From Pseudonocardia sp. SCN 73-27 (GTDB lineage Bacteria; Actinomycetota; Actinomycetes; Mycobacteriales; Pseudonocardiaceae), in the NCBI GenBank assembly GCA_001725415.1, contig MEGH01000018.1, positions 90,545 to 154,544 of the forward strand: 64,000 bases of DNA, read 5' to 3'. Shown piece by piece: positions 1 through 64,000 of this stretch; the stretch's first letter is position 1; each line of letters opens with the position of its first letter. The notes below the pieces were generated by a model. That model saw only the letters and a program-made list of their open reading frames with translations. It was not told the origin of the DNA and made no database searches. The position numbers were made by a program, and so were the translations under genes.

Positions 1-169
1 CGTACTTGTCGTACTTCCCGTACTTGTCGTCGCAGTCGTTCCACTTGTCCTTGCCGCCGCCGTAGCCGCCCCACTTGTCGTTGTCCCACTTGTCGTTCTT
101 GTGGCCGCCGCCGTAGCCGCCCCACTTGTCGTGGTCGTAGGACTTGGAGGGGCAGGTGCTCTTGAACAT
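1..169 (-). CDS. Gly/Lys/Asp/Trp/Tyr-rich repeat protein (3' end beyond window)
   Basis: A minus-strand reading frame starts at an ATG 7 bases after a clear AAGGAG ribosome site and stays open to the window edge (56 complete codons). After a short lead with one cysteine it repeats DKWGGYGGG-type units (two full copies), then DKW and KYGKYDKY-like segments. There is no hydrophobic signal peptide at the start. The low-complexity mix of Gly, Lys, Asp, Trp and Tyr suggests a disordered, possibly sticky or assembly-prone protein, but I do not recognise a family and assign no function. The good ribosome site and the in-frame repeat argue that it is expressed. Confidence 0.65.
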   Translation of the reverse strand, partial: MFKSTCPSKSYDHDKWGGYGGGHKNDKWDNDKWGGYGGGKDKWNDCDDKYGKYDKY

Positions 170-272
170 TTGGGGGCTCCTTCTCGGTTTGTGGTGTTCC
201 TTGGCTGAGAAGAACTTTGCCCGTTTGCTGCGCGAATGTGGATCGAGTGCACCCCCGGATCCGAGGGGGCAG

Positions 273-294
273 ACCCCACTTCTCCGAAGGGGGT
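273..294 (-). terminator. Hairpin downstream of the YjbR-like gene
   Basis: Inverted repeat ACCCC(A)CTTC / GAAGGGGGT with a 3-base loop and one bulged A lies a few bases beyond the stop of the minus-strand YjbR-like gene. There is no T tract, as is usual for actinobacterial terminators. It may also separate that gene from the repeat-protein gene to the left. Confidence 0.4.
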
Positions 295-300
295 GGACGG

Positions 301-651
301 TCAGCGCGCGGTGGGGTCGCGGCGCATGTCCCAGGCGTCGACGACCAGCTCCGTGAGCCGCGCCTCGTCGACCAGGTCGAGCCGCACCATGACGAGGGGG
401 AACCCGTCGTAGCCCGGCGTGGTGAAGAACAGCTCCGGCTCGCCGAGCAGCAGCGCCTGCTTCTCCGCCTCGTCGCCGACGTAGAGCACCGCGATGTCGG
501 TGCGGATCTCGCGGCGCCTGCCGGGCTCGCGCTCCGGATAGGACCAGACGAAGCCCTTGCCGTCGACGCGGAAGTCGAACCCCTCGCTCGGGTTCTCGAC
601 GACACCCTCCAGCGACAGCGCCAGGCGGCGGACGTCGTGCTCGTCGGTCAC
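301..651 (-). CDS. MmcQ/YjbR family protein
   Basis: A 116-residue protein of the MmcQ/YjbR family, which has a CyaY-like fold. It shows the usual N-terminal helix with LALSLEGVVENPS, followed by FRVDGKGFVW, a strand-rich middle and the C-terminal YDGFPLVMVRLDLVDEARLTELVVDAWDMR segment (described in parts of 20 or fewer: the end is DAWDMRRDPTAR). Members are often annotated as DNA-binding, but the function is not firmly established. The length is normal for the family. It is a single gene transcribed away from the phosphodiesterase gene that begins 71 bases to its right. Confidence 0.85.
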   Translation of the reverse strand: MTDEHDVRRLALSLEGVVENPSEGFDFRVDGKGFVWSYPEREPGRRREIRTDIAVLYVGDEAEKQALLLGEPELFFTTPGYDGFPLVMVRLDLVDEARLTELVVDAWDMRRDPTAR

Positions 652-722
652 GCGCCCAGTATCCCTGGCAGGCCCGGCATTCCGGACCCCCGGCGCCGGC
701 GTCGCTGTGCTGGACTGGGGCG

Positions 723-1463
723 ATGGCCGTCCTCGCGCACCTGAGCGACCTGCACCTCGACGGCGGCGACCGCGCCCACGCCCGCGCCGCCCGCGTCCTG
801 TCCTACTTGGACGGACTCCCCGGACCGATCGACGCGTTCCTGGTCACCGGCGACCTCACCGACCACGGCACCGACGACGAGTACCGCGAGTTCCGCGACC
901 TGCTCGGCGACCGAACACCGTTGCTGGTGCTGCCCGGCAACCACGACGTCCGCGACCCCTTCCGCCGGGTCCTGCTGGGTGACGCCGGCGGTGACGCGCC
1001 GATCGACGCCGTGCACGACGTGGCGGGCGTCCGGGTCGTCACCTGCGACTCGACGATCCCCGGCCACAGCGAGGGCCGGCTCGCCGACGAGACCTGCGAC
1101 TGGCTCGCCGCCGTCCTCGCCGAGGAGCCGCAGCGGCCGACGCTTGTCGCGTTCCACCACCCGTCCGCAGCGCTGGACAGCCCGCCGCTCGACGCGATCC
1201 GTCAGCGCGACACCGCGCGGCTGGAGACGATCGCCGCGGCGAACCCGCAGGTCCTGGGCCTGCTGTGCGGGCACGCGCACACGGCGTCGACGACGCTGGT
1301 CGCGGGCCGTCCACTGCTGGTCGCGCCGGGCATCACGTCGGGGCTGCGACTGCCGTGGGAGGGCGGCCCGGTCCTCGACCGCGACCTGCCCCCGGGCCTG
1401 GCGTTCCACGTCGTCGAGGGCCATCGTCTGTCGACGCACTACCGCGTCCTCCCCGCCGCCTGA
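723..1463 (+). CDS. Calcineurin-like metallophosphoesterase (CpdA-type)
   Basis: A 246-residue cytoplasmic phosphoesterase of the class that includes 3',5'-cyclic AMP phosphodiesterase CpdA. All metal-binding motifs are present in order: DLH (residues 9-11), GD (43-44), GNHD (72-75), a histidine in AFHHPS, and GHAH near residue 185. The dinuclear metal site should therefore be intact. The compact length and the motif spacing fit the CpdA/Icc family, but the substrate cannot be read from the sequence. The ATG start is chosen because motif I begins within ten residues. It is divergent from the YjbR-like gene and followed by a palindromic element. Confidence 0.88.
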   Translation: MAVLAHLSDLHLDGGDRAHARAARVLSYLDGLPGPIDAFLVTGDLTDHGTDDEYREFRDLLGDRTPLLVLPGNHDVRDPFRRVLLGDAGGDAPIDAVHDVAGVRVVTCDSTIPGHSEGRLADETCDWLAAVLAEEPQRPTLVAFHHPSAALDSPPLDAIRQRDTARLETIAAANPQVLGLLCGHAHTASTTLVAGRPLLVAPGITSGLRLPWEGGPVLDRDLPPGLAFHVVEGHRLSTHYRVLPAA

Positions 1464-1469
1464 ACCTGC

Positions 1470-1527
1470 GCCGAGATGCACCTCAGCGTTCCATGACCTC
1501 GCGCACGACACTCATGTGCATCTCGGC
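1470..1527. repeat. Palindromic intergenic element, copy 1
   Basis: A 58-bp element with perfect 12-bp inverted ends (GCCGAGATGCAC / GTGCATCTCGGC) around a 34-base loop, starting 7 bases after the phosphodiesterase stop codon. The same ends recur at 1768-1821 (partly) and 11164-11223. It resembles a REP-type element and could act as a terminator or mRNA stabiliser. Confidence 0.7.
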
Positions 1528-1571
1528 ACCTCCGACTGCCGGCGTGGCAGCCGCGATGCACGATCGACGGC

Positions 1572-1761
1572 ATGACCGCCTTCCCCGATCCGGCTCGCCA
1601 CCGCCGCGGACGCGCCTGCCGTCGCGGCGATCTACGCCCCCTACGTCCGGGACACGTCGATCTCCTTCGAGACGGTCGCGCCGGACACGGCGGAGATGGC
1701 GTCGCGGCTGTCCGGGGCGGGTGACCGTTACCCGTGGCTGGGGTCCGCGTCGGCATCCTGA
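1572..1761 (+). pseudogene. Truncated, frameshifted GNAT acetyltransferase fragment (phosphinothricin-type)
   Basis: After an ATG and six codons the frame shifts by one. The new frame (from 1591) encodes RLATAADAPAVAAIYAPYV, then DTSISFETVAPD and finally YPWL, the typical first 55 residues of phosphinothricin-type GNAT N-acetyltransferases. It then stops at TGA. The acetyl-CoA-binding half of the protein (about 110 residues) is missing. The fragment lies between two copies of a palindromic element, which may mark the break points. It cannot make an active enzyme. Confidence 0.65.
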
Positions 1762-1767
1762 TCAGGT

Positions 1768-1821
1768 GGGATGCACCTCCGGGCTCCCCCGGCCCTGGCC
1801 CACGATCCTGAGGTGCATCTC
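1768..1821. repeat. Palindromic intergenic element, copy 2 (diverged)
   Basis: Inverted ends GATGCACCTC-type and GAGGTGCATC-type give a 9-bp perfect core pairing (1771-1779 with 1810-1818), extendable with one wobble. The right end continues as TCTCGG like copies 1 and 3. It lies just after the truncated GNAT fragment. Confidence 0.55.
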
Positions 1822-1948
1822 GGGTGCGGGCCGTTCCGCGACTCCGACGCAGGGATGACGTCTACATGGACGCAAGGTTGCGAACCAGTGGCCGATTCCA
1901 GAATCACAGGTACTGGCGGCGGGCGTGGGCATGTTGCAGGCTGGCCGC

Positions 1949-2143
1949 ATGTCGCTGTCCGTGCACTTCGTCAACGGTCCCGCGGACGGCCTCGACCACG
2001 TGTACACCTACCTGACGCGGCCCCTGCCCAGCCTCTACATCACCGATGTCGACGACCGGTGGCGCGCGGTCTACCGCCTGGTCGAGGGTCGGCCTCTCGT
2101 GCACGGCCGCTGGCAGTACTGCGCGGTGCGCGACCGGCGCTGA
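1949..2143 (+). CDS. Small hypothetical protein
   Basis: A 64-residue frame beginning MSLSVHFVNGPADGLDHVYTYL with strong third-position GC and no recognised domain. It reads like a small soluble alpha/beta protein: several aromatic residues (Tyr, Trp) and the segment SLYITDVDDRWRAVYRLVEG. A GTG 24 bases upstream is an alternative start. No ribosome site is obvious at either, so translation may be leaderless or weak. I do not recognise the family. Confidence 0.5.
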   Translation: MSLSVHFVNGPADGLDHVYTYLTRPLPSLYITDVDDRWRAVYRLVEGRPLVHGRWQYCAVRDRR

Positions 2144-2410
2144 CGATCACCCACACGATCAAGGTTGCCTACCGGATAGGGCAGGTCGTCATCCCCGCCC
2201 CTCCGCCGCCTGCGGTGGATCCGCGCAGCTCACACGCCCGATCGACCGCGTCCCGAAGATCCGTTCGTGACGGCTCGTTTCCTGCCCCTCCCGCGGTTCG
2301 GCGCTAGACTCCGGCCACTGTGGCCCAGGTCACCAGACGCGGCAGCGTGCTGATCGACCTCGGCGTTGGCAGCCGCGACCCGTAGTGCACGGCAAGGAGG
2401 CCGTACTCCC

Positions 2411-3403
2411 ATGAAGCTCGCTCTGTACCTGCCGAACTTCCGCACCGAGGTGACCGTCAAGGAGCTGGAGGACCTCACCGAGCTGGCCGAGGACCTCGAC
2501 TACGACTCCGTCTGGACGCTCGACCGCATCGTCGTCCCCGAGTCGTCCGACCGCGGGGAGCTCACCTACCCGTTCGGCATGATGGACGGCCTGCCCAACC
2601 AGCTGCCGGTCGCGGCGCGGGGCACGTTCCTGCAGGGCTTCCCGCTGATCCCGTGGCTCGCCGCGAAGACCACGAAGGTCCGGATCGGGATGAGCATCAT
2701 CGACACCCCGTTCCGCGCGCCCGGCGTCCTCGCCGCTGAGCTGGCGACGATCGACCACCTCTCGGGCGGCCGGCTCAACGTCGGCGTCGGGTCCGGGTGG
2801 ATGCCCGAGGAGTTCGCCGCCGCGAGCGCTGCGCACATCTTCCCGAAGCGTCACAAGCACGTCCGCGAGACGATCGAGGTCATGCAGGGTGTCTGGACCA
2901 ACGACATCTTCGAGTACCACGGCGAGTTCGCCGATTTCGAGCCCTGCGGCTTCGGCGCGAAGCCGGTCCAGAAGCCGTACCCGCCGATCTTCTTCTCCGG
3001 CCTGAAGGACCCGAAGCGGTCGGCGGCGCGGATCGCGAAGTACAACCTGTCGGGCTGGATCGGCATCCAGGACTCACCCGAGGACATCAAGAACTGGCGC
3101 AGCGCCATCCAGCGCGAGCTCGACGAGCTCGACACCAACCGTTCGGTCGACGACCTCGAGGTCTGCAGCATGCTGTGGACGGTCATCACCGACCAGGAGG
3201 TCGACCAGTCCGACCAGGGCCGCGTCACCAACCTGATGGTGGGCACCGCGGGGCAGATCACCGACCGGCTCAAGGCCTACAACGAGGCCGGGCTGACCAT
3301 GCCGCTGATCTGGCCGCCGTTCGCCGACGTCCCCGTCGCGAAGACCCTCGACGACATGAAGCGCCTCAAGGAGGAGATCCTCCCGAAGGTCAACGCGGGC
3401 TGA
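2411..3403 (+). CDS. LLM-class (luciferase-like) flavin/F420-dependent oxidoreductase
   Basis: A 330-residue TIM-barrel oxidoreductase of the bacterial luciferase-like superfamily. The ATG follows an AAGGAGG ribosome site by about 10 bases and gives the typical first strand MKLALYLPNF. Further family marks are DSVWTLDRI (strand 2), KVRIGMSIIDTPFRAPGVLA, LSGGRLNVGVGSGW and the C-terminal barrel closure around GTAGQITDRLKAYNEAGL. Actinobacterial members usually bind F420 rather than FMN, but the cofactor cannot be told here. A terminator hairpin follows. It is a single-gene unit with no pathway neighbours. Confidence 0.88.
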   Translation: MKLALYLPNFRTEVTVKELEDLTELAEDLDYDSVWTLDRIVVPESSDRGELTYPFGMMDGLPNQLPVAARGTFLQGFPLIPWLAAKTTKVRIGMSIIDTPFRAPGVLAAELATIDHLSGGRLNVGVGSGWMPEEFAAASAAHIFPKRHKHVRETIEVMQGVWTNDIFEYHGEFADFEPCGFGAKPVQKPYPPIFFSGLKDPKRSAARIAKYNLSGWIGIQDSPEDIKNWRSAIQRELDELDTNRSVDDLEVCSMLWTVITDQEVDQSDQGRVTNLMVGTAGQITDRLKAYNEAGLTMPLIWPPFADVPVAKTLDDMKRLKEEILPKVNAG

Positions 3404-3416
3404 GCTCGTCCGTCCG

Positions 3417-3447
3417 ACGGGGTCCCGGCGCGCTGCCGGGGCCCCGT
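3417..3447 (+). terminator. Terminator of the LLM oxidoreductase gene
   Basis: A 13-bp stem (ACGGGGTCCCGGC / GCCGGGGCCCCGT, one G-U pair) with a 5-base loop, starting 13 bases after the stop codon. It has no strong T run. This is a typical strong GC hairpin terminator. Confidence 0.65.
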
Positions 3448-3909
3448 TCGCGCGTCCGGCCAGTCGCGCAGGCCCCGGAACTCGTCGGCGGCGTACAGGT
3501 CGCGGTGATGCTCCCAGACCTCGGCCATGCGGCCGCCCGCCATCCGGACGACCAGCATGTTGTGGTCCTCGAGGGTCCGGCCACGGGCCTCGGCACGTCC
3601 GACGTGGTGCGCGGTCGTGCAGCCGGATGTCGTTGCCCGGCAACGTCTTCATCTCCCGCACGATGCCCACCGGGTCGGCGGTCACGGTCGCGGCGGGGAC
3701 GTCGCTGCGGGGGCGTCGTCGAGCGTCGAGGAGGCGGCGACCTTGCGGAGCGCGTTCACCTTCTCGCCGTACAAGCCCGTCATCTCGGTCGTCAGCGCGG
3801 GATCCGACTTCTCCGAGAACGGCTCCCCCGCGACGAAGCCGAGACCGCTGTTCTCCTCGGCGGCGAAGCTGTCGACGGTGACCCGCTGCTGGACGACGAG
3901 CTGGCGCAT
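3448..3909 (-). pseudogene. Chimeric relic: RibD-like reductase N-part joined to a SnoaL-like C-part
   Basis: Read on the minus strand from an ATG at 3909, the frame begins [19 protein letters not shown] and includes [15 protein letters not shown], both typical of RibD C-terminal (dihydrofolate-reductase-like) proteins. A shift of frame then leads into [17 protein letters not shown], and a further shift into [19 protein letters not shown] and [16 protein letters not shown], the end of SnoaL-like (NTF2-fold) proteins. The middle of the first gene and the start of the second are missing. A deletion between two neighbouring genes followed by frameshifts explains this best. Confidence 0.6.
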
Positions 3910-4003
3910 CGTCGCTCCTCGGGTTCGGGTGCGTGCACCCCTGGGACGGACCCGCCGCGCCCGCCTCGACATCCCACTCCCGGACCGGGCGAGAATCCGG
4001 GGT

Positions 4004-5020
4004 GTGGAGCAGCGGCTCGGTCGCGTGGAGACGTCCGACGGCACGGTCGTGGCGTACGCGTCGGTCGGCGCGGGCAGGCCGCTGGTCTACGTGTCGGGCT
4101 GGCTCACGCACCTGGAGCTGGGCTGGGCGCTGCCGGCCGAGCGGGCCTTCTACGAAGCGCTCGCCCAGGGCTGCCGGCTCGTCCGCTACGACCGCGCCGG
4201 GTGCGGGCTCTCGCCCGCGACCGACCGGCCGCCGTCGGTGGAGTTCGAGCTCGCGCAGCTCGACGCCGTCACCGCTAGCCTCGACGCGCCGTTCGACCTG
4301 ATGGGTATCTCGATGGGCGCCCCGGTCGCCGCGGCGTGGGCGACCGCGCACCCGGAGCGCGTCCGACGGCTGGTGCTCTACGGCGGTTGGGCCCGCGGCG
4401 CCGACGTCTCGCCGCCGGCGGTGCGCGACCACGTGCTCGGCCTCGTCGAGTCGCACTGGGGCCTGGGATCCGAGGTGCTGACCGACATCTTCGCCCCCGA
4501 CGCCGACGGCCCCACCCGCGCCGGAGCTGCCCGCTACCAGCGGGCCTGTTCGTCGGCGGCGACCGCGCGGGCGTTGCTGGCGCTGAGCTACGACCTCGAC
4601 GTCACCGACCTCCTCGGCCGGGTCCCTGCACCGACGCTCGTCGTCCACCGGCGCGAGGACCGGGCCGCCCCGCTCGCGCAGGCCGAGGTCCTCGCCGCCC
4701 GCATCGCCGACGCCGAGCTCGTCGTCCTGCCCGGCCGGTCGCACCTGCCCTACGCCGGTGATCGCGACGCGCTCGTCCGCACCGTCCGCCGGTTCCTCGG
4801 CCTGCCGCTGGCCCGGCGCGGTGCCGACGGGCTCACACCCCGGCAGCGCGAGGTCGCCGAGCTGGTCAGCCAGGGCTGCACCAACCGCGAGATCGCCACC
4901 CGCCTGGGCATCGACGAGCGCTCCGCCGAAGGGCACGTCGAACGTATCCTGCTGCGCCTCGGGTTCCGCTCCCGCGCGCAGATCGCCGCCTGGTACAGCG
5001 GCCGCCGCGACCTCGCCTGA
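4004..5020 (+). CDS. Alpha/beta-hydrolase with C-terminal LuxR-type HTH
   Basis: A 338-residue two-domain protein. Residues 1-265 form an alpha/beta-hydrolase fold: oxyanion region [12 protein letters not shown], the nucleophile elbow GISMG with Ser103, and a late His in [11 protein letters not shown] with an Asp in [11 protein letters not shown]. About residues 275-335 are a GerE/LuxR DNA-binding domain: [36 protein letters not shown]. This fusion suggests a one-component regulator whose hydrolase-like domain senses or cleaves a small molecule. The GTG start is chosen because upstream codons overlap the minus-strand relic. The target genes are unknown; the methyltransferase downstream (79-base gap) is one candidate. 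Confidence 0.85.
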
Positions 5021-5099
5021 CGCCCGTCTCGTCCGAGCCCCCGAAGGTGGGGTGGTTCCACGCCTGACGCGCCGGCCCGCGCGTTGCAGAGTCTCCGAT

Positions 5100-5759
5100 G
5101 TGACAGCCTTTTCACCTGTTCCTGCCGGCACGTTCGAGGTCCACCGCGGGCGCGGCGCGTTCAACGCTGCGTTCTTCTCCGTGATGGGCCCCTACATCGA
5201 GTGGAACATCCGCGCCCGCAAACAACGGCTGTTCGCCGACCTCCCGCAGACCGTCGTCGAGCTCGGCTCCGGCGTCGGCGCGAACCTGCGCCACCTGACA
5301 CCCGGCACGACGCTCGTCGCCGTCGAACCCAACGTGCCGATGCACCGCGGGCTGCGCGCCGCCGCCGCCCGCCACGGCGTCGACCTCGACCTGCGTCAGA
5401 CCGTCGCCGAGCACACCGGCCTGCCCGACCGCAGCGTCGACTGCGTGATCTCCTCGCTCGTCCTGTGCACGGTCGCCGATCCGGCCGCGGTGCTCGCCGA
5501 GGTCCGGCGCATCCTGCGCCCCGGGGGCACGTACCGGTTCGTCGAGCACGTCGCCGCACCGGCTGGGACCCCGACGCGGGCCCTGCAGCGGGCGCTGCGC
5601 CGGCCGTGGGCGTGGACGTTCGAGGGTTGCTCGTGCGAGCGCGACCTCGGCGGGTCGGTGCGCGCGGCCGGGTTCGCCCGCGTCGACATCGAGCCGTACC
5701 GGTTACACAGCCCGTTCGTCTCGTTCAACACCCAGATCTGCGGGACGGCGTATGCCTGA
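5100..5759 (+). CDS. Class I SAM-dependent methyltransferase
   Basis: A 219-residue Rossmann-fold methyltransferase of the Methyltransf_11/UbiE type. Motif I VVELGSGVGAN sits near residue 50, the acidic end of strand 2 is VAVEPNVPMHRG, motif IV is SVDCVISSLVLCTV and the post-motif is ILRPGGTYRFVEHVA. The substrate is unknown; related small proteins are often annotated as phospholipid or quinone methyltransferases without proof. The GTG start (VTAFSPV) fits the domain start. It is convergent with arsI, both stop codons lying inside one hairpin. Confidence 0.85.
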   Translation: MTAFSPVPAGTFEVHRGRGAFNAAFFSVMGPYIEWNIRARKQRLFADLPQTVVELGSGVGANLRHLTPGTTLVAVEPNVPMHRGLRAAAARHGVDLDLRQTVAEHTGLPDRSVDCVISSLVLCTVADPAAVLAEVRRILRPGGTYRFVEHVAAPAGTPTRALQRALRRPWAWTFEGCSCERDLGGSVRAAGFARVDIEPYRLHSPFVSFNTQICGTAYA

Positions 5760-5774
5760 CCCTCGTCGGGTCAG
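5756..5774. terminator. Bidirectional hairpin holding both stop codons of convergent genes
   Basis: CTGACCC-TCGTC-GGGTCAG forms a 7-bp hairpin. The TGA of the methyltransferase gene is in the left arm and the TGA of arsI (as TCA) is in the right arm, so it can terminate transcription from either side. Confidence 0.5.
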
Positions 5775-6232
5775 CCGCAGCACGCTGCCGACGTCTCTGC
5801 CGGAACACCGCACTCGCAGGACGCCTGCGACGACACACCGACCGGATGGATCGACGTCGCGTCGGGTGCGTCGGCCTTGACCGTGTAGACCTCCCACGGC
5901 TCGCGACCCGGGCCGTGCACCCACACCTTGTCCTGCAGCGCGTAGCAGCAGGTCGTGTCGTCCTCGACCCGGGTGAACAGGCCCAGCGCGGACAGTCGCT
6001 CCGTGGCGGCATTCACCTCATCGGTGGTCTCGACCTCGACACCGAGGTGGTCCATGACCGTCGGTTCGTCCGACGCACCCTCGATGAGCACGAGCTTCAA
6101 CGGCGGTTCGGCAACGGCGAAGTTCGCATACCCGGGACGCCGCTTGGCCGGCTCGACGCCGAACAGCGACCGGTAGAAGTCGATCGAAGCCTCCAGGTCG
6201 GAGACACGCAAGGCCAACTGGACACGAGACAT
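5771..6232 (-). CDS. arsI: ArsI-type organoarsenical C-As lyase / CadI-like dioxygenase (copy 1)
   Basis: A 153-residue glyoxalase/vicinal-oxygen-chelate protein. ArsI uses iron and oxygen to cleave the carbon-arsenic bond of trivalent organoarsenicals; the related CadI name comes from cadmium induction. Gln5, His62 and Glu114 fall where the ArsI metal ligands are known, and the substrate-binding thiol pair Cys95-Cys96 is present (TTCCYALQDKVW). The tail adds CxC and CC motifs (CECGVPA, ACCG), which could hold metalloids. The ATG follows an AGGAG site by 5 bases. It is divergent from arsR and about 95 percent identical in sequence to the copy at 13774-14247. Confidence 0.88.
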   Translation of the reverse strand: MSRVQLALRVSDLEASIDFYRSLFGVEPAKRRPGYANFAVAEPPLKLVLIEGASDEPTVMDHLGVEVETTDEVNAATERLSALGLFTRVEDDTTCCYALQDKVWVHGPGREPWEVYTVKADAPDATSIHPVGVSSQASCECGVPAETSAACCG

Positions 6233-6303
6233 GATCGCTCCCTGTTTCGATGGATGTCGATACAGACGTTGCCCCTTGATTCGATACCTGTCAAGATAAC
6301 GGG
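6233..6303. promoter_or_regulatory. Divergent arsI/arsR promoter-operator (copy 1)
   Basis: Towards arsR, TTGCCC (6269-6274), an 18-base spacer and AAGATA (6293-6298) lie 5 bases before the GTG, a leaderless arrangement. Towards arsI, TTGACA (minus, 6289-6294) overlaps that -10. The block with TTTCGATGGATGTCGATACA and GATTCGAT is repeated almost exactly before the second arsI/arsR pair, so it is the likely ArsR operator. Confidence 0.65.
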
Positions 6304-6639
6304 GTGACCCCCTCCGACGAGTGCTGCTCACCGTTGACCGGCGAACCCCTCGGGGAGGAACGCGCCGCCGCGCTGGCGCCGATGTTCAAGGCGATGGGCG
6401 AGCCCGTCCGGCTGCGGCTGCTGTCGCTGATCGCCTCGCACCAGGGCGGCGAGGCCTGCGTGTGCGAGCTGACCGGGGTGTTCGACCTGAGCGGCCCGAC
6501 GATCTCCCACCACCTCAAGGTGCTGCGGGAGGCCGGTCTGATCACCGGTGAGCGGCGCGGGACCTGGGTCTACTACCGCGTCGCGCCCGAGCGGCTCGCG
6601 CAGGTCTCGACGCTGCTCGACCTCGCCCCCGCGACATGA
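6304..6639 (+). CDS. arsR: ArsR/SmtB arsenic-responsive repressor (copy 1)
   Basis: A 111-residue winged-helix repressor. The DNA-recognition helix lies in DLSGPTISHHLKVLREAGLI (residues 61-80) and the wing in GERRGTWVYYRV. Candidate As(III) ligands are the N-terminal pair Cys7-Cys8 and Cys52-x-Cys54 (ACVCEL), the latter matching the ELCVCDL-type metal site of classical ArsR. It should repress arsI and its own operon until arsenite binds. The GTG start sits 5 bases after a -10 box, so the mRNA is probably leaderless. The stop overlaps the arsC start (ATGA). Confidence 0.9.
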   Translation: MTPSDECCSPLTGEPLGEERAAALAPMFKAMGEPVRLRLLSLIASHQGGEACVCELTGVFDLSGPTISHHLKVLREAGLITGERRGTWVYYRVAPERLAQVSTLLDLAPAT

Positions 6640-7058
6640 CCGGGCCGTCGGGCACGCCCGAGGTCCTGTTCGTCTGCGTCCACAACGCCGGCCGCTCCCA
6701 GATGGCCGCCGCGCTGCTGCGCCGTCACGCCGCCGGCCGCGTCCGGGTCACCTCCGCCGGCTCCGCGCCCGCCGACGAGATCAACCCCGCCGTCCGCACT
6801 GTGATGGCCGAGCTCGGGATCGACCTGACCCACGAGTTCCCCAAGAAGCTCCGCACCGACGCCGTCGCGGCCGCCGACGTCGTCATCACCATGGGCTGCG
6901 GCGACGCCTGCCCGGTCTTCCCCGGCACGCGGTACCTCGACTGGCAGATCACCGACCCCGCCGGCCGCAGCGTCGACGAGGTCCGCCCCATCCGCGACGA
7001 GATCGACGGCCGCGTGCGTGACCTGCTCCGCACCCTCGTGACCGGACCGGCGGCCTGA
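6636..7058 (+). CDS. arsC: Arsenate reductase, low-molecular-weight phosphatase type (copy 1)
   Basis: A 140-residue enzyme that reduces arsenate to arsenite. The P-loop is Cys14-X5-Arg20 (CVHNAGRS), the two relay cysteines are Cys88 and Cys92 (MGCGDACPV), and Asp107 in LDWQITDPAG is the general acid. This three-cysteine pattern is that of the thioredoxin-coupled family. Actinobacterial relatives can instead use mycothiol and mycoredoxin, so the electron donor is open. It overlaps arsR by four bases and is followed two bases later by the metallophosphoesterase gene, so all are one transcript. Confidence 0.92.
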   Translation: MTGPSGTPEVLFVCVHNAGRSQMAAALLRRHAAGRVRVTSAGSAPADEINPAVRTVMAELGIDLTHEFPKKLRTDAVAAADVVITMGCGDACPVFPGTRYLDWQITDPAGRSVDEVRPIRDEIDGRVRDLLRTLVTGPAA

Positions 7059-7060
7059 CC

Positions 7061-8047
7061 GTGGCCGGCCCGGGACGCAGCTGTCCGGTGGCCTACCGCT
7101 ACCGGCCCGAGGACCTCGCCGGTGCGGCAGCGTTCACGGCGACGACGCTCTACGTCGTCGGCGGGCTCTACGGCAACACCCACGCCCTCGACGCCGTCCT
7201 CGCCCGCGCCGTCGCCGAACCGGTCCGCCCTGAGATCGTGTTCGACGGGGACTTCCACTACCTCGACGCCGACCCCGACCGGTTCGCCGAGATCGAGGCC
7301 GGCGTCCACGCCCACCACGCGACGCTCGGCAACGTCGAATACGCCCTGACCTGCGACGACGCCACTGTCGGCTGCGGCTGCGACTACCCCGGCTACGTGG
7401 CGGACTCCGTCGTCACCAACTCGAACCTAGTCCTCGACCGGCTCCGCGAGACCAGCCCGGTCGGCTCCCGCGCGCGGCTCGCAGCGCTGCCCCGGCACCT
7501 CACCGTCGAGGTCGGCGGCCACCGCGTCGGCATCGTCCACGGCGACCCCGAGAGCCTCGCCGGGTGGCGGCTCGCGCTCGAAGCCGCCTACCCGTCCGAT
7601 CCTCGCGCCCACGCCGAGACCGGCTTCGACGGCGAGCCCACCACGTCGGCGACCGTCGTCGACTGGTGCAGGCGCGCCGACGTCACCGCGCTGTGCTGCA
7701 CCCACACCGGCCTGCCGTGGATGCAGGATTTCTCCGGGCACGTCGTCGCGAACAACGGCTGCGCCGGCCTCCCGAACTTCACCGGGCAGCGCACCGGGCT
7801 GCTCACCCGGGTGTCCGCGGACCCGCGCCCGCCCGACGACGCCGTGTACGGCACCGTCCACGACGGCCTGCGGATCGACGCCCTGCCCGTCCGCTACGAC
7901 CACGACCGCTGGCGCGCCGACTTCCTCCGCGCCTGGCCGCCCGGCTCCCCCGGGCACGTCAACTACGCCGCCCGCATCGCCGACGGCACCTGGCTCACCG
8001 TCGCCCACGCCACGCGCGGCACCGTCCGCGAGAATCGGGGACCGTGA
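7061..8047 (+). CDS. Arsenic-operon metallophosphoesterase-like protein (copy 1)
   Basis: A 328-residue protein with a degenerate calcineurin-like phosphoesterase core. Motif I, normally SDxHGN, is GGLYGN (34-39), so the DxH ligands are absent. Later motifs persist: DGDFH (62-66), LGNVE (89-93), VHGDPES (159-165) and THTGLP (214-219). Cysteines are frequent: RSCP, GCGC (104-107), DWC, LCC (211-213) and NNGC, all kept in the second copy. A C-terminal extension carries VRYDHDRWR and PGSPGHVNYAARI. It begins two bases after arsC and is translationally coupled to the permease gene. A role in arsenic handling is inferred from position only. An inactive or single-metal enzyme, or an As(III)-binding protein, are options. 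Confidence 0.8.
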   Translation: MAGPGRSCPVAYRYRPEDLAGAAAFTATTLYVVGGLYGNTHALDAVLARAVAEPVRPEIVFDGDFHYLDADPDRFAEIEAGVHAHHATLGNVEYALTCDDATVGCGCDYPGYVADSVVTNSNLVLDRLRETSPVGSRARLAALPRHLTVEVGGHRVGIVHGDPESLAGWRLALEAAYPSDPRAHAETGFDGEPTTSATVVDWCRRADVTALCCTHTGLPWMQDFSGHVVANNGCAGLPNFTGQRTGLLTRVSADPRPPDDAVYGTVHDGLRIDALPVRYDHDRWRADFLRAWPPGSPGHVNYAARIADGTWLTVAHATRGTVRENRGP

Positions 8048-9288
8048 CGTCGCAGCCCCGGCTGGCCCGCCGCCTCACCACCGCCGACGCCGTCGTCATC
8101 GGACTCGGCTCGATGATCGGCGCCGGTGTCTTCGCCGTGTTCGCGCCCGCCGCGGCCGCCGCCGGACGCTGGCTGCTCGTGGGGCTCGCGCTGGCCGCGG
8201 TCGTCGCCTTCTGCAACGCCACCGCGTCGGCCCAGCTCGCCGCCCGGTACCCGACGTCCGGCGGCACCTACGCCTACGGCCGCGAACGGCTCGGACCGTG
8301 GTGGGGGTTCCTCGCGGGGTGGGGGTTCGTCGTCGGCAAGACCGCGAGCTGCGCGGCGATGGCGCTGACCTTCGCCGCCTACGCCGTCCCGCCCGCCTGG
8401 CAACGCCCCGCCGCGGCCGCCGCCGTCGTGCTGCTCGCGCTGGTCAACCTGCGCGGCATCACCCGGACCGCGCAGCTCACCCGCGTCCTCGTCACCGTCG
8501 TGCTGGCCGTCCTCGCGGTGGTCGCGACGGCCGGGATCGTCGCCGCGACCGACCCGTCGCCGGTGTCCGTGCCCGCCGTCGGCGGCAGCGTGTACGGCGT
8601 CCTCCAGTCCGCCGGTCTGCTGTTCTTCGCGTTCGCCGGCTACGCCCGCATCGCGACGCTCGGCGAGGAGGTCCGCGACCCGCGCCGCACCATCCCCCGC
8701 GCGGTGAGCCTCGCCCTCGGGCTGGTCGTCGCCCTCTACGTCGCGCTCGCCGTCGTCGTGCTGCTCGCGCTCGGGTCGGGTGCCCTCGCGTCGTCCACGG
8801 CTCCTCTTGCCGACGTCGCACGCGCCGCCGGGTGGGGCTGGGCCGTCCCGGTCGTCGCCGTCGGCGGTGCTGCCGGTGCCCTGGGCGCACTCCTCGCCCT
8901 GATCACCGGCCTCGGCCGGACCTCTCTCGCGATGGCCCGGGAGGGCGACCTCCCCCGCCCCCTCGCCGCGGTGTCGACCCGGTTCCACGTGCCGCACCGC
9001 GCCGAGATCGCCGTCGCCGTCGTCGTGGTGGCGCTCGTGCTCACCGTCGACCTCCGCGAGGTCATCGGCTTCTCGTCGTTCGGCGTGCTCGTCTACTACC
9101 TCGTCGCCAACGCCGCGGCCCGCACCCAGACCGGTGACGACCGTCGCTACCCGCGGTGGTTGCAGGTCGTCGGTGCCGTCGGGTGCGTCGTCCTGGTCGC
9201 GACGCTGCCGTGGCAGTCGATCGTCGTCGGCGCCGCGGTGTTCGTCGTCGGCATCGGGTACCGGCTCGTCGTCGTGGGTCGCACCTGA
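8044..9288 (+). CDS. APC-superfamily permease
   Basis: A 414-residue membrane transporter with about 11-12 hydrophobic helices. The N-terminal LTTADAVVIGLGSMIGAGVF is the APC signature with its GxGxxIGxGxF substrate-binding bend; SGGTYAYGRERLGPWWGFLAG follows, and LLFFAFAGYARIATLGEEV is the TM6 region. These fit the amino acid-polyamine-organocation family. The GTG start overlaps the stop of the metallophosphoesterase gene (GTGA), so it is cotranslated with the arsenic cassette. The second cassette lacks it and has an aquaglyceroporin instead. The substrate is unknown; it could be an amino acid or thiol precursor, or the gene may just be downstream by chance. Confidence 0.85.
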   Translation: MTSQPRLARRLTTADAVVIGLGSMIGAGVFAVFAPAAAAAGRWLLVGLALAAVVAFCNATASAQLAARYPTSGGTYAYGRERLGPWWGFLAGWGFVVGKTASCAAMALTFAAYAVPPAWQRPAAAAAVVLLALVNLRGITRTAQLTRVLVTVVLAVLAVVATAGIVAATDPSPVSVPAVGGSVYGVLQSAGLLFFAFAGYARIATLGEEVRDPRRTIPRAVSLALGLVVALYVALAVVVLLALGSGALASSTAPLADVARAAGWGWAVPVVAVGGAAGALGALLALITGLGRTSLAMAREGDLPRPLAAVSTRFHVPHRAEIAVAVVVVALVLTVDLREVIGFSSFGVLVYYLVANAAARTQTGDDRRYPRWLQVVGAVGCVVLVATLPWQSIVVGAAVFVVGIGYRLVVVGRT

Positions 9289-9346
9289 GCGCGCCTCACA
9301 CGATGGCGCGTTCGTATCCACCCGCGGCGCTCATGGAAGGGGCCGG

Positions 9347-9634
9347 TCAGCCGCCGGTCAGCCGCTCCTCGAGGTGGACCGTCACGGGGTCACCGACGCC
9401 CTTGCCGATGACCTTCCGGATGGCCGCGGTGACCGGCAGCTTGTGGGTGCCGTCGCCGAGGGCCATGAAGGAGCTGCGGAAAGGGTGTCCGTCGATCGTG
9501 CCGCGCACCTTGACCAGGCCGCGGGTGCCGAAGAACGCGACGGACCAGTCGGTGCAGAGGTAGACCCAGCCGCCGGGCTGGTCGTTCTTCTGCAGAACGC
9601 CGGTGAATGTGTGGTCGAGGGTCTGGGTGCTCAT
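9347..9634 (-). CDS. DUF1905 domain protein
   Basis: A 95-residue protein beginning [18 protein letters not shown]. It has the DUF1905 beta-barrel pattern: [41 protein letters not shown], and [20 protein letters not shown]. Relatives occur alone or fused to YdeI-like domains; no reaction is established. The ATG is chosen because the conserved domain begins at once. It is divergent from an ArsR-type regulator 77 bases away, so the two may share a control region. Confidence 0.8.
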
Positions 9635-9711
9635 GCCGTTCAGACCCGCGCCGGTCCCGAAAGTAATCGGGCCTGGCCGAACCAGTATCCGTCCGTCTAC
9701 GCTTACCGTTC

Positions 9712-10053
9712 GTGACGACTTACGGAGATGCGCAGCTGGGTCTGCTCGGTGACCCCAGCCGTCGCGCGATCTTCGAGCTGCTCGCCCGCCGCCCCTGCTC
9801 GGTGCAGGAGCTGGCCGACGCACTCCCCATCAGCCGCCCGGCCGTCTCCCAGCACCTGCGCGTCCTTCGCGAGGGCGGCCTCGTCGTCAGCGAGGCCGAC
9901 GGCACCCGGCGCATCCACCGACTCGACCCCGCCGGCGTCGGCGCGCTGCGGGCCTGGCTGGACGGGGTGTGGAGTGATGCCCTGACCGGTTTTCACAAGC
10001 TGGCCGAGACGCCACCGGACGTCCCGGACGATCCCACGGAGGGGAAATCGTGA
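9712..10053 (+). CDS. ArsR-family winged-helix regulator (SRPBCC-operon type)
   Basis: A 113-residue regulator with the helix-turn-helix [20 protein letters not shown] and wing [14 protein letters not shown]. It lacks the cysteines of metal-sensing ArsR proteins (its one cysteine is in RRPCSVQEL), so it probably does not sense metals. Regulators of this subgroup usually precede an SRPBCC/AHSA1 gene, as here. The GTG start is near a TACGCT -10-like sequence, giving a short or absent leader. Its stop overlaps the next start (GTGA). Confidence 0.88.
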
Positions 10054-10526
10054 CCGACGCTGCTCCGATCCCACCCATCACCGGCACCGTCTCACTGGCC
10101 GTCCCCGTCGAGCGGGCGTTCGCGGTGTTCACCGGTTCGATCAACACCTGGTGGCCGCACCAGTTCCACATCGGACAGGCCGACGTCGAGGAGGTCGTCC
10201 TCGAACCCCGCGTCGGCGGCCGGTGGTACGAGCGCGGCGTCGACGGCAGCGAGTGCGACTGGGGCCGTGTCCTGCTGTGGGAGCCCCCGCAGCGCCTGGT
10301 CTTCACCTGGCAGATCAACGGTTCCTGGCAGTTCGACCCCGACCCGGAGCACGCCAGCGAGATCGAGGCCGTGTTCCGGCCGGACGGCAGCGGCAGCATC
10401 GTCGACGTCGAACACCGACTCTTCGAACGCCTCGACGGCGGCCGGGCCATCAACGACGCGATCAACGGTGGCGGCGGCTGGGCGCTCCTGCTCGACGGCT
10501 TCGCCAAGACGGTTGCCGACGCATGA
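10050..10526 (+). CDS. SRPBCC (AHSA1-like) domain protein
   Basis: A 158-residue START-like (helix-grip) protein. It shows VERAFAVFTGSINTWWPHQF at the start, GGRWYERGVDGSECDWGRVL, LVFTWQINGSWQF and a last helix NGGGGWALLLDGFAKTVAD. Such proteins bind hydrophobic ligands or act with a partner, but the function of this subgroup is not known. The GTG start overlaps the regulator stop and its own stop overlaps the next ATG, so the three genes form a tightly coupled operon. Confidence 0.85.
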   Translation: MTDAAPIPPITGTVSLAVPVERAFAVFTGSINTWWPHQFHIGQADVEEVVLEPRVGGRWYERGVDGSECDWGRVLLWEPPQRLVFTWQINGSWQFDPDPEHASEIEAVFRPDGSGSIVDVEHRLFERLDGGRAINDAINGGGGWALLLDGFAKTVADA

Positions 10527-11149
10527 GCCCCGACTACATGGCCATGGCGACAGCCGAACGAGCAGAACTCGCCGACCTCCTCGTGTCCCTCACGCCGGAG
10601 CAGTGGGACGGCCCGACCCTGTGCGACGGCTGGAGCGTCCGCGACGTCGTGGCGCACATGTTCAGCTACGACGAGCTGACACCGCTCGGGACGGTCGGTC
10701 GCATGGTCAAGGGCCGGCTCACCCCCGGCGGCCCCAATGCCCTCGGCATCGCCGCCTACTCCGACTGCAGTCCCGGCCGGCTCGTCACACTGGTCCAGGA
10801 GAACCTGCGACCGCGCGGGCTGACCGCCGGCTTCGGCGGCCGGATCGCGCTCTGCGACGGGATGATCCACCAGCAGGACATCCGACGGCCCCTCGGTCTG
10901 ACCCGGCACATCCCGGACGACCGGATGCACGCCACCCTGGAGTTCGCGAAGACCGCGCCGCTCATCCACTCGAAGAAACGGATCAAGGGTCTGGCGCTCG
11001 TCGCCACCGACGTCGACTGGCGCACCGGCGACGGCCCCGTCGTCCGGGGGCCGGCCGAGTCGCTGCTGATGGCCCTGGCCGGCCGTCGCGGCGTCACCGA
11101 CGAGCTCACCGGCCCCGGCCTGCCGACACTCGTCGAGCGGATCGGCTGA
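10523..11149 (+). CDS. Maleylpyruvate isomerase family mycothiol-dependent (DinB-like) protein
   Basis: A 208-residue four-helix-bundle protein of the DinB/MDMPI superfamily. The N-terminal part has ERAELADLLVSLTPEQWDGP, TLCDGWSVRDVVAHMFSYDE, and a later MIHQQDIRRPLGLTR; the histidines in VAHM and IHQQD are those expected to hold the metal. Family members use mycothiol as cofactor or substrate, which fits an actinobacterium. It is the last gene of a regulator-SRPBCC-MDMPI operon and is followed by a palindromic element. The reaction is unknown. Confidence 0.85.
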   Translation: MSPDYMAMATAERAELADLLVSLTPEQWDGPTLCDGWSVRDVVAHMFSYDELTPLGTVGRMVKGRLTPGGPNALGIAAYSDCSPGRLVTLVQENLRPRGLTAGFGGRIALCDGMIHQQDIRRPLGLTRHIPDDRMHATLEFAKTAPLIHSKKRIKGLALVATDVDWRTGDGPVVRGPAESLLMALAGRRGVTDELTGPGLPTLVERIG

Positions 11150-11163
11150 CCGCGGCCCGCCTG

Positions 11164-11223
11164 GCCGAGATGCACCTCAGAGTCGTGCGTATGCCGTCCG
11201 GCAGCGCTCACGTGCATCTCGGC
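11164..11223. repeat. Palindromic intergenic element, copy 3
   Basis: A 60-bp element with perfect 12-bp inverted ends identical to those of 1470-1527, plus shared inner bases (CTCAG on the left, CTCA-C/T on the right). The loop sequence differs. It starts 15 bases after the DinB-like stop codon and ends 12 bases before a possible ATG of the next gene. Confidence 0.7.
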
Positions 11224-11267
11224 GAGGGAGACCGATGAGTCCGCCGGCTTGCAGTAGTCCTATCGAC

Positions 11268-11843
11268 ATGAGCGAAGCGAACGCCGGCCCGGGCAAGGTC
11301 GTCGTCAACAGGGCGATGTCCGTCGACGGGTTCATCGCCGGCCCCGACCACGCGATGAACTGGATCTTCGAGTACCTCGACAACAACACGTTCCCCGACG
11401 TCATGCCGGCCACCGGCGCGATGCTGGTCGGCCGGGGCACGCACGACGTCGGCAAGCGGATGGTCGTCGAGGACGTCGACGACTACGAAGGCGGACCCGT
11501 CTTCGTCCTCACCCACCGGCCGCCCCCCGAGCCGGAGCGCGGTGTCACGTTCCTGAGCTGCGGCCTCGAGGAGGCCGTCGCCACGGCACGGGCGGCGGCG
11601 GGCGGGAAGAACCTGGAGATCCTCGGCGCCGACCTCGCGAGCCAGTGCTTCCGCGCGGGCCTCGTCGACGAGGTCCTGGTCTACGTCATCCCCGTGCTCC
11701 TCGGCGACGGGACGCGCTTCTCGACCTCCGGGCTCGGCCGGATCGACCTCGAACCGTTCGACAACAGGCAGTCCGGAGGAGTGACGCTGCTCCGATTCCA
11801 CTGCAGACGCGACAAGTCCGCCGACCCTTCGATCGCGCCATGA
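11268..11843 (+). CDS. Dihydrofolate reductase family protein (RibD C-terminal type)
   Basis: A 191-residue protein with the RibD C-terminal/dihydrofolate reductase fold. It shows VVVNRAMSVDGFIAGPDHAM, GAMLVGRGTHDVG, GPVFVLTHRPPP, and LEILGADLASQCFRAGLVDE with VLYVIPVLLGDG-like IPVLLGDGTRF. These proteins probably bind NADPH; the substrate is not known. An upstream ATG at 11235 with a GAGGGAG site is an alternative and would add 11 residues, but it sits on the edge of the palindromic element. The stop overlaps the next small gene (ATGA). Confidence 0.85.
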   Translation: MSEANAGPGKVVVNRAMSVDGFIAGPDHAMNWIFEYLDNNTFPDVMPATGAMLVGRGTHDVGKRMVVEDVDDYEGGPVFVLTHRPPPEPERGVTFLSCGLEEAVATARAAAGGKNLEILGADLASQCFRAGLVDEVLVYVIPVLLGDGTRFSTSGLGRIDLEPFDNRQSGGVTLLRFHCRRDKSADPSIAP

Positions 11844-11995
11844 CCTCCGCGCTCGTCGAGGACCTCCCCCGCGAGACCGCCGACCTCCTCCACCGACGCA
11901 CCCGGCGGGCCGGAGCTGCCACGGTCGCCGACCACGTCCGGCACGTGCTCTGCCCGCGCGGCGCCGCCGCAAGATCCGCGCGCGACCTCGACTGA
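11840..11995 (+). CDS. Small ribbon-helix-helix-like (FitA-type) protein, orphan
   Basis: A 51-residue protein, MTSALVEDLPRETADLLHRR followed by RRAGAATVADHVRHVL. The pattern of one strand (LVEDLP) and two helices matches the N-terminal RHH domain of FitA/VapB antitoxins. It is translationally coupled to the upstream reductase-like gene, and no PIN or other toxin gene follows, so it would be an orphan antitoxin relic or a stand-alone DNA binder. Short length makes the call tentative. Confidence 0.5.
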   Translation: MTSALVEDLPRETADLLHRRTRRAGAATVADHVRHVLCPRGAAARSARDLD

Positions 11996-12020
11996 CCAGA
12001 CGACCGATGAGGGGGTCGGC

Positions 12021-12208
12021 ATGGCGACCGACGGGCACCTGACCGACCGACGGTTCCCGCGATCGTCGGCCTACCACCCCGACTGGGTCCTCGCCTCGGT
12101 CCGCGGCGGCGCCACTCGTTGTGGCTCACCGAGTGGCGGACCGGCGCGATGGACCTGCGCCCCGGGATGCGGGTGCTCGACCTCGGCTGCGGGCGCGGCG
12201 CGACCTGA
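12021..12208 (+). pseudogene. Truncated methyltransferase fragment
   Basis: After an AGGGGG site, an ATG begins a frame encoding FPRSSAYHPDWVLASVRGGA. A frameshift near 12114 then continues as SLWLTEWRTGAMDLRPGMRV and LDLGCGRGAT before TGA. This is the N-terminal segment and SAM-binding motif I (VLDLGCGRG) of a class I methyltransferase. The remaining two thirds are gone. It is a decayed gene. Confidence 0.6.
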
Positions 12209-12592
12209 TCCGGTCGGTCCCGGCCCGGTAGCCGGTGAGCCTCCGGCGCGTGATGGGGTCCGAGGTCGCCGCCGGCTCGGTGATCTTCGCGCCGGCGCTC
12301 GCACGGTATGGGCGGTGCAGGGTTCGGGCAGAGCCCGGGCTGTTCCTGCGTTTGTCGGACAGGAACCTGGGTAGACCCGCCGGACCGCAGGACGACGCGC
12401 CGTTGTCAGCCGAGGCGTGGAGACGTCCTGTCGACTCTCACCTCGCACTGGGCCGCTCCAGTCGTCACGGCGGTCGGGTCACGGGTGCCCGGAAGGCATC
12501 GCGAAGCGACGGCGCAGCCGCCCCCACGCGGCCGGCGCGACGCGGATGATCAGCGACCGAGGAGCAGGTCCGGACGGGGGCGCCGGGGAGCG
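12209..12592. other. Gene-free stretch
   Basis: 384 bases with no supported coding frame, no tRNA and no strong repeat on either strand. It lies between a methyltransferase relic and the gene for the zinc-ribbon protein, in the degraded zone left of the arsenic island, and probably is remnant DNA. Confidence 0.4.
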
Positions 12593-13252
12593 CTAAGGTC
12601 CCGGCCGTCGGTCCGTCGTGAGGCCGAATGCCACGGATCGGATGACGGCAACGCTGGCGTCCAGCTCGCGAATCGCTTCCTCGATGCGCTGCCGGGCGAG
12701 TCCCGTCGTCCGATTGACCGCACTCCCGAGTCGCAACCCCACAGCGAACAGGGTCTGGACCACCTCATCGTTGAGCTGGGCGGCGATGCGCATGTCCTCG
12801 GCGGCGAGGGCCTCGGCGACGCGATCGGTGTCGGCGGTGTCCCCGCCGGCCCACGCAGACCGGAGATCGAGGCGTACATCGGTCCCGCATCCCGGGCACT
12901 GCGCCGTCGACGCGATGCCGACCGCCAGCTCCAGCACGACCTCGCGCACCATCGGCTCCCCGCAACGAGGGCACCTCGGCCCACTCTCGGCCGCCGGCGT
13001 CGCAGACTCCTCCCACGCCTGGGCCGTGAGGGACGCCGTCTCAGCGAGCGCACGCCACGATTTGGCCGAGACCCCGTGATCGAACTGCACCGGAGGACGC
13101 CGGCTGTCCGCCAGGAGGTCGTTCTGCCGGGCCGCCTCCTCGTAGGCGGCGCTCAGCTTGCGCGCGAGCCGGCTCAGCTGCGCGCGCAGCTCCTCCGTCC
13201 TCGCCTGTGCGTCCTGTACCCGCTGCACTGCGCCACTCGTCTCGTTGGCCAT
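12593..13252 (-). CDS. Zinc-ribbon protein with degenerate HisKA_3 dimerisation domain
   Basis: A 219-residue protein in three parts. Residues 5-50 are a likely coiled coil (VQDAQARTEELRAQLSRLA). Residues 94-122 form a zinc ribbon with Cys94, Cys97, Cys119 and Cys122 (CPRCGEP and CPGCG). Residues 152-212 resemble the dimerisation/phosphoacceptor helices of NarL-partner kinases: DMRIAAQLNDEVVQTLFAVG, then RIEEAIRELDASVAVIRSVA and FGL. The phosphoacceptor His is replaced by Asn161, and there is no ATPase domain. It thus cannot autophosphorylate and may be a scaffold or decoy for a kinase. The ATG follows a GGGG-type site. It has no operon partner. Confidence 0.7.
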   Translation of the reverse strand: MANETSGAVQRVQDAQARTEELRAQLSRLARKLSAAYEEAARQNDLLADSRRPPVQFDHGVSAKSWRALAETASLTAQAWEESATPAAESGPRCPRCGEPMVREVVLELAVGIASTAQCPGCGTDVRLDLRSAWAGGDTADTDRVAEALAAEDMRIAAQLNDEVVQTLFAVGLRLGSAVNRTTGLARQRIEEAIRELDASVAVIRSVAFGLTTDRRPGP

Positions 13253-13395
13253 TGCACCCCTAACACGGCCCGGACAGCCGCGATGGCCAGACTGCCTCCG
13301 GCACGGACCCAGGTCAACGCGGCTGTTCGAGTGCTCGCGGTTCACCCCTGCGGACGCCGGCGGTCGCGCACAAGACCCTGTGAACGGCTCGCCTC

Positions 13396-13557
13396 GTCGC
13401 CGCCTACGCCACGTGCCTGGCGGGTCAGGAGGACGCCGCCCGCCAGCGCATCGCGACCGCTCTGGGCGGACACACTGTGGCGCGTACTGGGCGTGAGCAG
13501 TCGGAGAACGCCGGTTCCGGCCGGACACAGCCGGACAGCACCGGAGCGAGCGAGTGA
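13396..13557 (+). pseudogene. C-terminal remnant of a tyrosine integrase
   Basis: In one frame this reads VAAYATCLAGQEDAARQRIA followed by TALGG and ends at TGA. It matches the last part of actinobacterial integrases, where YxxC(L/I)xGQ(E/D) follows the catalytic tyrosine, and it aligns with IYAKCIVGQDELSRRRIAAA at the end of the integrase relic at 16901-17347. The rest of the gene is missing. It points to the left copy of the att repeat, as expected for an older element using the same site. Confidence 0.55.
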
Positions 13558-13603
13558 GCGAGCGACTTCGCAGCTCAGGAGCATGATCACCCCAGTACGA
13601 CCC

Positions 13604-13650
13604 GGTGCCCCCGGTGGGATTCGAACCCACACTGTGACCCTTTTAAGGGG
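13604..13650. repeat. Left att repeat of the arsenic island (tRNA 3'-half copy)
   Basis: 47 bases identical to 17476-17522, which cover the 3' half of the tRNA gene from the anticodon loop to past the acceptor end. On this side the sequence diverges before the D-arm, so this copy cannot be a tRNA. It is the duplicated attachment site. Confidence 0.85.
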
Positions 13651-13773
13651 AACCGCGATGACGCCTCGACATCGGCTCTGACCTGCCGATTCTCTCCACC
13701 GACTACGCTCTCGTGTCAAACTTCGGCACGTATTCGGCGTGGAGGCGCTGACGCGGTTCCCCTCGGGCCTGTC

Positions 13774-14247
13774 TCAGCCGCAGCACTTCACGGCTGCATC
13801 CTCGCTCACGCCGGCCGGGACACCGCACTCGCACGACGCGTCGGGCGACACCCCGACGGGATGGATCGTTGTGGCGTCGGGTGCGTCAGCCTTGACCGTG
13901 TAGACCTCCCATGGCTCGCGTCCGGGTCCGTGCACCCACACCTTGTCCTGCAACGCGTAGCAGCACGTCGTGTCGTCCTCGACCTGGGTGAACAGGCCCA
14001 GCGCGGACAGTCGTTCGGTCGCCGCGTTCACCTCGTCGGTCGTCTCGACCTCGACACCGAGGTGGTCCATGGCCGTCGGCTCGCCGGCCGCGCCCTCGAT
14101 GAGCACGAGCTTCAACGGCGGTTCGGCAACTGCGAAGTTCGCGTACCCGGGGCGCCGCTTGGCCGGCTCGACGCCGAACAGCGACCGGTAGAAGTCGATC
14201 GAGGCCTCTAGATCGGAGACGCGCAAGGCCAACTGGACGCGAGACAT
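13774..14247 (-). CDS. arsI: ArsI-type organoarsenical C-As lyase / CadI-like dioxygenase (copy 2)
   Basis: A 157-residue near-duplicate of the protein at 5771-6232, with the same metal triad (Gln5, His62, Glu114) and thiol pair Cys95-Cys96. Differences cluster in EGAAGEPTAMDHLG, FTQVEDD and the tail, which here reads VSPDASCECGVPAGVSED and ends KCCG. It should demethylate or degrade trivalent organoarsenicals inside the cell. It is divergent from arsR copy 2 through a nearly identical operator region. It lies at the left edge of the island, about 120 bases inside the att repeat. Confidence 0.88.
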   Translation of the reverse strand: MSRVQLALRVSDLEASIDFYRSLFGVEPAKRRPGYANFAVAEPPLKLVLIEGAAGEPTAMDHLGVEVETTDEVNAATERLSALGLFTQVEDDTTCCYALQDKVWVHGPGREPWEVYTVKADAPDATTIHPVGVSPDASCECGVPAGVSEDAAVKCCG

Positions 14248-14332
14248 GACCGCTCCCTGACTCGTCGAAGCTGTTTCGATGGATGTCGATACAGACGTTG
14301 CCTCGTGATTCGATGACTGTCAAGATAGATGG
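14248..14332. promoter_or_regulatory. Divergent arsI/arsR promoter-operator (copy 2)
   Basis: TTGCCT (14298-14303), an 18-base spacer and AAGATA (14322-14327) lead to a GTG 5 bases later, the same geometry as copy 1. The TTTCGATGGATGTCGATACA block is also kept, while the bases close to arsI differ by a 14-base insertion (GACTCGTCGAAGCT region). Conservation marks it as the ArsR operator. Confidence 0.65.
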
Positions 14333-14713
14333 GTGTCGAAGCAATCCCTGCCGGTCGTTGACGTGACCGGACCCGGCGACGTTGACGCCGATGAGTGCTG
14401 CCCGCCGCTGACCAGCGAGCCCCTCGGCGAAGAGCGCGCGGTCGAGCTGGCCCGGGTGTTCAAGGCGATGGGTGACCCCGTCCGGCTGCGCCTGCTGTCG
14501 CTGATCGCCTCGAACCAGGGCGGGGAAGCATGCGTGTGCGAGCTGACCGGGGTGTTCGACCTGAGCGGTCCGACGATCTCCCACCACCTGAAGGTGCTGC
14601 GGGAGGCCGGCCTGATCACCGGTGAGCGCCGTGGGACCTGGGTCTACTACCGGGTGGTGCCCGAACGGCTCGCGCAGGTCTCGACGCTGCTCGACCTCGC
14701 CCCGACGAGCTGA
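14333..14713 (+). CDS. arsR: ArsR/SmtB arsenic-responsive repressor (copy 2)
   Basis: A 126-residue repressor almost identical to copy 1 from the pair of cysteines (DECCPPL) onward. It keeps CVC in EACVCELTGVF, the recognition helix DLSGPTISHHLKVLREAGLI and the wing GERRGTWVYYRV. It has about 15 extra N-terminal residues because the GTG lies further upstream relative to the domain. Since the recognition helices are identical, the two ArsR proteins should cross-regulate both cassettes. It heads the operon arsR-aquaglyceroporin-arsC-metallophosphoesterase. Confidence 0.9.
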   Translation: MSKQSLPVVDVTGPGDVDADECCPPLTSEPLGEERAVELARVFKAMGDPVRLRLLSLIASNQGGEACVCELTGVFDLSGPTISHHLKVLREAGLITGERRGTWVYYRVVPERLAQVSTLLDLAPTS

Positions 14714-14719
14714 CCCGCC

Positions 14720-15445
14720 GTGACCACACTCCCGCTCCCCCGTCGGCTGCTCGCCGAGACGGTCGGGACCGCGCTGCTCGTGACGATCGTCGTCGGCTCC
14801 GGGATCGCCGCCTCCCGGCTGTCCCCCGACGACACCGGGCTGCAGCTCCTGCAGAACTCGATCACGACTGCGCTCGGCCTCGCCGTGCTGATCCTGCTGT
14901 TCGGCCCCGTGTCAGGCGCGCACTTCAACCCGGTGGTCACGGCCTCCGCCTGGCTGCTCGACCGGCGCCAAGGCCGCGATGACCGTCTCACCGGCCGTGA
15001 CGTCGTCGCCTACACGCTGGCGCAGACCACCGGGGCGGTCCTCGGCGCTCTGCTGGCCAACGCCATGTTCACCCTCCCGCTCGGCCAGATCGCCACGACG
15101 ACCCGCACCGGCTCCGGGCTCTGGCTCGGCGAGATCGTCGCCACCGCCGGCCTCGTCGCCCTGATCTTCGCCCTGGCCCGCTCCGGTCGCGGCCCGCTCT
15201 CCGCAGCCGCCGTCGGCGCCTACATCGGCGCCGCCTACTGGTTCACCTCCTCGACCTCGTTCGCCAACCCCGCAGTGACGGTCGGGCGCATGTTCAGCGA
15301 CACCTTCGCCGGCATCGCCCCGGCCTCGGTGCCCGCGTTCGTCATCGCCCAGCTCATCGGTGCGCTGCTCGGCCTCGGCCTCGTCGTCGCGCTCTACCCC
15401 CGCGCCATCCACAACTCCGCCCGGCCCGTTCCGACAGGGAAATGA
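14720..15445 (+). CDS. aqpS: Aquaglyceroporin (AqpS-like arsenite channel)
   Basis: A 241-residue MIP-family channel with six membrane helices and two half-helices. The pore motifs are HFNPV (NPV at 70-72) and FANPAVTVGR (NPA at 183-185, selectivity Arg190). Replacement of the first NPA by NPV is seen in several arsenic-operon channels. AqpS in Sinorhizobium meliloti lets arsenite made by ArsC leave the cell down its gradient, and the position between arsR and arsC supports the same role. It replaces an ArsB or Acr3 pump. The stop overlaps arsC (ATGA). Confidence 0.88.
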   Translation: MTTLPLPRRLLAETVGTALLVTIVVGSGIAASRLSPDDTGLQLLQNSITTALGLAVLILLFGPVSGAHFNPVVTASAWLLDRRQGRDDRLTGRDVVAYTLAQTTGAVLGALLANAMFTLPLGQIATTTRTGSGLWLGEIVATAGLVALIFALARSGRGPLSAAAVGAYIGAAYWFTSSTSFANPAVTVGRMFSDTFAGIAPASVPAFVIAQLIGALLGLGLVVALYPRAIHNSARPVPTGK

Positions 15446-15864
15446 CCATGACCGACCCCACGCCCGAGGTCCTGTTCGTCTGCGTCCACAACGCCGGCCG
15501 CTCCCAGATGGCCGCCGCGCTGCTGCACCACCACGCCGCCGGCCGCGTCCGGGTCACCTCCGCCGGCTCCGCACCCGCCGACGAGATCAACCCCGCAGTC
15601 CGCGCCGTCATGGCCGAGCTCGGGATCGACCTCACCCACGAGTTCCCCAAGAAGCTCACCACCGACGCCGTGCAGGCCGCCGACGTCGTCATCACCATGG
15701 GCTGCGGCGACGCCTGCCCGGTCTTCCCCGGCACGCAATACCTGGACTGGCAGCTCACCGACCCCGCCGGCCGCAGCGTCGACGACGTCCGCCCCATCCG
15801 CGACGAGATCGACGGCCGCGTCCGCGACCTGCTCCGCACCCTCGTGACCGGACCGGCGGTCTGA
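15442..15864 (+). CDS. arsC: Arsenate reductase, low-molecular-weight phosphatase type (copy 2)
   Basis: A 140-residue reductase nearly identical to copy 1. It has Cys14-X5-Arg20 in the P-loop, relay cysteines Cys88 and Cys92 and the acid in LDWQLTDPAGRS. Differences are few (for example LLHHHAAG for LLRRHAAG, KKLTTDAVQAA for KKLRTDAVAAA). It converts arsenate to arsenite for exit via the adjacent aquaglyceroporin. It overlaps that gene by four bases and is followed three bases later by the metallophosphoesterase gene. Confidence 0.92.
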   Translation: MTMTDPTPEVLFVCVHNAGRSQMAAALLHHHAAGRVRVTSAGSAPADEINPAVRAVMAELGIDLTHEFPKKLTTDAVQAADVVITMGCGDACPVFPGTQYLDWQLTDPAGRSVDDVRPIRDEIDGRVRDLLRTLVTGPAV

Positions 15865-15867
15865 GGC

Positions 15868-16884
15868 GTGGCCGGCCCGGGACGCAGCTGCCCCATCGAC
15901 TACCGCTACCAACCCGACGACCTCGCCGGGCCGGCCACCTTCACCACCCCCACGCTCTACATCGTCGGCGGCCTCTACGGGAACACCCACGCCCTCGACG
16001 CCGTCCTCGCCCGGGCCGCCTCGGAGCCCGTCCGTCCGGAGATCGTGTTCAACGGGGACTTCCACTACCTCGACACGGACCCCGACCGGTTCGCCGCGAT
16101 CGAGGCCGGCGTCCACGCCCACCACGCCACGCTCGGGAACGTCGAGTACGCCCTCACCAGCACCGACGACACCGTCGGCTGCGGCTGCGACTACCCGGCC
16201 TACGTCGCCGACGACGTCGTCACCAACTCCAACCTCGTCCTCGACCAGCTCCGCGACACCGCCCCGCTCACCGACGCGGGCCGTGCCCGACTCGCCGCGC
16301 TCCCCCGACACCTCACCGTCGACGTCGGCGGCCACCGGGTCGGCATCGTCCACGGCGACCCGGAGAGCCTCGCCGGCTGGCGGCTCGCGCTCGAGGCTCT
16401 CGACCCGCCCGACGAACGCGCCCGCACCGAGACCGGTTTCGACGGGGAGACGACCAGCTCGGAGACCGTCGTCGACTGGTGCCTTCGCGCTGACGTCACC
16501 GCGCTCTGCTGCACCCACACCGGCCTGCCCCACGCCCAGGACCACAACGAGAGCGATGATCGCGGCGGCCGGCGGCACCTGGTGGTCAACAACGGATGCG
16601 CCGGCCTCCCCAACTACGCCGGGCAGCGCTTCGGGGTCATGACCCGCCTCTCGGCCGACCCCCACCCGCCGGCGGACAGCCTGTACGGGATCACCCTCGA
16701 CGGCCTCAGGTTCGACGCGATCCCGGTTCGCTACGACCACGACCGCTGGCACGACGACTTCCTGCGCGCCTGGCCGCCCGGCTCCCCCGGCCACATCAAC
16801 TACGCCGCCCGCATCGACGCCGGCCCCTGGTTGACGGTCGAGCACTCCGCGCGTGGACGCGTGTCGCCCTCTCCGGTGGGCTGA
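15868..16884 (+). CDS. Arsenic-operon metallophosphoesterase-like protein (copy 2)
   Basis: A 338-residue paralogue of the protein at 7061-8047. It keeps the altered motif I (GGLYGN), NGDFHYLD, LGNVEYAL, VHGDPES and CTHTGLP. It also keeps the cysteines RSCP, GCGCDYP, DWC, LCC and NNGCAG. It has a charged insertion (HNESDDRGGRR) after the last phosphoesterase motif that copy 1 lacks. Its position right after arsC is the same. Function is unknown; retention of the arsC neighbour in both cassettes is the only functional clue. The gene ends close to the truncated integrase, which marks the edge of the cargo. Confidence 0.8.
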   Translation: MAGPGRSCPIDYRYQPDDLAGPATFTTPTLYIVGGLYGNTHALDAVLARAASEPVRPEIVFNGDFHYLDTDPDRFAAIEAGVHAHHATLGNVEYALTSTDDTVGCGCDYPAYVADDVVTNSNLVLDQLRDTAPLTDAGRARLAALPRHLTVDVGGHRVGIVHGDPESLAGWRLALEALDPPDERARTETGFDGETTSSETVVDWCLRADVTALCCTHTGLPHAQDHNESDDRGGRRHLVVNNGCAGLPNYAGQRFGVMTRLSADPHPPADSLYGITLDGLRFDAIPVRYDHDRWHDDFLRAWPPGSPGHINYAARIDAGPWLTVEHSARGRVSPSPVG

Positions 16885-16900
16885 GCCCACCTCGGGACCT

Positions 16901-17347
16901 GGTGCGATCTCCTCGCGGCGCGAGGAGCGCCAGCTCAAGCACCGCGCTGTGGGTGAGACCCGGATCGTGCCCTGCGCGCCGGCGCTGACCGAGCTGTTGC
17001 ACCGTCACCTCGAACAGTTCGGCAACGACGACAGCGGGCTCCTGTTCCGCGGTGTGCGGGGTGGCCAGCTCTCCGAGGGCACGTACTGCCGCGTGTGGCG
17101 CAAGGCCCGGAAGGACGCCCTCACGCCTGCGGAGGCTGCTTCTCCCCTGGCGCGCCGGCCCTACGACCTCCGGCACGCCGCGGTGTCGACGTGGCTCAAC
17201 GCCGGCGTTCCCTCGACGCAGGTCGCCGAGTGGGCCGGACACAGCGTCGCGGTGCTCCACCACATCTACGCGAAGTGCATCGTCGGACAGGACGAGCTGT
17301 CCCGCCGGCGGATCGCGGCTGCGCTCGACGAGGCGCCCGATGCGTGA
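16901..17347 (+). pseudogene. Truncated tyrosine (phage-type) integrase
   Basis: The frame encodes the C-terminal catalytic half only: QLKHRAVGETRIVPCAPAL, RPYDLRHAAVSTWLNAG, and QVAEWAGHSVAVLHHIYAKC. The second catalytic Arg, the following His, the GHS His and the nucleophile Tyr are visible. The arm-binding domain and the first catalytic Arg are absent, because the frame begins just after the metallophosphoesterase gene without a proper start. It lies 130 bases from the att repeat and points at it, as island integrases do. It should be inactive. Confidence 0.8.
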
Positions 17348-17475
17348 AACGTCAGCGCGTATTCAGCGTGGACACCCGCTCAGCGCCGGTGAGCACCGGG
17401 CACACCCGGACCCTGCAAGATCACGAGTTGCGACTGTTGTTGCTGGTCAGCGCGCGATTTCCCTGGTCCGACGCG

Positions 17476-17522
17476 GGTGCCCCCGGTGGGATTCGAACCC
17501 ACACTGTGACCCTTTTAAGGGG
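17476..17522. repeat. Right att repeat (within the intact tRNA gene)
   Basis: 47 bases identical to 13604-13650. Here the repeat continues to the right into the D-arm and 5' acceptor strand, so the tRNA gene is whole on this side. Confidence 0.85.
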
Positions 17523-17551
17523 CCTGCCTCTGCCGGTTGGGCTACGGGGGC
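17478..17551 (-). tRNA. tRNA with UAA anticodon (nominal tRNA-Leu), short variable loop
   Basis: A 74-base cloverleaf on the minus strand. The acceptor stem is GCCCCCG/CGGGGGC, the anticodon stem GGCCC/GGGTC with loop CTTAAAA (anticodon UAA at 17517-17515), and the T-arm GTGGG-TTCGAAT-CCCAC, with discriminator A. CCA is not encoded. The D-loop has GGCAGA, as in class II tRNAs, yet the variable loop is only 5 bases (ACAGT), whereas tRNA-Leu normally has a long variable arm. The isotype call is therefore by anticodon only. Its 3' half is the integration site of the arsenic island. Confidence 0.7.
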
Positions 17552-17582
17552 GCGGGGTGCAGCCTACGGGCGGCACCCCGCG
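17551..17582 (-). terminator. Terminator of ndh
   Basis: A perfect 10-bp stem CGCGGGGTGC / GCACCCCGCG with a 12-base loop, 15 bases beyond the minus-strand ndh stop. It also isolates the tRNA gene that starts at its far edge. Confidence 0.6.
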
Positions 17583-17596
17583 CCACCGGGAGGTGA

Positions 17597-18982
17597 TCAG
17601 GCCCCGCTGGAGACCTTCTGCTGCACGGCCTCGGTGGGGGCCGTGGCGTTCTCGGCCGGGAGGGGCTTGGGCTGGGGCGGGCCGGCGACGCGGCTGAACT
17701 CTGCGCGGGGCTCGTGGATCTGGCCCAGCGCGACGACCTCGCGGCCGAGCACGAGGGCGCCGGTCCAGTCGAAGACGATCCGGATCCGCCGGTTCCACGT
17801 GGGCATCCGGCTGACGTGGTAGGTGCGGTGCATGAACCAGGCCACGATGCCACGGAGCTTGATGCCGTAGATCTCGGCGACGCCCTTGTAGAGCCCGAGG
17901 CTCGCGACCGAGCCGGCGTAGGAGTGCCGGTACTCGGTGAGCTTGCGGCCGCGGACGTGGGCGACGAGGTTGTCGGCGAGGACCTTGGCCTGGCGGACGG
18001 CGTGCTGGGCCGAGGGGCTGGTGCGGGCCTCGGGGTCGTCCTTGGAGAGGTCGGGGACCGAGGCGCAGTCGCCCGCGCTGAAGACGTCGGGCATGCCGAC
18101 GACCTGGAGCATGGCGGTGCAGTCGACGCGACCGCGAGCGTCGCGGGGCAGGTCGGTGTTCTCGAGCATCGGGTTGGGCTTGACGCCGGCGGTCCAGATG
18201 ATGGTGTCGGCGTCGAACGACTGGCCGTCGTCGAGCTCGACGTGTCCGTCCACCATCGACAGGACGCGGGTGTCGAGGTTGACCTCGATGTCGGCGTCGA
18301 GGAGACGCTCCACGGTGTAGCGGCCGAGGGTGGGGCCGACCTCGGGCATGATCCGGGCGGACGCCTCGACGAGCACCCAGCGAATGTCCTCGCGGTTGAC
18401 GTTCTCGTAGTACTTGCTGGCGTGCCGCGCCATGTCGGCCAGTTCGGCGAGGGCCTCGATACCGGCGTAGCCGCCACCGACGACGAGGAACGTCAGCAGC
18501 TTGCGACGCATCCGCGGGTCGGTGGTGTTGGCGGCGGCGTCGAGCCGCGACAGAACGTGGTTGCGCAGGTAGATGGCCTCGCCGACGGTCTTGAAGGCGA
18601 TGCCGCGCTCGGCGAGCCCGGGGACGGGCAGGGTGCGGGCGACGGAGCCGGGGGCGACGACGAGCACGTCGTAACCGATGGTCGTGGCGGTTCCGCTGAC
18701 GAGGTCGACCGAGACCTCGCGCTTCTCGTGGCTGATCGCGGTGACGCGGCCGTTGACGTGGTGGCACTGGCGCAGGACGCGACGCAGCGGCACGACGACG
18801 TGGCGGGGTTCGATGGACCCGGCGGCCGCCTCGGGGAGGAAGGGCTGGTAGGTCATGTGGGACTGCGGGTCGATCACCGTGATGTCGGCCTCGCCGCGGC
18901 GGAGCTTCTTCTGCAGGCGCAGGGCGGTGTACATGCCGACGTAGCCACCGCCGACGATGACGATCCTGGTGGTCCGAGCCAT
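17597..18982 (-). CDS. ndh: Type II NADH dehydrogenase
   Basis: A 461-residue flavoprotein that passes electrons from NADH to quinone without pumping protons. The FAD site is IVIVGGGYVGMYTAL at the start and the NAD site is FLVVGGGYAGIEAL around residue 170. DTIIWTAGVKPNP and DVFSAGDCASVPD complete the FAD domain. The AQHAVRQ segment near the quinone site is kept, and the C-terminal amphipathic region includes FDWTGALVLGREV. The length fits actinobacterial Ndh. It is a single gene with its own terminator. Confidence 0.93.
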   Translation of the reverse strand: MARTTRIVIVGGGYVGMYTALRLQKKLRRGEADITVIDPQSHMTYQPFLPEAAAGSIEPRHVVVPLRRVLRQCHHVNGRVTAISHEKREVSVDLVSGTATTIGYDVLVVAPGSVARTLPVPGLAERGIAFKTVGEAIYLRNHVLSRLDAAANTTDPRMRRKLLTFLVVGGGYAGIEALAELADMARHASKYYENVNREDIRWVLVEASARIMPEVGPTLGRYTVERLLDADIEVNLDTRVLSMVDGHVELDDGQSFDADTIIWTAGVKPNPMLENTDLPRDARGRVDCTAMLQVVGMPDVFSAGDCASVPDLSKDDPEARTSPSAQHAVRQAKVLADNLVAHVRGRKLTEYRHSYAGSVASLGLYKGVAEIYGIKLRGIVAWFMHRTYHVSRMPTWNRRIRIVFDWTGALVLGREVVALGQIHEPRAEFSRVAGPPQPKPLPAENATAPTEAVQQKVSSGA

Positions 18983-19102
18983 GCCTCGATGGTCCCACCC
19001 GACGCGCTCAGGACATAACCAGAACGACCGATCGTGTTACGGCACACGCCTGTGATGGTCAAGACGCCCGATCGGGTGACGTAGGTGTCACGAGCGGATC
19101 CG

Positions 19103-19807
19103 TCAGTCGGCGAGGATTCCGGCGGCGCGGCCGGCCGCCCTGAGCACGTCCTCGAGCATCGGTGACGTCAACGTTCCGGTGAAGGTGTTCTGCTGGCTGA
19201 CGTGGTAGCTGCCGAACAGTCGCAGCGTCCCCGCCTCCCCGGTGAGGTCGACCTGGGCGCCGTGCCCGAACTTGGGGCGTGGCCGGGGGACGACCCAGCC
19301 GTTGGCGTGCAGCACCGGGAGCAGCGACTGCCAGCCGAAACCGCCGAGGACGACGACGGCGCGCAGGTTCGCCGCGAGCAGGGTGAGCTCGGCGTCGAGC
19401 CAGCGTCGACAGGTGTCGCGCTCCTGCGGGGTGGGCTTGTTGTCGGGCGGGGCGCAGCGCACGGGCGCGGTGATGCGGGTGCCGTACAACTGCAGGCCGT
19501 CGTCGGCGGAGACGGCGGTGGGCTGGTTGGCGAGGCCGACGGCGTGCATGGCGGCGTAGAGGAAGTCTCCGGAGCGGTCGCCGGTGAACATGCGGCCGGT
19601 GCGATTGGCGCCGTGTGCGGCGGGGGCGAGGCCGACGATGAGCAACGACGCGTCGGCGGGTCCGAACCCGGGGACGGGCCGGCCCCAGTAGGTCTGGTCG
19701 CGGAACGCGGCGCGCTTCTCGGTGGCGACCTTCTCCCGCCACGCGACGAGCCGCGGGCAGGCACGGCAGGAGGAGACCTGCTCGTCCAGCAGCTCCAGAG
19801 CGTGCAC
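19103..19807 (-). CDS. Family 5 uracil-DNA glycosylase (UdgB-type)
   Basis: A 234-residue DNA repair glycosylase. It has the iron-sulfur start [17 protein letters not shown], motif 1 [19 protein letters not shown] (the family 5 form with Ala where other families have Asp or Asn), and motif 2 [14 protein letters not shown]. Members remove uracil and other deaminated bases from DNA, useful in a GC-rich genome prone to cytosine deamination. The GTG start lies one base after the ppx stop (TGACGTG), so the two genes are cotranscribed. Confidence 0.88.
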
Positions 19808-19808
19808 G

Positions 19809-20762
19809 TCAGGCGATCGAGCGGGCGATCCCGTCGAGGATGTCGTGCTCGGACACGACGATCTCCTCGATGCCGGTGCGGGCGGCGAGCTCGTCGGCGA
19901 GCACGGAGACGATGATCGACCCGGCGGCGATGACGTCGACCCGCCCGGGGTGCAGGGCCCCCATGGCCTCGCGCTCGGGGCGGGTCGACGTGACGAGGCG
20001 GTGCGACAGGGCCTGGAGGTCGGCGCGCGAGAGCCGGGAGAGGTGGACCGCGGAAGGGTCGTACTCCGGAAGGTCCTGCGCGATTCCCGAGAGCGTGGTG
20101 ATGGTGCCGGCGACGCCGACCCAGGTCTTGGCGCCGTCGAGCGGGACGGCGGCGAAGGCCTCGTCGAGGATGCCGGCGGCCACGGACCGCGCGGCGGTGA
20201 CGTCGTCGGCCGAGGGCGGGTCGCCGGGCAGGCAGCGCTCGGTGAGCCGGACGCTGCCGACATCGACGGATCGGGCTGCGCGGACGGTGGCGGTGCCGTC
20301 GTCGGAGAGGTCGCCGACGACGAGCTCGGTGGAGCCGCCGCCGACGTCGACGACGACGAACGGCCCGTCGGCGGGGTCGAGGTCGCCGACGGCGCCGACG
20401 AACGACAGCGTGGCCTCCTCGTCGCCGGAGATGACCTCGGCGTCGGAGCCGAGGACGTCACGGACCATGCCGAAGAAGTCGTCGCGGTTGGACGCGTCGC
20501 GGGTCGCGGAGGTCGCGACCATGCGGACGCGCTCGGTTCCCTTGCGGCGCAGGACGGTCGTGTAGTCGACGAGAGCGGCGCGGGTGCGCTCGATGGCCTC
20601 GGGATCGAGCTTTCCCGTGGCGTCGACCCCCTTGCCCAGGCGCACGATCCGCATCTCGCGGTGGACGTCGCGCAGGTCGAAAGCACCGGAGCCGGTGGTC
20701 ACGTCGGCGACGAGCAGGCGGATGGAGTTCGTCCCGCAGTCGATGGCGGCCACGCGGGGCAT
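19809..20762 (-). CDS. ppx: Exopolyphosphatase, Ppx/GppA family
   Basis: A 317-residue actin-fold phosphatase resembling mycobacterial Ppx2 (Rv1026). It shows [18 protein letters not shown] (phosphate 1 loop), [17 protein letters not shown] (phosphate 2 loop) and the C-terminal [12 protein letters not shown]. It lacks the HD domain of the longer E. coli Ppx. Such short forms hydrolyse short-chain polyphosphate, and some prefer pppGpp. A GAGGAG site precedes the ATG. The neighbourhood eno-ftsB-DUF501-ppx matches M. tuberculosis, with the AidB-like gene inserted between. Confidence 0.9.
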
Positions 20763-20872
20763 CGGGTCTCCTCACGGATCACGGACCGGTCCCGGGCAAC
20801 CGTACGCGGCGCGGGTCGGCGGATCGTCCGCGGACGGCCCCGTCGGGGGGTCGGCGCGGCTACCCTCGCAAC

Positions 20873-22843
20873 GTGGTCAGCGGAGAGGCGCACGGGAGCG
20901 GACCGGCGACGCGGGGGGCCGCGGGTACACGCGGTGCCGCGGAGACGTCCGAGGACACCCGGTCGTCCGGTACCGCACGACACCGGGAGGACGCTCCCAC
21001 CGAGGAGCAGACCACGGTCCCGTCACCGCGCCCGGCGGATTCCGAGGCCTCCGAGACCTCCCAGACCGCCGAGACCTCCGAGACCGCCGAGACCTCCGAG
21101 ACCTCCGAGACCTCCGAGACCTCCGAGAGGAACAACGCCGGCGAGGCGATCTCCGGCCCGGCCGTGGCCCGTCCCCGCCCGACCGCCCCGGCCGCGCCGA
21201 AGCCGGTCCCCGCCGAGCCCGGCACCGACCTCGGCACCCACGAGGTCACCAACCAACCGCCGCCGCTGGCCGGATTCGACCCGCTGGCCTGCGATCCCGC
21301 CCTCGTCGACGCCGTCGAACGCGAGGGCGCCGGCGGCGCGCTGCCGACGTTGGCGCTGCTCGGCGAGAAGGTCGCGTCGGAGGAGTTCCGCGAACACGCC
21401 CGGCTGGCCAACGAGAACCACCCCGTCCTGCGCACCCACGACCGGTACGGCCGGCGGATCGACGAGGTCGAGTTCCATCCGTCGTGGCACGCGCTGATGG
21501 GACTGTCGGTGGGCTGGGGGCTGCACGCCGCGCCGTGGCAGGCGGCACCGGGCACAGGTGCGCACGTGGCTCGCGCGGCCGGGTTCTATCTGGTCAGCCA
21601 GCTGGAGCAGGGGCACTGCTGCCCGATCTCGATGACGTACGCGTCGGTGCCGGCGCTGCGCCACGACCCGTCACTGGCGGCGTCGTTCGAGCCCGGGCTG
21701 ACGGCGCGGACGTACCAGCCGGGTCTGGCGCGTCCGGGCAGCAAGACCGGACTGCTCGCGGGCATGTCGATGACCGAGAAGCAGGGCGGTTCCGACGTGC
21801 GGGCGGGCAGCACCGTCGCCACCCCGTCCGACGACGGCACCTACCGGCTGACCGGTCACAAGTGGTTCACCTCGGCCCCGATGAACGACCTGTTCCTGAC
21901 GCTCGCGCAGGCCCCGGCCGGGCTGACGTGCTTCGTGCTGCCGCGGGTGCTGCCCGACGGGTCGCGCAACGCGATCCGGTTGCAGCGGCTCAAGGACAAG
22001 CTGGGCAACAGGTCGAACGCGTCGGCGGAGCTGGAGTACGACGACGCCGTCGGCTGGCGGCTCGGCGAGGAGGGGCGCGGCGTCGTCACGATCATCGAGA
22101 TGGTGTCGATGACGCGCCTGGACTGCGTGCTCGGCTCGGCCGGGACGATCCGGGCCGCGCTGTCCGAGGCGGCGCACCACGTCGCGCACCGCAGCGCGTT
22201 CGGGGAACGGCTGGCCGACCAGCCGCTGATGCAGTCGGTGGTGGCCGACCTGGCGCTGGAGTCGGAGGCGGCGACGGCGCTCGCGCTGCGGCTGGCCGGT
22301 GCGGTCGACCGTGGCGAGACCGAGCTGCTGCGGCTGGCCCTGCCGGCGTCGAAGTACCTGGTGTGCAAGCGGACCCCGACGGTCGTCGCCGAGGCGATGG
22401 AGTGCTTGGGCGGCAACGGGTACGTCGAGGAGTCGGCGTTGCCGCGGCTCTATCGGGAGGCGCCGCTGAACTCGATCTGGGAGGGCTCGGGCAACGTCAC
22501 GGCCCTCGACGTGCTGCGGGCCGTCACCAAGGAACCGGACTCGGTCGAGGCGGTGCTGAAGGAGATCGACGCGGCGGCGGGCGCCGACTCGTGGTTCGAC
22601 CGGGCGCGCACCGAGCTGCGGACGGAGCTGCGCTCACGCGAACAGCGCACCGCGAGGCGGCTCGCCGAGCTGCTGGCCCTGTGCCTGCAGGGGTCGCTGC
22701 TGCTGCGCTACGCACCGGAGGAGGTGTCGACGGCGTTCGTGTCGTCGAGGTTCCTGCCCGACGGGCCGTGGCGCACCGCGGGGACGTTGCCCGCGGCGGC
22801 ACACACCGAGGCGCTGCTGGAGCGGGTCAGCCCTCGTCGTTGA
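20873..22843 (+). CDS. AidB-like acyl-CoA dehydrogenase with N-terminal repeat extension
   Basis: A 656-residue flavoprotein. From about residue 120 it follows AidB: THEVTNQPPPLAGFDPLAC, VDAVEREGAGGALP, then the dehydrogenase core MTEKQGGSDVRAGSTVA, and ECLGGNGYVEESALPRLYRE with SIWEGSGNV. AidB binds DNA and FAD and protects against alkylation, though its catalytic role is unclear. The first 120 residues are unusual: disordered, rich in Ser, Glu and Thr, including ten SET/AET triplets at residues 57-86. The GTG at 20873 is the furthest upstream start; a later one would shorten the tail. The 3' end overlaps the convergent DUF501 gene by 17 bases. Confidence 0.88.
   Translation: MVSGEAHGSGPATRGAAGTRGAAETSEDTRSSGTARHREDAPTEEQTTVPSPRPADSEASETSQTAETSETAETSETSETSETSERNNAGEAISGPAVARPRPTAPAAPKPVPAEPGTDLGTHEVTNQPPPLAGFDPLACDPALVDAVEREGAGGALPTLALLGEKVASEEFREHARLANENHPVLRTHDRYGRRIDEVEFHPSWHALMGLSVGWGLHAAPWQAAPGTGAHVARAAGFYLVSQLEQGHCCPISMTYASVPALRHDPSLAASFEPGLTARTYQPGLARPGSKTGLLAGMSMTEKQGGSDVRAGSTVATPSDDGTYRLTGHKWFTSAPMNDLFLTLAQAPAGLTCFVLPRVLPDGSRNAIRLQRLKDKLGNRSNASAELEYDDAVGWRLGEEGRGVVTIIEMVSMTRLDCVLGSAGTIRAALSEAAHHVAHRSAFGERLADQPLMQSVVADLALESEAATALALRLAGAVDRGETELLRLALPASKYLVCKRTPTVVAEAMECLGGNGYVEESALPRLYREAPLNSIWEGSGNVTALDVLRAVTKEPDSVEAVLKEIDAAAGADSWFDRARTELRTELRSREQRTARRLAELLALCLQGSLLLRYAPEEVSTAFVSSRFLPDGPWRTAGTLPAAAHTEALLERVSPRR
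21041..21130. repeat. 9-bp in-frame minisatellite
   Basis: Ten head-to-tail copies of a 9-base unit close to TCCGAGACC (variants GCC for TCC, CAG for GAG), inside the AidB-like gene. Each unit encodes Ser/Ala-Glu-Thr. Since units are multiples of three, slippage would change length but not frame. Confidence 0.85.
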
Positions 22844-23351
22844 CGCAGACGCACGGGCCGGCGGTCCACCACTCGCCGACCTCGTCGAGCGCCTCGTCAC
22901 CGAACGGGTTGACCCCGCGTCCGCGGGCGAGCGCATGCCCGGCGTGGACGTGCAGACACTTGACCCGGCCCGGCATGCCGCCTGCGGAGACGTCGGTGCC
23001 GAGGGGTTCGATCGCGTCGCGTTCGGCCAGGTAGGCCTCGTGGGCTCGGTGGTAGGCGGCGGCCAGCTCGGGGTCCTCGGCGAGCCGGTCGGTCATCTCC
23101 CGCATCCGGCCCTCGGCCTCCAGCGTGCCCAGCCGCGACGCGAGCCGCGGGCACGTCAGGTAGAACAGCGTCGGGAACGGGGTGCCGTCCTCGAGACGTG
23201 GCGCGGTGGCGACGACGGTCGGCAGCCCGCACTCGCAGCGGTGCGCGACCTCCCGGACCGCGCGCGGCGCCCGGCCCAGCTGGGCGGTGACGGCGGCGCG
23301 GTCGGCGTCGGAGATCGTGGGAGCGGGGGTGCTCCCCGGGGCGGGCGTCAC
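22827..23351 (-). CDS. DUF501 family protein
   Basis: A 174-residue protein of DUF501, matching the Rv1025 position next to eno and ftsB in mycobacteria. It contains RCECGLPTVVATAPRLEDG, PFPTLFYLTCPRLASRLGTL, and GRVKCLHVHAGHALARGRG plus a C-terminal CVCVNDEG. The conserved Cys and His (CECG, CPR, CLHVHAGH, CVC) suggest a metal site. The function is unknown. It is transcribed with ftsB and eno and overlaps the convergent AidB-like gene at its 3' end. Confidence 0.88.
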   Translation of the reverse strand: MTPAPGSTPAPTISDADRAAVTAQLGRAPRAVREVAHRCECGLPTVVATAPRLEDGTPFPTLFYLTCPRLASRLGTLEAEGRMREMTDRLAEDPELAAAYHRAHEAYLAERDAIEPLGTDVSAGGMPGRVKCLHVHAGHALARGRGVNPFGDEALDEVGEWWTAGPCVCVNDEG

Positions 23352-23361
23352 TGTGCGGCCC

Positions 23362-23889
23362 TCACTGTGCGGGCGAACCTTCCGAGACGTTGGTCCAGAG
23401 GCGCTGGAACCAGGGTTGTCCGGCGGCGAGCTCCTCGGGGCTCGGCGGCGGGACGGGCAGCTCGACGATGTAGGGCACCTCGCCGGGCTTGACGTAGCCG
23501 AGGCGGCTGCGGGCGTCGGCCTCGACCTGCGACGGGTCGGACAGCCGGGCCCGCTGCTCGTTGAGCCGATCGACCTCGGCGGCGATCTGCTGCTGCTGGT
23601 GGGTCAGGTCGGACAGCTGTTGGCGCTGGGCGACGAAGTTGCGCAACGGCACCGCCACCGTGAGCGCCAGCGCGCAGACGACGACGGCGAGCACCGCGGC
23701 CCGCCGCGTCGACGAGACACCGAGGAACCCGGTGGTCGCGGCGACGACACCGGCCGCGCGGGACCGGCTGCGGGTCAGCTGGGGTTCGCGGGTGCGGGTG
23801 CGGCGCCCGGCAGCACCCGGCCGGGCCGACGAGGCGCCGCGGGCCCGGTCGCCCCGGGTCCGCGCGCGCTCGTCGGCCGCGGCGGGCAC
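23362..23889 (-). CDS. FtsB/DivIC-type septum formation initiator protein
   Basis: A 175-residue single-pass membrane protein. A basic N-terminal tail (about 60 residues, ARTRGDRARGASSARP) is followed by one membrane helix (AAVLAVVVCALALTVAVPL), then a leucine/glutamine coiled coil (QQLSDLTHQQQQIAAEVDRL) and the conserved DPSQVEADARSRLGYVKPGE. This is the layout of actinobacterial DivIC/FtsB proteins, which help assemble FtsQ/FtsL at the septum. The GTG start follows the eno stop by one base (TGACGTG), matching the mycobacterial eno-Rv1024 order. Confidence 0.88.
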   Translation of the reverse strand: MPAAADERARTRGDRARGASSARPGAAGRRTRTREPQLTRSRSRAAGVVAATTGFLGVSSTRRAAVLAVVVCALALTVAVPLRNFVAQRQQLSDLTHQQQQIAAEVDRLNEQRARLSDPSQVEADARSRLGYVKPGEVPYIVELPVPPPSPEELAAGQPWFQRLWTNVSEGSPAQ

Positions 23890-23890
23890 G

Positions 23891-25228
<1,338 letters not shown>

Positions 25229-25347
25229 CTATCCGCCGACGGGCTCCCGACCGTGCACCGCGGGCGAGGTGTCGCGGCCGTCACCCGGCCCGGGCCGTCC
25301 TGTCAAGCCTCGCGATTCCGCCTGCCGGGGCCTACCGTGGAACGACC

Positions 25348-25785
25348 ATGACGACGCCGCACGGATCAGACGCAGAGGAGCCCGACGAAGCCCGGCCAGG
25401 GACCGTCCCCGATGTCTTCGCGTCGTTCCGCCGCGCGGAGCTGCTGTTGTCCGACCGACGGCCGCTCGATGCGTTGCAGGCGCTCGGCCCGGTGCTCGAC
25501 TGCGAACCCGACGACGTCTCGGTGCAGCTCCTCGCGGGCCGTGCCTACTTCGACTCGGCGCAGCTGCACCGGGCGGAACAGGCGTTCACCCGCGTCCTGG
25601 AGCTCGACCCGGCCGACCACTACGCGCGCTTCGCGCTGGGCAAGACGCTGCAACGTCAGGCGCGGCTCTCGGAGGCGTTGGCGCAGTTCAAGATGGCCGC
25701 CGCCATGGACCCGCGCCCGGAGTACCAGGAGGCGCTGGGCGAGCTGCGGGCCCGCGTCGCGATGGACCGCGCCGAACCCGCCTGA
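25348..25785 (+). CDS. Tetratricopeptide-repeat protein
   Basis: A 145-residue soluble protein with three TPR-like helix pairs: FASFRRAELLLSDRRPLDAL, VSVQLLAGRAYFDSAQLHRA with EQAFTRVLELDPADHYARFA, and LGKTLQRQARLSEALAQFKM. Such repeats bind peptides or partner proteins. The partner is unknown. The ATG is chosen because the upstream frame overlaps the eno promoter region. It is a single gene ending just before a perfect palindrome. Confidence 0.8.
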   Translation: MTTPHGSDAEEPDEARPGTVPDVFASFRRAELLLSDRRPLDALQALGPVLDCEPDDVSVQLLAGRAYFDSAQLHRAEQAFTRVLELDPADHYARFALGKTLQRQARLSEALAQFKMAAAMDPRPEYQEALGELRARVAMDRAEPA

Positions 25786-25820
25786 CCCCGCCGCCAGGAA
25801 CACACCGCTGGTCAGAGCTC

Positions 25821-25860
25821 GTGCGCGGTGATGGTCGCCATGGCGACCATCACCGCGCAC
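25821..25860. terminator. Perfect 40-bp palindrome between convergent genes
   Basis: A 20-bp arm on each side with no loop, centred on CCATGG, between the TPR gene and efeB, which converge on it. It shares its centre and several arm positions with the 46-bp palindrome at 53533-53578. It probably works as a bidirectional terminator. Confidence 0.75.
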
Positions 25861-25864
25861 AGGG

Positions 25865-27085
25865 TCAGGTGAACAGCGCACGGCCCCACCAGTCGTCGGG
25901 GCCCGTCGTGCCCGGCGGGACGGCGTAGAGGCCCGAGCCGACGTGGCGGATGTACTCGTTGAGGGCGTCGTTGCTGCCGAGCTTGCGCTGCAACGTCACG
26001 AACTGGTTCGGGTCGCGCATGTAGGCCAGGAAGAACAGGCCGGCGTCGAGCGTGCCGGTGCGGGCGTCGATGCCGTCGGTGTAGGAGTAGCCACGGCGCA
26101 GGATGCGCAGGCCGCCGTTGTTCTCCGGGGCGGCGAGCCGGACGTGGGCGTCGTCGGCGATGACGGGTCCGTCGGGGCCGACGGCGCCGAAGTCGGGGGT
26201 GTCGAACTCGTCCTGACCGGTGAGCGGCGCGCCGGAGGTCTTGAACCTGCCGAAGACGGCTTCCTGGTCCGAGAGCCGGTCGCGGTCCCAGGGCTCGACG
26301 AACATCCGGATGCGGCGGGCGACGAGGTAGCTGCCGCCACCGAGCCAGCCGGCGCCGTCGCCGTCGGCGACCCACACGTGCTGCCCGAGTGCGGCGTCGT
26401 CGGTGCCCTGGATGTTGCGGGTGCCGTCCTTGAACCCCAACAGGTTCCGCGGCGTGCCGCCGGACTTCCCCGTCGACGACGTCTTGCCGAACCCCAGCTC
26501 CGCCCAGCGGGCGACGACGCTGCCGCGGCCCAGCCGGGTGAGGTTGCGGACGGCGTGGAAGGCGACGGTGGGGTCGTCGGAGCAGGCCTGGACGGCGATG
26601 TCGCCGCCGCTGCGGGTGGGCTCGAGGAGCTCGCCGGGCAGGGCGGGCAGCGGGGCGAAGGCCGCGGGGCGGCGGGCGGCGAGGCCGAAACGGTCGGTGC
26701 CGTCGGCGGCGGTGAACAGGCCGGGCCCGAAGCCGATGGTGACGGTGAGCCGGGCGGCGGGCAGGCCTTCGGCCTCGCCGGTGTCGGCGGGCGGCAGCGC
26801 GTCGGAGGGGGTGGCGCCGGGTACGGGTGCGCCGCGGGTCATGGCCTCGGCGGCCGCGGTCCACGTCCTGAGCAGGGCGACGAGGTCGTCACGGCGTGTG
26901 GTGGTGACGTCGAAGGCGGTGAACGCCAGCCGGTCCTGCACCGGGGTGGCGATGCCGGCCTGGTGCGGGCCGTGGAAGTCGACGACGTCGGTGGCTGCTG
27001 CTGCGGGCGGTGCGCAGCCCGCGAGGGCGCCGACGGCGCCGGCTCCCGCGATCCCCTGCAGGAGCCGGCGCCGGGACAGTTCCAT
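25865..27085 (-). CDS. efeB: EfeB, deferrochelatase/DyP-type haem peroxidase (operon 1)
   Basis: A 406-residue secreted peroxidase. The N-terminus has a twin-arginine signal (SRRRLLQGIAGAGAVGAL) with a possible lipid-anchoring AGC after it. The DyP fold shows VQDRLAFTAFDVT, the GxxDG motif in GFKDGTRNIQG, YLVARRIRMFVEPWD with the haem region, and the late RRGYSYTDG. In EfeUOB systems EfeB oxidises ferrous iron or helps release haem iron outside the membrane. It is the third gene of a minus-strand operon efeU-efeO-efeB, 6 bases after efeO. Confidence 0.92.
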   Translation of the reverse strand: MELSRRRLLQGIAGAGAVGALAGCAPPAAAATDVVDFHGPHQAGIATPVQDRLAFTAFDVTTTRRDDLVALLRTWTAAAEAMTRGAPVPGATPSDALPPADTGEAEGLPAARLTVTIGFGPGLFTAADGTDRFGLAARRPAAFAPLPALPGELLEPTRSGGDIAVQACSDDPTVAFHAVRNLTRLGRGSVVARWAELGFGKTSSTGKSGGTPRNLLGFKDGTRNIQGTDDAALGQHVWVADGDGAGWLGGGSYLVARRIRMFVEPWDRDRLSDQEAVFGRFKTSGAPLTGQDEFDTPDFGAVGPDGPVIADDAHVRLAAPENNGGLRILRRGYSYTDGIDARTGTLDAGLFFLAYMRDPNQFVTLQRKLGSNDALNEYIRHVGSGLYAVPPGTTGPDDWWGRALFT

Positions 27086-27091
27086 GAGGGG

Positions 27092-28237
27092 TCAGACCAC
27101 CTTCCCGGCGACCTGCGACAGCGGCTCGGCGAGCGCGTTGACGGAGTCGGCGAGCGAGCGCTTGTCGGTGTCGGTCACGGCGCCGTAGTCCTGGTAGCCG
27201 CCGTCGGGGGTCCTGTACTTCGCCAGCCCGTTCACGACGTCGGTGAACCGCGCCTCGAGCTGCTGGGCCAGGTCGGGGTCCTTGGCGGCGAGGGCGGGCC
27301 GCAGCAGCTCGAACGCCTTGCGGGCGCCGTCGATGTTGGCGGCGAAGTCCCAGAGGTCGGTGTGGGAGTAGCGGTCCTCCTCGCCGGTGACCTTGCTGGT
27401 GGAGACCTCGGTGAGCAGGTCGGACGCGCCGTTGGCGAGCTCGGCGGGCTGGTAGGTGGTGGTCGCGACCTTCGTCGTCAGCGTGGCGACGTCGGCGTCG
27501 AGCTCGTCGGCGATCGGGCCGATGCCTGCCAGGGAGTTGTCGGCCCAGAGCGCCTTCTCGATGCGGTGGAAGCCGGTCCACTGCGCGGGGTCGTCGACGT
27601 CGTCGATGCGGGCGTCGATCGCCGGGTCGAGGTCGCCGAAGCTCTCCGCGACGGGCTCGATGCTCTCGTAGTGCACGCGGGCCGGCGCGAAGGCCTGCTT
27701 CGCGGCGTCGATGTTGCCGGCGCGGACGGCGTCGGTGAAGGTCTTCGTCGCCGTCTGCAGCCGGCCGGCCTCGGCGACGACGAAGTCGTGGTAGCCCTGC
27801 GTCGCGGCGGTGAGCGAGGTGTCGCCGGTGGCTGCGGGCCCGGACCCGCCGGCGCCGTCGACGGTGAACGTCCAGGTGTCCTTGGCCGCGCCCGGGCAGT
27901 GGACGCTGTAGGTGCCGGGCTCCATGCGCAGCGAGAACGCGCCGTCGAGGCCGGCGGTGATGTTCTCCTTCTCCGCCAGGATCTTCCCGCCGCCCTGGAC
28001 CTCGGCCTCGGTGACCTTGGCCGACGCCGGGTTGGTCACGGCGAAGTTCACGGGACCTGTGGGGACAGTGGCCGGGTTCGGGCCGCAGCCCGCATCACTG
28101 ATCTCGATCTTCACCGCGGAGGCGGCCGGGTCGCCGGGCGAGGCCGGCTGTTGCGAGCCCGAGCAGGCGGAGGCGAACAGCCCGGCGGCGGCCAGGGCGG
28201 CCATGCCGCAGGCGACGCGGGATCGGGTGGGGGTCAC
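27092..28237 (-). CDS. efeO: EfeO, iron-binding lipoprotein (operon 1)
   Basis: A 381-residue lipoprotein with signal peptide and lipobox (GLFASAC). A cupredoxin-like domain (residues about 40-130, with EPGTYSVHCPG) precedes an imelysin/M75 domain with YHDFVVAEAGRLQTATKTF, HYESIEPVAESFGDLD, TGFHRIEKALW and GEEDRYSHTDLWDF. EfeO binds iron at the outer face and hands it to EfeU. The GTG start fits the signal peptide. The two EfeO proteins in this window share the same domain order but differ widely in surface sequence. Confidence 0.92.
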   Translation of the reverse strand: MTPTRSRVACGMAALAAAGLFASACSGSQQPASPGDPAASAVKIEISDAGCGPNPATVPTGPVNFAVTNPASAKVTEAEVQGGGKILAEKENITAGLDGAFSLRMEPGTYSVHCPGAAKDTWTFTVDGAGGSGPAATGDTSLTAATQGYHDFVVAEAGRLQTATKTFTDAVRAGNIDAAKQAFAPARVHYESIEPVAESFGDLDPAIDARIDDVDDPAQWTGFHRIEKALWADNSLAGIGPIADELDADVATLTTKVATTTYQPAELANGASDLLTEVSTSKVTGEEDRYSHTDLWDFAANIDGARKAFELLRPALAAKDPDLAQQLEARFTDVVNGLAKYRTPDGGYQDYGAVTDTDKRSLADSVNALAEPLSQVAGKVV

Positions 28238-28312
28238 GGGTCGTGCTCCTCGGTCGTGCGCAACGGTCTGCGCGAACGGTCTGTGCGAAACGGTGCGCGG
28301 GACGGGAGTGGG

Positions 28313-29146
28313 TCAGGCCGCCGGCGCGGGGGCCGGCGTGCGCCGCTTCGTGGCGGGGGCGAGCACGTAGATCAGGAGCGGGACGACGTAGACCAGCCAG
28401 ACGACGACCTCGAGGACCACCGGGTAGGGCTGGATGCCGAGGACGCCGGTGAGCAGCGACGACACGGGCGTTCCGGGCAGGACGAGCCACGACAGGTCGA
28501 GGGCGCGGGTCTGGCCGAAGTCGACCCAGCCGGCCTCGTGGGCGGTGTGCGCGGCCGTGGTCAGCAGCCCGCCGGCCACGACGACGAGGACGACGCCGGT
28601 GATCCGGAAGAACCGCGCCATGTTCAGCTTCACGCCACCGCGGTAGATGCCGTAGCCGAGCGCGACGGCCACGAGCACGCCGAGCACGGCGCCGATGCCT
28701 GCGAGCAGCGGTGACGTCGAGGCCTGGAACGCGGCGAGCAGGAAGACGGCCGTCTCGAAACCCTCGCGGAGCACGGCGAGGAACGCCATCGCGACGAGTG
28801 CGGTCGTGGAGCCGGCGGCCAGCGCCGCACCGGCGGAGGACTCGAGCTGGGCGCGCATGTCGCGGGCGTGCGACCGCATCCAGATCACCATGTACGTGAC
28901 CATCGCCACGGCGAGCAGGCCGATGACGGTCTCGAGGCCCTCCTGGGCGGCCTGCGGGAGCTCGGCGGTGACGATCTCCAGGATCACGCCGACGGTGAGG
29001 CAGATGACGACGGCGATTCCGACGCCGATCCAGACCGAGCGGAGTGCGTCGCGGCGGCCGCTCGCGACGAGGAAACTCGCGACGATCCCGACGATGAGTG
29101 AGGCTTCGAGCCCCTCGCGCAGTCCGATGATGAACGTGGCGAGCAC
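28313..29146 (-). CDS. efeU: EfeU, FTR1-type iron permease (operon 1)
   Basis: A 277-residue membrane protein with seven helices. The two REXXE iron motifs of the FTR1 family are present: REGLE at residues 10-14 and REGFE in FLAVLREGFETAVFLLA. It takes iron through the cytoplasmic membrane. A promoter with an overlapping iron-box half-site lies about 60 bases upstream. It is the first gene of the minus-strand operon and faces away from the second efeU. Confidence 0.92.
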   Translation of the reverse strand: MLATFIIGLREGLEASLIVGIVASFLVASGRRDALRSVWIGVGIAVVICLTVGVILEIVTAELPQAAQEGLETVIGLLAVAMVTYMVIWMRSHARDMRAQLESSAGAALAAGSTTALVAMAFLAVLREGFETAVFLLAAFQASTSPLLAGIGAVLGVLVAVALGYGIYRGGVKLNMARFFRITGVVLVVVAGGLLTTAAHTAHEAGWVDFGQTRALDLSWLVLPGTPVSSLLTGVLGIQPYPVVLEVVVWLVYVVPLLIYVLAPATKRRTPAPAPAA

Positions 29147-29203
29147 CCGAGACCTTCTTTCCGTGACACCGGCTCCGCAGCATTCGCACGACCGGGCGAG
29201 AAG

Positions 29204-29233
29204 AAGTTAGGTATTCCTGGGATTGCCTGTCAA
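29204..29233 (-). promoter_or_regulatory. Promoter of efe operon 1 with overlapping iron-box-like site
   Basis: Minus-strand TTGACA (29233-29228), an 18-base spacer and TAACTT (29209-29204). The -10 overlaps TTAGGT at 29207-29212, the left half of the DtxR/IdeR consensus; the right half is poorly matched. Repression by iron-loaded IdeR is the inference. The 405-base gap 29147-29551 otherwise holds only the opposing site at 29475-29493. Confidence 0.5.
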
Positions 29234-29474
29234 TAGGCTCGGATAACCCCACGGAATTGCGCCTCGAACACCTTTCGAGAATTGTCGACCTCATCGTCCG
29301 AAAAGACCCGTCGAACGGGCGGACGATCCCGTTCGAACGTTTTCCACCGGTGGTGGACGCCACGTCCGATCGCGTGCGTCGCATGCCGGAAAAGTCCGAT
29401 TTGCGAATACGACGAGAGCCCCGCACGAGACCAACCGGCGCTCGGCAACGAAACGGCACTACCGCCGCGGACAC

Positions 29475-29493
29475 GACAGAGGCTAGCCTCGCT
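29475..29493 (+). promoter_or_regulatory. Iron-box-like site before efe operon 2
   Basis: Contains the palindrome GAGGCTAGCCTC (29479-29490), whose core AGGCTAGCCT matches AGGCTAACCT of the DtxR/IdeR box in nine of ten positions. TAGCCT inside it could be a -10. A second partial match, AGGCTGGCCTAA, follows at 29506-29517. Confidence 0.45.
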
Positions 29494-29551
29494 GCGCACC
29501 TGTGCAGGCTGGCCTAAGAAGCGGTACGAACGGACTGGAGACGTCGGGAAC

Positions 29552-30373
29552 GTGCTCGGCAACGCGTTGATCGGATTGCGGGAAGGCCTGGAGGCCGCGC
29601 TCGTCGTGAGCATCCTGGTGGCCTTCCTCGTGCGCACCGACCGGCGCTCCGAGCTGCCCAAGGTGTGGCTGGGCGTCGGCATCGCGGTCGCCGTCTCCGT
29701 CGGCGTCACGCTGGCCCTCACGCTGACCCAGCAGGCGCTCACCTTCGAGGCGCAGGAGGCGCTCGGCGGGGCGCTGTCGATCGTCGCGGTTGCGTTCGTG
29801 ACGTGGATGATCTTCTGGATGCGCCGCAACGCACGGGCGCTGTCGTCGGAACTGCAGGGCAAGCTCGAGGACGCGATCAGGATCGGCCCGGTCGCCGTCG
29901 TCGTCATGGCCGCGCTCGCCGTCGGCCGCGAGGGCCTGGAGACGGCGGTGTTCTTCTTCTCCGCCGCCGAGGCCGCGGGCGAGACCGTGCAGCCGTTGAT
30001 CGGGTTCCTGATCGGCATCGCCATCGCGATCGCACTGGCATACCTGATCTACCGCGGCGCCGTGAAGATCAACCTCGCCAGGTTCTTCACCGTCACCGGC
30101 CTGCTGCTGGTCTTCGTCGCCGCCGGGATCCTCGCCTACGGCGTCCACGACCTGCAGGAGGCCGGCATCCTGCCCGGCCTGAACACCCTGGCCTTCGACG
30201 TCAGCGCCACCGTCCCCGCCGACTCCTGGTACGGCACCTTGCTCAAGGGAATCTTCAACTTCTCGCCACAGACCACCGTGCTCGAGGCGACGGTCTGGGT
30301 CGCCTACGTCGCCGTGGTCCTGACGCTGTTCCTGCTTCCCGGCCGACGCCGCGCCGCTGTCGCCACCACCTGA
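29552..30373 (+). CDS. efeU: EfeU, FTR1-type iron permease (operon 2)
   Basis: A 273-residue paralogue of the permease at 28313-29146. REGLE occurs at residues 10-14 (ALIGLREGLEAALVVSIL) and again in AALAVGREGLETAVFFF. Seven membrane helices are expected. The GTG start is chosen because motif 1 must be close to the N-terminus and a GGAG lies about 12 bases upstream. It heads the plus-strand operon efeU-efeO-efeB and is divergent from operon 1, with which it shares the iron-box-bearing intergenic region. Confidence 0.92.
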   Translation: MLGNALIGLREGLEAALVVSILVAFLVRTDRRSELPKVWLGVGIAVAVSVGVTLALTLTQQALTFEAQEALGGALSIVAVAFVTWMIFWMRRNARALSSELQGKLEDAIRIGPVAVVVMAALAVGREGLETAVFFFSAAEAAGETVQPLIGFLIGIAIAIALAYLIYRGAVKINLARFFTVTGLLLVFVAAGILAYGVHDLQEAGILPGLNTLAFDVSATVPADSWYGTLLKGIFNFSPQTTVLEATVWVAYVAVVLTLFLLPGRRRAAVATT

Positions 30374-30392
30374 GAAACACTCGAGGAGAACC

Positions 30393-31535
30393 ATGTCACG
30401 CAGGACCGCGGCATCCGTGCTCGCCGCAGCCGCGGCGGCCGCCGTGCTCGCCGGATGCACCAGCACCGCGCCCTCCAAGGCCGAGGTCGCGGGCGGGCAG
30501 GGTGGGCCCATCAAGGTCTCGGCCGCCGACTCGTCGTGCGACGTCGCGGCCAAGGAGGCTCCCGCGGGCAAGATCTCGTTCACCGTCACCAACACCGGGA
30601 GCAAGGTCACCGAGTTCTACCTCTACGCCACCGGCGACCGGATCATGGGCGAGGTCGAGAACATCGGCCCGGGCCTGACCCGCGACCTGATCGTCGAGGT
30701 CCCCGAGGGCGGCACCTACACCACCGCCTGCAAGCCCGGCATGGTCGGCGACGGCATCCGCGACGCGTTCACCGTCACCGGCAACGCCCAGCGCTCCGTC
30801 GACCAGAACACCCGCCTCGCCGAGGCCACCGCCGGCTACACCCGCTACGTGAACTCCCAGATCGAGGCCCTGGTCCCCAAGACCCAGGAGTTCGCCGACG
30901 CCGTCAAGGCGGGCGACGTCGCCAAGGCCAAGGCACTGTTCCCGGTGTCGCGCACCTACTGGGAGCGCATCGAGCCCGTCGCCGAGTCGTTCAGCGACAT
31001 CGACCCCAAGGTCGACGGCCGTGACGACGGCGAGCCCGGCGTCGCGTTCACCGGCTACCACCGCCTGGAGAAGGACCTGTGGGAGAGCGGCCTGCAGCCC
31101 GACTCGGGCGCGATGGCCGACGCGCTGGTCGCCGACATGAAGGACCTGCAGAACCGGGTCAAGACCCTGGAGCTGACCCCGGTCCAGCTCGCCAACGGCG
31201 CCAAGGAGCTGCTCGACGAGGTCGCCACCGGCAAGATCACCGGCGAGGAGGACCGCTACAGCCACACCGACCTGTGGGATTTCAAGGCCAACGTCGAGGG
31301 CTCGCAGGCCGCGGTCGCCGCGCTGCGCCCGGTGATCGACGAGAAGGACAAGGCCCTCGGCCCGCTGCTCGACCAGCGTTTCGCGGCCGTCGACACCCTG
31401 CTCGAGCAGTACCGCGTCGGCGACGGCTTTACGCTCTACACGGAGCTCACTGACGAGGACAAGAAGAAGATGACCGACGCCGTCGACGCCCTGAGCGAGC
31501 CCATCAGCCAGGTCGCCGCGGTCGTCACCAGCTGA
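30393..31535 (+). CDS. efeO: EfeO, iron-binding lipoprotein (operon 2)
   Basis: A 380-residue lipoprotein with lipobox VLAGC. The cupredoxin-like part includes ISFTVTNTGSKVTEFYLYA and YTTACKPGM. The M75/imelysin part shows AGYTRYVNSQIEALVPKTQE, TYWERIEPVAESFSDIDPKV, TGYHRLEKDLWESG and GEEDRYSHTDLWDF, the last motif identical to operon 1. A GAGGAG site precedes the ATG. Role as for the first EfeO. It begins 19 bases after efeU. Confidence 0.92.
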   Translation: MSRRTAASVLAAAAAAAVLAGCTSTAPSKAEVAGGQGGPIKVSAADSSCDVAAKEAPAGKISFTVTNTGSKVTEFYLYATGDRIMGEVENIGPGLTRDLIVEVPEGGTYTTACKPGMVGDGIRDAFTVTGNAQRSVDQNTRLAEATAGYTRYVNSQIEALVPKTQEFADAVKAGDVAKAKALFPVSRTYWERIEPVAESFSDIDPKVDGRDDGEPGVAFTGYHRLEKDLWESGLQPDSGAMADALVADMKDLQNRVKTLELTPVQLANGAKELLDEVATGKITGEEDRYSHTDLWDFKANVEGSQAAVAALRPVIDEKDKALGPLLDQRFAAVDTLLEQYRVGDGFTLYTELTDEDKKKMTDAVDALSEPISQVAAVVTS

Positions 31536-31546
31536 GCGGACCCCAC

Positions 31547-32839
31547 ATGACCGACACCGGCCAGACCGAACGCACCATCCCGCCGCCCCCCGCCCCTGAA
31601 ACGGGTGGCGGGCTCTCACGACGTGCGCTGTTCGGGCTGGCCGGTGCCGGCGTGGTCGTCGCCGGCGGTGCCGCGGCGATCGGCTACGCCGCGGGCGATG
31701 CCGGCGGCTCCGGCGGCGGCGCGGGCGTCGTCCCGTTCCGCGACGTCCACCAGGCCGGCGTCGCCACCCCTGCCCAGGACCGGCTGCACTTCGTCGCGCT
31801 CGACCTGACGACGACCGACCGTGTCGCCGTCGCCCGCCTGCTCGCCCGCTGGGCCACCGCCGCCGAGCGGATGACCGCGGGCCAGGAGACGGCCGCGAAC
31901 GGGGCCGTCGGCGGCAACCCGCTGGCCCCTCCCGCCGACACCGGTGAGGCCCTCGGCCTGCCCGCCGCGTCGCTGACGATCACCGTCGGGTTCGGCGGCT
32001 CGTTCTTCGACAAGCTCGGGCTGCAGGACCAGCGCCCGCCCGCGCTCGCCGACCTCCCGCCGTTCGCGGGCGACAACCTCGATCCCGCCCGCTCCGGCGG
32101 CGACCTGTGCATCCAGGCCTGCTCCGACGACCCCCAGGTCGCCGTGCACGCCGTGCGCAACCTCGCCCGGATCGGGTTCGGCACGACGTCGGTGCGCTGG
32201 TCGCAGCTCGGGTTCGGGCGCACGTCGTCGACCTCGACGGCGCAGACGACCCCGCGCAACCTGTTCGGCTTCAAGGACGGCACGAACAACGTCAAGGCCG
32301 AGGAGCCCGACCAGCTCGACGACCACGTCTGGGTCCAGCCCGGCGACGGCCCCGACTGGATGACGGGTGGCACCTACCTGGTGGCGCGGCGCATCCGGAT
32401 GCACATCGAGACGTGGGACCGGACGTCGCTGCAGGAGCAGGAGCAGATCGTCGGGCGCAGCAAGGGCGAGGGCAACCCGCTCAGCGGCCAGGCCGAGTTC
32501 GACGTCGCCGACCTGAACGCGCGCGGCTCGGACGGGAATCCGGCGATCGCCGCCGACGCCCACATCCGGCTCGCGTCGGCCGAGTCCCTCGACGGCGTAC
32601 GGATCCTGCGGCGCGGCTACAACTTCGTCGACGGCACCGACGGCCGCGGGCGTCTCGACGCCGGGCTGTTCTTCATCGCGTTCGTCCGCAACCCGCAGAC
32701 ACAGTTCGTGCCGATGCAGCGGGTGCTCGCGCAGCAGGACCCGATGATGGAGTACCTGCAGCACACCGGGTCCGCGATGTTCGCGTGCCCGCCCGGGCTC
32801 GCCGGTTCGGACTACTGGGGCAGCGCGCTGCTGTCCTGA
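31547..32839 (+). CDS. efeB: EfeB, deferrochelatase/DyP-type haem peroxidase (operon 2)
   Basis: A 430-residue secreted DyP peroxidase. The twin-arginine signal is LSRRALFGLAGAGVVVAGG after a 24-residue Pro-rich leader. The fold shows FRDVHQAGVATPAQDRLHFV, the GxxDG motif in LFGFKDGTNNVKAEE, and LVARRIRMHIETWDRTSLQE. Compared with the first EfeB it has insertions around GQETAANGAVGGNPL. It is the last gene of operon 2. Its 3' end overlaps the convergent mazG gene by 28 bases. Confidence 0.92.
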   Translation: MTDTGQTERTIPPPPAPETGGGLSRRALFGLAGAGVVVAGGAAAIGYAAGDAGGSGGGAGVVPFRDVHQAGVATPAQDRLHFVALDLTTTDRVAVARLLARWATAAERMTAGQETAANGAVGGNPLAPPADTGEALGLPAASLTITVGFGGSFFDKLGLQDQRPPALADLPPFAGDNLDPARSGGDLCIQACSDDPQVAVHAVRNLARIGFGTTSVRWSQLGFGRTSSTSTAQTTPRNLFGFKDGTNNVKAEEPDQLDDHVWVQPGDGPDWMTGGTYLVARRIRMHIETWDRTSLQEQEQIVGRSKGEGNPLSGQAEFDVADLNARGSDGNPAIAADAHIRLASAESLDGVRILRRGYNFVDGTDGRGRLDAGLFFIAFVRNPQTQFVPMQRVLAQQDPMMEYLQHTGSAMFACPPGLAGSDYWGSALLS

Positions 32840-33759
32840 GCGTTCTCCCAGGCGTCGCGCCAGGCCTCGTCGTCGAGGGCGTGGGCATCGGCGCCTGACT
32901 CCGTCGCCTTCTTCTGCGCGGCCCGGACGCGGTCGGCGAACCGGCGTGCCGCGGTGCGCAGCTCGGCCTCCGGGTCGACCCCGGCCAGCTTGGCGCGCGC
33001 GGCGAGGGCGAACAGCTCCTCCCCCACCCCTGGCCCGGACGGCAGCAGCTCGGCGGGGAAACCCGCGCGGGCGGTGCGGCTGGTCAGCTTCGCCGCGAGC
33101 GCGACGGCGGGCTGGCCCATCGGCACCCCGTCCACACTGGACTCGCGCTGTTTCTCGGCCCGCTTCAGCTCGTCCCAGCGGTGCTCCTGGCGTTCCGCGG
33201 TGTCGATCGTCTCGCTGCCCGCGAAGACGTGCGGATGCCGCCCCACCAGCTTGGCGACGAGATCACCCGCGATGTCGTCGACGTCGAACGGGGCAGTGTC
33301 CTCGGCCGCCACGCGGGCGTGGAACAGCACCTGCAGGAGCACGTCGCCCAGCTCCTCGCGCATCGCCGCGCGGTCGCCGTCCTCGATCGCCTCGTACAGC
33401 TCGTAGGCCTCCTCGACCAGGTACTGCAGCAGGGAGGCGTGGGTCTGCTCGGCGTCCCACGGGCAGCCGCCGGGCGAGCGCAGCCGGTCCATGACGGCCA
33501 CCGCGTCGAGCAGGGCCGCACCGGCGGGCTCGGGCGTCGTGATCACGACGTCGGCCGCGGCGACGAGCGGGTGTGCGGGATCGGTGGTGAGCACGACCGC
33601 ACCGGCGGGCGGGTCACCGTCGAGCAGCTCGGCACCCCACGCCGCCGGGTCCGCCACGTCAGGGGTGGCGACGACGGCGGTCGCGGCCCGGAGCGGCGCC
33701 ACTGCTGCCGCCGGGAGGACCGCGCCCATACGCGCGGACAGGAGAACGACAGCGGCCAC
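32812..33759 (-). CDS. mazG: MazG nucleoside triphosphate pyrophosphohydrolase
   Basis: A 315-residue house-cleaning enzyme that hydrolyses aberrant NTPs. The N-terminal 85 residues are a degenerate SAM/tetrapyrrole-methylase-like segment as in mycobacterial MazG. The catalytic domain has CPWDAEQTHASLLQYLVEEA with EExxE, and EELGDVLLQVLFHARVAAE with the ExxD ligands. A second, weaker MazG repeat occupies the C-terminus. It follows the lipoprotein gene by 4 bases and corresponds to Rv1021, near mfd. It overlaps the convergent efeB by 28 bases. Confidence 0.92.
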   Translation of the reverse strand: MAAVVLLSARMGAVLPAAAVAPLRAATAVVATPDVADPAAWGAELLDGDPPAGAVVLTTDPAHPLVAAADVVITTPEPAGAALLDAVAVMDRLRSPGGCPWDAEQTHASLLQYLVEEAYELYEAIEDGDRAAMREELGDVLLQVLFHARVAAEDTAPFDVDDIAGDLVAKLVGRHPHVFAGSETIDTAERQEHRWDELKRAEKQRESSVDGVPMGQPAVALAAKLTSRTARAGFPAELLPSGPGVGEELFALAARAKLAGVDPEAELRTAARRFADRVRAAQKKATESGADAHALDDEAWRDAWENAQDSSALPQ

Positions 33760-33763
33760 GAGA

Positions 33764-34729
33764 TCAGGGGGTGGTGGCGGGCGGGGCGAGGACGCTGCCG
33801 GGCACCTGGTCGGCAGGCAGGACGCCCATCGACAGCGGGTCCCACACGCCGTAACGCGGGTTGACGCGGATGTCGGTGGCCATCGCGCGCGGCTGCAGCA
33901 GGTGTGTGCCGAACGTCAGCAGCAGGGCGCGGTCGACCTGGCCGGCCGACTGGTCGGCGTCCTGGCCGCGGGCGGGCGGCGGCGGGCCGGTGAGGGTGCG
34001 CGACTGCACCTTGGCGACCGTCCACGTGGTGTCGCCCTGCTGCGGCTTCACGATGATCACCCCGCCCTGCGGGGTGCCGAGCAGCGACCACGCGTAGGGC
34101 GGGGCCTGCGCGAAACCGGGCACGATCTGCGACGCCGGGACAGCGCGGGCGGGGCCGCCGAAGAACTGGTCGGCCGCCGGGCCACCCGCGAGGGCGTCCT
34201 TCGCCTTGGCCTGCGCGTCGGCCTCCGACGAGGTCTGCCCGACCTGCACGGCGACGTTGAGCCGGTCGAGCTCGCGCCGGCCCAGCTCGACCATCAGCAG
34301 GTCGTCGCGGACGGCCTCGCGGCGCAGCGCCGGGTCGCCGTACTGAGCGATCGGCGACTCCAGCGCCGCCGTGGCGGGCTGGTTGTCGTCGGTGGTCCGG
34401 TCGTCGGCGGCGATGGTCGCGTCGACCTCCGCGTCGGTGACGACCAGACCGGTCTCGGCCGCCTCCGCGCGGATCAGGTCGTGCAGCACCGAGCGGCTGA
34501 CCAGCTCACGCGCGACGAGATCGGGGGTGACCCCGGACTGCGTCATCAACTGCTTGAGCTTGGGCGACGCGAGCAGCGTGCCCAGCTGCGACTCGACGCT
34601 CGACAGCGCCACCGAGGAGTTGCCGACGATGACGGCCGACCCGACCTGGCTCGGTCCGCTGCCGCATCCCGCGACGACCGCACCGAGGATCGACGTGACG
34701 GCGATGGCCCGGATCACCCTGCTGCGCAC
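33764..34729 (-). CDS. SurA-like (PpiC N-terminal) lipoprotein
   Basis: A 321-residue lipoprotein with signal peptide and lipobox VVAGC. It has a SurA-type N-terminal chaperone segment: GSAVIVGNSSVALSSVESQL, LVARELVSRSVLHDLIRAEA, LVVTDAEVDATIAADDRT. The parvulin isomerase domain is not evident; the C-terminal third (ATDIRVNPRYGVWDPLSMGV) is conserved in actinobacteria and ends near the wall. It should help fold exported proteins. It lies between mfd and mazG as part of one minus-strand run. Confidence 0.8.
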   Translation of the reverse strand: MRSRVIRAIAVTSILGAVVAGCGSGPSQVGSAVIVGNSSVALSSVESQLGTLLASPKLKQLMTQSGVTPDLVARELVSRSVLHDLIRAEAAETGLVVTDAEVDATIAADDRTTDDNQPATAALESPIAQYGDPALRREAVRDDLLMVELGRRELDRLNVAVQVGQTSSEADAQAKAKDALAGGPAADQFFGGPARAVPASQIVPGFAQAPPYAWSLLGTPQGGVIIVKPQQGDTTWTVAKVQSRTLTGPPPPARGQDADQSAGQVDRALLLTFGTHLLQPRAMATDIRVNPRYGVWDPLSMGVLPADQVPGSVLAPPATTP

Positions 34730-34770
34730 GGGCCCACCCTCTCACGTGGCTTTCGCCACCCCGCCGAGGG

Positions 34771-35400
34771 TCACTCGTCGACGCGCACGACCACCGTGTC
34801 GCACACCTTGTCGGCGAAGGTCTGGCGCCGCTCGTCCCACAGCGGCCACAGGTAGCCGAGGTAGAACGGGATGCTGTCGAGGACGTGCGCGAGCTGGCGG
34901 ACGAACGCCATCCCGAACCCGACCGGCTGCCCGTCGCGCACCCGCACCAGCGTCGTGCCGACGACCTTCTTGCCGAGGCTCTGCCCGGTGGTGCCCTGGC
35001 GGTAGCAGGAGTTCCACAGCACGAACGCGAACGCGGCCAGGTAGACCACGACCATGATGATCATCATGAGGCCCACGCCGCTGCTGTCGCCCGTGGACAC
35101 CGCGGGGATCATCAGCAGCGAGCCGACGATCGCGATGGCCGCCGGGATGAGCGCGTCGATCAGGTAGGAGGCGACGCGGGTGCCCCACGGCGCGTACGGC
35201 GGCGCACCGAAGCCGGGCTGCTGCGGGTACCCGGGCGGCGGGTACCCGGGCTGCTGGTACCCGTAGCCGGGCTGCAGATGACCGGGCTGGGCGTATCCCT
35301 GCTGGGCATACCCCGGGTAGCCCTGCTGCGGCGGGTGTCCGGGAGGAGGCGGCGGCGGGTACGCGTTCGGGTCCCAGTTGCCCTGCTGCGGCGTGGTCAC
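34771..35400 (-). CDS. RDD family membrane protein
   Basis: A 209-residue protein. The first 75 residues are a low-complexity Pro/Gly/Tyr/Gln tail with repeats such as GYPGYAQQGYAQPGH. The RDD domain follows: WGTRVASYLIDALIPAAIAI, a second helix LMMIIMVVVYLAAFAFVLW, then GTTGQSLGKKVVGTTLVRV, and the end QTFADKVCDTVVVRV. RDD proteins are membrane proteins of mostly unknown transport function. It stands alone between mfd and the SurA-like lipoprotein. Confidence 0.85.
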   Translation of the reverse strand: MTTPQQGNWDPNAYPPPPPPGHPPQQGYPGYAQQGYAQPGHLQPGYGYQQPGYPPPGYPQQPGFGAPPYAPWGTRVASYLIDALIPAAIAIVGSLLMIPAVSTGDSSGVGLMMIIMVVVYLAAFAFVLWNSCYRQGTTGQSLGKKVVGTTLVRVRDGQPVGFGMAFVRQLAHVLDSIPFYLGYLWPLWDERRQTFADKVCDTVVVRVDE

Positions 35401-35496
35401 GGTCGTCTCCCGGGGGCTGGGGCGGCGGGCCGCGCGGCCGCGCGTTCCCGACTCAGAAGTCGCGGTGCGGCGGCCCGCGTTACACGGGCCGCCCGC

Positions 35497-38400
35497 TCAG
35501 CCCGCGGGGACCGGCGCCGGGGTGCCCGTCAGGTCGGTGAGCAGCCGCTTCGCCCAGTCCAGCAGCTCGACGTCGCGCAGCGGCGCGCCGCCGATCCGGT
35601 TGCCCTCGGCCGGACGCGGGACCGTCACCAACCGGGCCGCCGGCTTGTAGACGGCCTTCGGGTACAGCCGCTTGAGCCGCATCTGCGCCGAGTCGGCCAG
35701 GTCGACCGGTCCGACACGCACCACGTTGCCCGCGAGCGCGACCTCGCCGACCCCGAGCTCCCGGCACGCCTGCCGGAACGCCGCGACCGCCAGCAGGTTG
35801 CGCACCGGCTCCGGCGGTTCGCCGTAGCGGTCGGTCAGCTCGTCGACGATCGCGTCGAGCGCCGCCTGGTCCGGCGACTCCGCGATCTTGCGGTACACCT
35901 CCAGGCGCAGCCGCTCGCCCGTCACGTAGTCGTGCGGGACGTGCGCGTCGATCGGCAGGTCGATCCGGACCTCGGCCAGCGGCTCGGGCTCGTCGGAACC
36001 CTCCGAGCCCGCCTGCTTGCGGAACGCCGCGACGGCCTCGCCGACCAGCCGGATGTACAGGTCGAACCCGACGCCCGCGATGTGCCCGGACTGCTCGGCG
36101 CCCAGGATGTTGCCGGCGCCGCGGATCTCCAGGTCCTTCATGGCGACGGCCGCGCCCGAGCCCAGGCCCGAGTGCTGCGCGATCGTCGCCAGCCGGTCGT
36201 GCGCGGTCTCGGTCAGCGGGTTCTCCGCCGGGTACAGGAAGTACGCGTAGCCGCGCTCGCGGCCACGCCCGACCCGGCCGCGCAGCTGGTGCAGCTGCGA
36301 GAGCCCGAGGGTGTCGGAACGCTCGACGATCAGCGTGTTCGCGTTGGAGATGTCGAGGCCGTTCTCGACGATCGTCGTACAGACGAGCACGTCGTACTCG
36401 CGGTGCCAGAAGCCGTTGACGGTGCGCTCCAGCACCTCCTCGTTCATCTGGCCGTGCGCGACCGCGATCCGCGCCTCGGGAACGAGGTCCTGGATCGTCC
36501 TGGCCGCGCGGTCGATGCTCGACACCCGGTTGTGGACGTAGAAGACCTGCCCGTCGCGCAGCAGCTCGCGACGGATCGCGGCGCCGACCTGCTTGGGGTC
36601 GTAAGCGCCGACGTAGGTCAGCGTGGGGTGCCGCGACTCGGGCGGGGTGGTGATCGTCGACATCTCGCGGATACCGGCGAGGCTCATCTCCAGGGTGCGC
36701 GGGATCGGCGTCGCCGACAACGTCAGGACGTCCACGTGCGCACGCAGCGCCGTGATGTGCTCCTTGTGCTCGACGCCGAACCGCTGCTCCTCGTCGACGA
36801 TCACGAGGCCGAGGTCCTTCCAGCGGACGCCGGTCTGCAGCAGCCGGTGGGTGCCGACGACGACGTCGACCGTCCCCTCGGCCAGGCCCGCGATCGTCTC
36901 CTTGGCCTCGGCGGCGTCGGTGAACCGCGACAGGCCCTTCACCGTGACGGGGAAGGCGCGCATACGGTCGGAGAACGTGGCGAGGTGCTGGGTGGCGAGC
37001 AGCGTCGTCGGGACGAGGACGGCGACCTGCTTGCCGTCCTGCACCGCCTTGAACGCCGCCCGCACCGCGATCTCGGTCTTGCCGAAGCCGACGTCGCCGG
37101 AGATGACGCGGTCCATCGGGACGGCCCGCTCCATGTCGGCCTTGACCTCGTCGATCGCGGCCAGCTGGTCGGGGGTCTCGGTGAACGGGAAGGCGTCCTC
37201 GAGCTCGCGCTGCCACGGGCTGTCGCTCGCGAACGCGTGTCCGGGCGAGGCCTGCCGCGCGGCGTAGAGCTGCACCAGACCCGCCGCGATGTCGCGGACG
37301 GCCTTGCGCGCCTTGCTCTTCGTCTTCGACCAGTCGGCGCCGCCCAGCTTGTTCAGTGCAGGCTGCTCGCCGCCGACGTAGCGGCTGATCTCGTCGAGCG
37401 CGTCCGTCGGGACGAACAGCCGGTCGGCGGGCTGGCCGCGCTTGGACGACGCGTACTCCAGCACCAGGTACTCGCGCGTCGCGCCCTGCACGGTCCGCTC
37501 GCGCATCTCGACGAACTTGCCGATGCCGTGCTGGTTGTGCACGACGTGGTCGCCCGGCTGCAGGACCGCGAGGTCGACGGCGTTGCGCCGGCGCGCGGGC
37601 ATCTTGCGGGCCGTGGCCTCCAGCCCGGCTCGGCTGCCGGTCAGGTCGGCCTCGCTGAGCACGACGAGCCCGATCCCCGCCGCGGTGAACCCGTCGGCGA
37701 TCCGCCCGCACGTGACGGTCACCAGGCCCTTCTCGGGCTCGTCGGTGAGGCCCTCGACCAGCGACGCGGGCACCTCGGCCTCGCGCAGCTGTTCCAGCGA
37801 GCGCTGCGCCGTGCCCTGGCCGGCCACGACCAGCACCGCGGCACCGCCGGTGGCGACGTGGGCGCGCAGGTCGACCAGCGCGCGGTCGGTGTCGCCGCGG
37901 TAGGACTCGATCTCGTGCACGGCGGGGACGAGGGACTCGTCGGAGCCCGACAGCAGCGGCGACAGCGTCACGACGGGCCGGCCCGACGTCGTCGCGTGCC
38001 CGAGTACCTCGCCGAGGTCACGGTAGGCCGACGCGCCGAGGTCGATCGGGGCGGCCGTGGCGGCGGCGGCGTCGTCGCTGCCCAGCGACGCCGCGAGCCA
38101 CGACGCCTCGAGGAACTCCTGCCCGGTGCGGACGAGGTCGCGGGCGCGGGTGCGGATGCGCTCCGGGTCGGCCACCAGGACGATCGCGCCGGCGGGCAGC
38201 AGGTCGGTGAGCAGCTGCATCTCGTCGCCCACCAGCGCCGGGACCAGCGACTCCATGCCCTCGGACGGGATGCCCTCCGCGAGCTTCTCCAGCAGCTCGC
38301 GCAGCTGCGGGGTGTTCTCGTGGACGCGGGCCAGGTGCTTCGCCCGATCCCGCACGGGTGCGGTGAGCAGCAGCTCACGGCAGGCGGGCGCGACGACCTC

Positions 38401-39084
38401 GTCGACGGCCTCGACGGAGCGCTGGTCGGCGACCGCGAACGCACGGATCTCGCTGACCTCGTCGCCCCAGAACTCGATGCGCACGGGGTGGTCGGCCGTC
38501 GGCACGAAGAGGTCGACGATGCCCCCGCGCACGGCGAACTCGCCGCGCTCGGTGACCATCTCGACGCGCGTGTACGCCAGCTCGACGAGCCGTTCCAGCA
38601 GCTCCTCGAAGCCGTACTCGGTGCCGACGCGCAGCCGGACCGGGTCGAGCGTGCCCAGCCCGGGTGCGATCGGCTGGATCAGGCTGCGCGCCGCCGCCGC
38701 GACCAGCCGCACCGGCGAGTCCCCGCCCGCGAGCGCACGGAAGATCGTCAGCCGCCGCCCGACGGTGTCGGGGCGCGGGGACAGCCGCTCATGGGGCAAC
38801 GTCTCCCACGACGGCAGCACGGCGACGGCGTCGGGGCCGAGCAGATCCGACGCGGCGGCCGCGAGATCCTCGGCCTCCCGGTCGGTCGCGGTCACCGCGA
38901 GCACGGTCCGGCCGCCCTCGGCGACGACGGCCGAGGCGAGGAACGGGCGCAGCGCGGCCGGACCCTCGACGGCGAGCGCCGGGACGTCGGCTGCGCGGGG
39001 ATCGATCGTGGCGACGGAGTCGAGGACCCCTACCAGGGCGGGAACGGTGGCGGTGAGCAGGCCGGACAGCGGGGCCGCGGACAC
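35497..39084 (-). CDS. mfd: Transcription-repair coupling factor Mfd
   Basis: A 1195-residue SF2 translocase that removes stalled RNA polymerase and recruits UvrA. Parts in order: UvrB-like N-terminal module ([20 protein letters not shown]), RNA-polymerase interaction domain ([20 protein letters not shown]), helicase motor with Walker [16 protein letters not shown] and DEEQRFG box, motif [17 protein letters not shown], and the C-terminal TRCF domain ([20 protein letters not shown]). A GTG start after a GAGGAG site is preferred over an in-frame start 21 codons upstream. The gene order resembles Rv1020-Rv1021. Confidence 0.95.
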
Positions 39085-39231
39085 GTCGGGGCAACTCCTC
39101 GAGGCGGGCAGAGCACGCGAGACAGACCCTCCCCCGGGAGACTCCACCCGGGTCGGGGCCTGCCGTCCAGCCTACGCGTCGTCGCTTTTCCCGTCGCGCC
39201 GGTTCCAGCCGACCCTCGTGCGCGGCAGGCT

Positions 39232-39984
39232 CTATGCGTCGCGGCGGTTGGCAACGGCCAGTGCGATCGCCATGAGGACGACGGCGATGCCCGCGAACCA
39301 GACCAGCGAGCCCCACGGCCCGAAGGCCATCGCCGACATCGACGGGGGCCCGCCTGCGTCGCCGCCGCCGCCGGTGAGGAAGTTCGTCGCGTTCACGAAC
39401 GGCAGCCAGCCCTGGATGTCGGCGCCGACGCGCGGGATCAGCCCGATCAGGTTCTCGATCAGCAGCACCCAGACCAGCAGGAGCGTCACCGCGCCCGCGG
39501 TCTGCCGGACCAGGATGCCGACGGCCAGTGCGATCACCGCGCCCACCGCCCACACCAGCGCGGTGCCCGCGACGACCCGCCACTCGGCGTCGGTCGACAA
39601 GCTCATGGACGTCGGCGAGATCAGCCACGCCACACCCCACGCGCCGAACCCGGCGACGAGCCCGACGACGCCCGCCACCGGCACCACCACCGCGGCCTTC
39701 GCGAGCAGCGCCGCCGTCCGGTCCGGGACGGCCTGGAACGTCGTACGGATCGTCCCGAAGCGGTACTCCGAGGTCACCGCGACCGCCGCCATCACCATGA
39801 CGACGACCATTCCGAACGTCGCGAAGTAGCCGCTGACGGCGAAGGGCGCGGGCCCGTCGGCCGGGTCCCAGGTGGCGACGACGATCGCCGTCATCCCGAT
39901 GACGATCACGACCGCGACGGCGCTCGTCCACCAGGGCGAGCGCGTCGACATCAGCTTGACCCGCTCCGCGGCGACGGCGCTCAC
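39232..39984 (-). CDS. ABC-2 type transporter permease
   Basis: A 250-residue membrane protein with six helices (for example SAVAVVIVIGMTAIVVATW, FGMVVVMVMAAVAVTSEYRF). It has the ABC2 family mark SEYRFGTIRTTFQAVPDR. It pairs with the ATPase encoded just upstream on the same strand; their genes overlap by four bases. The substrate is unknown; in actinobacteria such two-gene exporters often handle antibiotics or lipids. Confidence 0.88.
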   Translation of the reverse strand: MSAVAAERVKLMSTRSPWWTSAVAVVIVIGMTAIVVATWDPADGPAPFAVSGYFATFGMVVVMVMAAVAVTSEYRFGTIRTTFQAVPDRTAALLAKAAVVVPVAGVVGLVAGFGAWGVAWLISPTSMSLSTDAEWRVVAGTALVWAVGAVIALAVGILVRQTAGAVTLLLVWVLLIENLIGLIPRVGADIQGWLPFVNATNFLTGGGGDAGGPPSMSAMAFGPWGSLVWFAGIAVVLMAIALAVANRRDA

Positions 39985-40910
39985 GACCGCACCTCCGTCG
40001 GGTGCGTGCCGCCTGCCGTGAACTCGACGTCGCTACCTGTGATCTGCATGAACGCCTCCTCGAGCGAGCCGCGCACCTGCGTCAGCTCGTGCAGCACGAT
40101 CCCGGCGGCCGCGGCGAGCTCGCCGACCTGTTCCGTCGTCGCCCCCGTCACGCGGGCGCCGCCCGAGGGGTCCGGTGTCACGCCGAACCCGGCGGCCTGC
40201 ACCGCCGGCACGAGGTCGGCGATCGCGGGGCTGCGCACCAGCACCGACGACCCCGACGCCCCCTCGACGAACGCCGCCGTCGGGCCGTGGGAGATCAGCC
40301 GCCCGCGCCCGATGACGACGAGCTCGGTGGCGGTCAGCGCCATCTCCGACAGCAGATGGCTGGACACGAACACGGTGCGGCCCTCGGCGGCCAGGCCCTG
40401 CATCAGCGTGCGGATCCAGCGGATGCCCTCGGGGTCGAGACCGTTGACGGGCTCGTCGAACATCAGCACCGGCGGGTCGCCGAGCAGCGCGCCCGCGATG
40501 CCGAGGCGCTGCGCCATGCCCAGCGAGAACGTGCCCGCCCGCTTGCCCGCGACGGCGGAGAGCCCGACGAGCTCCAGCACCTCGTCGGCACGCGTGGCGG
40601 GAAGCCCGGTGGCGGCGGCCATCCACTGCAGGTGCCGGCGGGCGGACCGGTTGGGGTGCACCCACTTCGCGTCGAGCAGCGCGCCGACCGTCCGCATCGG
40701 ACGCGCGTGGTCGCGGTAGCGGCGGCCGTCGATCCGGACCTCACCCGCGTCGGGGCGGTCCAGGTCGAGGACCATCCGCATCGTCGTCGACTTCCCGGCG
40801 CCGTTGGGCCCGAGGAACCCCGTGACGACGCCGGGCCGCACCTGGAAGGTCAGGTCGTCGACGGCGAGAGTCGAGCGGTACCGCTTGGTGAGACCTCTCA
40901 CTTCGATCAT
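39981..40910 (-). CDS. ABC transporter ATP-binding protein
   Basis: A 309-residue ATPase: Walker A GFLGPNGAGKSTTMRMVL, signature FSLGMAQRLGIAGAL, Walker B PPVLMFDEPVNGLDPEG, switch His in VFVSSHLLSEM. A C-terminal extension of about 90 residues is as in DrrA/BcrA-type exporters. The ATG has an AGGAGGA site 5 bases upstream. It forms an exporter with the overlapping permease gene. It is divergent from the ClC channel gene. Confidence 0.93.
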   Translation of the reverse strand: MIEVRGLTKRYRSTLAVDDLTFQVRPGVVTGFLGPNGAGKSTTMRMVLDLDRPDAGEVRIDGRRYRDHARPMRTVGALLDAKWVHPNRSARRHLQWMAAATGLPATRADEVLELVGLSAVAGKRAGTFSLGMAQRLGIAGALLGDPPVLMFDEPVNGLDPEGIRWIRTLMQGLAAEGRTVFVSSHLLSEMALTATELVVIGRGRLISHGPTAAFVEGASGSSVLVRSPAIADLVPAVQAAGFGVTPDPSGGARVTGATTEQVGELAAAAGIVLHELTQVRGSLEEAFMQITGSDVEFTAGGTHPTEVRS

Positions 40911-41044
40911 GGACGTCCTCCTGCTCGGTTCGCCCCATTCCACCGTGGATCCGCCGGTCGGGGCACCGGGTCATCCCTGGGACGAGTCAGGGTCGACCCC
41001 GGCCGAGGCAATCTGTGTGGGTGCGCAATCGTTGCGTGACGTGC

Positions 41045-42880
41045 ATGATCTCGGTCGTGCCCCGCTCCGCCCCGCCCGTCCGCGACCGCGCCCGCCATCT
41101 CGGCGATTTCACGCTCACCCCGCGGGTCCTGGTCACGATCGCGTGGGTGTTGCCCATCGGCGCGCTCGGTGCCGTCGCCGCCTGGGCCCTGCTGCGGCTC
41201 ATCGGGCTGATCACCAACCTCGTCTTCTACGGACGCATCGACACCGCCCTCGTCGCGCCCGGTGGCGCACCGCATCCCGCCTGGTTGGTGCTGCTCGCGC
41301 CCGTCGTCGGCGGCCTCGTCATCGGCCTGATGGCCCGCTTCGGCTCCGAGAAGATCCGCGGCCACGGCATGCCCGAGGCCATCGAGGCGATCCTCCTGCG
41401 GCGCAGCACCGTCGAGCCGCGGGTGGCCGTCCTCAAGCCGGTGTCGGCCGCCGTGAGCATCGGCAGCGGCGGGCCGTTCGGCGCCGAGGGGCCGATCATC
41501 ATGACCGGCGGCGCCGTCGGCTCGATCCTCGCCCAGCACCTGCACCTGTCGGCCGACGAACGCAAGGCGCTCATGGTCTCCGGCGCCGCAGCCGGCATGG
41601 CCGCGACGTTCAACGCGCCCTTCGCGTCGGTGCTGCTCGCCGTCGAGCTGCTGCTGTTCGAGTGGCGCCCGCGCAGCTTCCTGCCCGTCGTCGCGGCCGT
41701 CTCCGTCGCCACGGTCGTGCGGGCCCCGCTGCTCGGCAGCGCCCCGATCTTCCCCGTCGACCTCGGCACGTTCACCCCGAGCGCCCCCGTCGACGCGCTG
41801 TGCGTCGCCGCGGGCATCGTCGGCGGGCTGCTCGCCGTCGGCGTGACCGCGCTCGTCTACCTCTCCGAGGACACCTTCGCCCGGCTCCCGCTGCACTGGA
41901 TGTGGTGGCCCGCCATCGGTGGGCTGATCATCGGCATCGGCGGTCTCATCGAGCCGCGGGCCCTCGGTGTCGGCTACGACGTCATCGACGAGCTGCTCAC
42001 CGGCAGGGCGACGATGTCGCTGATCATCGGAATCCTCGCCGTGAAGAGCCTGATCTGGGGGCTGTCCCTGGGCTCCGGCACCTCCGGCGGCGTGCTCGCG
42101 CCCGTCTTCATGATCGGCGCCGCACTCGGCGCGCTCGAAGGCCTCGTGTTCCCGCAGACCGCGCCCGGGTTCTGGGCCATCGTCGGGCTCGCGGCCGTCG
42201 TCGGCGGGGTCATGCGCTCACCGATCACCGGTGTCGTGTTCACCCTCGAGCTCACCCACGCCTGGTCCGCGCTGTTCCCGCTGATGATCGCGGCGGCCGC
42301 CGCCTACGGCACGTCGGCCCTGGTCCTGCGCCGATCCGTCCTCACCGAGAAGATCGCCAGGCGTGGGTACCACCTCACACGCGAGTACGAGGTCGACCCA
42401 CTGGAGGTGCTCATGGTCGACGAGGTCATGCACGCCGACCCGGCGACGCTGCGGACCACCGATCCGCTCCCCGTCCCCGCGACGACCTTCACCGCCGGTG
42501 TCCCCCGCCGCGGCCGACCCTGCGACGACCCGCCCCGGCAACGGCTCTTTCCCGTCGTCGACGACGGCGGCGCGCTCGCCGGGGTCGTCCCCCACCGGGC
42601 GCTCACCGACCCGCCCGCGAGCGCCCGCACCGTCGCCGACCTGCTCGTCGACGAGCCGATCGTCGTCCGCGCCGACGACACGTTGCGCGCGGTCGCATCC
42701 CGGTTCGCGGAGGCCGCCGTCGGCGCCGCGCCCGTGGTCGCCCGCGACGACGCGACCCGTCTCGCCGGGATCGTCACCGTCGAGCAACTCCTCGACGGCC
42801 GGCTGCGCGACCTCGCCGAGGAGCACCATCGCGAACGCCCGATGCGGCTTCTCGGCCGACGCGCGACGATGCCGTCGTGA
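41045..42880 (+). CDS. ClC-type chloride channel/transporter with CBS domains
   Basis: A 611-residue membrane protein. The ClC core shows GSGGPFGAEGPI (here GAEGP for the usual GREGP), the pore motif LGSGTSGGVLAPVFMIGAA and VGGVMRSPITGVVFTLELTH. Two C-terminal CBS repeats follow (VDEVMHADPATLRTTDPLPV, and VADLLVDEPIVVRADDTLRA), suggesting nucleotide control. The start is uncertain: the chosen ATG is followed by a GTG nine bases later, and a GTG ten codons upstream is also possible. The stop overlaps the MarR gene (GTGA), so the regulator is cotranslated. Confidence 0.88.
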   Translation: MISVVPRSAPPVRDRARHLGDFTLTPRVLVTIAWVLPIGALGAVAAWALLRLIGLITNLVFYGRIDTALVAPGGAPHPAWLVLLAPVVGGLVIGLMARFGSEKIRGHGMPEAIEAILLRRSTVEPRVAVLKPVSAAVSIGSGGPFGAEGPIIMTGGAVGSILAQHLHLSADERKALMVSGAAAGMAATFNAPFASVLLAVELLLFEWRPRSFLPVVAAVSVATVVRAPLLGSAPIFPVDLGTFTPSAPVDALCVAAGIVGGLLAVGVTALVYLSEDTFARLPLHWMWWPAIGGLIIGIGGLIEPRALGVGYDVIDELLTGRATMSLIIGILAVKSLIWGLSLGSGTSGGVLAPVFMIGAALGALEGLVFPQTAPGFWAIVGLAAVVGGVMRSPITGVVFTLELTHAWSALFPLMIAAAAAYGTSALVLRRSVLTEKIARRGYHLTREYEVDPLEVLMVDEVMHADPATLRTTDPLPVPATTFTAGVPRRGRPCDDPPRQRLFPVVDDGGALAGVVPHRALTDPPASARTVADLLVDEPIVVRADDTLRAVASRFAEAAVGAAPVVARDDATRLAGIVTVEQLLDGRLRDLAEEHHRERPMRLLGRRATMPS

Positions 42881-43419
42881 GCGACGCACAGCCGGCCGGC
42901 GGCCCGACCGAGGCCGAGATCGAGTCGGTCATGCGGGCCGCCCGGGTCCTCGTCGGTGTCTCGGCCCAGTCGTTCGCGGTCGTCGAGGACCGGCTGACGC
43001 TGCCGCAGCTGCGTGTGCTGGTGATGGTCGCGAGCAGGGGGCCGCTGCGCCTGGCCGCGGTCGCCGAGGGGCTCGGCGTGCACCCGTCCAACGCCAGCCG
43101 CGCGTGCGACCGGCTCGTCGTCGCGGGGCTGCTGAACCGCACCGACGACCCCGCCGACCGCCGCCAGCTCGTCCTGCGGGTCACCGAGGCCGGCGAGGCG
43201 CTCGTCGACGAGGTCATGCGCACCCGCCGCACGACCATCGACCGGTTGCTGTCGCGGATGGCCCCGACCGACCGGGCCGCGCTCGTCCCCGCCCTGGCCG
43301 CCCTCGCGGACGCCGCCGACGACGGGTTCGCGCGAGCCGTGTGGTCGATGGGCTGGACGACGGGTGCGGAGACCGCCCCCGGCGACGACACAGAACCCAA
43401 CGGTGGGCCCGGCCGTTGA
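42877..43419 (+). CDS. MarR family transcriptional regulator
   Basis: A 180-residue winged-helix regulator: helix LTLPQLRVLVMVASRGPLRL, recognition helix in LGVHPSNASRACDRLVVAGL, wing RTDDPADRRQLVLRVTEAGE. It should bind DNA as a dimer and respond to small aromatic or oxidant ligands. It is coupled to the ClC gene, which it may regulate. The C-terminal tail is acidic and Gly-rich, and varies in the family. It converges on the tricorn protease gene 106 bases away. Confidence 0.88.
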   Translation: MSDAQPAGGPTEAEIESVMRAARVLVGVSAQSFAVVEDRLTLPQLRVLVMVASRGPLRLAAVAEGLGVHPSNASRACDRLVVAGLLNRTDDPADRRQLVLRVTEAGEALVDEVMRTRRTTIDRLLSRMAPTDRAALVPALAALADAADDGFARAVWSMGWTTGAETAPGDDTEPNGGPGR

Positions 43420-43525
43420 CCTCGAACCCGTCCTGGTCACGCAGGACGTCGAGCAGCTCGGGCGGGCGCACCGGCTCGGCGTGCTCGTCGGCCGTGGCGC
43501 GCAACGCCTCCGCGATCCGCCACGG

Positions 43526-46500
43526 TCAGCGGGGCGGGAGATCCGGGCGGCGGCGCGACGGGCGCGTCGCCGGGTCGGGCGGCCGGACGGCCGGGGTGGC
43601 CTCCAGCGCCTCCAGCGCCAGCCGCACCGCCGTCTCCAGCTGCGGGTCGCGGCCCGCGGCCCAGTCCTGTGGCGTGATCACGACCTCGACGTCCGGCTCC
43701 ACACCGTGGTTCTCCACGTCCCACGCCACGTCGTCGAACCAGAACGAGTACCGCGGCTGCGTCACCCGCGTCCGGTCGACGAGCCCGTAGCGGCTGTCGA
43801 TGCCGATCACCCCGCCCCACGTGCGGGTGCCGACGACCGGGCCCAGCCGCAGCCGTTTGAACGCCGCGGTGACGATGTCGCCGTCGGAGCCGGAGTGCTC
43901 GTCGGCCAGCGCCACCAGCGGGCCGCGCGGCGCATCGCCGGGGTAGGTCTGCGGCTGGCGGTGGCGCACCACGTCCCAGCCGATCACCTTGCGGGCGAGC
44001 TTCTCTATGACCAGCTGCGACGTGTGCCCGCCCGAGTTGCCCCGCACGTCGACGACGAGCCCGTCGCGGCTGGTCTCCCGGCCCAGGTCGCGGTGCAGCT
44101 GCGCCCAGCCGCTGGCCACCATGTCCGGCACGTGCAGGTAGCCGAGCCGCCCGCCCGACGCCTCGGCCACGAACGCGCGCTTCGTCGCCACCCAGTCCTG
44201 GTAGCGCAGCGGCAGGTCGTCCTCCAACGGCCGCACGACGACCCGGCGCACCTCGCCGTCGCCCGTGCGCACCGTGAGCTCGACGAGCTGGTCGGCCGTC
44301 CCGACCAGCAGCGGCGCCGGCCCCAGCTCGGGGTCGACGGGGCGGCCCGCGACCTCCAGCAGCACGTCGCCCTCGCGGACGTCGACACCCGGGTCGGCCA
44401 GCGGGCTGCGCGCCCGGGTCGCGGACGTCTCCGGCGGCAGCACCCGCGCCACCCGCCAGCCGTCGTCGGTGCGTTCGAGATCGGCACCCAGCAGGCCCGG
44501 GCGGCCCGTCCAGTCGCCCCCGCCGCCAGCACCGATCACGTACGCGTGCGACGAGCCCAGCTCGCCCTGCAGCTCCCACAGCAGGTCGACCAGGTCGTTC
44601 TTGCTGCCGACGGCGTCGACCAGCGGCCGGTACCGGGCCAGCTCGGCCGCCCAGTCGACGTCGGCCATGTCCTCGACCCAGAAGTGGTCGCGCATCAGCC
44701 GGCCGGCCTCGTCGAACATCTGCCGCCACTCCGCGGCCGGGTCGATCGTCACCGTGATCCGGGACAGGTCGATGTCGAACTCGTCGGCGTCGTTCTCCGA
44801 CGGCGCCGACGACCCCGACCGGTCCGACCGCAGCACCCGCACCGTCGACCCGTCGCGCACCACCAGCCGGTTGCCGTCCCCGCTGACCTCGTAGGACGTG
44901 GCAGGGTCGGCGATCACGTCGAGCCGGCGGCGCACCAGGTCGTAGCGCTCCAGCACCGGGCGCGGCCCACGGTCACCGGTGAGCTCGCGGCCCTCGCCCA
45001 GCACCCCCGAGATCGGCCGGCGGAACCACAGCAGGCAGTCCTTCGCCGCGCCGAGCCCGCCCAGCCGGCCCTCCGCGACCGGGATCGGCACCACGCGCGC
45101 GGCCAGGCCCTCGACATCGACGACGACCGCCTCGTCGTCGATGTCCTTCTCGTCGTCCTCACCGGCCGCGTCCTTCCCGGCCGTGTCCTCCGCAGCCGGC
45201 TCGGCGTCGTCGGCGCCCTCCGTGTCCGTCGCCGGCAGGTCCTGCGGGCCCTCGTCCGCGCTCGTCGTCGGGCGGCCGTCCGGCGTCGCCCCGAACGGCG
45301 ACGGCGTCCGCGCCGCCAGCGGCACCAGGAACGGTCGCCACGACGCCGGGAACGTCAGGTCGAACGAGTGCTCGTCGTAGATCGGGTCGAACGTGCGCAG
45401 CGACAGGAACGCCAGGTACTTGCCGTCCGCGGTGAACACCGGGTGCCGGTCGACGAACCGCGGCGGCGTCACCTCGACCAGCGTGTCGTCCGCCAGCCGG
45501 GCGATCATGATCCGCGACAGGCCCGACTCGACCGGGTCCGCGAACGTCAGCCACGCACTGTCGGGCGAGTACGACACCCCCGACACCTCGCCGTCGGCAC
45601 CCCGCGTGAGCTCCCGGAACGCACCCGTCGCCACGTCCATCACCAGCAGCCGGCCGTCGTGGGTGGCCAGCGCGACCGTCGACGCGTCCGGCGCCGCCTC
45701 CAGCTCCAGCACCCGCCCGACCTCACCGGCCCCGTACCGGACGAGCGCCGCGGCACCCTCGGCCCGCGGGTCCAGTGGCGCGATCACGACGGCGTCCTCT
45801 CCCTCGGCGTCGTCGATCCACACCGCACGGTCGTCGCCCAACGGCTGCGCCAGCCGCGCCCGCACCCCCGGCTCCGCCAGCAACGTCCGGGCCGGGCCGT
45901 CGCGATGGGTCAGCCGGTGCACCGTGCCGCGGACCTGCGCGATGCTCGCCCGACCCGTCCGGTCCGGAGCCGCCCGGTCCAGCCACGCGGGCGCGTGCAC
46001 CCGGAACGGCTCCCGCTCCGTCCGCGGGCCCGCGAGCACCACGTCGATGCGCGTCGGCTGCGAGTCCGGCTCCAGACCGTCGAGCAGGAACAGCTCCCCC
46101 GCCGACTCGAACACCACCCGCGACCCGTCCGTCGCCGCATGCCGGGCGTAGAACGCCGGCGAGCCCTCCGCGCCGTGGTCGCTGTGCCGGCGCAACCCGG
46201 CGACGTCGCCGTCGCGGGGCAGCGAGTAGACGTTGCCCCAGCCCTCGTGGTCGGACAGGAACGCGATCCGGTCGCCCACCAGCATCGGCGAGTCCAGCTG
46301 CCCGTCCAGCTCCGCGGCCAGCCTGCGGAACTCCCCCGACCCCTCCGCGTCCCACCACAGCTTTCCCGCCGTGCCCCCGCGGTAGCGCTTCCACCAGGCC
46401 ATCTCGCGCGACATCGTCGTGCCCAGCAGCACCGCCGGGCCGTCCGCGGACATCGCCACGTCCGACACCGGCCCGTAGCCCAGCCTCCGCGGCGCACCAC

Positions 46501-46858
46501 CCGCCGACGGGACCGCGTACGCCCACGTCCGGCGCGCCGACGCCTCACCCGACGCGCTCACCAGGACGACCTCGTCGCCCTGCCAGCCGACCGTCCGCGC
46601 CCCACCCAGGAACGTCAGCCGACGCACCCCGCCACCGTCGACATCGGTCACGAACACCTCGGACGCACCCTCGCGCGCCGACGTCCACGCCACCTGCCGC
46701 CCGTCCGGTGACAACCGCGGTCGCGACACCGGCACCTCGTCCGCGGTCAGCCGATACGCCCGGCCTCCCGGCAGCGGAGCCGTCCACACGTCGTCCTCCG
46801 CCGTGAAGACCAGTGTGTCACCGTGCAGATGGGGAAACCGGAGGTAGCTGCGAGGCAC
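43526..46858 (-). CDS. Tricorn protease homologue
   Basis: A 1110-residue cytosolic serine protease that trims peptides released by the proteasome. The order is a six-bladed beta-propeller (residues 1-320), a seven-bladed propeller (320-670), a C1 domain with catalytic His in ELGSSHAYVIG, a PDZ domain (LADPGVDVREGDVLLEVAGR), and the C2 domain with DGLVVDVRGNSGGHTSQLV and the nucleophile in ADEHSGSDGDIVTAAF. An acidic insert (GADDAEPAAEDTAGKDAAGE) lies between propeller blades. Full length. It starts near the DUF2277 gene and is read in the same direction. Confidence 0.92.
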   Translation of the reverse strand: MPRSYLRFPHLHGDTLVFTAEDDVWTAPLPGGRAYRLTADEVPVSRPRLSPDGRQVAWTSAREGASEVFVTDVDGGGVRRLTFLGGARTVGWQGDEVVLVSASGEASARRTWAYAVPSAGGAPRRLGYGPVSDVAMSADGPAVLLGTTMSREMAWWKRYRGGTAGKLWWDAEGSGEFRRLAAELDGQLDSPMLVGDRIAFLSDHEGWGNVYSLPRDGDVAGLRRHSDHGAEGSPAFYARHAATDGSRVVFESAGELFLLDGLEPDSQPTRIDVVLAGPRTEREPFRVHAPAWLDRAAPDRTGRASIAQVRGTVHRLTHRDGPARTLLAEPGVRARLAQPLGDDRAVWIDDAEGEDAVVIAPLDPRAEGAAALVRYGAGEVGRVLELEAAPDASTVALATHDGRLLVMDVATGAFRELTRGADGEVSGVSYSPDSAWLTFADPVESGLSRIMIARLADDTLVEVTPPRFVDRHPVFTADGKYLAFLSLRTFDPIYDEHSFDLTFPASWRPFLVPLAARTPSPFGATPDGRPTTSADEGPQDLPATDTEGADDAEPAAEDTAGKDAAGEDDEKDIDDEAVVVDVEGLAARVVPIPVAEGRLGGLGAAKDCLLWFRRPISGVLGEGRELTGDRGPRPVLERYDLVRRRLDVIADPATSYEVSGDGNRLVVRDGSTVRVLRSDRSGSSAPSENDADEFDIDLSRITVTIDPAAEWRQMFDEAGRLMRDHFWVEDMADVDWAAELARYRPLVDAVGSKNDLVDLLWELQGELGSSHAYVIGAGGGGDWTGRPGLLGADLERTDDGWRVARVLPPETSATRARSPLADPGVDVREGDVLLEVAGRPVDPELGPAPLLVGTADQLVELTVRTGDGEVRRVVVRPLEDDLPLRYQDWVATKRAFVAEASGGRLGYLHVPDMVASGWAQLHRDLGRETSRDGLVVDVRGNSGGHTSQLVIEKLARKVIGWDVVRHRQPQTYPGDAPRGPLVALADEHSGSDGDIVTAAFKRLRLGPVVGTRTWGGVIGIDSRYGLVDRTRVTQPRYSFWFDDVAWDVENHGVEPDVEVVITPQDWAAGRDPQLETAVRLALEALEATPAVRPPDPATRPSRRRPDLPPR

Positions 46859-46879
46859 ACGCAGACGGTAGTCAGCGCA

Positions 46880-47149
46880 TCAGTTGCCGTAACGGGCGGC
46901 CGCGCGGGCCCGCGCCTTGATCGCCTCCACCTCGCGGTCGCGCGGCGGCGCCGTCGTCACCAGGGCGTCCAGCAAATGCCGGGTGGCGTGCTCGACCGCC
47001 GCCACGGCCTCCGCGAACGCCTCCTCGTTGGCCTTCGACGGCCTCGCCGCACCGCTGATCTTGCGCACGTACTGCAGCGCGGCGCCGTGCACCTCGTCGT
47101 CGGTGGCGGGGGGCTCGAAGTTGTGCAGGGTCCGGATGTTGCGGCACAT
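46880..47149 (-). CDS. DUF2277 family protein
   Basis: An 89-residue protein, MCRNIRTLHNFEPPATDDEV, then ALQYVRKISGAARPSKANEE. This is the typical DUF2277 sequence; the conserved N-terminal MCRNI contains one Cys. The function is not known. It lies 21 bases upstream of the tricorn gene and 32 bases after the PIG-L-like gene, all on the minus strand. Confidence 0.88.
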   Translation of the reverse strand: MCRNIRTLHNFEPPATDDEVHGAALQYVRKISGAARPSKANEEAFAEAVAAVEHATRHLLDALVTTAPPRDREVEAIKARARAAARYGN

Positions 47150-47181
47150 GCGCCCGATACTCCCCGGTTTCGTTCCCCGGG

Positions 47182-47856
47182 TCACTGCAGGACAGGATCT
47201 CCACCGGTCAACGGGGCCACCGCCAGCACGATCCGCGGCACGTGAAACGCCTCCGCGTACCGCGCCCGGCACTGCACACCCCGGATCCGCGCCAGCCCAC
47301 CGAACGTCTCGCCGTCGAACCACGCACGGTCGCGCTGCGACCCGTAGTGCTCGTGCAGCTTCGCGACCTTCTCCCGCAGGACCGGCTCCGCCAACGGCAG
47401 GTACACCGACGGCACCGTCAGGTCGTTCTCCCACTTCACGATCTCGTAGCAGAACGTCAGGTGGTCGCGGAACACCGTCGGCACGATGTCGGCCAGCGTC
47501 CGCAGATCCGGGTCCGTGTCCAACGGCGACGGCGCGAAGATCAGGTCCGGGTCACCGTGCCCACCCATGTCCTCGACGGCCTGCTTCGCCCGCTCCCACC
47601 GCGTCGTCAACCGGCCGTCGGGCAGGTCCAGCACCGTGACCTCGAGCTTCGCGCCGGGACAGAACGCCGCCAAGGCTGCGCGCTCCTCCTCCTCGCGCAG
47701 CGACCCGCCGCCCGTCAGTACGAGCGCGCTCACCTGCACGCCCGGGTGCGCACGACACAGCTCCAACAGCGCGCCGCCCGCCCCGATCGCGATCTCGTTG
47801 CAGTGGACACCGAGCAACAACATCCGGTCCAGACGCTCCGGGAGCAGGCTCAGCAT
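47182..47856 (-). CDS. PIG-L/LmbE-like protein with altered metal site
   Basis: A 224-residue protein of the PIG-L deacetylase family, close to the branch with FRDHLxxxYEI. Family members have AHxDD near the start and a HxxDH later to hold zinc. Here motif 1 reads LLGVHCNEIAIGAGGALLEL (Asn-Glu for Asp-Asp) and motif 2 reads SPLDTDPDLRTLADIVPTVF, without the His pair. Later family segments are kept: FRDHLTFCYEIVKWENDL, SVYLPLAEPVLREKVAKLHE, and ARIRGVQCRARYAEAFHV. Zinc hydrolase activity is doubtful. Similar genes accompany sugar-decoration clusters, which is not seen here. Confidence 0.8.
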   Translation of the reverse strand: MLSLLPERLDRMLLLGVHCNEIAIGAGGALLELCRAHPGVQVSALVLTGGGSLREEEERAALAAFCPGAKLEVTVLDLPDGRLTTRWERAKQAVEDMGGHGDPDLIFAPSPLDTDPDLRTLADIVPTVFRDHLTFCYEIVKWENDLTVPSVYLPLAEPVLREKVAKLHEHYGSQRDRAWFDGETFGGLARIRGVQCRARYAEAFHVPRIVLAVAPLTGGDPVLQ

Positions 47857-48025
47857 CGGGGGCCACCTCTCCGGTGACCGATCGGGCGACACGCCGACCC
47901 GGGGGCGCAGGACGGCGCGCACACCTCGGGTCACCTCGAACGAACGGGACGGGAGGACCAACGCCCGATCAGTGTTCCACGGACGACCCCGCCGCACCCA
48001 CGCACAGGCCGTGACCACGGCGCGT

Positions 48026-48058
48026 CGCGTCCGGGTGGACCACCGCCACCCGGACGCG
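48026..48058 (-). terminator. Terminator of the desaturase gene
   Basis: A perfect 13-bp stem CGCGTCCGGGTGG / CCACCCGGACGCG with a 7-base loop, 5 bases beyond the minus-strand desaturase stop codon. Confidence 0.7.
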
Positions 48059-48063
48059 TGACG

Positions 48064-49047
48064 TCAGCTCGTCTTGAGCTTCTCCAGACGACGCGGCGTC
48101 GGCCACCGCACATCCGTCGCCCAGCCGAACTTCTCGAAGAACCAGATCACCCGCGCCGAGATGTCGATCTGACCCCGCAGCACACCGTGCCGAGCGCACG
48201 TCGGGTCGGCGTGGTGCAGGTTGTGCCACGACTCGCCCATCGACAGGATCGCCAGCGGCCAGAAGTTCCGCGACTTGTCCCGCGACCGGAACGGCCGCTC
48301 CCCGAACATGTGGCAGATCGAGTTGATCGACCACGTCACGTGGTGCGACACGGCCATGCGCACGAGACCGCCCCAGAAGAAGCCGGTCAGCGCGCCTGCC
48401 CACGACCACGTCACCAGGCCGCCGATCAGCGCCGGCAGTGCCAGGCTCACCAGCACCCACACACCGAAGAGCTTGCTGACGGTGCGGATCGCCCGGTCGG
48501 CCAGCAGGTCCGGGATGAACCGCTGGTAGTTCGTCTTCTTCCGGTCGAACAGCCAGCCCGTGTGCGCCCAGAAGAACCCGCGTGCCACACCGGCGAGCGA
48601 CGTGCCGTACCGCCACGGCGAGTGCGGGTCGCCCTCCTTGTCGGAGAAGGCGTGATGGCGACGGTGATCGGCCACCCACGCGAACACCGACCCCTGCACC
48701 GCCAGGCCGCCACCGATCGCCAGCAGCACCCGCAGCCACCTCTTGGCCTTGAACGAGCTGTGGGTGAAGTGCCGGTGGTAGCCGACCGTCACACCCAGGA
48801 TCCCGACGGTGTAGAACACCGCCCCGATCACCACGTCGTGCCAGCCCAGACCCCAGCCCCACACGACCGGGACCGTGGCCAGCAGCGCCAACATGGGCCC
48901 CGCCACGAACAGCCACACCAGCATCTGCTGCCAGCCGCTGCGGGTCTCGCCGAGGATCGGCTTCGCGACGCCCGGCCGGGTCTGAGCCTCGGCCTTCGGG
49001 ACGGGGGGAGCGTCCGTCACGCGCGCGTCGGCGGCCTCTGCGGTCAT
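48064..49047 (-). CDS. Membrane acyl-CoA (stearoyl-CoA delta-9) desaturase
   Basis: A 327-residue integral membrane di-iron enzyme that inserts a double bond in saturated fatty acyl chains. The three histidine boxes are HRHFTH (in TVGYHRHFTHSSF), HRRHH (VADHRRHHAFSD) and HNLHHAD (ESWHNLHHADPTC). Four membrane helices are evident (for example MLVWLFVAGPMLALLATVPV). It resembles mycobacterial DesA3. A GAGGTGA site precedes the ATG. It is a monocistronic gene with a strong terminator. Confidence 0.92.
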   Translation of the reverse strand: MTAEAADARVTDAPPVPKAEAQTRPGVAKPILGETRSGWQQMLVWLFVAGPMLALLATVPVVWGWGLGWHDVVIGAVFYTVGILGVTVGYHRHFTHSSFKAKRWLRVLLAIGGGLAVQGSVFAWVADHRRHHAFSDKEGDPHSPWRYGTSLAGVARGFFWAHTGWLFDRKKTNYQRFIPDLLADRAIRTVSKLFGVWVLVSLALPALIGGLVTWSWAGALTGFFWGGLVRMAVSHHVTWSINSICHMFGERPFRSRDKSRNFWPLAILSMGESWHNLHHADPTCARHGVLRGQIDISARVIWFFEKFGWATDVRWPTPRRLEKLKTS

Positions 49048-49256
49048 GCGTCACCTCTCGGGTAGGGAGCGGTCGGCGACGACCGTTGCCGTCCGAGAGT
49101 AACGAATGCGTTGCGCCGCCCGGACGTCGAACCGGAACGAAGTCCGTGAATCAGGCACGAACGGTGGACGACGTCCCCACGACCACGACACCGCCCCGGC
49201 GAGCCGCCTCTGCCCGGAGAGGGCGGCTCCGGGCGTCGTGCCAGGATGGAGGCCTG

Positions 49257-49327
49257 TCCGCCGTGGTGTAATGGCAGCACCTCGGATTTTGGTTCCGATG
49301 GTTCAGGTTCGAATCCTGGCGGCGGAG
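49257..49327 (+). tRNA. tRNA-Gln (UUG)
   Basis: A 71-base cloverleaf: acceptor TCCGCCG/CGGCGGA, D-arm with GTAATGGCAGCAC, anticodon stem TCGGA/TCCGA with loop TTTTGGT (anticodon TTG), T-arm TCAGG-TTCGAAT-CCTGG, discriminator G. CCA is not encoded. Confidence 0.95.
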
Positions 49328-49686
49328 CAGCCCCCCGACCCAGCCGGCCGCGATCATCGTTGCTGGTGCGTGAGCGCCACATGCCTCGCTCAGTACCCGC
49401 AATCAGCAGTGATCCACCCTGCGTCCGGGCCGACCACGGGCCGCCGCCGAGACGGCCGGCCCGACCCGGTCAGCTCGTACTCAGATCTTCGACGCGTCCG
49501 CCCCACCCCGACGCCCCCGTCCACGGTGGCCCGGTGCTCCGGCGGCTCGGCAGCCAATCGTGGCGCGCGAGCGTCGCCTGCGTCGTTCGAGGACCACGAA
49601 GAGCCACCACGGACAGCGGGGCTCGGACAGCGGGGGCAGCAGCCTGTCCGTGGACCGGACCGCGCGCGGTCGCGGGCGTCCGAGAG
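49328..49686. other. Gene-free stretch after tRNA-Gln
   Basis: 359 bases with no supported gene on either strand and no strong repeat. It separates tRNA-Gln from the 3' end of the L,D-transpeptidase gene. Confidence 0.4.
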
Positions 49687-50190
49687 TCAGACGATCTCGA
49701 CGCGGTCGCCGACCTGCAGGTACTCGTAGAAGTGGGCGGCCTCGGCACGCTGGAGGCGCACGCAGCCGGCGGAGGAGGTCTCGGTGTTGCCCTCGTGGAA
49801 GGCGATCCCGCCGGGGGCGAAGAAGACCGCGTACGGCATGGGCGCATTGTTGAACTCGGCGCTGCGGTGGTCGCGGTTCTTCCACTCGACGCCGAAGGCA
49901 CCACGCGGGGTCTCCTTGCCGGCGCCGCCGGAGCTGATGGGGACGGGCCCGTGGACGACGACGCCGTCGTCGATCAGCCACGCCTGCTTGCCGTCGATGG
50001 AGACGCAGGCGCTGGCGGCGATGGTGCAGGGCGTGCCGTCGACGAGGGGCGCCTCGACGGGGCGCAGGGGTTCGGCGTGGGCGACGCCGGTGCCGGCGAG
50101 GGCGCCGAGCCCGGTGAGGCCTGCGGCGGCGACGGCTCGCGCCTTCCTGCCGAGTGTGCCCGCGGTCGACGACGCTCTGTGCCTGCCCAC
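49687..50190 (-). CDS. Secreted L,D-transpeptidase
   Basis: A 167-residue exported protein. It has a basic start and hydrophobic signal segment (VAAAGLTGLGALAGTGVAHA) with an AxA cleavage site, then the YkuD catalytic domain. The active-site pattern is FAPGGIAFHEGN followed by SSAGCVRLQ, with Cys the nucleophile and His the base. It should form 3-3 cross-links in peptidoglycan. It is short compared with mycobacterial Ldts, lacking the Ig-like domains. Confidence 0.88.
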   Translation of the reverse strand: MGRHRASSTAGTLGRKARAVAAAGLTGLGALAGTGVAHAEPLRPVEAPLVDGTPCTIAASACVSIDGKQAWLIDDGVVVHGPVPISSGGAGKETPRGAFGVEWKNRDHRSAEFNNAPMPYAVFFAPGGIAFHEGNTETSSAGCVRLQRAEAAHFYEYLQVGDRVEIV

Positions 50191-50444
50191 GCCCGTACTC
50201 CTGCCTCGCCGTTCGCGGGCCGACGGGCCCGCGGACCGTCTTCACCCGACCGAGTGGTGCAACGACCGTTCGCGGCAAGGGTTACGAACCGGTCGCCGGG
50301 GACGGACGGGGACTCTTGCGACGAGCCGGTGCGCGGCGGGCCCGGAGGTAGCGACCCCGTAGGATTCGGCCGTCCGGGCGCCGGCCCCCGTGTGGCCGCC
50401 TGGCGGCGCGGACACACGAGAGCGACGACCGAGGAGTGCGGCTC

Positions 50445-52004
50445 ATGCCCGATCGTCCCGCCGGGGACGTCCCGTCCACATCGCTCGCACGGCCCACCGC
50501 GGCCGTCGTCCTCGCCGCCGGCGAGGGCACCAGGATGCGGTCGGCGACGCCGAAGGTCCTGCACGAGATCGGCGGGCGGAGCCTGCTGGGCCACGCGGTG
50601 CACGCGGTGGCGGCGTTGGAGCCCGAGCACCTGGTGGTGGTCGTCGGGCACGCGCGCGAACAGGTGGCGGCGGCGGTCGCGTCGATGGCCGACGAGCTGG
50701 CGCGTCCGGTGTCGACGGCGGTGCAGGAGCAGCAGAACGGCACGGGCGACGCGGTGCGGTCGGGGCTCGCGGGCCTGCCGGGCGGGCTGACCGGCACGGT
50801 GCTGGTCACCTACGGCGACGTCCCGCTGCTCGACTCGGCGACGTTGACGGCGCTGCACTCCGGGCACGCGGAGAGCGGGGCGGCGGTCACCGTCCTCACC
50901 ACGGTGCTGGCCGACCCGTCCGGGTACGGCCGGATCGTGCGCGACGGCGCCGGTGCGGTGACGGGCATCGTCGAGCAGCGGGACGCGACGCCGGAGCAGC
51001 AGGCGATCACCGAGGTCAACTCGGGTGTGTACGCGTTCGACGCGGCGTTCCTGCTGGCGGCGATCGGCCGGCTGACCACCGACAACGCGCAGGGCGAGCT
51101 GTACCTGACGGACCTGCCGGCGATCGCGGCGGCCGACGGCGCGCTGGTCTCGGCGCTGGTGTCGGCCGACGCGTGGCCGGCGCGTGGTGTCAACGACCGC
51201 GCGCAGCTGGCGGAAGCCCGCGCCGAGCTGAACCGTCGGGTGGTGCGCCGCTGGATGCTCGACGGCGTGACGGTGGTCGACCCGTCGACGACGTGGATCG
51301 ACGTCCAGGTCCGGCTCGAGGCCGACGTGACGGTCCACCCGGGCACGCAGCTGCACGGGACGACGTCGGTGGCGGGCGGCGCGCAGGTCGGCCCGGACAC
51401 GACGCTGACCGACGTGGAGATCGGCGCGGGCGCGAGCGTGGTGCGCACCCACGGCAGCGGCGCGGTGATCGGCGCGGGCGCGTCGGTGGGTCCGTTCGCG
51501 TTCCTGCGGCCGGGCGCGAACCTGGGCGAGCGCGGGAAGATCGGCACGTTCGTCGAGGTGAAGAACGCCGACATCGGCGCGGGCAGCAAGGTGCCGCACC
51601 TGACCTACGTCGGCGACGCGACCATCGGTGAGATGAGCAACATCGGCGCGTCGTCGGTGTTCGTGAACTACGACGGCGTGACCAAGCGGCGCACGGTCGT
51701 GGGATCGCACGTCCGTACCGGCTCCGACACGATGTTCATCGCTCCGGTGCAGGTCGGGGACGGTGCGTACACGGGCGCCGGCACGGTCCTGCGCGACGAC
51801 GTCCCGCCGGGGGCGCTCGCGGTGTCGGCCGGGTCACAGCGCACCATCGACGGGTGGGTCCGGCGCAAACGCCCCGGAACGCCTGCGGCCGAGGCTGCGG
51901 AGCGTGCCGAGGCGGCCGCGGCGACCCAGCTCGACGGAGCGGCCACCGCCGCACCCGCCACGGACGACGCCGGCCGGCCCGGCCGAGGAGGCACACGACG
52001 GTGA
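50445..52004 (+). CDS. glmU: Bifunctional GlmU (N-acetylglucosamine-1-P uridyltransferase/acetyltransferase)
   Basis: A 519-residue enzyme making UDP-GlcNAc for peptidoglycan. The N-terminal uridyltransferase has [20 protein letters not shown] (LxxGxGTxM) and [13 protein letters not shown] with the metal Asp. The C-terminal half is a left-handed beta-helix with hexapeptide repeats ([20 protein letters not shown]) and the catalytic His near [12 protein letters not shown]-terminal Ala-rich tail is longer than in E. coli, as in mycobacteria. The ATG follows GAGGAG. The stop overlaps prs (GTGA). Confidence 0.95.
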
Positions 52005-52981
52005 GCGCGATCTTCGCGACCCCGAAGAAGAACCTGATGCTCTTCTCCGGGCGGGCACATCCCGAGCTGGCCGATCAGGTGGCCAAGGAGCTCGACGTCA
52101 CCATCACGCCGCAGTCGGCCTACACCTTCGCGAACGGCGAGATCTTCGTCCGGTTCGAGGAGTCGGTCCGCGGGTGCGACGCGTTCGTGCTGCAGTCGCA
52201 CTCGGCGCCGATCAACGACGCCGTGATGGAGCAGCTGATCATGGTCGACGCGCTGAAGCGCGCGTCGGCGAAGCGGATCACCGTGGTCATGCCGTTCTGG
52301 GGCTACGCCCGGCAGGACAAGAAGCACCGCGGGCGTGAGCCGATCTCGGCCCGGCTGATCGCTGACATGTTCCTGGTCGCGGGCGCCGACCGGATCATGA
52401 CGGTCGACCTGCACACCGCGCAGATCCAGGGCTTCTTCGACGGCCCGGTCGACCACCTGTTCGCGCTGCCGGTGCTGGCCGACCACATCAAGCAGAAGTA
52501 CGCCGACCGCGACCTCGCCGTCGTCTCCCCCGACTCGGGCCGGGTGCGGCTGGCCGAGCGGTGGGCGGAGACGCTGGGCGGCACGCCGCTGGCGTTCATC
52601 CACAAGACGCGCGACCCGCGCAAGCCGAACGAGGCCGTCGCCAACCGGGTGGTGGGTGACGTCGACGGCCTCACCTGTGTGGTCATCGACGACATGATCG
52701 ACACCGGTGGCACCGTCGCGAAGACGGTGGAGGTGCTGCTGCGCGACGGGGCCCGCGAGGTCGTCATCGCCGCGACGCACGGTGTGCTGTCGGGTCCGGC
52801 GGTGGAGCGGCTGTCGACGTGCGGCGCCACCGAGGTGGTCTTCACCGACACGCTGCCGATCGCCGAGGAGAAGCGTTTCCCGGGGATGACGGTGCTGTCG
52901 ATCGCGCCGCTGCTGGCCGAGGCCATCCACCAGGTGTTCGACGACGGCTCGGTCACGAGCCTGTTCGACGGCAACGCCTGA
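52001..52981 (+). CDS. prs: Ribose-phosphate pyrophosphokinase (PRPP synthase)
   Basis: A 326-residue enzyme making PRPP for nucleotide, histidine and arabinogalactan precursor synthesis. It shows [37 protein letters not shown], the metal/ATP region [20 protein letters not shown] and the PRPP loop [20 protein letters not shown]. The length is typical. The GTG start overlaps the glmU stop, so both are one operon as in mycobacteria (glmU-prsA). A terminator follows. Confidence 0.96.
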
Positions 52982-52992
52982 CCCCCGAACGG

Positions 52993-53025
52993 ACCCGGCT
53001 GTTCGGATCGCCCGAACAGTCGGGT
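52993..53025 (+). terminator. Terminator of the glmU-prs operon
   Basis: A 14-bp stem ACCCGGCTGTTCGG / CCGAACAGTCGGGT with one G-T pair and a 5-base loop, 11 bases after the prs stop. Confidence 0.65.
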
Positions 53026-53113
53026 TCTGCGGTGAACCGTTCCGGTCCAGGATCCGTCTGACGGTCAGGGGGCATCGGATCGGCCGGTGCCCGGTTGTGC
53101 CGGGGAGGTCGAC

Positions 53114-53539
53114 ATGTCATCTCGGACCGGGGGCGTCACGGCGGGGTCGGGTACGCGGTCGCTGCCCGCCTGGCGGTGGGCGTCGGCGATCCTGCTGCTG
53201 CTCATGGGCGGGATCCACCTCTACCTGGTGTTGTTCAGCGGGTTCGACGGGCTGGTCGGGACGCTGTTCGTGATCAACGCGATCGGTGCGCTGGTGCTGG
53301 CGGTCGGAATGGTCGCGGTCCCGGACCGGCTGCTGACGTTGACGAGCCTGCTGGGCCTGCTGTTCACCGCGGGGACGTTGCTGGCGCTGGTGTTGGCGCT
53401 GACGTTGCCGGGCGGGTTCCTGGGTGTGCGCGAGCAGATCTCGGCGGAGCTGGTGTCGACGACGCTGGTCGTCGAGGGCCTGGGGACGCTGGTCCTGCTG
53501 GGCGCGACGCTGACGGCCGCGCGACTCCGTCGCTCGTGA
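53114..53539 (+). CDS. Small four-helix membrane protein
   Basis: A 141-residue hydrophobic protein with four predicted membrane helices: ASAILLLLMGGIHLYLVLF, LFVINAIGALVLAVGMVAV, SLLGLLFTAGTLLALVLAL, LVVEGLGTLVLLGATL. The first 18 residues are polar and cytoplasmic. The ATG is preferred over an upstream GTG because GGGGAGG lies 5 bases before it. I do not recognise a functional family. Its stop codon lies inside a perfect 46-bp palindrome shared with the convergent gene. Confidence 0.8.
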   Translation: MSSRTGGVTAGSGTRSLPAWRWASAILLLLMGGIHLYLVLFSGFDGLVGTLFVINAIGALVLAVGMVAVPDRLLTLTSLLGLLFTAGTLLALVLALTLPGGFLGVREQISAELVSTTLVVEGLGTLVLLGATLTAARLRRS

Positions 53540-53578
53540 GTGGCGTTATTGGCCATGGCCAATAACGCCACTCACGAG
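53533..53578. terminator. Perfect 46-bp palindrome containing both stop codons of convergent genes
   Basis: 23-bp arms, no loop, centred on CCATGG. The TGA of the membrane protein gene and the TGA of the PEP-utilising enzyme gene (as TCA) sit at equivalent places in opposite arms. It shares layout with the palindrome at 25821-25860. A bidirectional terminator is likely. Confidence 0.8.
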
Positions 53579-56217
53579 GGTCGACGGGCCCTCCGCACCG
53601 CGAGCGCCACACCGGCGAGTGCTGCGGCGCCGATCAGCAGACCGGGCCACGACGCGCGGCGCTCCACCGTTGGCTCAGGGGGCGCGTCCGTCGAGTCGAG
53701 CAGCGTCACCGTGCCGGCGTCGCCGTCGACGAGCAGGCGTTCGCCGTCGGTGATGCGCCGGGTCGCGACGGCGGTGCCCAGCACGGCGGGGATGCCGTAC
53801 TCGCGGGCGACGATCGAACTGTGGCTCAACGGCCCGCCGACGTCGGTGACCACCCCGGACGCCATCGCGAACAGCGGCGTCCACGCGGGTGTGGTGATGC
53901 TCGCGACGAGGACCTCGCCGGGCTGCATGCAGCCGAAGTCGGCGGGCCCGCCCAGCACCCGGGCGGGTGCGGTGACCTGACCGGCGCTGGCCCCGACGCC
54001 GCGGATGACGGGGCCGGTCTGCTCGGTCGTGGCCGTCGGCATGAAGCGTTCCATCAGGTCCCAGCGCGAGCCCTGCGGGAGCAGGCCGGGCGGGGTGGCG
54101 CGCCGCCGACCGCGCCAGAGGGCCTTGCGAGCCTCGATGTCGACCGACCGGTCCCCCGCCAGGATCTCCGCCGACCGCAGCCAGTGGACGTCGTCCTCCG
54201 TGGGGATGGCGCCCGCGGCGACGAGGCGGCGGCCGATCTCGCGCAGCAGCGCCCGCAGGTGCGGCCAGGCGAGCCCGATGTCGGCCAACGCGTCCTCGCG
54301 CAGCGGGGCGGCCGACTGCGCCCACGCCAGCAGCCGGTCGAACGCCCTGCGGCGCACCGGGTCCAACCGCGCGCGCACCGACGCCGCCAGCTCGTCGCGA
54401 CGTACCGCCGACCGTCGCTGCCGCTCGACGGGGTCGGCGCCCTGGCCGCGCAGGAAGAAGCGCAGCGCGTCGAGCAGTGGGGCCGGGTCGTCGGCGGGGA
54501 CGGCGTTGGCGAAGTCGAGGTTGTAGACGGTGTGGCCGTGCGCGCGCAGGTGGGCGTGGAAGCGGTCGGTCCACTCCCGCCACACCCCGGCGTCGACGCC
54601 GACCAGCGGGTGCGCGGGATCGAGCAGGGCGTCCGCCGTCCAGGGACCGAGCAGCACCGCGACCAGCCGGGCGTCGCGGCGTACCCACTCGGCGATCTCG
54701 TACAGCGAACGTTCCGCGCGGATGGGTGCGCTGTCGAAGCCGAGCAGCAGCGTCGCGGCGGGCGGGTCCCCGTCGCGACGGACGAGCGTCTCGTAGAAGC
54801 GCGTCAGCAGGACCTCGCTCGACGCCGCGAGCGGGATGATCGTCTGCACCGCGGTGTAGTAGGTGGTGCCGGCCTCCAACAGGGCGCGGACGCCGTCGAG
54901 CAGGTCGGGGACGGACAGGGAGTCGAGCGGGCGGTCGGCCCATTCCGCGACGGCCGCGACGTAGGCCGGGTGGGCCCTGGTGCGCCAGCGGCCCTGGGCC
55001 CCGTCGTCACCGCGGGCGACCAGGATCTTCATCGCGGTCGGCGTCCGTACCGTCATCCGCCACATCGCCGACCGGGTGTAGCGGTAGTAGGCGTAGCCGT
55101 TGACGGTCGGGAGGCCGACGTCGCCGTCGCGCACCGCGTCCTCGCCCATCAGCTCGCCCATCAGCGCGGTCAGGGAGTGCGCGACCGCCGGGTCGATGAG
55201 CTCCTCGAACAGTGGCGTCAGCGGGTCGGGCAGCTGCTCGACGATGCTCGCCCGCGCGTAGAGGGCGTTGTCGGGGACGGACCAGTCCGTCGGCGGCGCC
55301 GTCTCCGGCTCGGGCAGCGCGGTGATCGGCCGGGCCTGGACGATCGCGAACCCGTCGGGACCGTGCGCCCACTCGACGTCCTGCGGCGCCCCGAAGTGCT
55401 CGGCGATCCGGGCGCCCAGTGCGGCGAGGGCGACGGCGTCGTCGTCGGACAGGACGGCGCGGCCGCGGTCGGCGTCGGGCACGGCCTGTTCGACGGTCCC
55501 GTCGCCGGTCGGCACGGTCATGACGGCCTTGTCCGCGGTCGTCCGCGCGGTGACCCGCCCACCGGTGACGACGACGTCGTCCGTCGTCACGGCCCCGCTC
55601 ACCACCGACTCCCCCAGACCCCACGCCGCGGAGACGACGGTCTCGTCGCGACGGCCGTTGGTCGGGTTGGCGGTGAACATGACGCCCGCGGCGTCGGCGT
55701 CGACCATCCGCTGCACGACGACCGCGAGCGCCACCTCGGCGGGCGCGATGCCCTGGCGGGCCCGGTAGGCCATGGCGCGGTCGGTCCACAGTGACGCCCA
55801 GCAGTCGCGGACGGCGGCGAGCAGCGCGTCGTCGCCACGGATGTTCAGGTAGGTGTCCTGCTGCCCGGCGAAGCTGGCGCCCTCGAGGTCCTCCGCGGTG
55901 GCCGACGACCGGACCGCGACGGGCCCCTCGCCGAGCGCACGGTAGGCGTCGCGGATCTCGTCGGCCATCGCGGCGGGGAGGTCGGCGGCGAAGAGGGCCC
56001 GGATCGCCTCGGCGTTGTCCGTCGACACCGCCAGCCGGAGGAGGCGCGGCCCGATCCCGGCCGTGTCGACGAACGCCCGGTACGCCTCGGTCGTCAGCAC
56101 GAAACCCGGTGGGACGGGCAGGCCCGCGCGGGTCAGCTCGCCCAGGTTGGCGCCCTTGCCACCGGCGACGTCGATGTCGCCGCGGCCGATCGTGTCGAAC
56201 CCGCAGACGTACGGCAT
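53572..56217 (-). CDS. PEP-utilising enzyme, rifampicin phosphotransferase/PEP synthase-like, with C-terminal membrane anchor
   Basis: An 881-residue enzyme. The N-terminal ATP-grasp/PPDK domain has AGGKGANLGELTRAGLPVPP, VAVRSSATAEDLEGASFAGQ and VEWAHGPDGFAIVQARPITA. The middle (about 320-740) has no motif I recognise. The swivelling His domain near the C-terminus has DVGGPLSHSSIVAREYGIPA, with the phosphorylated His. This three-part layout is that of rifampicin phosphotransferases, which inactivate rifamycins with ATP; other PEP-synthase-like activities are possible. Unusual is a final membrane helix (WPGLLIGAAALAGVALAV) with a positive tail. It is a single gene convergent with the membrane protein gene. 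Confidence 0.82.
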   Translation of the reverse strand: MPYVCGFDTIGRGDIDVAGGKGANLGELTRAGLPVPPGFVLTTEAYRAFVDTAGIGPRLLRLAVSTDNAEAIRALFAADLPAAMADEIRDAYRALGEGPVAVRSSATAEDLEGASFAGQQDTYLNIRGDDALLAAVRDCWASLWTDRAMAYRARQGIAPAEVALAVVVQRMVDADAAGVMFTANPTNGRRDETVVSAAWGLGESVVSGAVTTDDVVVTGGRVTARTTADKAVMTVPTGDGTVEQAVPDADRGRAVLSDDDAVALAALGARIAEHFGAPQDVEWAHGPDGFAIVQARPITALPEPETAPPTDWSVPDNALYARASIVEQLPDPLTPLFEELIDPAVAHSLTALMGELMGEDAVRDGDVGLPTVNGYAYYRYTRSAMWRMTVRTPTAMKILVARGDDGAQGRWRTRAHPAYVAAVAEWADRPLDSLSVPDLLDGVRALLEAGTTYYTAVQTIIPLAASSEVLLTRFYETLVRRDGDPPAATLLLGFDSAPIRAERSLYEIAEWVRRDARLVAVLLGPWTADALLDPAHPLVGVDAGVWREWTDRFHAHLRAHGHTVYNLDFANAVPADDPAPLLDALRFFLRGQGADPVERQRRSAVRRDELAASVRARLDPVRRRAFDRLLAWAQSAAPLREDALADIGLAWPHLRALLREIGRRLVAAGAIPTEDDVHWLRSAEILAGDRSVDIEARKALWRGRRRATPPGLLPQGSRWDLMERFMPTATTEQTGPVIRGVGASAGQVTAPARVLGGPADFGCMQPGEVLVASITTPAWTPLFAMASGVVTDVGGPLSHSSIVAREYGIPAVLGTAVATRRITDGERLLVDGDAGTVTLLDSTDAPPEPTVERRASWPGLLIGAAALAGVALAVRRARRPS

Positions 56218-56417
56218 GACCGCAGTGTGCTCCTGGATCCGCGGGTTCGACCCCGGAACCGGTGCCCCGCGGGCGCGGCGTACTCTCTCCTCCAGTTCCG
56301 CGGCGAGGGCGGGCGGACAGTGAGCCCGCCGTGATCGACGCTGGACCGGTCCGACCGGTTCCACGCCTTCCTCGCCGCGCGCTCACACAGACCGCGTTCG
56401 CATCGAGGAGTAGTCCC

Positions 56418-57080
56418 GTGGCCCAGGCCCGCATCGACGCCGAGACCCGCACCGAGTTCGGCAAGGGCGCCGCCCGTCGCACCCGCCGTGCCGGCAAGAT
56501 CCCCGCCGTCCTCTACGGGCACGGCACCGACCCGCAGCACCTCGCGCTGCCGTCGCTGGAGTTCGCCCGCGTCGTGCGCGACCAGGGCCGGAACGCCGTG
56601 CTCGAGCTCAACATCAGCGGCACCCCGCAGCTCGCGCTGACCAAGACCGTCGTGGTCCACCCCATCCGCCCGTACATCGAGCACGTCGACCTGCTCGTCA
56701 TCAAGCGTGGCGAGAAGGTCGTCGTCGAGGTGCAGGTCGTCGTCACGGGCGACGCGCAGCCGGGCAGCCTGGTCACCCAGGAGCTCAACACCGTCGAGGT
56801 CGAGGCCGACGTGCTGAGCATCCCCGAGTCGATCGAGGTCTCGGTCGAGGAGGCCGCGATCGGCACCCAGTTCCTCGCCGGTGGCCTGACGCTGCCCGAG
56901 GGTGTCGAGCTGCGCACCGACCCCGAGGCCCTGGCCGTCAACGTCGTCGCGGCGCCCACCGAGGCCGACCTCGAGGCCGAGATCGACACCGAGGGTGCCG
57001 GCGTGGTCGAGGACGCCCCCGAGTCCGCCGAGGCCGACGCCCCGGCCGCCGAGGGCGACTCCGAGTCCTCCGAGGGCTGA
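56418..57080 (+). CDS. rplY: 50S ribosomal protein L25 (CTC form)
   Basis: A 220-residue 5S rRNA-binding protein. The L25 domain covers the first 95 residues ([39 protein letters not shown]), and the TL5/CTC C-terminal domain follows ([20 protein letters not shown]-like [17 protein letters not shown]). The tail is acidic ([20 protein letters not shown]), common in actinobacteria. The GTG start follows a GAGGAG site. It is in an operon with pth, as in mycobacteria. Confidence 0.94.
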
Positions 57081-57085
57081 CGGCC

Positions 57086-57667
57086 GTGCCGGGCCCCGCC
57101 CTGGTGGTCGGGCTCGGCAACCCCGGCCCCGAGTACGCCGAGACCAGGCACAACGTCGGGTTCCGCGTCGTCGAGCTGTTGGCGGCGCGGGCCGGCGGTG
57201 GCCGGTTCTCGAAGCACAAGAGCAACGCCGACGTGCTGGAGGGCCGGCTCGCCGGCCGCAAGGTGGTGCTCGCCAAGCCCCGGACGTACATGAACGTCTC
57301 GGGTGGGCCGGTCGCCGGGCTGTTGCGCTACTTCTCGGTGCCTGCCACCGAGCTCGTCGTCGTGCACGACGACCTGGACCTCGGGTTCGGCGTCGTCCGG
57401 CTCAAGCAGGGTGGCGGCGAGGGCGGGCACAACGGGCTGCGCTCCATCAGCCAGTCGTGCGGCACCCGCGACTACCTGCGGGTCCGCTTCGGCATCGGGC
57501 GCCCCCCCGGCCGTCAGGACCCTGCGGACTTCGTACTCAAGCGGTTCTCGTCGGTCGAGAACAAGGAGCTGGAGTTCGCGGTCGACCTGGCCGCCGACGC
57601 CGTGGAGGCCCTGCTGTCCGACGGGCTGGAGTCGACGCAGAACAGGTTCCACGCGCTGTCGGGCTGA
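57086..57667 (+). CDS. pth: Peptidyl-tRNA hydrolase
   Basis: A 193-residue enzyme that releases peptides from stalled peptidyl-tRNA. It shows [20 protein letters not shown] with the catalytic His, [40 protein letters not shown] and [20 protein letters not shown]. All conserved. The GTG start comes 5 bases after the rplY stop. A terminator hairpin separates it from the convergent acyl-AMP ligase gene. Confidence 0.95.
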
Positions 57668-57681
57668 GCTCATCGCGTCGC

Positions 57682-57717
57682 AGAACGGCGCTCTCCCCCA
57701 CGGGAGAGCGCCGTTCT
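57682..57717. terminator. Bidirectional terminator between pth and the acyl-AMP ligase gene
   Basis: A perfect 16-bp stem AGAACGGCGCTCTCCC / GGGAGAGCGCCGTTCT with a 4-base loop, 14 bases after the pth stop and 7 bases before the end of the convergent gene. Confidence 0.8.
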
Positions 57718-57724
57718 CGCGTGT

Positions 57725-59380
57725 TCAGGCCCGCGCCGCGATCAGGTCCCCCGTCGCGGAGCGGCGCAGCTTGCCCGACGGCGTCTTGGGCAGCGTCCCC
57801 GGCGCCAGGACCACGACATCCGCGGGCCGCACCCCGCAGGCCGCGACCACCTTCGACGTGACGTCCTTGCGGATGATCTCCTCCGCGGCCGTGTCCCCGG
57901 CCTTGCGTGACTCGACGGCCACCAGGAACGACTCGCGGTGGCGGCCCGCGCCGGCCTCGAGCCGCACGGCGACGACGTTGCCCGCCCGCACGTCGGCGGC
58001 CAGGGCGGCGGCACGCTCGATGTCGGTCGGGTAGATGTTGCGCCCGCCCATGATGATGACGTCCTTGCGCCGTCCGCAGACGACGACCTCCACCCCGGCG
58101 AGGTAGCCCTCGTCGCCGGTGTCGAGCCAGCCGTCGGCGTCCTGGGCGGGGCGCGGGCCGTCGACCGTCAGGTACCCGGGCGTCACCGACTCCCCGCGCA
58201 GCTGCAGGACGCCGACGCCCCGCTCGGGCAGGACGGTCCCGTCGTCGCCGACGACCCGGACCTCGATGCCGGGCAGCGGCGGGCCGAGGCGCGGGAAGCG
58301 ACGGCTGGGCCCGTAGAGCGCGGGCCGGGCGTGGCGCTTCTCCTCGAGCCACTCTGCGTCGACGTGGTCGATGACCATGCCGGTGTCGCAGGGCGCGAAC
58401 GACACCCCGAGCGCGGTCTCCGCCATGCCGTAGGCACACACGACGGAGTCCTCGGCGAGGCCGAAGCGGGCGCCTGCGTCGGTGAGTGCGGTGACGGCGT
58501 CGGGGTCGATGGGCTCGGCACCGTTGAGGGCGAACCGCATCGACGACAGGTCGAGCGAGCCCTCGTCGGCGCGGGCGAGCTGGCGGGCCAGCACCGCGTA
58601 GGCGAAGTTGGGGGCGGCGGTGACGGTGCCGCGGTACTTCGAGATCAGCTCGGCCCACAGCAGCGGCCGCGACAGGAAGTCGACGGGCGTGACGGTCACC
58701 AGCTCGAGGCCGGTGACCATGGGGACGGTCATGAACCCGACCATGCCCATGTCGTGGAACAGCGGCAGCCACGACACCATCACGTCGCGGTCGGCGTCGA
58801 GCTGGGCGGCGGCGACCATGCCGCCGATGTTGGCGAACAGGTTGCGGTGGGTGATCCGCACGGCCTTCGGCTCGGCGGTGGAGCCGCTCGTGAGCTGCAG
58901 CAACGCGGTGTCGTCCTCGTCGGCGACGGTCACGTCGACGGTGATCGGCTCGCCGCCTTCGGAGAGGTCGGACAGGAGCCTGAACGCGATCCCGCGCTCG
59001 GCCAGCACCGGGGCGAGCGCGTCGAACGGCGCCCCGAGCAGGACGAGCTTCGCGCCGATCATGCCGAGCACCGTGACGGTGTCCTCGGCCCACACGGCCA
59101 GGTCGGTGCGGGCGGTGGGCTGGTGCAGCATCGTGACGCTGCCGCCCGCGAGCCACACCGCCTGCGCGGCGGGGGCGATCTGGGCAGGCTCGGCGGCGAG
59201 AACGGCGACGGCGTCCCCTCGTCCGAGGACGGGATCCGCGAGCAGCGCCCCCGCGAGCCTGCGCGCCTTCTCGTGCACGTCACGCCACGGTGTGCGGACG
59301 GGCTCCTTCGGCTCCCCGGTGATCATTCCCTTGGCGGACCGGGCCGCGCTGTCCGTCAGCATCTGGAGGAACCGCGACAT
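57725..59380 (-). CDS. Fatty acyl-AMP ligase / acyl-CoA synthetase (FadD/Pks16-like)
   Basis: A 551-residue adenylate-forming enzyme. It shows the P-loop-like LLQLTSGSTAEPKAVRITHR, SWLPLFHDMGMVGFMTVPM (the FAAL form of this motif), VCAYGMAETALGVSFAP, DGWLDTGDEGYLAGVEVVVC and KDVIIMGGRNIYPTDIE with PKTPSGKLRRSATGD at the end. It should activate a fatty acid as acyl-AMP for transfer to a carrier or CoA. In M. tuberculosis pks16 (Rv1013) is likewise next to pth. The second ATG (MSRFLQ) is taken as start. Confidence 0.88.
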   Translation of the reverse strand: MSRFLQMLTDSAARSAKGMITGEPKEPVRTPWRDVHEKARRLAGALLADPVLGRGDAVAVLAAEPAQIAPAAQAVWLAGGSVTMLHQPTARTDLAVWAEDTVTVLGMIGAKLVLLGAPFDALAPVLAERGIAFRLLSDLSEGGEPITVDVTVADEDDTALLQLTSGSTAEPKAVRITHRNLFANIGGMVAAAQLDADRDVMVSWLPLFHDMGMVGFMTVPMVTGLELVTVTPVDFLSRPLLWAELISKYRGTVTAAPNFAYAVLARQLARADEGSLDLSSMRFALNGAEPIDPDAVTALTDAGARFGLAEDSVVCAYGMAETALGVSFAPCDTGMVIDHVDAEWLEEKRHARPALYGPSRRFPRLGPPLPGIEVRVVGDDGTVLPERGVGVLQLRGESVTPGYLTVDGPRPAQDADGWLDTGDEGYLAGVEVVVCGRRKDVIIMGGRNIYPTDIERAAALAADVRAGNVVAVRLEAGAGRHRESFLVAVESRKAGDTAAEEIIRKDVTSKVVAACGVRPADVVVLAPGTLPKTPSGKLRRSATGDLIAARA

Positions 59381-59418
59381 ACCGCCGAGACTACGACCTA
59401 CGCGTAGCATCCGGCTCC

Positions 59419-60771
59419 GTGGCCGACCCGCTCTCGAACGACGCCCTCGCCGCCGCCGTCGACGCCCAGCTCGCCCCGGCGCGCGCCGACCTCGAGCGAC
59501 TGGTGCGGATCCCCAGTATCTGGGCCGATCCCACCCGTGCCGACGACACCCGCCGCAGCGCCGAGGCCGTCGCGGAGCTCGCGCGCGACGCCGGTGCGGC
59601 CGACGTACAGCTCCTGCAGGCCGAGGGCGGCGCGCCCGCCGTCGTCGCCCGCTTCCCCGGCCCGGCCGGCACCCCGACCGTCCTGCTGTACGCGCACCAC
59701 GACGTGCAGCCCACCGGTGGCGACGAGCACTGGACCAGTCCGCCCTTCGAGCCGACCGAGCGCGACGGCCGCCTCTACGGCCGCGGCGCCGCCGACGACA
59801 AGGCCGGCGTCATGACCCACCTGGCGACGCTGCGCGCCTTCGGCGGGACGCCGCCCGTCGGGGTCACGCTGTTCATCGAGGGCGAGGAGGAGTCGGGCTC
59901 GCCGACGCTCACCGCGCTGCTGGCCGAGCACCGCGACCTGCTCGCCGCCGACGTGATCGTCATCGCGGACGCCGCCAACCCGGCCACCGACGTCCCTGCC
60001 CTGACGACGACGCTGCGCGGGCTGGTCGACGTCGTCGTCGAGGTGTCGATGCTGGAGCAGCCGGTGCACTCCGGCGTCTTCGGCGGCCCGGTCGGCGACG
60101 CCCTCACCGCGCTCTGCAAGGCGCTCGGATCGCTGCACGACGACAAGGGCGAGGTCGCCGTCCCCGGGCTGGTGCGCGCCGAGTCCGAGGCCCCCGACAT
60201 GGACGAGGCGACGTTCCGCTCGACCGTCGGGCTGCTCGACGGCGTGGAGCTCCTCGGCTCGGGCACCATCCCCGACCGCACCAACCTCAAGCCCGCGATC
60301 GCCGTCCTCGGTATCGACGCGCCGCGGGTCGCGGACGCGTCGAACGTCCTGCTGCCGCGGGCGCGGGCGATGGTGAGCATGCGCCTGGCCCCGGGTGAGG
60401 ACGCCCTCGCCGCGCAGCAGGCCCTCGCCGAGCACCTGCGCGCGCACGTCCCGTGGGGCGCGCACGTCTCGGTGGAGCCGGGCAGCGGTGTCGCGGAGCC
60501 GTTCGCCCTGCAGAGCACCGGGTCCGCCTACGACGCCGCCCGGTCCGCCTACTCGCGCGCCTACGGGAACTCCGTCGTCGAGATGGGCATCGGCGGCAGC
60601 ATCCCGTTCATCGCCGAGTTCGCCCGGACGTTCCCGGGTGCCGCGGTGCTGGTGACGGGCGTCGGCGACCCGGCCAGCCGCTGGCACGGCATCGACGAGA
60701 GCCTCGACCTCGCGATGTTCGGCCGCGGCGTCCTCGCCGAGGCCTACTTCCTGCAGACCCTGGCCGAGTAG
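59419..60771 (+). CDS. M20 family metallo-dipeptidase
   Basis: A 450-residue zinc peptidase of the carnosinase/DapE-like M20 family. Metal and catalytic motifs are VLLYAHHDVQPTGGDEHW, LYGRGAADDKAGVMTHLATL, VTLFIEGEEESGSPTL with the general base Glu pair, and a late His in GVGDPASRWHGIDE. The dimerisation domain (about 190-320) includes LEQPVHSGVFGGPVGDAL. It probably cleaves dipeptides in the cytoplasm. The GTG start follows a TACGCGTAGCAT segment in the short gap to the divergent ligase gene. Confidence 0.9.
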   Translation: MADPLSNDALAAAVDAQLAPARADLERLVRIPSIWADPTRADDTRRSAEAVAELARDAGAADVQLLQAEGGAPAVVARFPGPAGTPTVLLYAHHDVQPTGGDEHWTSPPFEPTERDGRLYGRGAADDKAGVMTHLATLRAFGGTPPVGVTLFIEGEEESGSPTLTALLAEHRDLLAADVIVIADAANPATDVPALTTTLRGLVDVVVEVSMLEQPVHSGVFGGPVGDALTALCKALGSLHDDKGEVAVPGLVRAESEAPDMDEATFRSTVGLLDGVELLGSGTIPDRTNLKPAIAVLGIDAPRVADASNVLLPRARAMVSMRLAPGEDALAAQQALAEHLRAHVPWGAHVSVEPGSGVAEPFALQSTGSAYDAARSAYSRAYGNSVVEMGIGGSIPFIAEFARTFPGAAVLVTGVGDPASRWHGIDESLDLAMFGRGVLAEAYFLQTLAE

Positions 60772-61372
60772 ACCCTGTGACCGACCCAGGGTGGGGTCTC
60801 ACGGGAGAACCCGATGCGCCGAGCGGCCCCGCCGCCGCATCCTCCGAGCGATGCCCCCTCGGATCAGACACGGCCCTGGGCAGTGGTGCCGCACGGAGTA
60901 CGTGCTCGACCGGAGTCGCTGTTCGCGCGGCCCGACCACCCGGTGCCCGGTGGCGCTCGGGGAGGTCGCATCGGTCCGGCCGGGCGGGGAGATTCCGCCG
61001 TCGAGGCATCGAACGATCGTCCTGGAGGACCGCGACGGGCTGGTCCATGCCGGCGCCGAGCAGGACTCCGGCGAGGCGTTGTCGCGGCGGTCGAACCTGA
61101 CCGACGGTCTGCCGGGTCAGCGCCTCGACGTGCTCGCCCACTTGACGACGAACGGGGACGCCTCGTGGCTGCACCCCGCCGTGGTCCGGCCGGGCCGGGG
61201 CCTGGCCGAGATCGAGATCGGCCCGCTGCCCGGGGCCGAGGCTGCCGCGCGGCGCCGGCGGAGCTCTCCCGGTCGTGAGCAGGGTCGGTGCGAATCGCTC
61301 AGGAGGGCCTCAACCGCTCGGCCGGTGGGGTGTTCGCTGCCGCCGCAGGATCGCGCACGGCAGACTGGCGCC
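60772..61372 (+). other. Coding-like open stretch before the SARP gene
   Basis: From an ATG at 60851 one frame stays open and runs straight into the regulator gene at 61373. The part at about 61010-61250 has coding-like composition (TIVLEDRDGLVHAGAEQD, QRLDVLAHLTTNGDASWLHP, RGLAEIEIGPLPGAEAAA), but I recognise no domain. It may be a relic of a lost gene, or an N-terminal extension of the regulator. No other feature was seen. Confidence 0.35.
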
Positions 61373-64000
61373 GTGCGGATCGGGGTGCTGGGGAGCGTGG
61401 CGGCGTGGCCGTCCGCCAACGGCGCCGTCGCGCCCGACGACGCCGACGCCGCGCCACCCGGGCTGCGGCTGCGCGGGCTGCTCGCCCGGCTCGCGCTCGA
61501 CCCCGGCCGCCCGGTCACCACCGAGGCGTTGGTCGACGACCTGTGGGGCGAGGAGCCACCGGACGCGGTGGGAAACGCGTTGCAGTCGCTGGTGTCGCGG
61601 TTGCGGCGGGCGTTGGGTGCGCGGCTTGTCGTGACCGTCCAGGGCGGCTACCTGCTCGATCTCACCGCCGACGCTGTCGACGCCGGCCGGTTCGGCCATC
61701 TCCTCGCCACCGCGAAGGCGGACGGCGACCCCGCGGTCGCTGCGTCCACGTTGGACGAGGCGCTCGCGCTCTGGCGCGGACCCGCCCTGGCCGACGTCCG
61801 ACGGCTCCCGTTCGCCGAGGCCGCCGCGGCCCGGCTGGAGGAGCAGCGGGCGGTGGCCGTCGAGACGCGGGCGGCGCTCGGCCTGACCGCGGGCGACCCC
61901 GGCGCAGGCCTCGACGCGGTCAGCGATCTGCTTGCGGCGCAACCGTTGCGGGAGAGCGCGGCGGTGGTGCTGGCCCGCGGGCTGCACGCGACGGGCCGGC
62001 AGGCCGACGCGCTCGCCGTGCTCGACCGGACACGGGAGCGGCTGGCGGGCGAACTGGGCGTCGACTCGGGTCCGGAGCTGGCGCGGGCCCGGCTGGACGT
62101 CCTGCGCGGCACCCCCGCACCCGTGGCGCCACCGCGGACGGAACCGTTGCGCCGCAACGGGTCCGCGGCACTCACCAGCTTCGTGGGCCGCGACGCCGAC
62201 GTCGGACGGGTCCGCCGCCTGCTGGGCACGGCCCGGTTGGTGACGCTGCTCGGCCCGGGTGGGGCGGGCAAGACACGGCTGGCCAGGGAGATCGTCGAGG
62301 GCCGCGCCGAGGCCCCGATCGCCGAGCTCGCGCCGCTCACCGGCTCCGAGCAGCTCCCCGGCACGGTGCTGACGGCCGTCGGCGAGCCGGAGCTGATGAT
62401 GCGCAACCCCGACGACGGCCCGCCCGACGTCACCGGACGACTGCTGGCCGCACTCGGGGATCGCGACGTCGTGCTGGTGCTGGACAACTGCGAGCACCTC
62501 GTCGACGACGTCGCCGCCCTCACCCAGCGGATGCTCGAGGCGGCGCCGCGGCTGCGGATCCTGGCGACCAGCCGCGAGCCGCTGGCCGTGCCCGGGGAGG
62601 TGCTGCACCCCGTCGAACCGCTCGACACGGCCGCCGCGGTCCGGTTGTTCGCCGACCGCGCCGCCGCCGTCGCACCGGCGTTCCACCTCGACGCGCAGAC
62701 CGAGCCAGTCGTCGCCGAGATCTGCGCCCGGCTCGACGGCCAGCCGCTGCCGCTGGAGCTCGCGGCGGCCCGGCTGCGGACGTTGTCGCTCACCGAGATC
62801 GCCGCCCGGCTCGACGACCGGTTCCGCCTGCTCACCTCCGGCGCCCGCACCGCGCTGCCCCGGCACCAGACATTGCGGGCCGTCGTCGACTGGAGCTGGG
62901 ACCTGCTCGGTGAGCCTGAGCGGACCTTGTTGCGCCGCATGGGTGTGTTCGCGGGTGGTGCGACGGCGGCGACCGTCGAGCGGGTGTGCACCGGCCCCGG
63001 CGGCCCCGACCCGGCCGACGCGTTCGACCTGCTTGCAGCGCTCGTCGACAAGTCACTGGTCGTCGCCGTGCCCTCGGGCGACGCCGCCCCGACGCGGTAC
63101 CGGCTGCTGGAGACGATCCGCGACTACGCCGCTGAGCGGCTCGCCGAAGCGGGCGAGGCCGAGGCGGTCGTCGCGGCACACGCCGACTGGGTCGTCGAGC
63201 TGGCCGAGACCTCCGAGCCGCACCTGCGCAGCGCCGACCAGCTGCGCTGGCTCGCGCCGCTGCGCGCCGAGAGCGGCAACATCGCCGTGGCGCTGCGCCG
63301 GGCGGTGAGCCGCCGCGACAGTGCGACCGCGCACCGGATCGTCGCCGCCATGGGCTGGTCGTGGTTCATCCGCGGCCGCTACGAGGAGTCCATCAGCTGG
63401 GTCGAGGAGGTCGCGGCCCTGCCGCCGCCGGACCTGCCGGCCGTCGCGGCCCGCACCCTGGCCTACCTGCTGCTGACCTGCATCGCGCGCGGCGACATCG
63501 ACACCGCCGTGACCCGTCTCGACGAGGCCGTCGCCGCCGCCGCGACCGCGCCCGAACCCCGTCATCCCGCGCTGCAGCTCGTCGCGCCGCTGGGCCGGGC
63601 CTTCACCGGCGATCCGGCCCTGCTCGACGAGGTGTCCGTGACGTCGGACGATCCGTGGGTCCGCGCCTTCGCCACCCAGGTCCGGGCACAGCTCGCCGAG
63701 AACGACGGTGACATCGAGCTGCAGCGCGGCCTCGTCCGAGTCGCCCACGAGCTGTTCACGACGACCGGGGACCGCTTCGGGCTGGGCATGACGATCGGGA
63801 CGCTGGGCGAGCTGGAGGACCTGGCCGGCAACCTCGACGCCGCCGCCGCGGCCTACGACGAGGCCCTCGCGCTGGCCACCGAGCTGGGCAACGACGACGA
63901 CCTGCCGCAGTTCATGCTGCAGCAGGCGCGGCTGTCCCTGCGCCGCGGCGATCCCGTCCGGGCCCGGGAGCTCGCCGAGAGCGCCGCCGACATCGCGTCG
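61373..64000 (+). CDS. SARP/AfsR-type transcriptional regulator (3' end beyond window)
   Basis: 876 codons to the window edge without a stop. The N-terminal OmpR-like winged helix (VRIGVLGSVAAWPS, TTEALVDDLWGEEPPDAVGN, LQSLVSRLRRALG) is followed by a bacterial transcriptional activation domain (about 95-240: LALWRGPALADVRRLPFAEA). Next is an NTPase of the STAND type with Walker A VTLLGPGGAGKTRLAREI and Walker B VVLVLDNCEHLVDD. The region after residue 580 has TPR-like helices. Such proteins activate secondary metabolism or stress genes upon ligand or phosphorylation signals. GTG at 61373 is the start that gives the family N-terminus; targets are unknown. Confidence 0.88.
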   Translation, partial: MRIGVLGSVAAWPSANGAVAPDDADAAPPGLRLRGLLARLALDPGRPVTTEALVDDLWGEEPPDAVGNALQSLVSRLRRALGARLVVTVQGGYLLDLTADAVDAGRFGHLLATAKADGDPAVAASTLDEALALWRGPALADVRRLPFAEAAAARLEEQRAVAVETRAALGLTAGDPGAGLDAVSDLLAAQPLRESAAVVLARGLHATGRQADALAVLDRTRERLAGELGVDSGPELARARLDVLRGTPAPVAPPRTEPLRRNGSAALTSFVGRDADVGRVRRLLGTARLVTLLGPGGAGKTRLAREIVEGRAEAPIAELAPLTGSEQLPGTVLTAVGEPELMMRNPDDGPPDVTGRLLAALGDRDVVLVLDNCEHLVDDVAALTQRMLEAAPRLRILATSREPLAVPGEVLHPVEPLDTAAAVRLFADRAAAVAPAFHLDAQTEPVVAEICARLDGQPLPLELAAARLRTLSLTEIAARLDDRFRLLTSGARTALPRHQTLRAVVDWSWDLLGEPERTLLRRMGVFAGGATAATVERVCTGPGGPDPADAFDLLAALVDKSLVVAVPSGDAAPTRYRLLETIRDYAAERLAEAGEAEAVVAAHADWVVELAETSEPHLRSADQLRWLAPLRAESGNIAVALRRAVSRRDSATAHRIVAAMGWSWFIRGRYEESISWVEEVAALPPPDLPAVAARTLAYLLLTCIARGDIDTAVTRLDEAVAAAATAPEPRHPALQLVAPLGRAFTGDPALLDEVSVTSDDPWVRAFATQVRAQLAENDGDIELQRGLVRVAHELFTTTGDRFGLGMTIGTLGELEDLAGNLDAAAAAYDEALALATELGNDDDLPQFMLQQARLSLRRGDPVRARELAESAADIAS

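Follow-up and report, generated by a model that had tools for sequence, protein, structure and literature searches.

CGC-motif metallophosphoesterase-fold proteins behind arsC in Pseudonocardia may form a one-metal branch of Car1-like arsenic enzymes

Why would a metallophosphoesterase-fold protein (MPP) with an incomplete metal site be encoded directly behind an arsenate reductase gene, twice in the same genome? Here we address this question for two proteins, MPP A and MPP B, encoded in a stretch of 64,000 nucleotides (the window) from the soil bacterium Pseudonocardia sp. SCN 73-27. An initial annotation had described them as paralogues that directly follow arsC, which holds for both copies: arsC ends at 7058 and 15864, and the spacing between its stop and the MPP start is 2 bases in operon A and 3 bases in operon B. 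The two loci comprise the following features.

5771..6331, minus strand: ArsI/CadI-family VOC protein of locus A (NF041414, 195.5 bits, cut-off 116), divergent from operon A
6304..6639, plus strand: arsR copy A, ArsR/SmtB regulator
6636..7058, plus strand: arsC copy A, LMWPc-type arsenate reductase (Pfam LMWPc, E 4.9e-22)
7061..8047, plus strand: MPP copy A, 328 aa, CGC protein with a metallophosphoesterase fold that lacks metal site 1
8044..9288, plus strand: APC-family amino-acid permease, GTG start
13774..14247, minus strand: ArsI/CadI-family VOC protein of locus B (NF041414, 195.3 bits, cut-off 116), divergent from operon B
14333..14713, plus strand: arsR copy B
14720..15445, plus strand: aquaporin-like channel of the MIP family, separating arsR from arsC in operon B
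15442..15864, plus strand: arsC copy B, LMWPc-type (Pfam LMWPc, E 9.9e-22)
15868..16884, plus strand: MPP copy B, 338 aa, paralogue of MPP A

About 9 kb separates the two loci. Each begins with the VOC gene on the minus strand, which is followed in locus A by arsR, arsC, MPP A and the APC permease, and in locus B by arsR, the MIP channel, arsC and MPP B. MPP A and MPP B are identical at 254 of 328 aligned residues and the two ArsC proteins at 127 of 140. In locus A, the arsR stop and the arsC start overlap by 4 nt; the start of the VOC gene is uncertain, and its listed reading frame overlaps arsR. The permease gene, which overlaps the MPP A stop by 4 nt, is probably the last gene of operon A and is an unusual partner for an arsenic operon. 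A third arsenic locus elsewhere in the genome contains ACR3 and arsC-like genes and has no MPP within the 18 kb scanned. Because the whole genome contains exactly two copies of the MPP (E ≤ 0.001), pairwise dN/dS among 11 homologues is 0.30–0.62, and arsC is directly upstream of the MPP in 6 of 14 loci (see below), the observation is more than chance. Two other reading frames of the window, both on the plus strand, were also recorded: a 164-aa frame that overlaps the end of MPP B (16853–17347), looks by eye like the C-terminus of an integrase and may mark the edge of an island, and an ordinary, separate MPP outside the arsenic loci (723–1463) with a match resembling cAMP phosphodiesterase.

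Homologues of the window type were compared at 14 loci (A, B, L003–L007, L011, L038–L042 and L032); L008, L012 and L053, listed together with L007, encode the same protein and were not recounted. The initial annotation had reasoned that homologues situated mostly outside arsenic loci would speak against a role in arsenic metabolism; in fact, an arsenic gene is adjacent or fused to the MPP in 12 of the 14. The gene directly upstream is arsC in A, B, L007, L038, L039 and L040, and arsR, with no arsC, in L003, L006 and L011 (in the last case recognized by eye in a reading frame). L041 encodes an ArsR–ArsC fusion protein downstream of the MPP, and L042 encodes MPP and ArsS as one protein (TIGR04167, 357.3 bits, cut-off 300). 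On a plasmid of Burkholderia glumae (L032), arsS lies 11 bases upstream, with arsenosugar-named glycosyltransferases and a gene annotated as S-methyl-5'-thioadenosine phosphorylase among the neighbours. L039 has ACR3 matches in separate pieces, L004 has mere pieces of a CadI-like gene and of arsC, and L005 has no arsenic gene nearby among those sought. Thus the arsenic partners (ArsR, ArsC, ACR3, MIP, ArsS) vary across Actinomycetota and Burkholderia. Among the references of the neighbourhood scan, an arsM of Paraclostridium contains a stop when translated; none of the conclusions depends on it.

The type has a narrow distribution. It occurs in 11 of 62 Pseudonocardia genomes, and the named relatives of the source genome that carry it are all Pseudonocardia (6 of 6 loci). 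With five candidates scored per genome, it was found in 3 of 396 genomes of a phylum sample, the source genome included, and in 1 of 394 genomes of a class sample, namely the source genome itself. Plasmid searches yielded 49 records, consisting of 47 from B. glumae (annotated 'hypothetical protein' in 46 of the 47), one from Roseomonas and one fragment from Azonexus. The latter (L034, 8001–8285) is a lone 94-aa piece of the window-type C-terminus; the annotation of genes close to it names the large and small subunits of arsenate reductase (azurin).

The metal-site motifs set these proteins apart from ordinary metallophosphoesterases. As first described, both window MPPs have GGLYGN in place of SDxHGN, and the GD, GNxE and HGD motifs are present; HTGxP, which had been counted among the kept motifs, is an altered GHxH whose second His has become Gly. 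Each of the 14 window-type rows shows both changes (SDxH to GGLY; GHTH to THTG, THTC or SHTC). Metal site 1 has therefore lost every ligand that serves it alone, namely the Asp and His of DxH and the second His of GHxH, and the ligands of metal site 2 (D64, N91, H160 and H215) are retained. Across the 13 aligned homologues, the invariant residues other than cysteine are D64, H66, N91, H160, D162 and H215. Neither protein reaches the cut-off of Pfam Metallophos_2, the calcineurin-like phosphoesterase family (17.9 and 16.4 bits vs 27), and no NCBIfam family matches either of them at E ≤ 0.01.

Structure prediction is consistent with the fold assignment. An AlphaFold2 model based on 7 close sequences had a mean pLDDT of 57.9 and a pTM of 0.68, with pLDDT below 50 for residues 65–140, which include the CGC motif. 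A Foldseek search with this model gave modest scores, the best for 1nnw (E 1.2e-5, TM 0.40 by query); 1nnw, 3qfm (the Ap4A hydrolase SapH) and 3rqz are ordinary MPPs with which the window MPPs, according to the predicted model, share their fold. When the window protein or the 13-row profile was compared with the sequences of solved structures, nothing meaningful was retrieved. Viral relatives are ordinary MPPs without CGC, and four of them are misaligned at the C-terminal motif.

The cysteines also needed revision. The GCGC, LCC, DWC and NNGC motifs reported as conserved are indeed common to 7 Pseudonocardia proteins, but across the 13-row alignment only C8, at the N-terminus, and C105 and C107, which form the CGC motif, are invariant. 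C203 and C234 are each present in 7 of 13 rows and C212 and C213 in 10 of 13, and a functional role for every listed cysteine was rejected since DWC, LCC and NNGC vary. The loss of the second His of GHxH and this limited invariance of the cysteines were the two points that the initial annotation had missed.

The same annotation knew of no described arsenic function for proteins of this type. Such a function has been described for Car1 of Rufibacter tibetensis, a metallophosphoesterase (so named in the title of Shen et al. 2024, Mol Microbiol 122:201-212, as cited in PMC12124457). The available excerpts of PMC12124457 present Car1 as an As(V) reductase dependent on Cys74 and Cys76, and report MPPs of ars operons with about 40% identity to it; a figure legend on ars gene clusters of Alkalilimnicola and Thioalkalivibrio lists an MPE (metallophosphoesterase) (PMC6620896). 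As far as these excerpts go, Car1 and the window MPPs are alike in being metallophosphoesterases, in a CxC pair that follows a GNxD/E motif, and in their ars-operon setting. C105 and C107 align with the Car1-type pair (Cys74/Cys76) in 14 of 14 window-type rows, and a profile comparison of the window type with the Car1 type gave 98.7% probability (E 4.5e-16), the two CGC motifs being aligned with each other. The thiol-based arsenic site that had been suggested from the cysteines gains support from this alignment of an invariant CGC with an essential cysteine pair.

The differences from Car1 are equally clear. Hymenobacteraceae relatives of Car1, which were compared in place of the Car1 sequence itself, retain DxH and GHxH and thus two metal sites, unlike the window MPPs, which lack site 1 and have in addition some 27 N-terminal residues with Cys8, a GDxH and an HGDxES motif and a C-terminal extension. 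The solved structure that best matches the Car1-type profile, 3rqz, has DxH and GHxH intact and no CGC in the alignment. Because a complete DxH/GHxH site was looked for and is lacking in the window MPPs, we do not file them as Car1-type enzymes, which they probably resemble in the way they work. With half of the metal site lost and the Car1-type cysteine pair kept, they are probably thiol-based arsenic enzymes of a new sub-type, and we see about even chances that they belong, as a divergent branch, to the CGC metallophosphoesterases, among which Car1 is counted. We found no papers on this sub-family in the openly licensed PMC literature, a weak absence given that scope.

Relatives of the Car1 type in other genomes bear on how far the cysteine pair indicates an arsenic function. 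The actinobacterial Car1-type loci L045, L048, L050 and L051 have matches to ArsR, ACR3, ArsM or ArsC close by. A plasmid search with an actinobacterial Car1-type query gave 84 records, and 11 records were examined among the 50 matches listed. Six of these 11 have CGC (positions 74/76, or 75/77 in Pontibacter); all six are part of ars operons that encode ArsR together with ACR3 or ArsM, and three of the six are from Hymenobacteraceae, like Rufibacter. Among the same listed matches, the MPPs of Trichormus and Picosynechococcus have CDC or CEC at the same place and no annotated ars neighbours, that of Flammeovirga has no CxC and yet lies beside arsA and ACR3, and those of Halapricum and Agrobacterium have neither CxC nor annotated ars neighbours. 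CxC alone was therefore rejected as a marker of arsenic function on account of the cyanobacterial proteins, with Flammeovirga as the converse exception. The cyanobacterial plasmid MPPs (L124, 3498–4307; L126, 3498–4322; CDC/CEC at residues 74/76) adjoin GTP-binding-protein and hisI genes in Trichormus and lie near folE and hemB in Picosynechococcus, neighbours that may point to a role in metal limitation. Tandem MPP pairs, with CGC in the first member only, occur in ars operons of Mucilaginibacter (L056, 4498–5990) and Pedobacter (L127, 3498–5009).

The cyanobacterial neighbourhoods, together with L005, would fit a passenger gene that is carried on arsenic islands and serves another purpose, e.g. 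general redox or metal stress. Against the 12 of 14 loci that are linked to arsenic through different partners in Actinomycetota and Burkholderia, this explanation is quite improbable. A hydrolase with a single metal, which would cleave phosphate or arsenate off a small molecule such as an arsenylated metabolite or an arsenosugar-type sugar phosphate, with CGC in a structural role, would be in line with the fold, the six invariant non-cysteine residues and the L032 neighbours (ArsS, the phosphorylase and the arsenosugar-named glycosyltransferases). It is improbable in view of the missing site-1 ligands in all 14 window-type rows and of an invariant CGC that aligns with the redox pair required in Car1. 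The initial proposal that an arsenylated or phosphorylated intermediate is hydrolysed has likewise become less likely, because the ligands unique to site 1 are lost.

Further MPPs share the combination of CGC and a reduced metal site. Five radical-SAM-fused proteins (L043, L044, L046, L047 and L049) and the Roseomonas MPP (L033) have CGC, like the window MPPs, and have lost site 1 wherever the columns are readable (motif I of L043 is unaligned). They differ from the window type in being shorter and in lacking the N-terminal Cys8; the fusion is absent in Roseomonas. The radical SAM partners, scanned in three of the five fused proteins, resemble the Rv1681 family at 263–271 bits, below its cut-off of 380, and TIGR04283-like glycosyltransferases are encoded in the same stretch at all five fused loci. 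The Roseomonas gene has radical SAM and phosphonate-transport genes as neighbours and is not part of a classic ars operon. A tree built with the trait columns left out, and without L043 because of gaps in its unaligned motif I, held the window type together at 100/100 and joined it with the radical-SAM-fused and Roseomonas MPPs at a support of 91/86 (not starred); long branches are present. A tree joining Car1-type, radical-SAM-fused and window-type proteins against five non-CGC rows was neither established nor rejected (p-AU 0.07). Since the window-type, radical-SAM-fused and Roseomonas proteins, all without site 1, are grouped, metal site 1 may have been lost in a single event, the root of the tree being uncertain.

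ArsC of the low-molecular-weight phosphatase type reduces As(V) by cysteine chemistry; it shares operons with the window MPPs and is unrelated to them in fold. Several Pseudonocardia loci have lost arsC and kept the MPP; P. sulfidoxydans and P. dioxanivorans are without arsC at this locus. Remnants of arsC or of an aquaporin gene precede an intact MPP in three arsC-less loci: in L003 and L006, which might share one deletion event, the gap contains the beginning of a MIP gene that resembles the one in locus B (E 1.4e-6 and 9e-11), and in L004 it contains an internal piece of arsC (E 1.6e-16). As a control, 200 plain base shuffles per stretch gave best values of 2.5e-4 to 1e-3 over five stretches. 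Remnants of an arsC tail in L005 and L011, suggestive by eye, were not counted because shuffles were equal or better (the best E in arsC was 0.019 for L005, and L011 had no match in the arsC tail). The MPPs of L003–L006 and L011 are full length (326–335 aa) and free of stops, and dN/dS among these five (0.30–0.41) resembles that among the arsC-bearing L038–L040 (0.33–0.39). In the tree, MPP A and MPP B, which have arsC, group with L003 (100/96).

Whether the MPP could stand in for ArsC depends on the rest of the genome. Queried with the window ArsC, three draft or partly draft genomes gave best matches of E 6.5e-4 (G023), 0.08 (G031) and 0.04 (G473), and G017 and G458 encode an ArsC elsewhere. 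ACR3 over the cut-off is absent in G023, G031 and G473 (a weak absence in drafts), and As(III) produced by a reductase in these genomes would thus lack that exporter; G023 and G031 have an ArsB-family match and G473 has none. Each of the five genomes has one PF03960 ArsC-like protein, and another reductase is therefore possible, which counts against a simple replacement.

The reading that we favour, at roughly even confidence, is that the window MPPs are thiol/disulfide reductases of pentavalent arsenic on a one-metal scaffold; we infer the reduction, the substrate and the order of steps. Its basis is homology, the state of the motifs, the operon linkage and an intact gene that survives the loss of arsC. 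The metal remaining at site 2 would hold the arsenic oxyanion, one cysteine of the C105/C107 pair would attack As(V), the other would resolve the adduct, with release of As(III) as the C105–C107 disulfide forms, and a cellular thiol system, perhaps together with the invariant C8, would re-reduce the enzyme. The substrate in Pseudonocardia would most likely be arsenate, beside or instead of ArsC, and may be a pentavalent organoarsenical where the MPP is joined to ArsS; the links to ArsS and to the ArsI/CadI family allow for such a substrate. Operons A and B already hold ArsC, which counts against this reading, and so do the shortage of ACR3 in G023, G031 and G473, the PF03960 proteins, the cyanobacterial CxC proteins, the Flammeovirga and Roseomonas cases, the p-AU of 0.07 and the low pLDDT of the CGC loop. 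Car1 reportedly has a two-metal site and is coupled to thioredoxin, and as the window MPPs lack site 1, its chemistry may not carry over.

The main rival is a protein that binds or escorts As(III) or methyl-As(III): a three-thiol trap of C105, C107 and C8 would accept As(III) from ArsC and pass it on to ArsS or the exporter, the fold being a relic. Three invariant cysteines, the position behind arsC at six loci, the fusion to ArsS, which would gain from a carrier, and the loss of metal site 1 agree with such a role. We nevertheless consider it unlikely, as draft genomes that have neither a close ArsC match nor ACR3 over the cut-off retain the MPP, CGC occupies the position of the catalytic pair of Car1, and the site-2 ligands, for which a pure thiol trap has no need, are all invariant. 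A more specific and doubtful proposal is that the MPP is the missing reductase of MAs(V) and DMAs(V) that feeds trivalent arsenic into carbon–arsenic chemistry, namely to ArsS (fused in one actinobacterium, G420, and encoded next to the MPP in Burkholderia glumae) and, in Pseudonocardia, to the divergent ArsI/CadI-family protein. We know of no dedicated bacterial enzyme for these reductions, and a phrase search of the openly licensed PMC literature found no paper on one. The most economical account is a CGC redox enzyme that acts on an arsenic species, descends from Car1-type ancestors and has a single metal site remaining.

If this is true, a hydrolase fold was turned into an arsenic redox enzyme and then shed half of its metal site while the cysteine pair was retained, and the share of the metal centre that the chemistry needs would become testable. 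The loci that lost arsC and kept an intact MPP provide a natural experiment on enzyme replacement. A so far unannotated family would be given a name, and it would form a bridge between simple arsenic-resistance operons and the organoarsenical pathways of the ArsS type.
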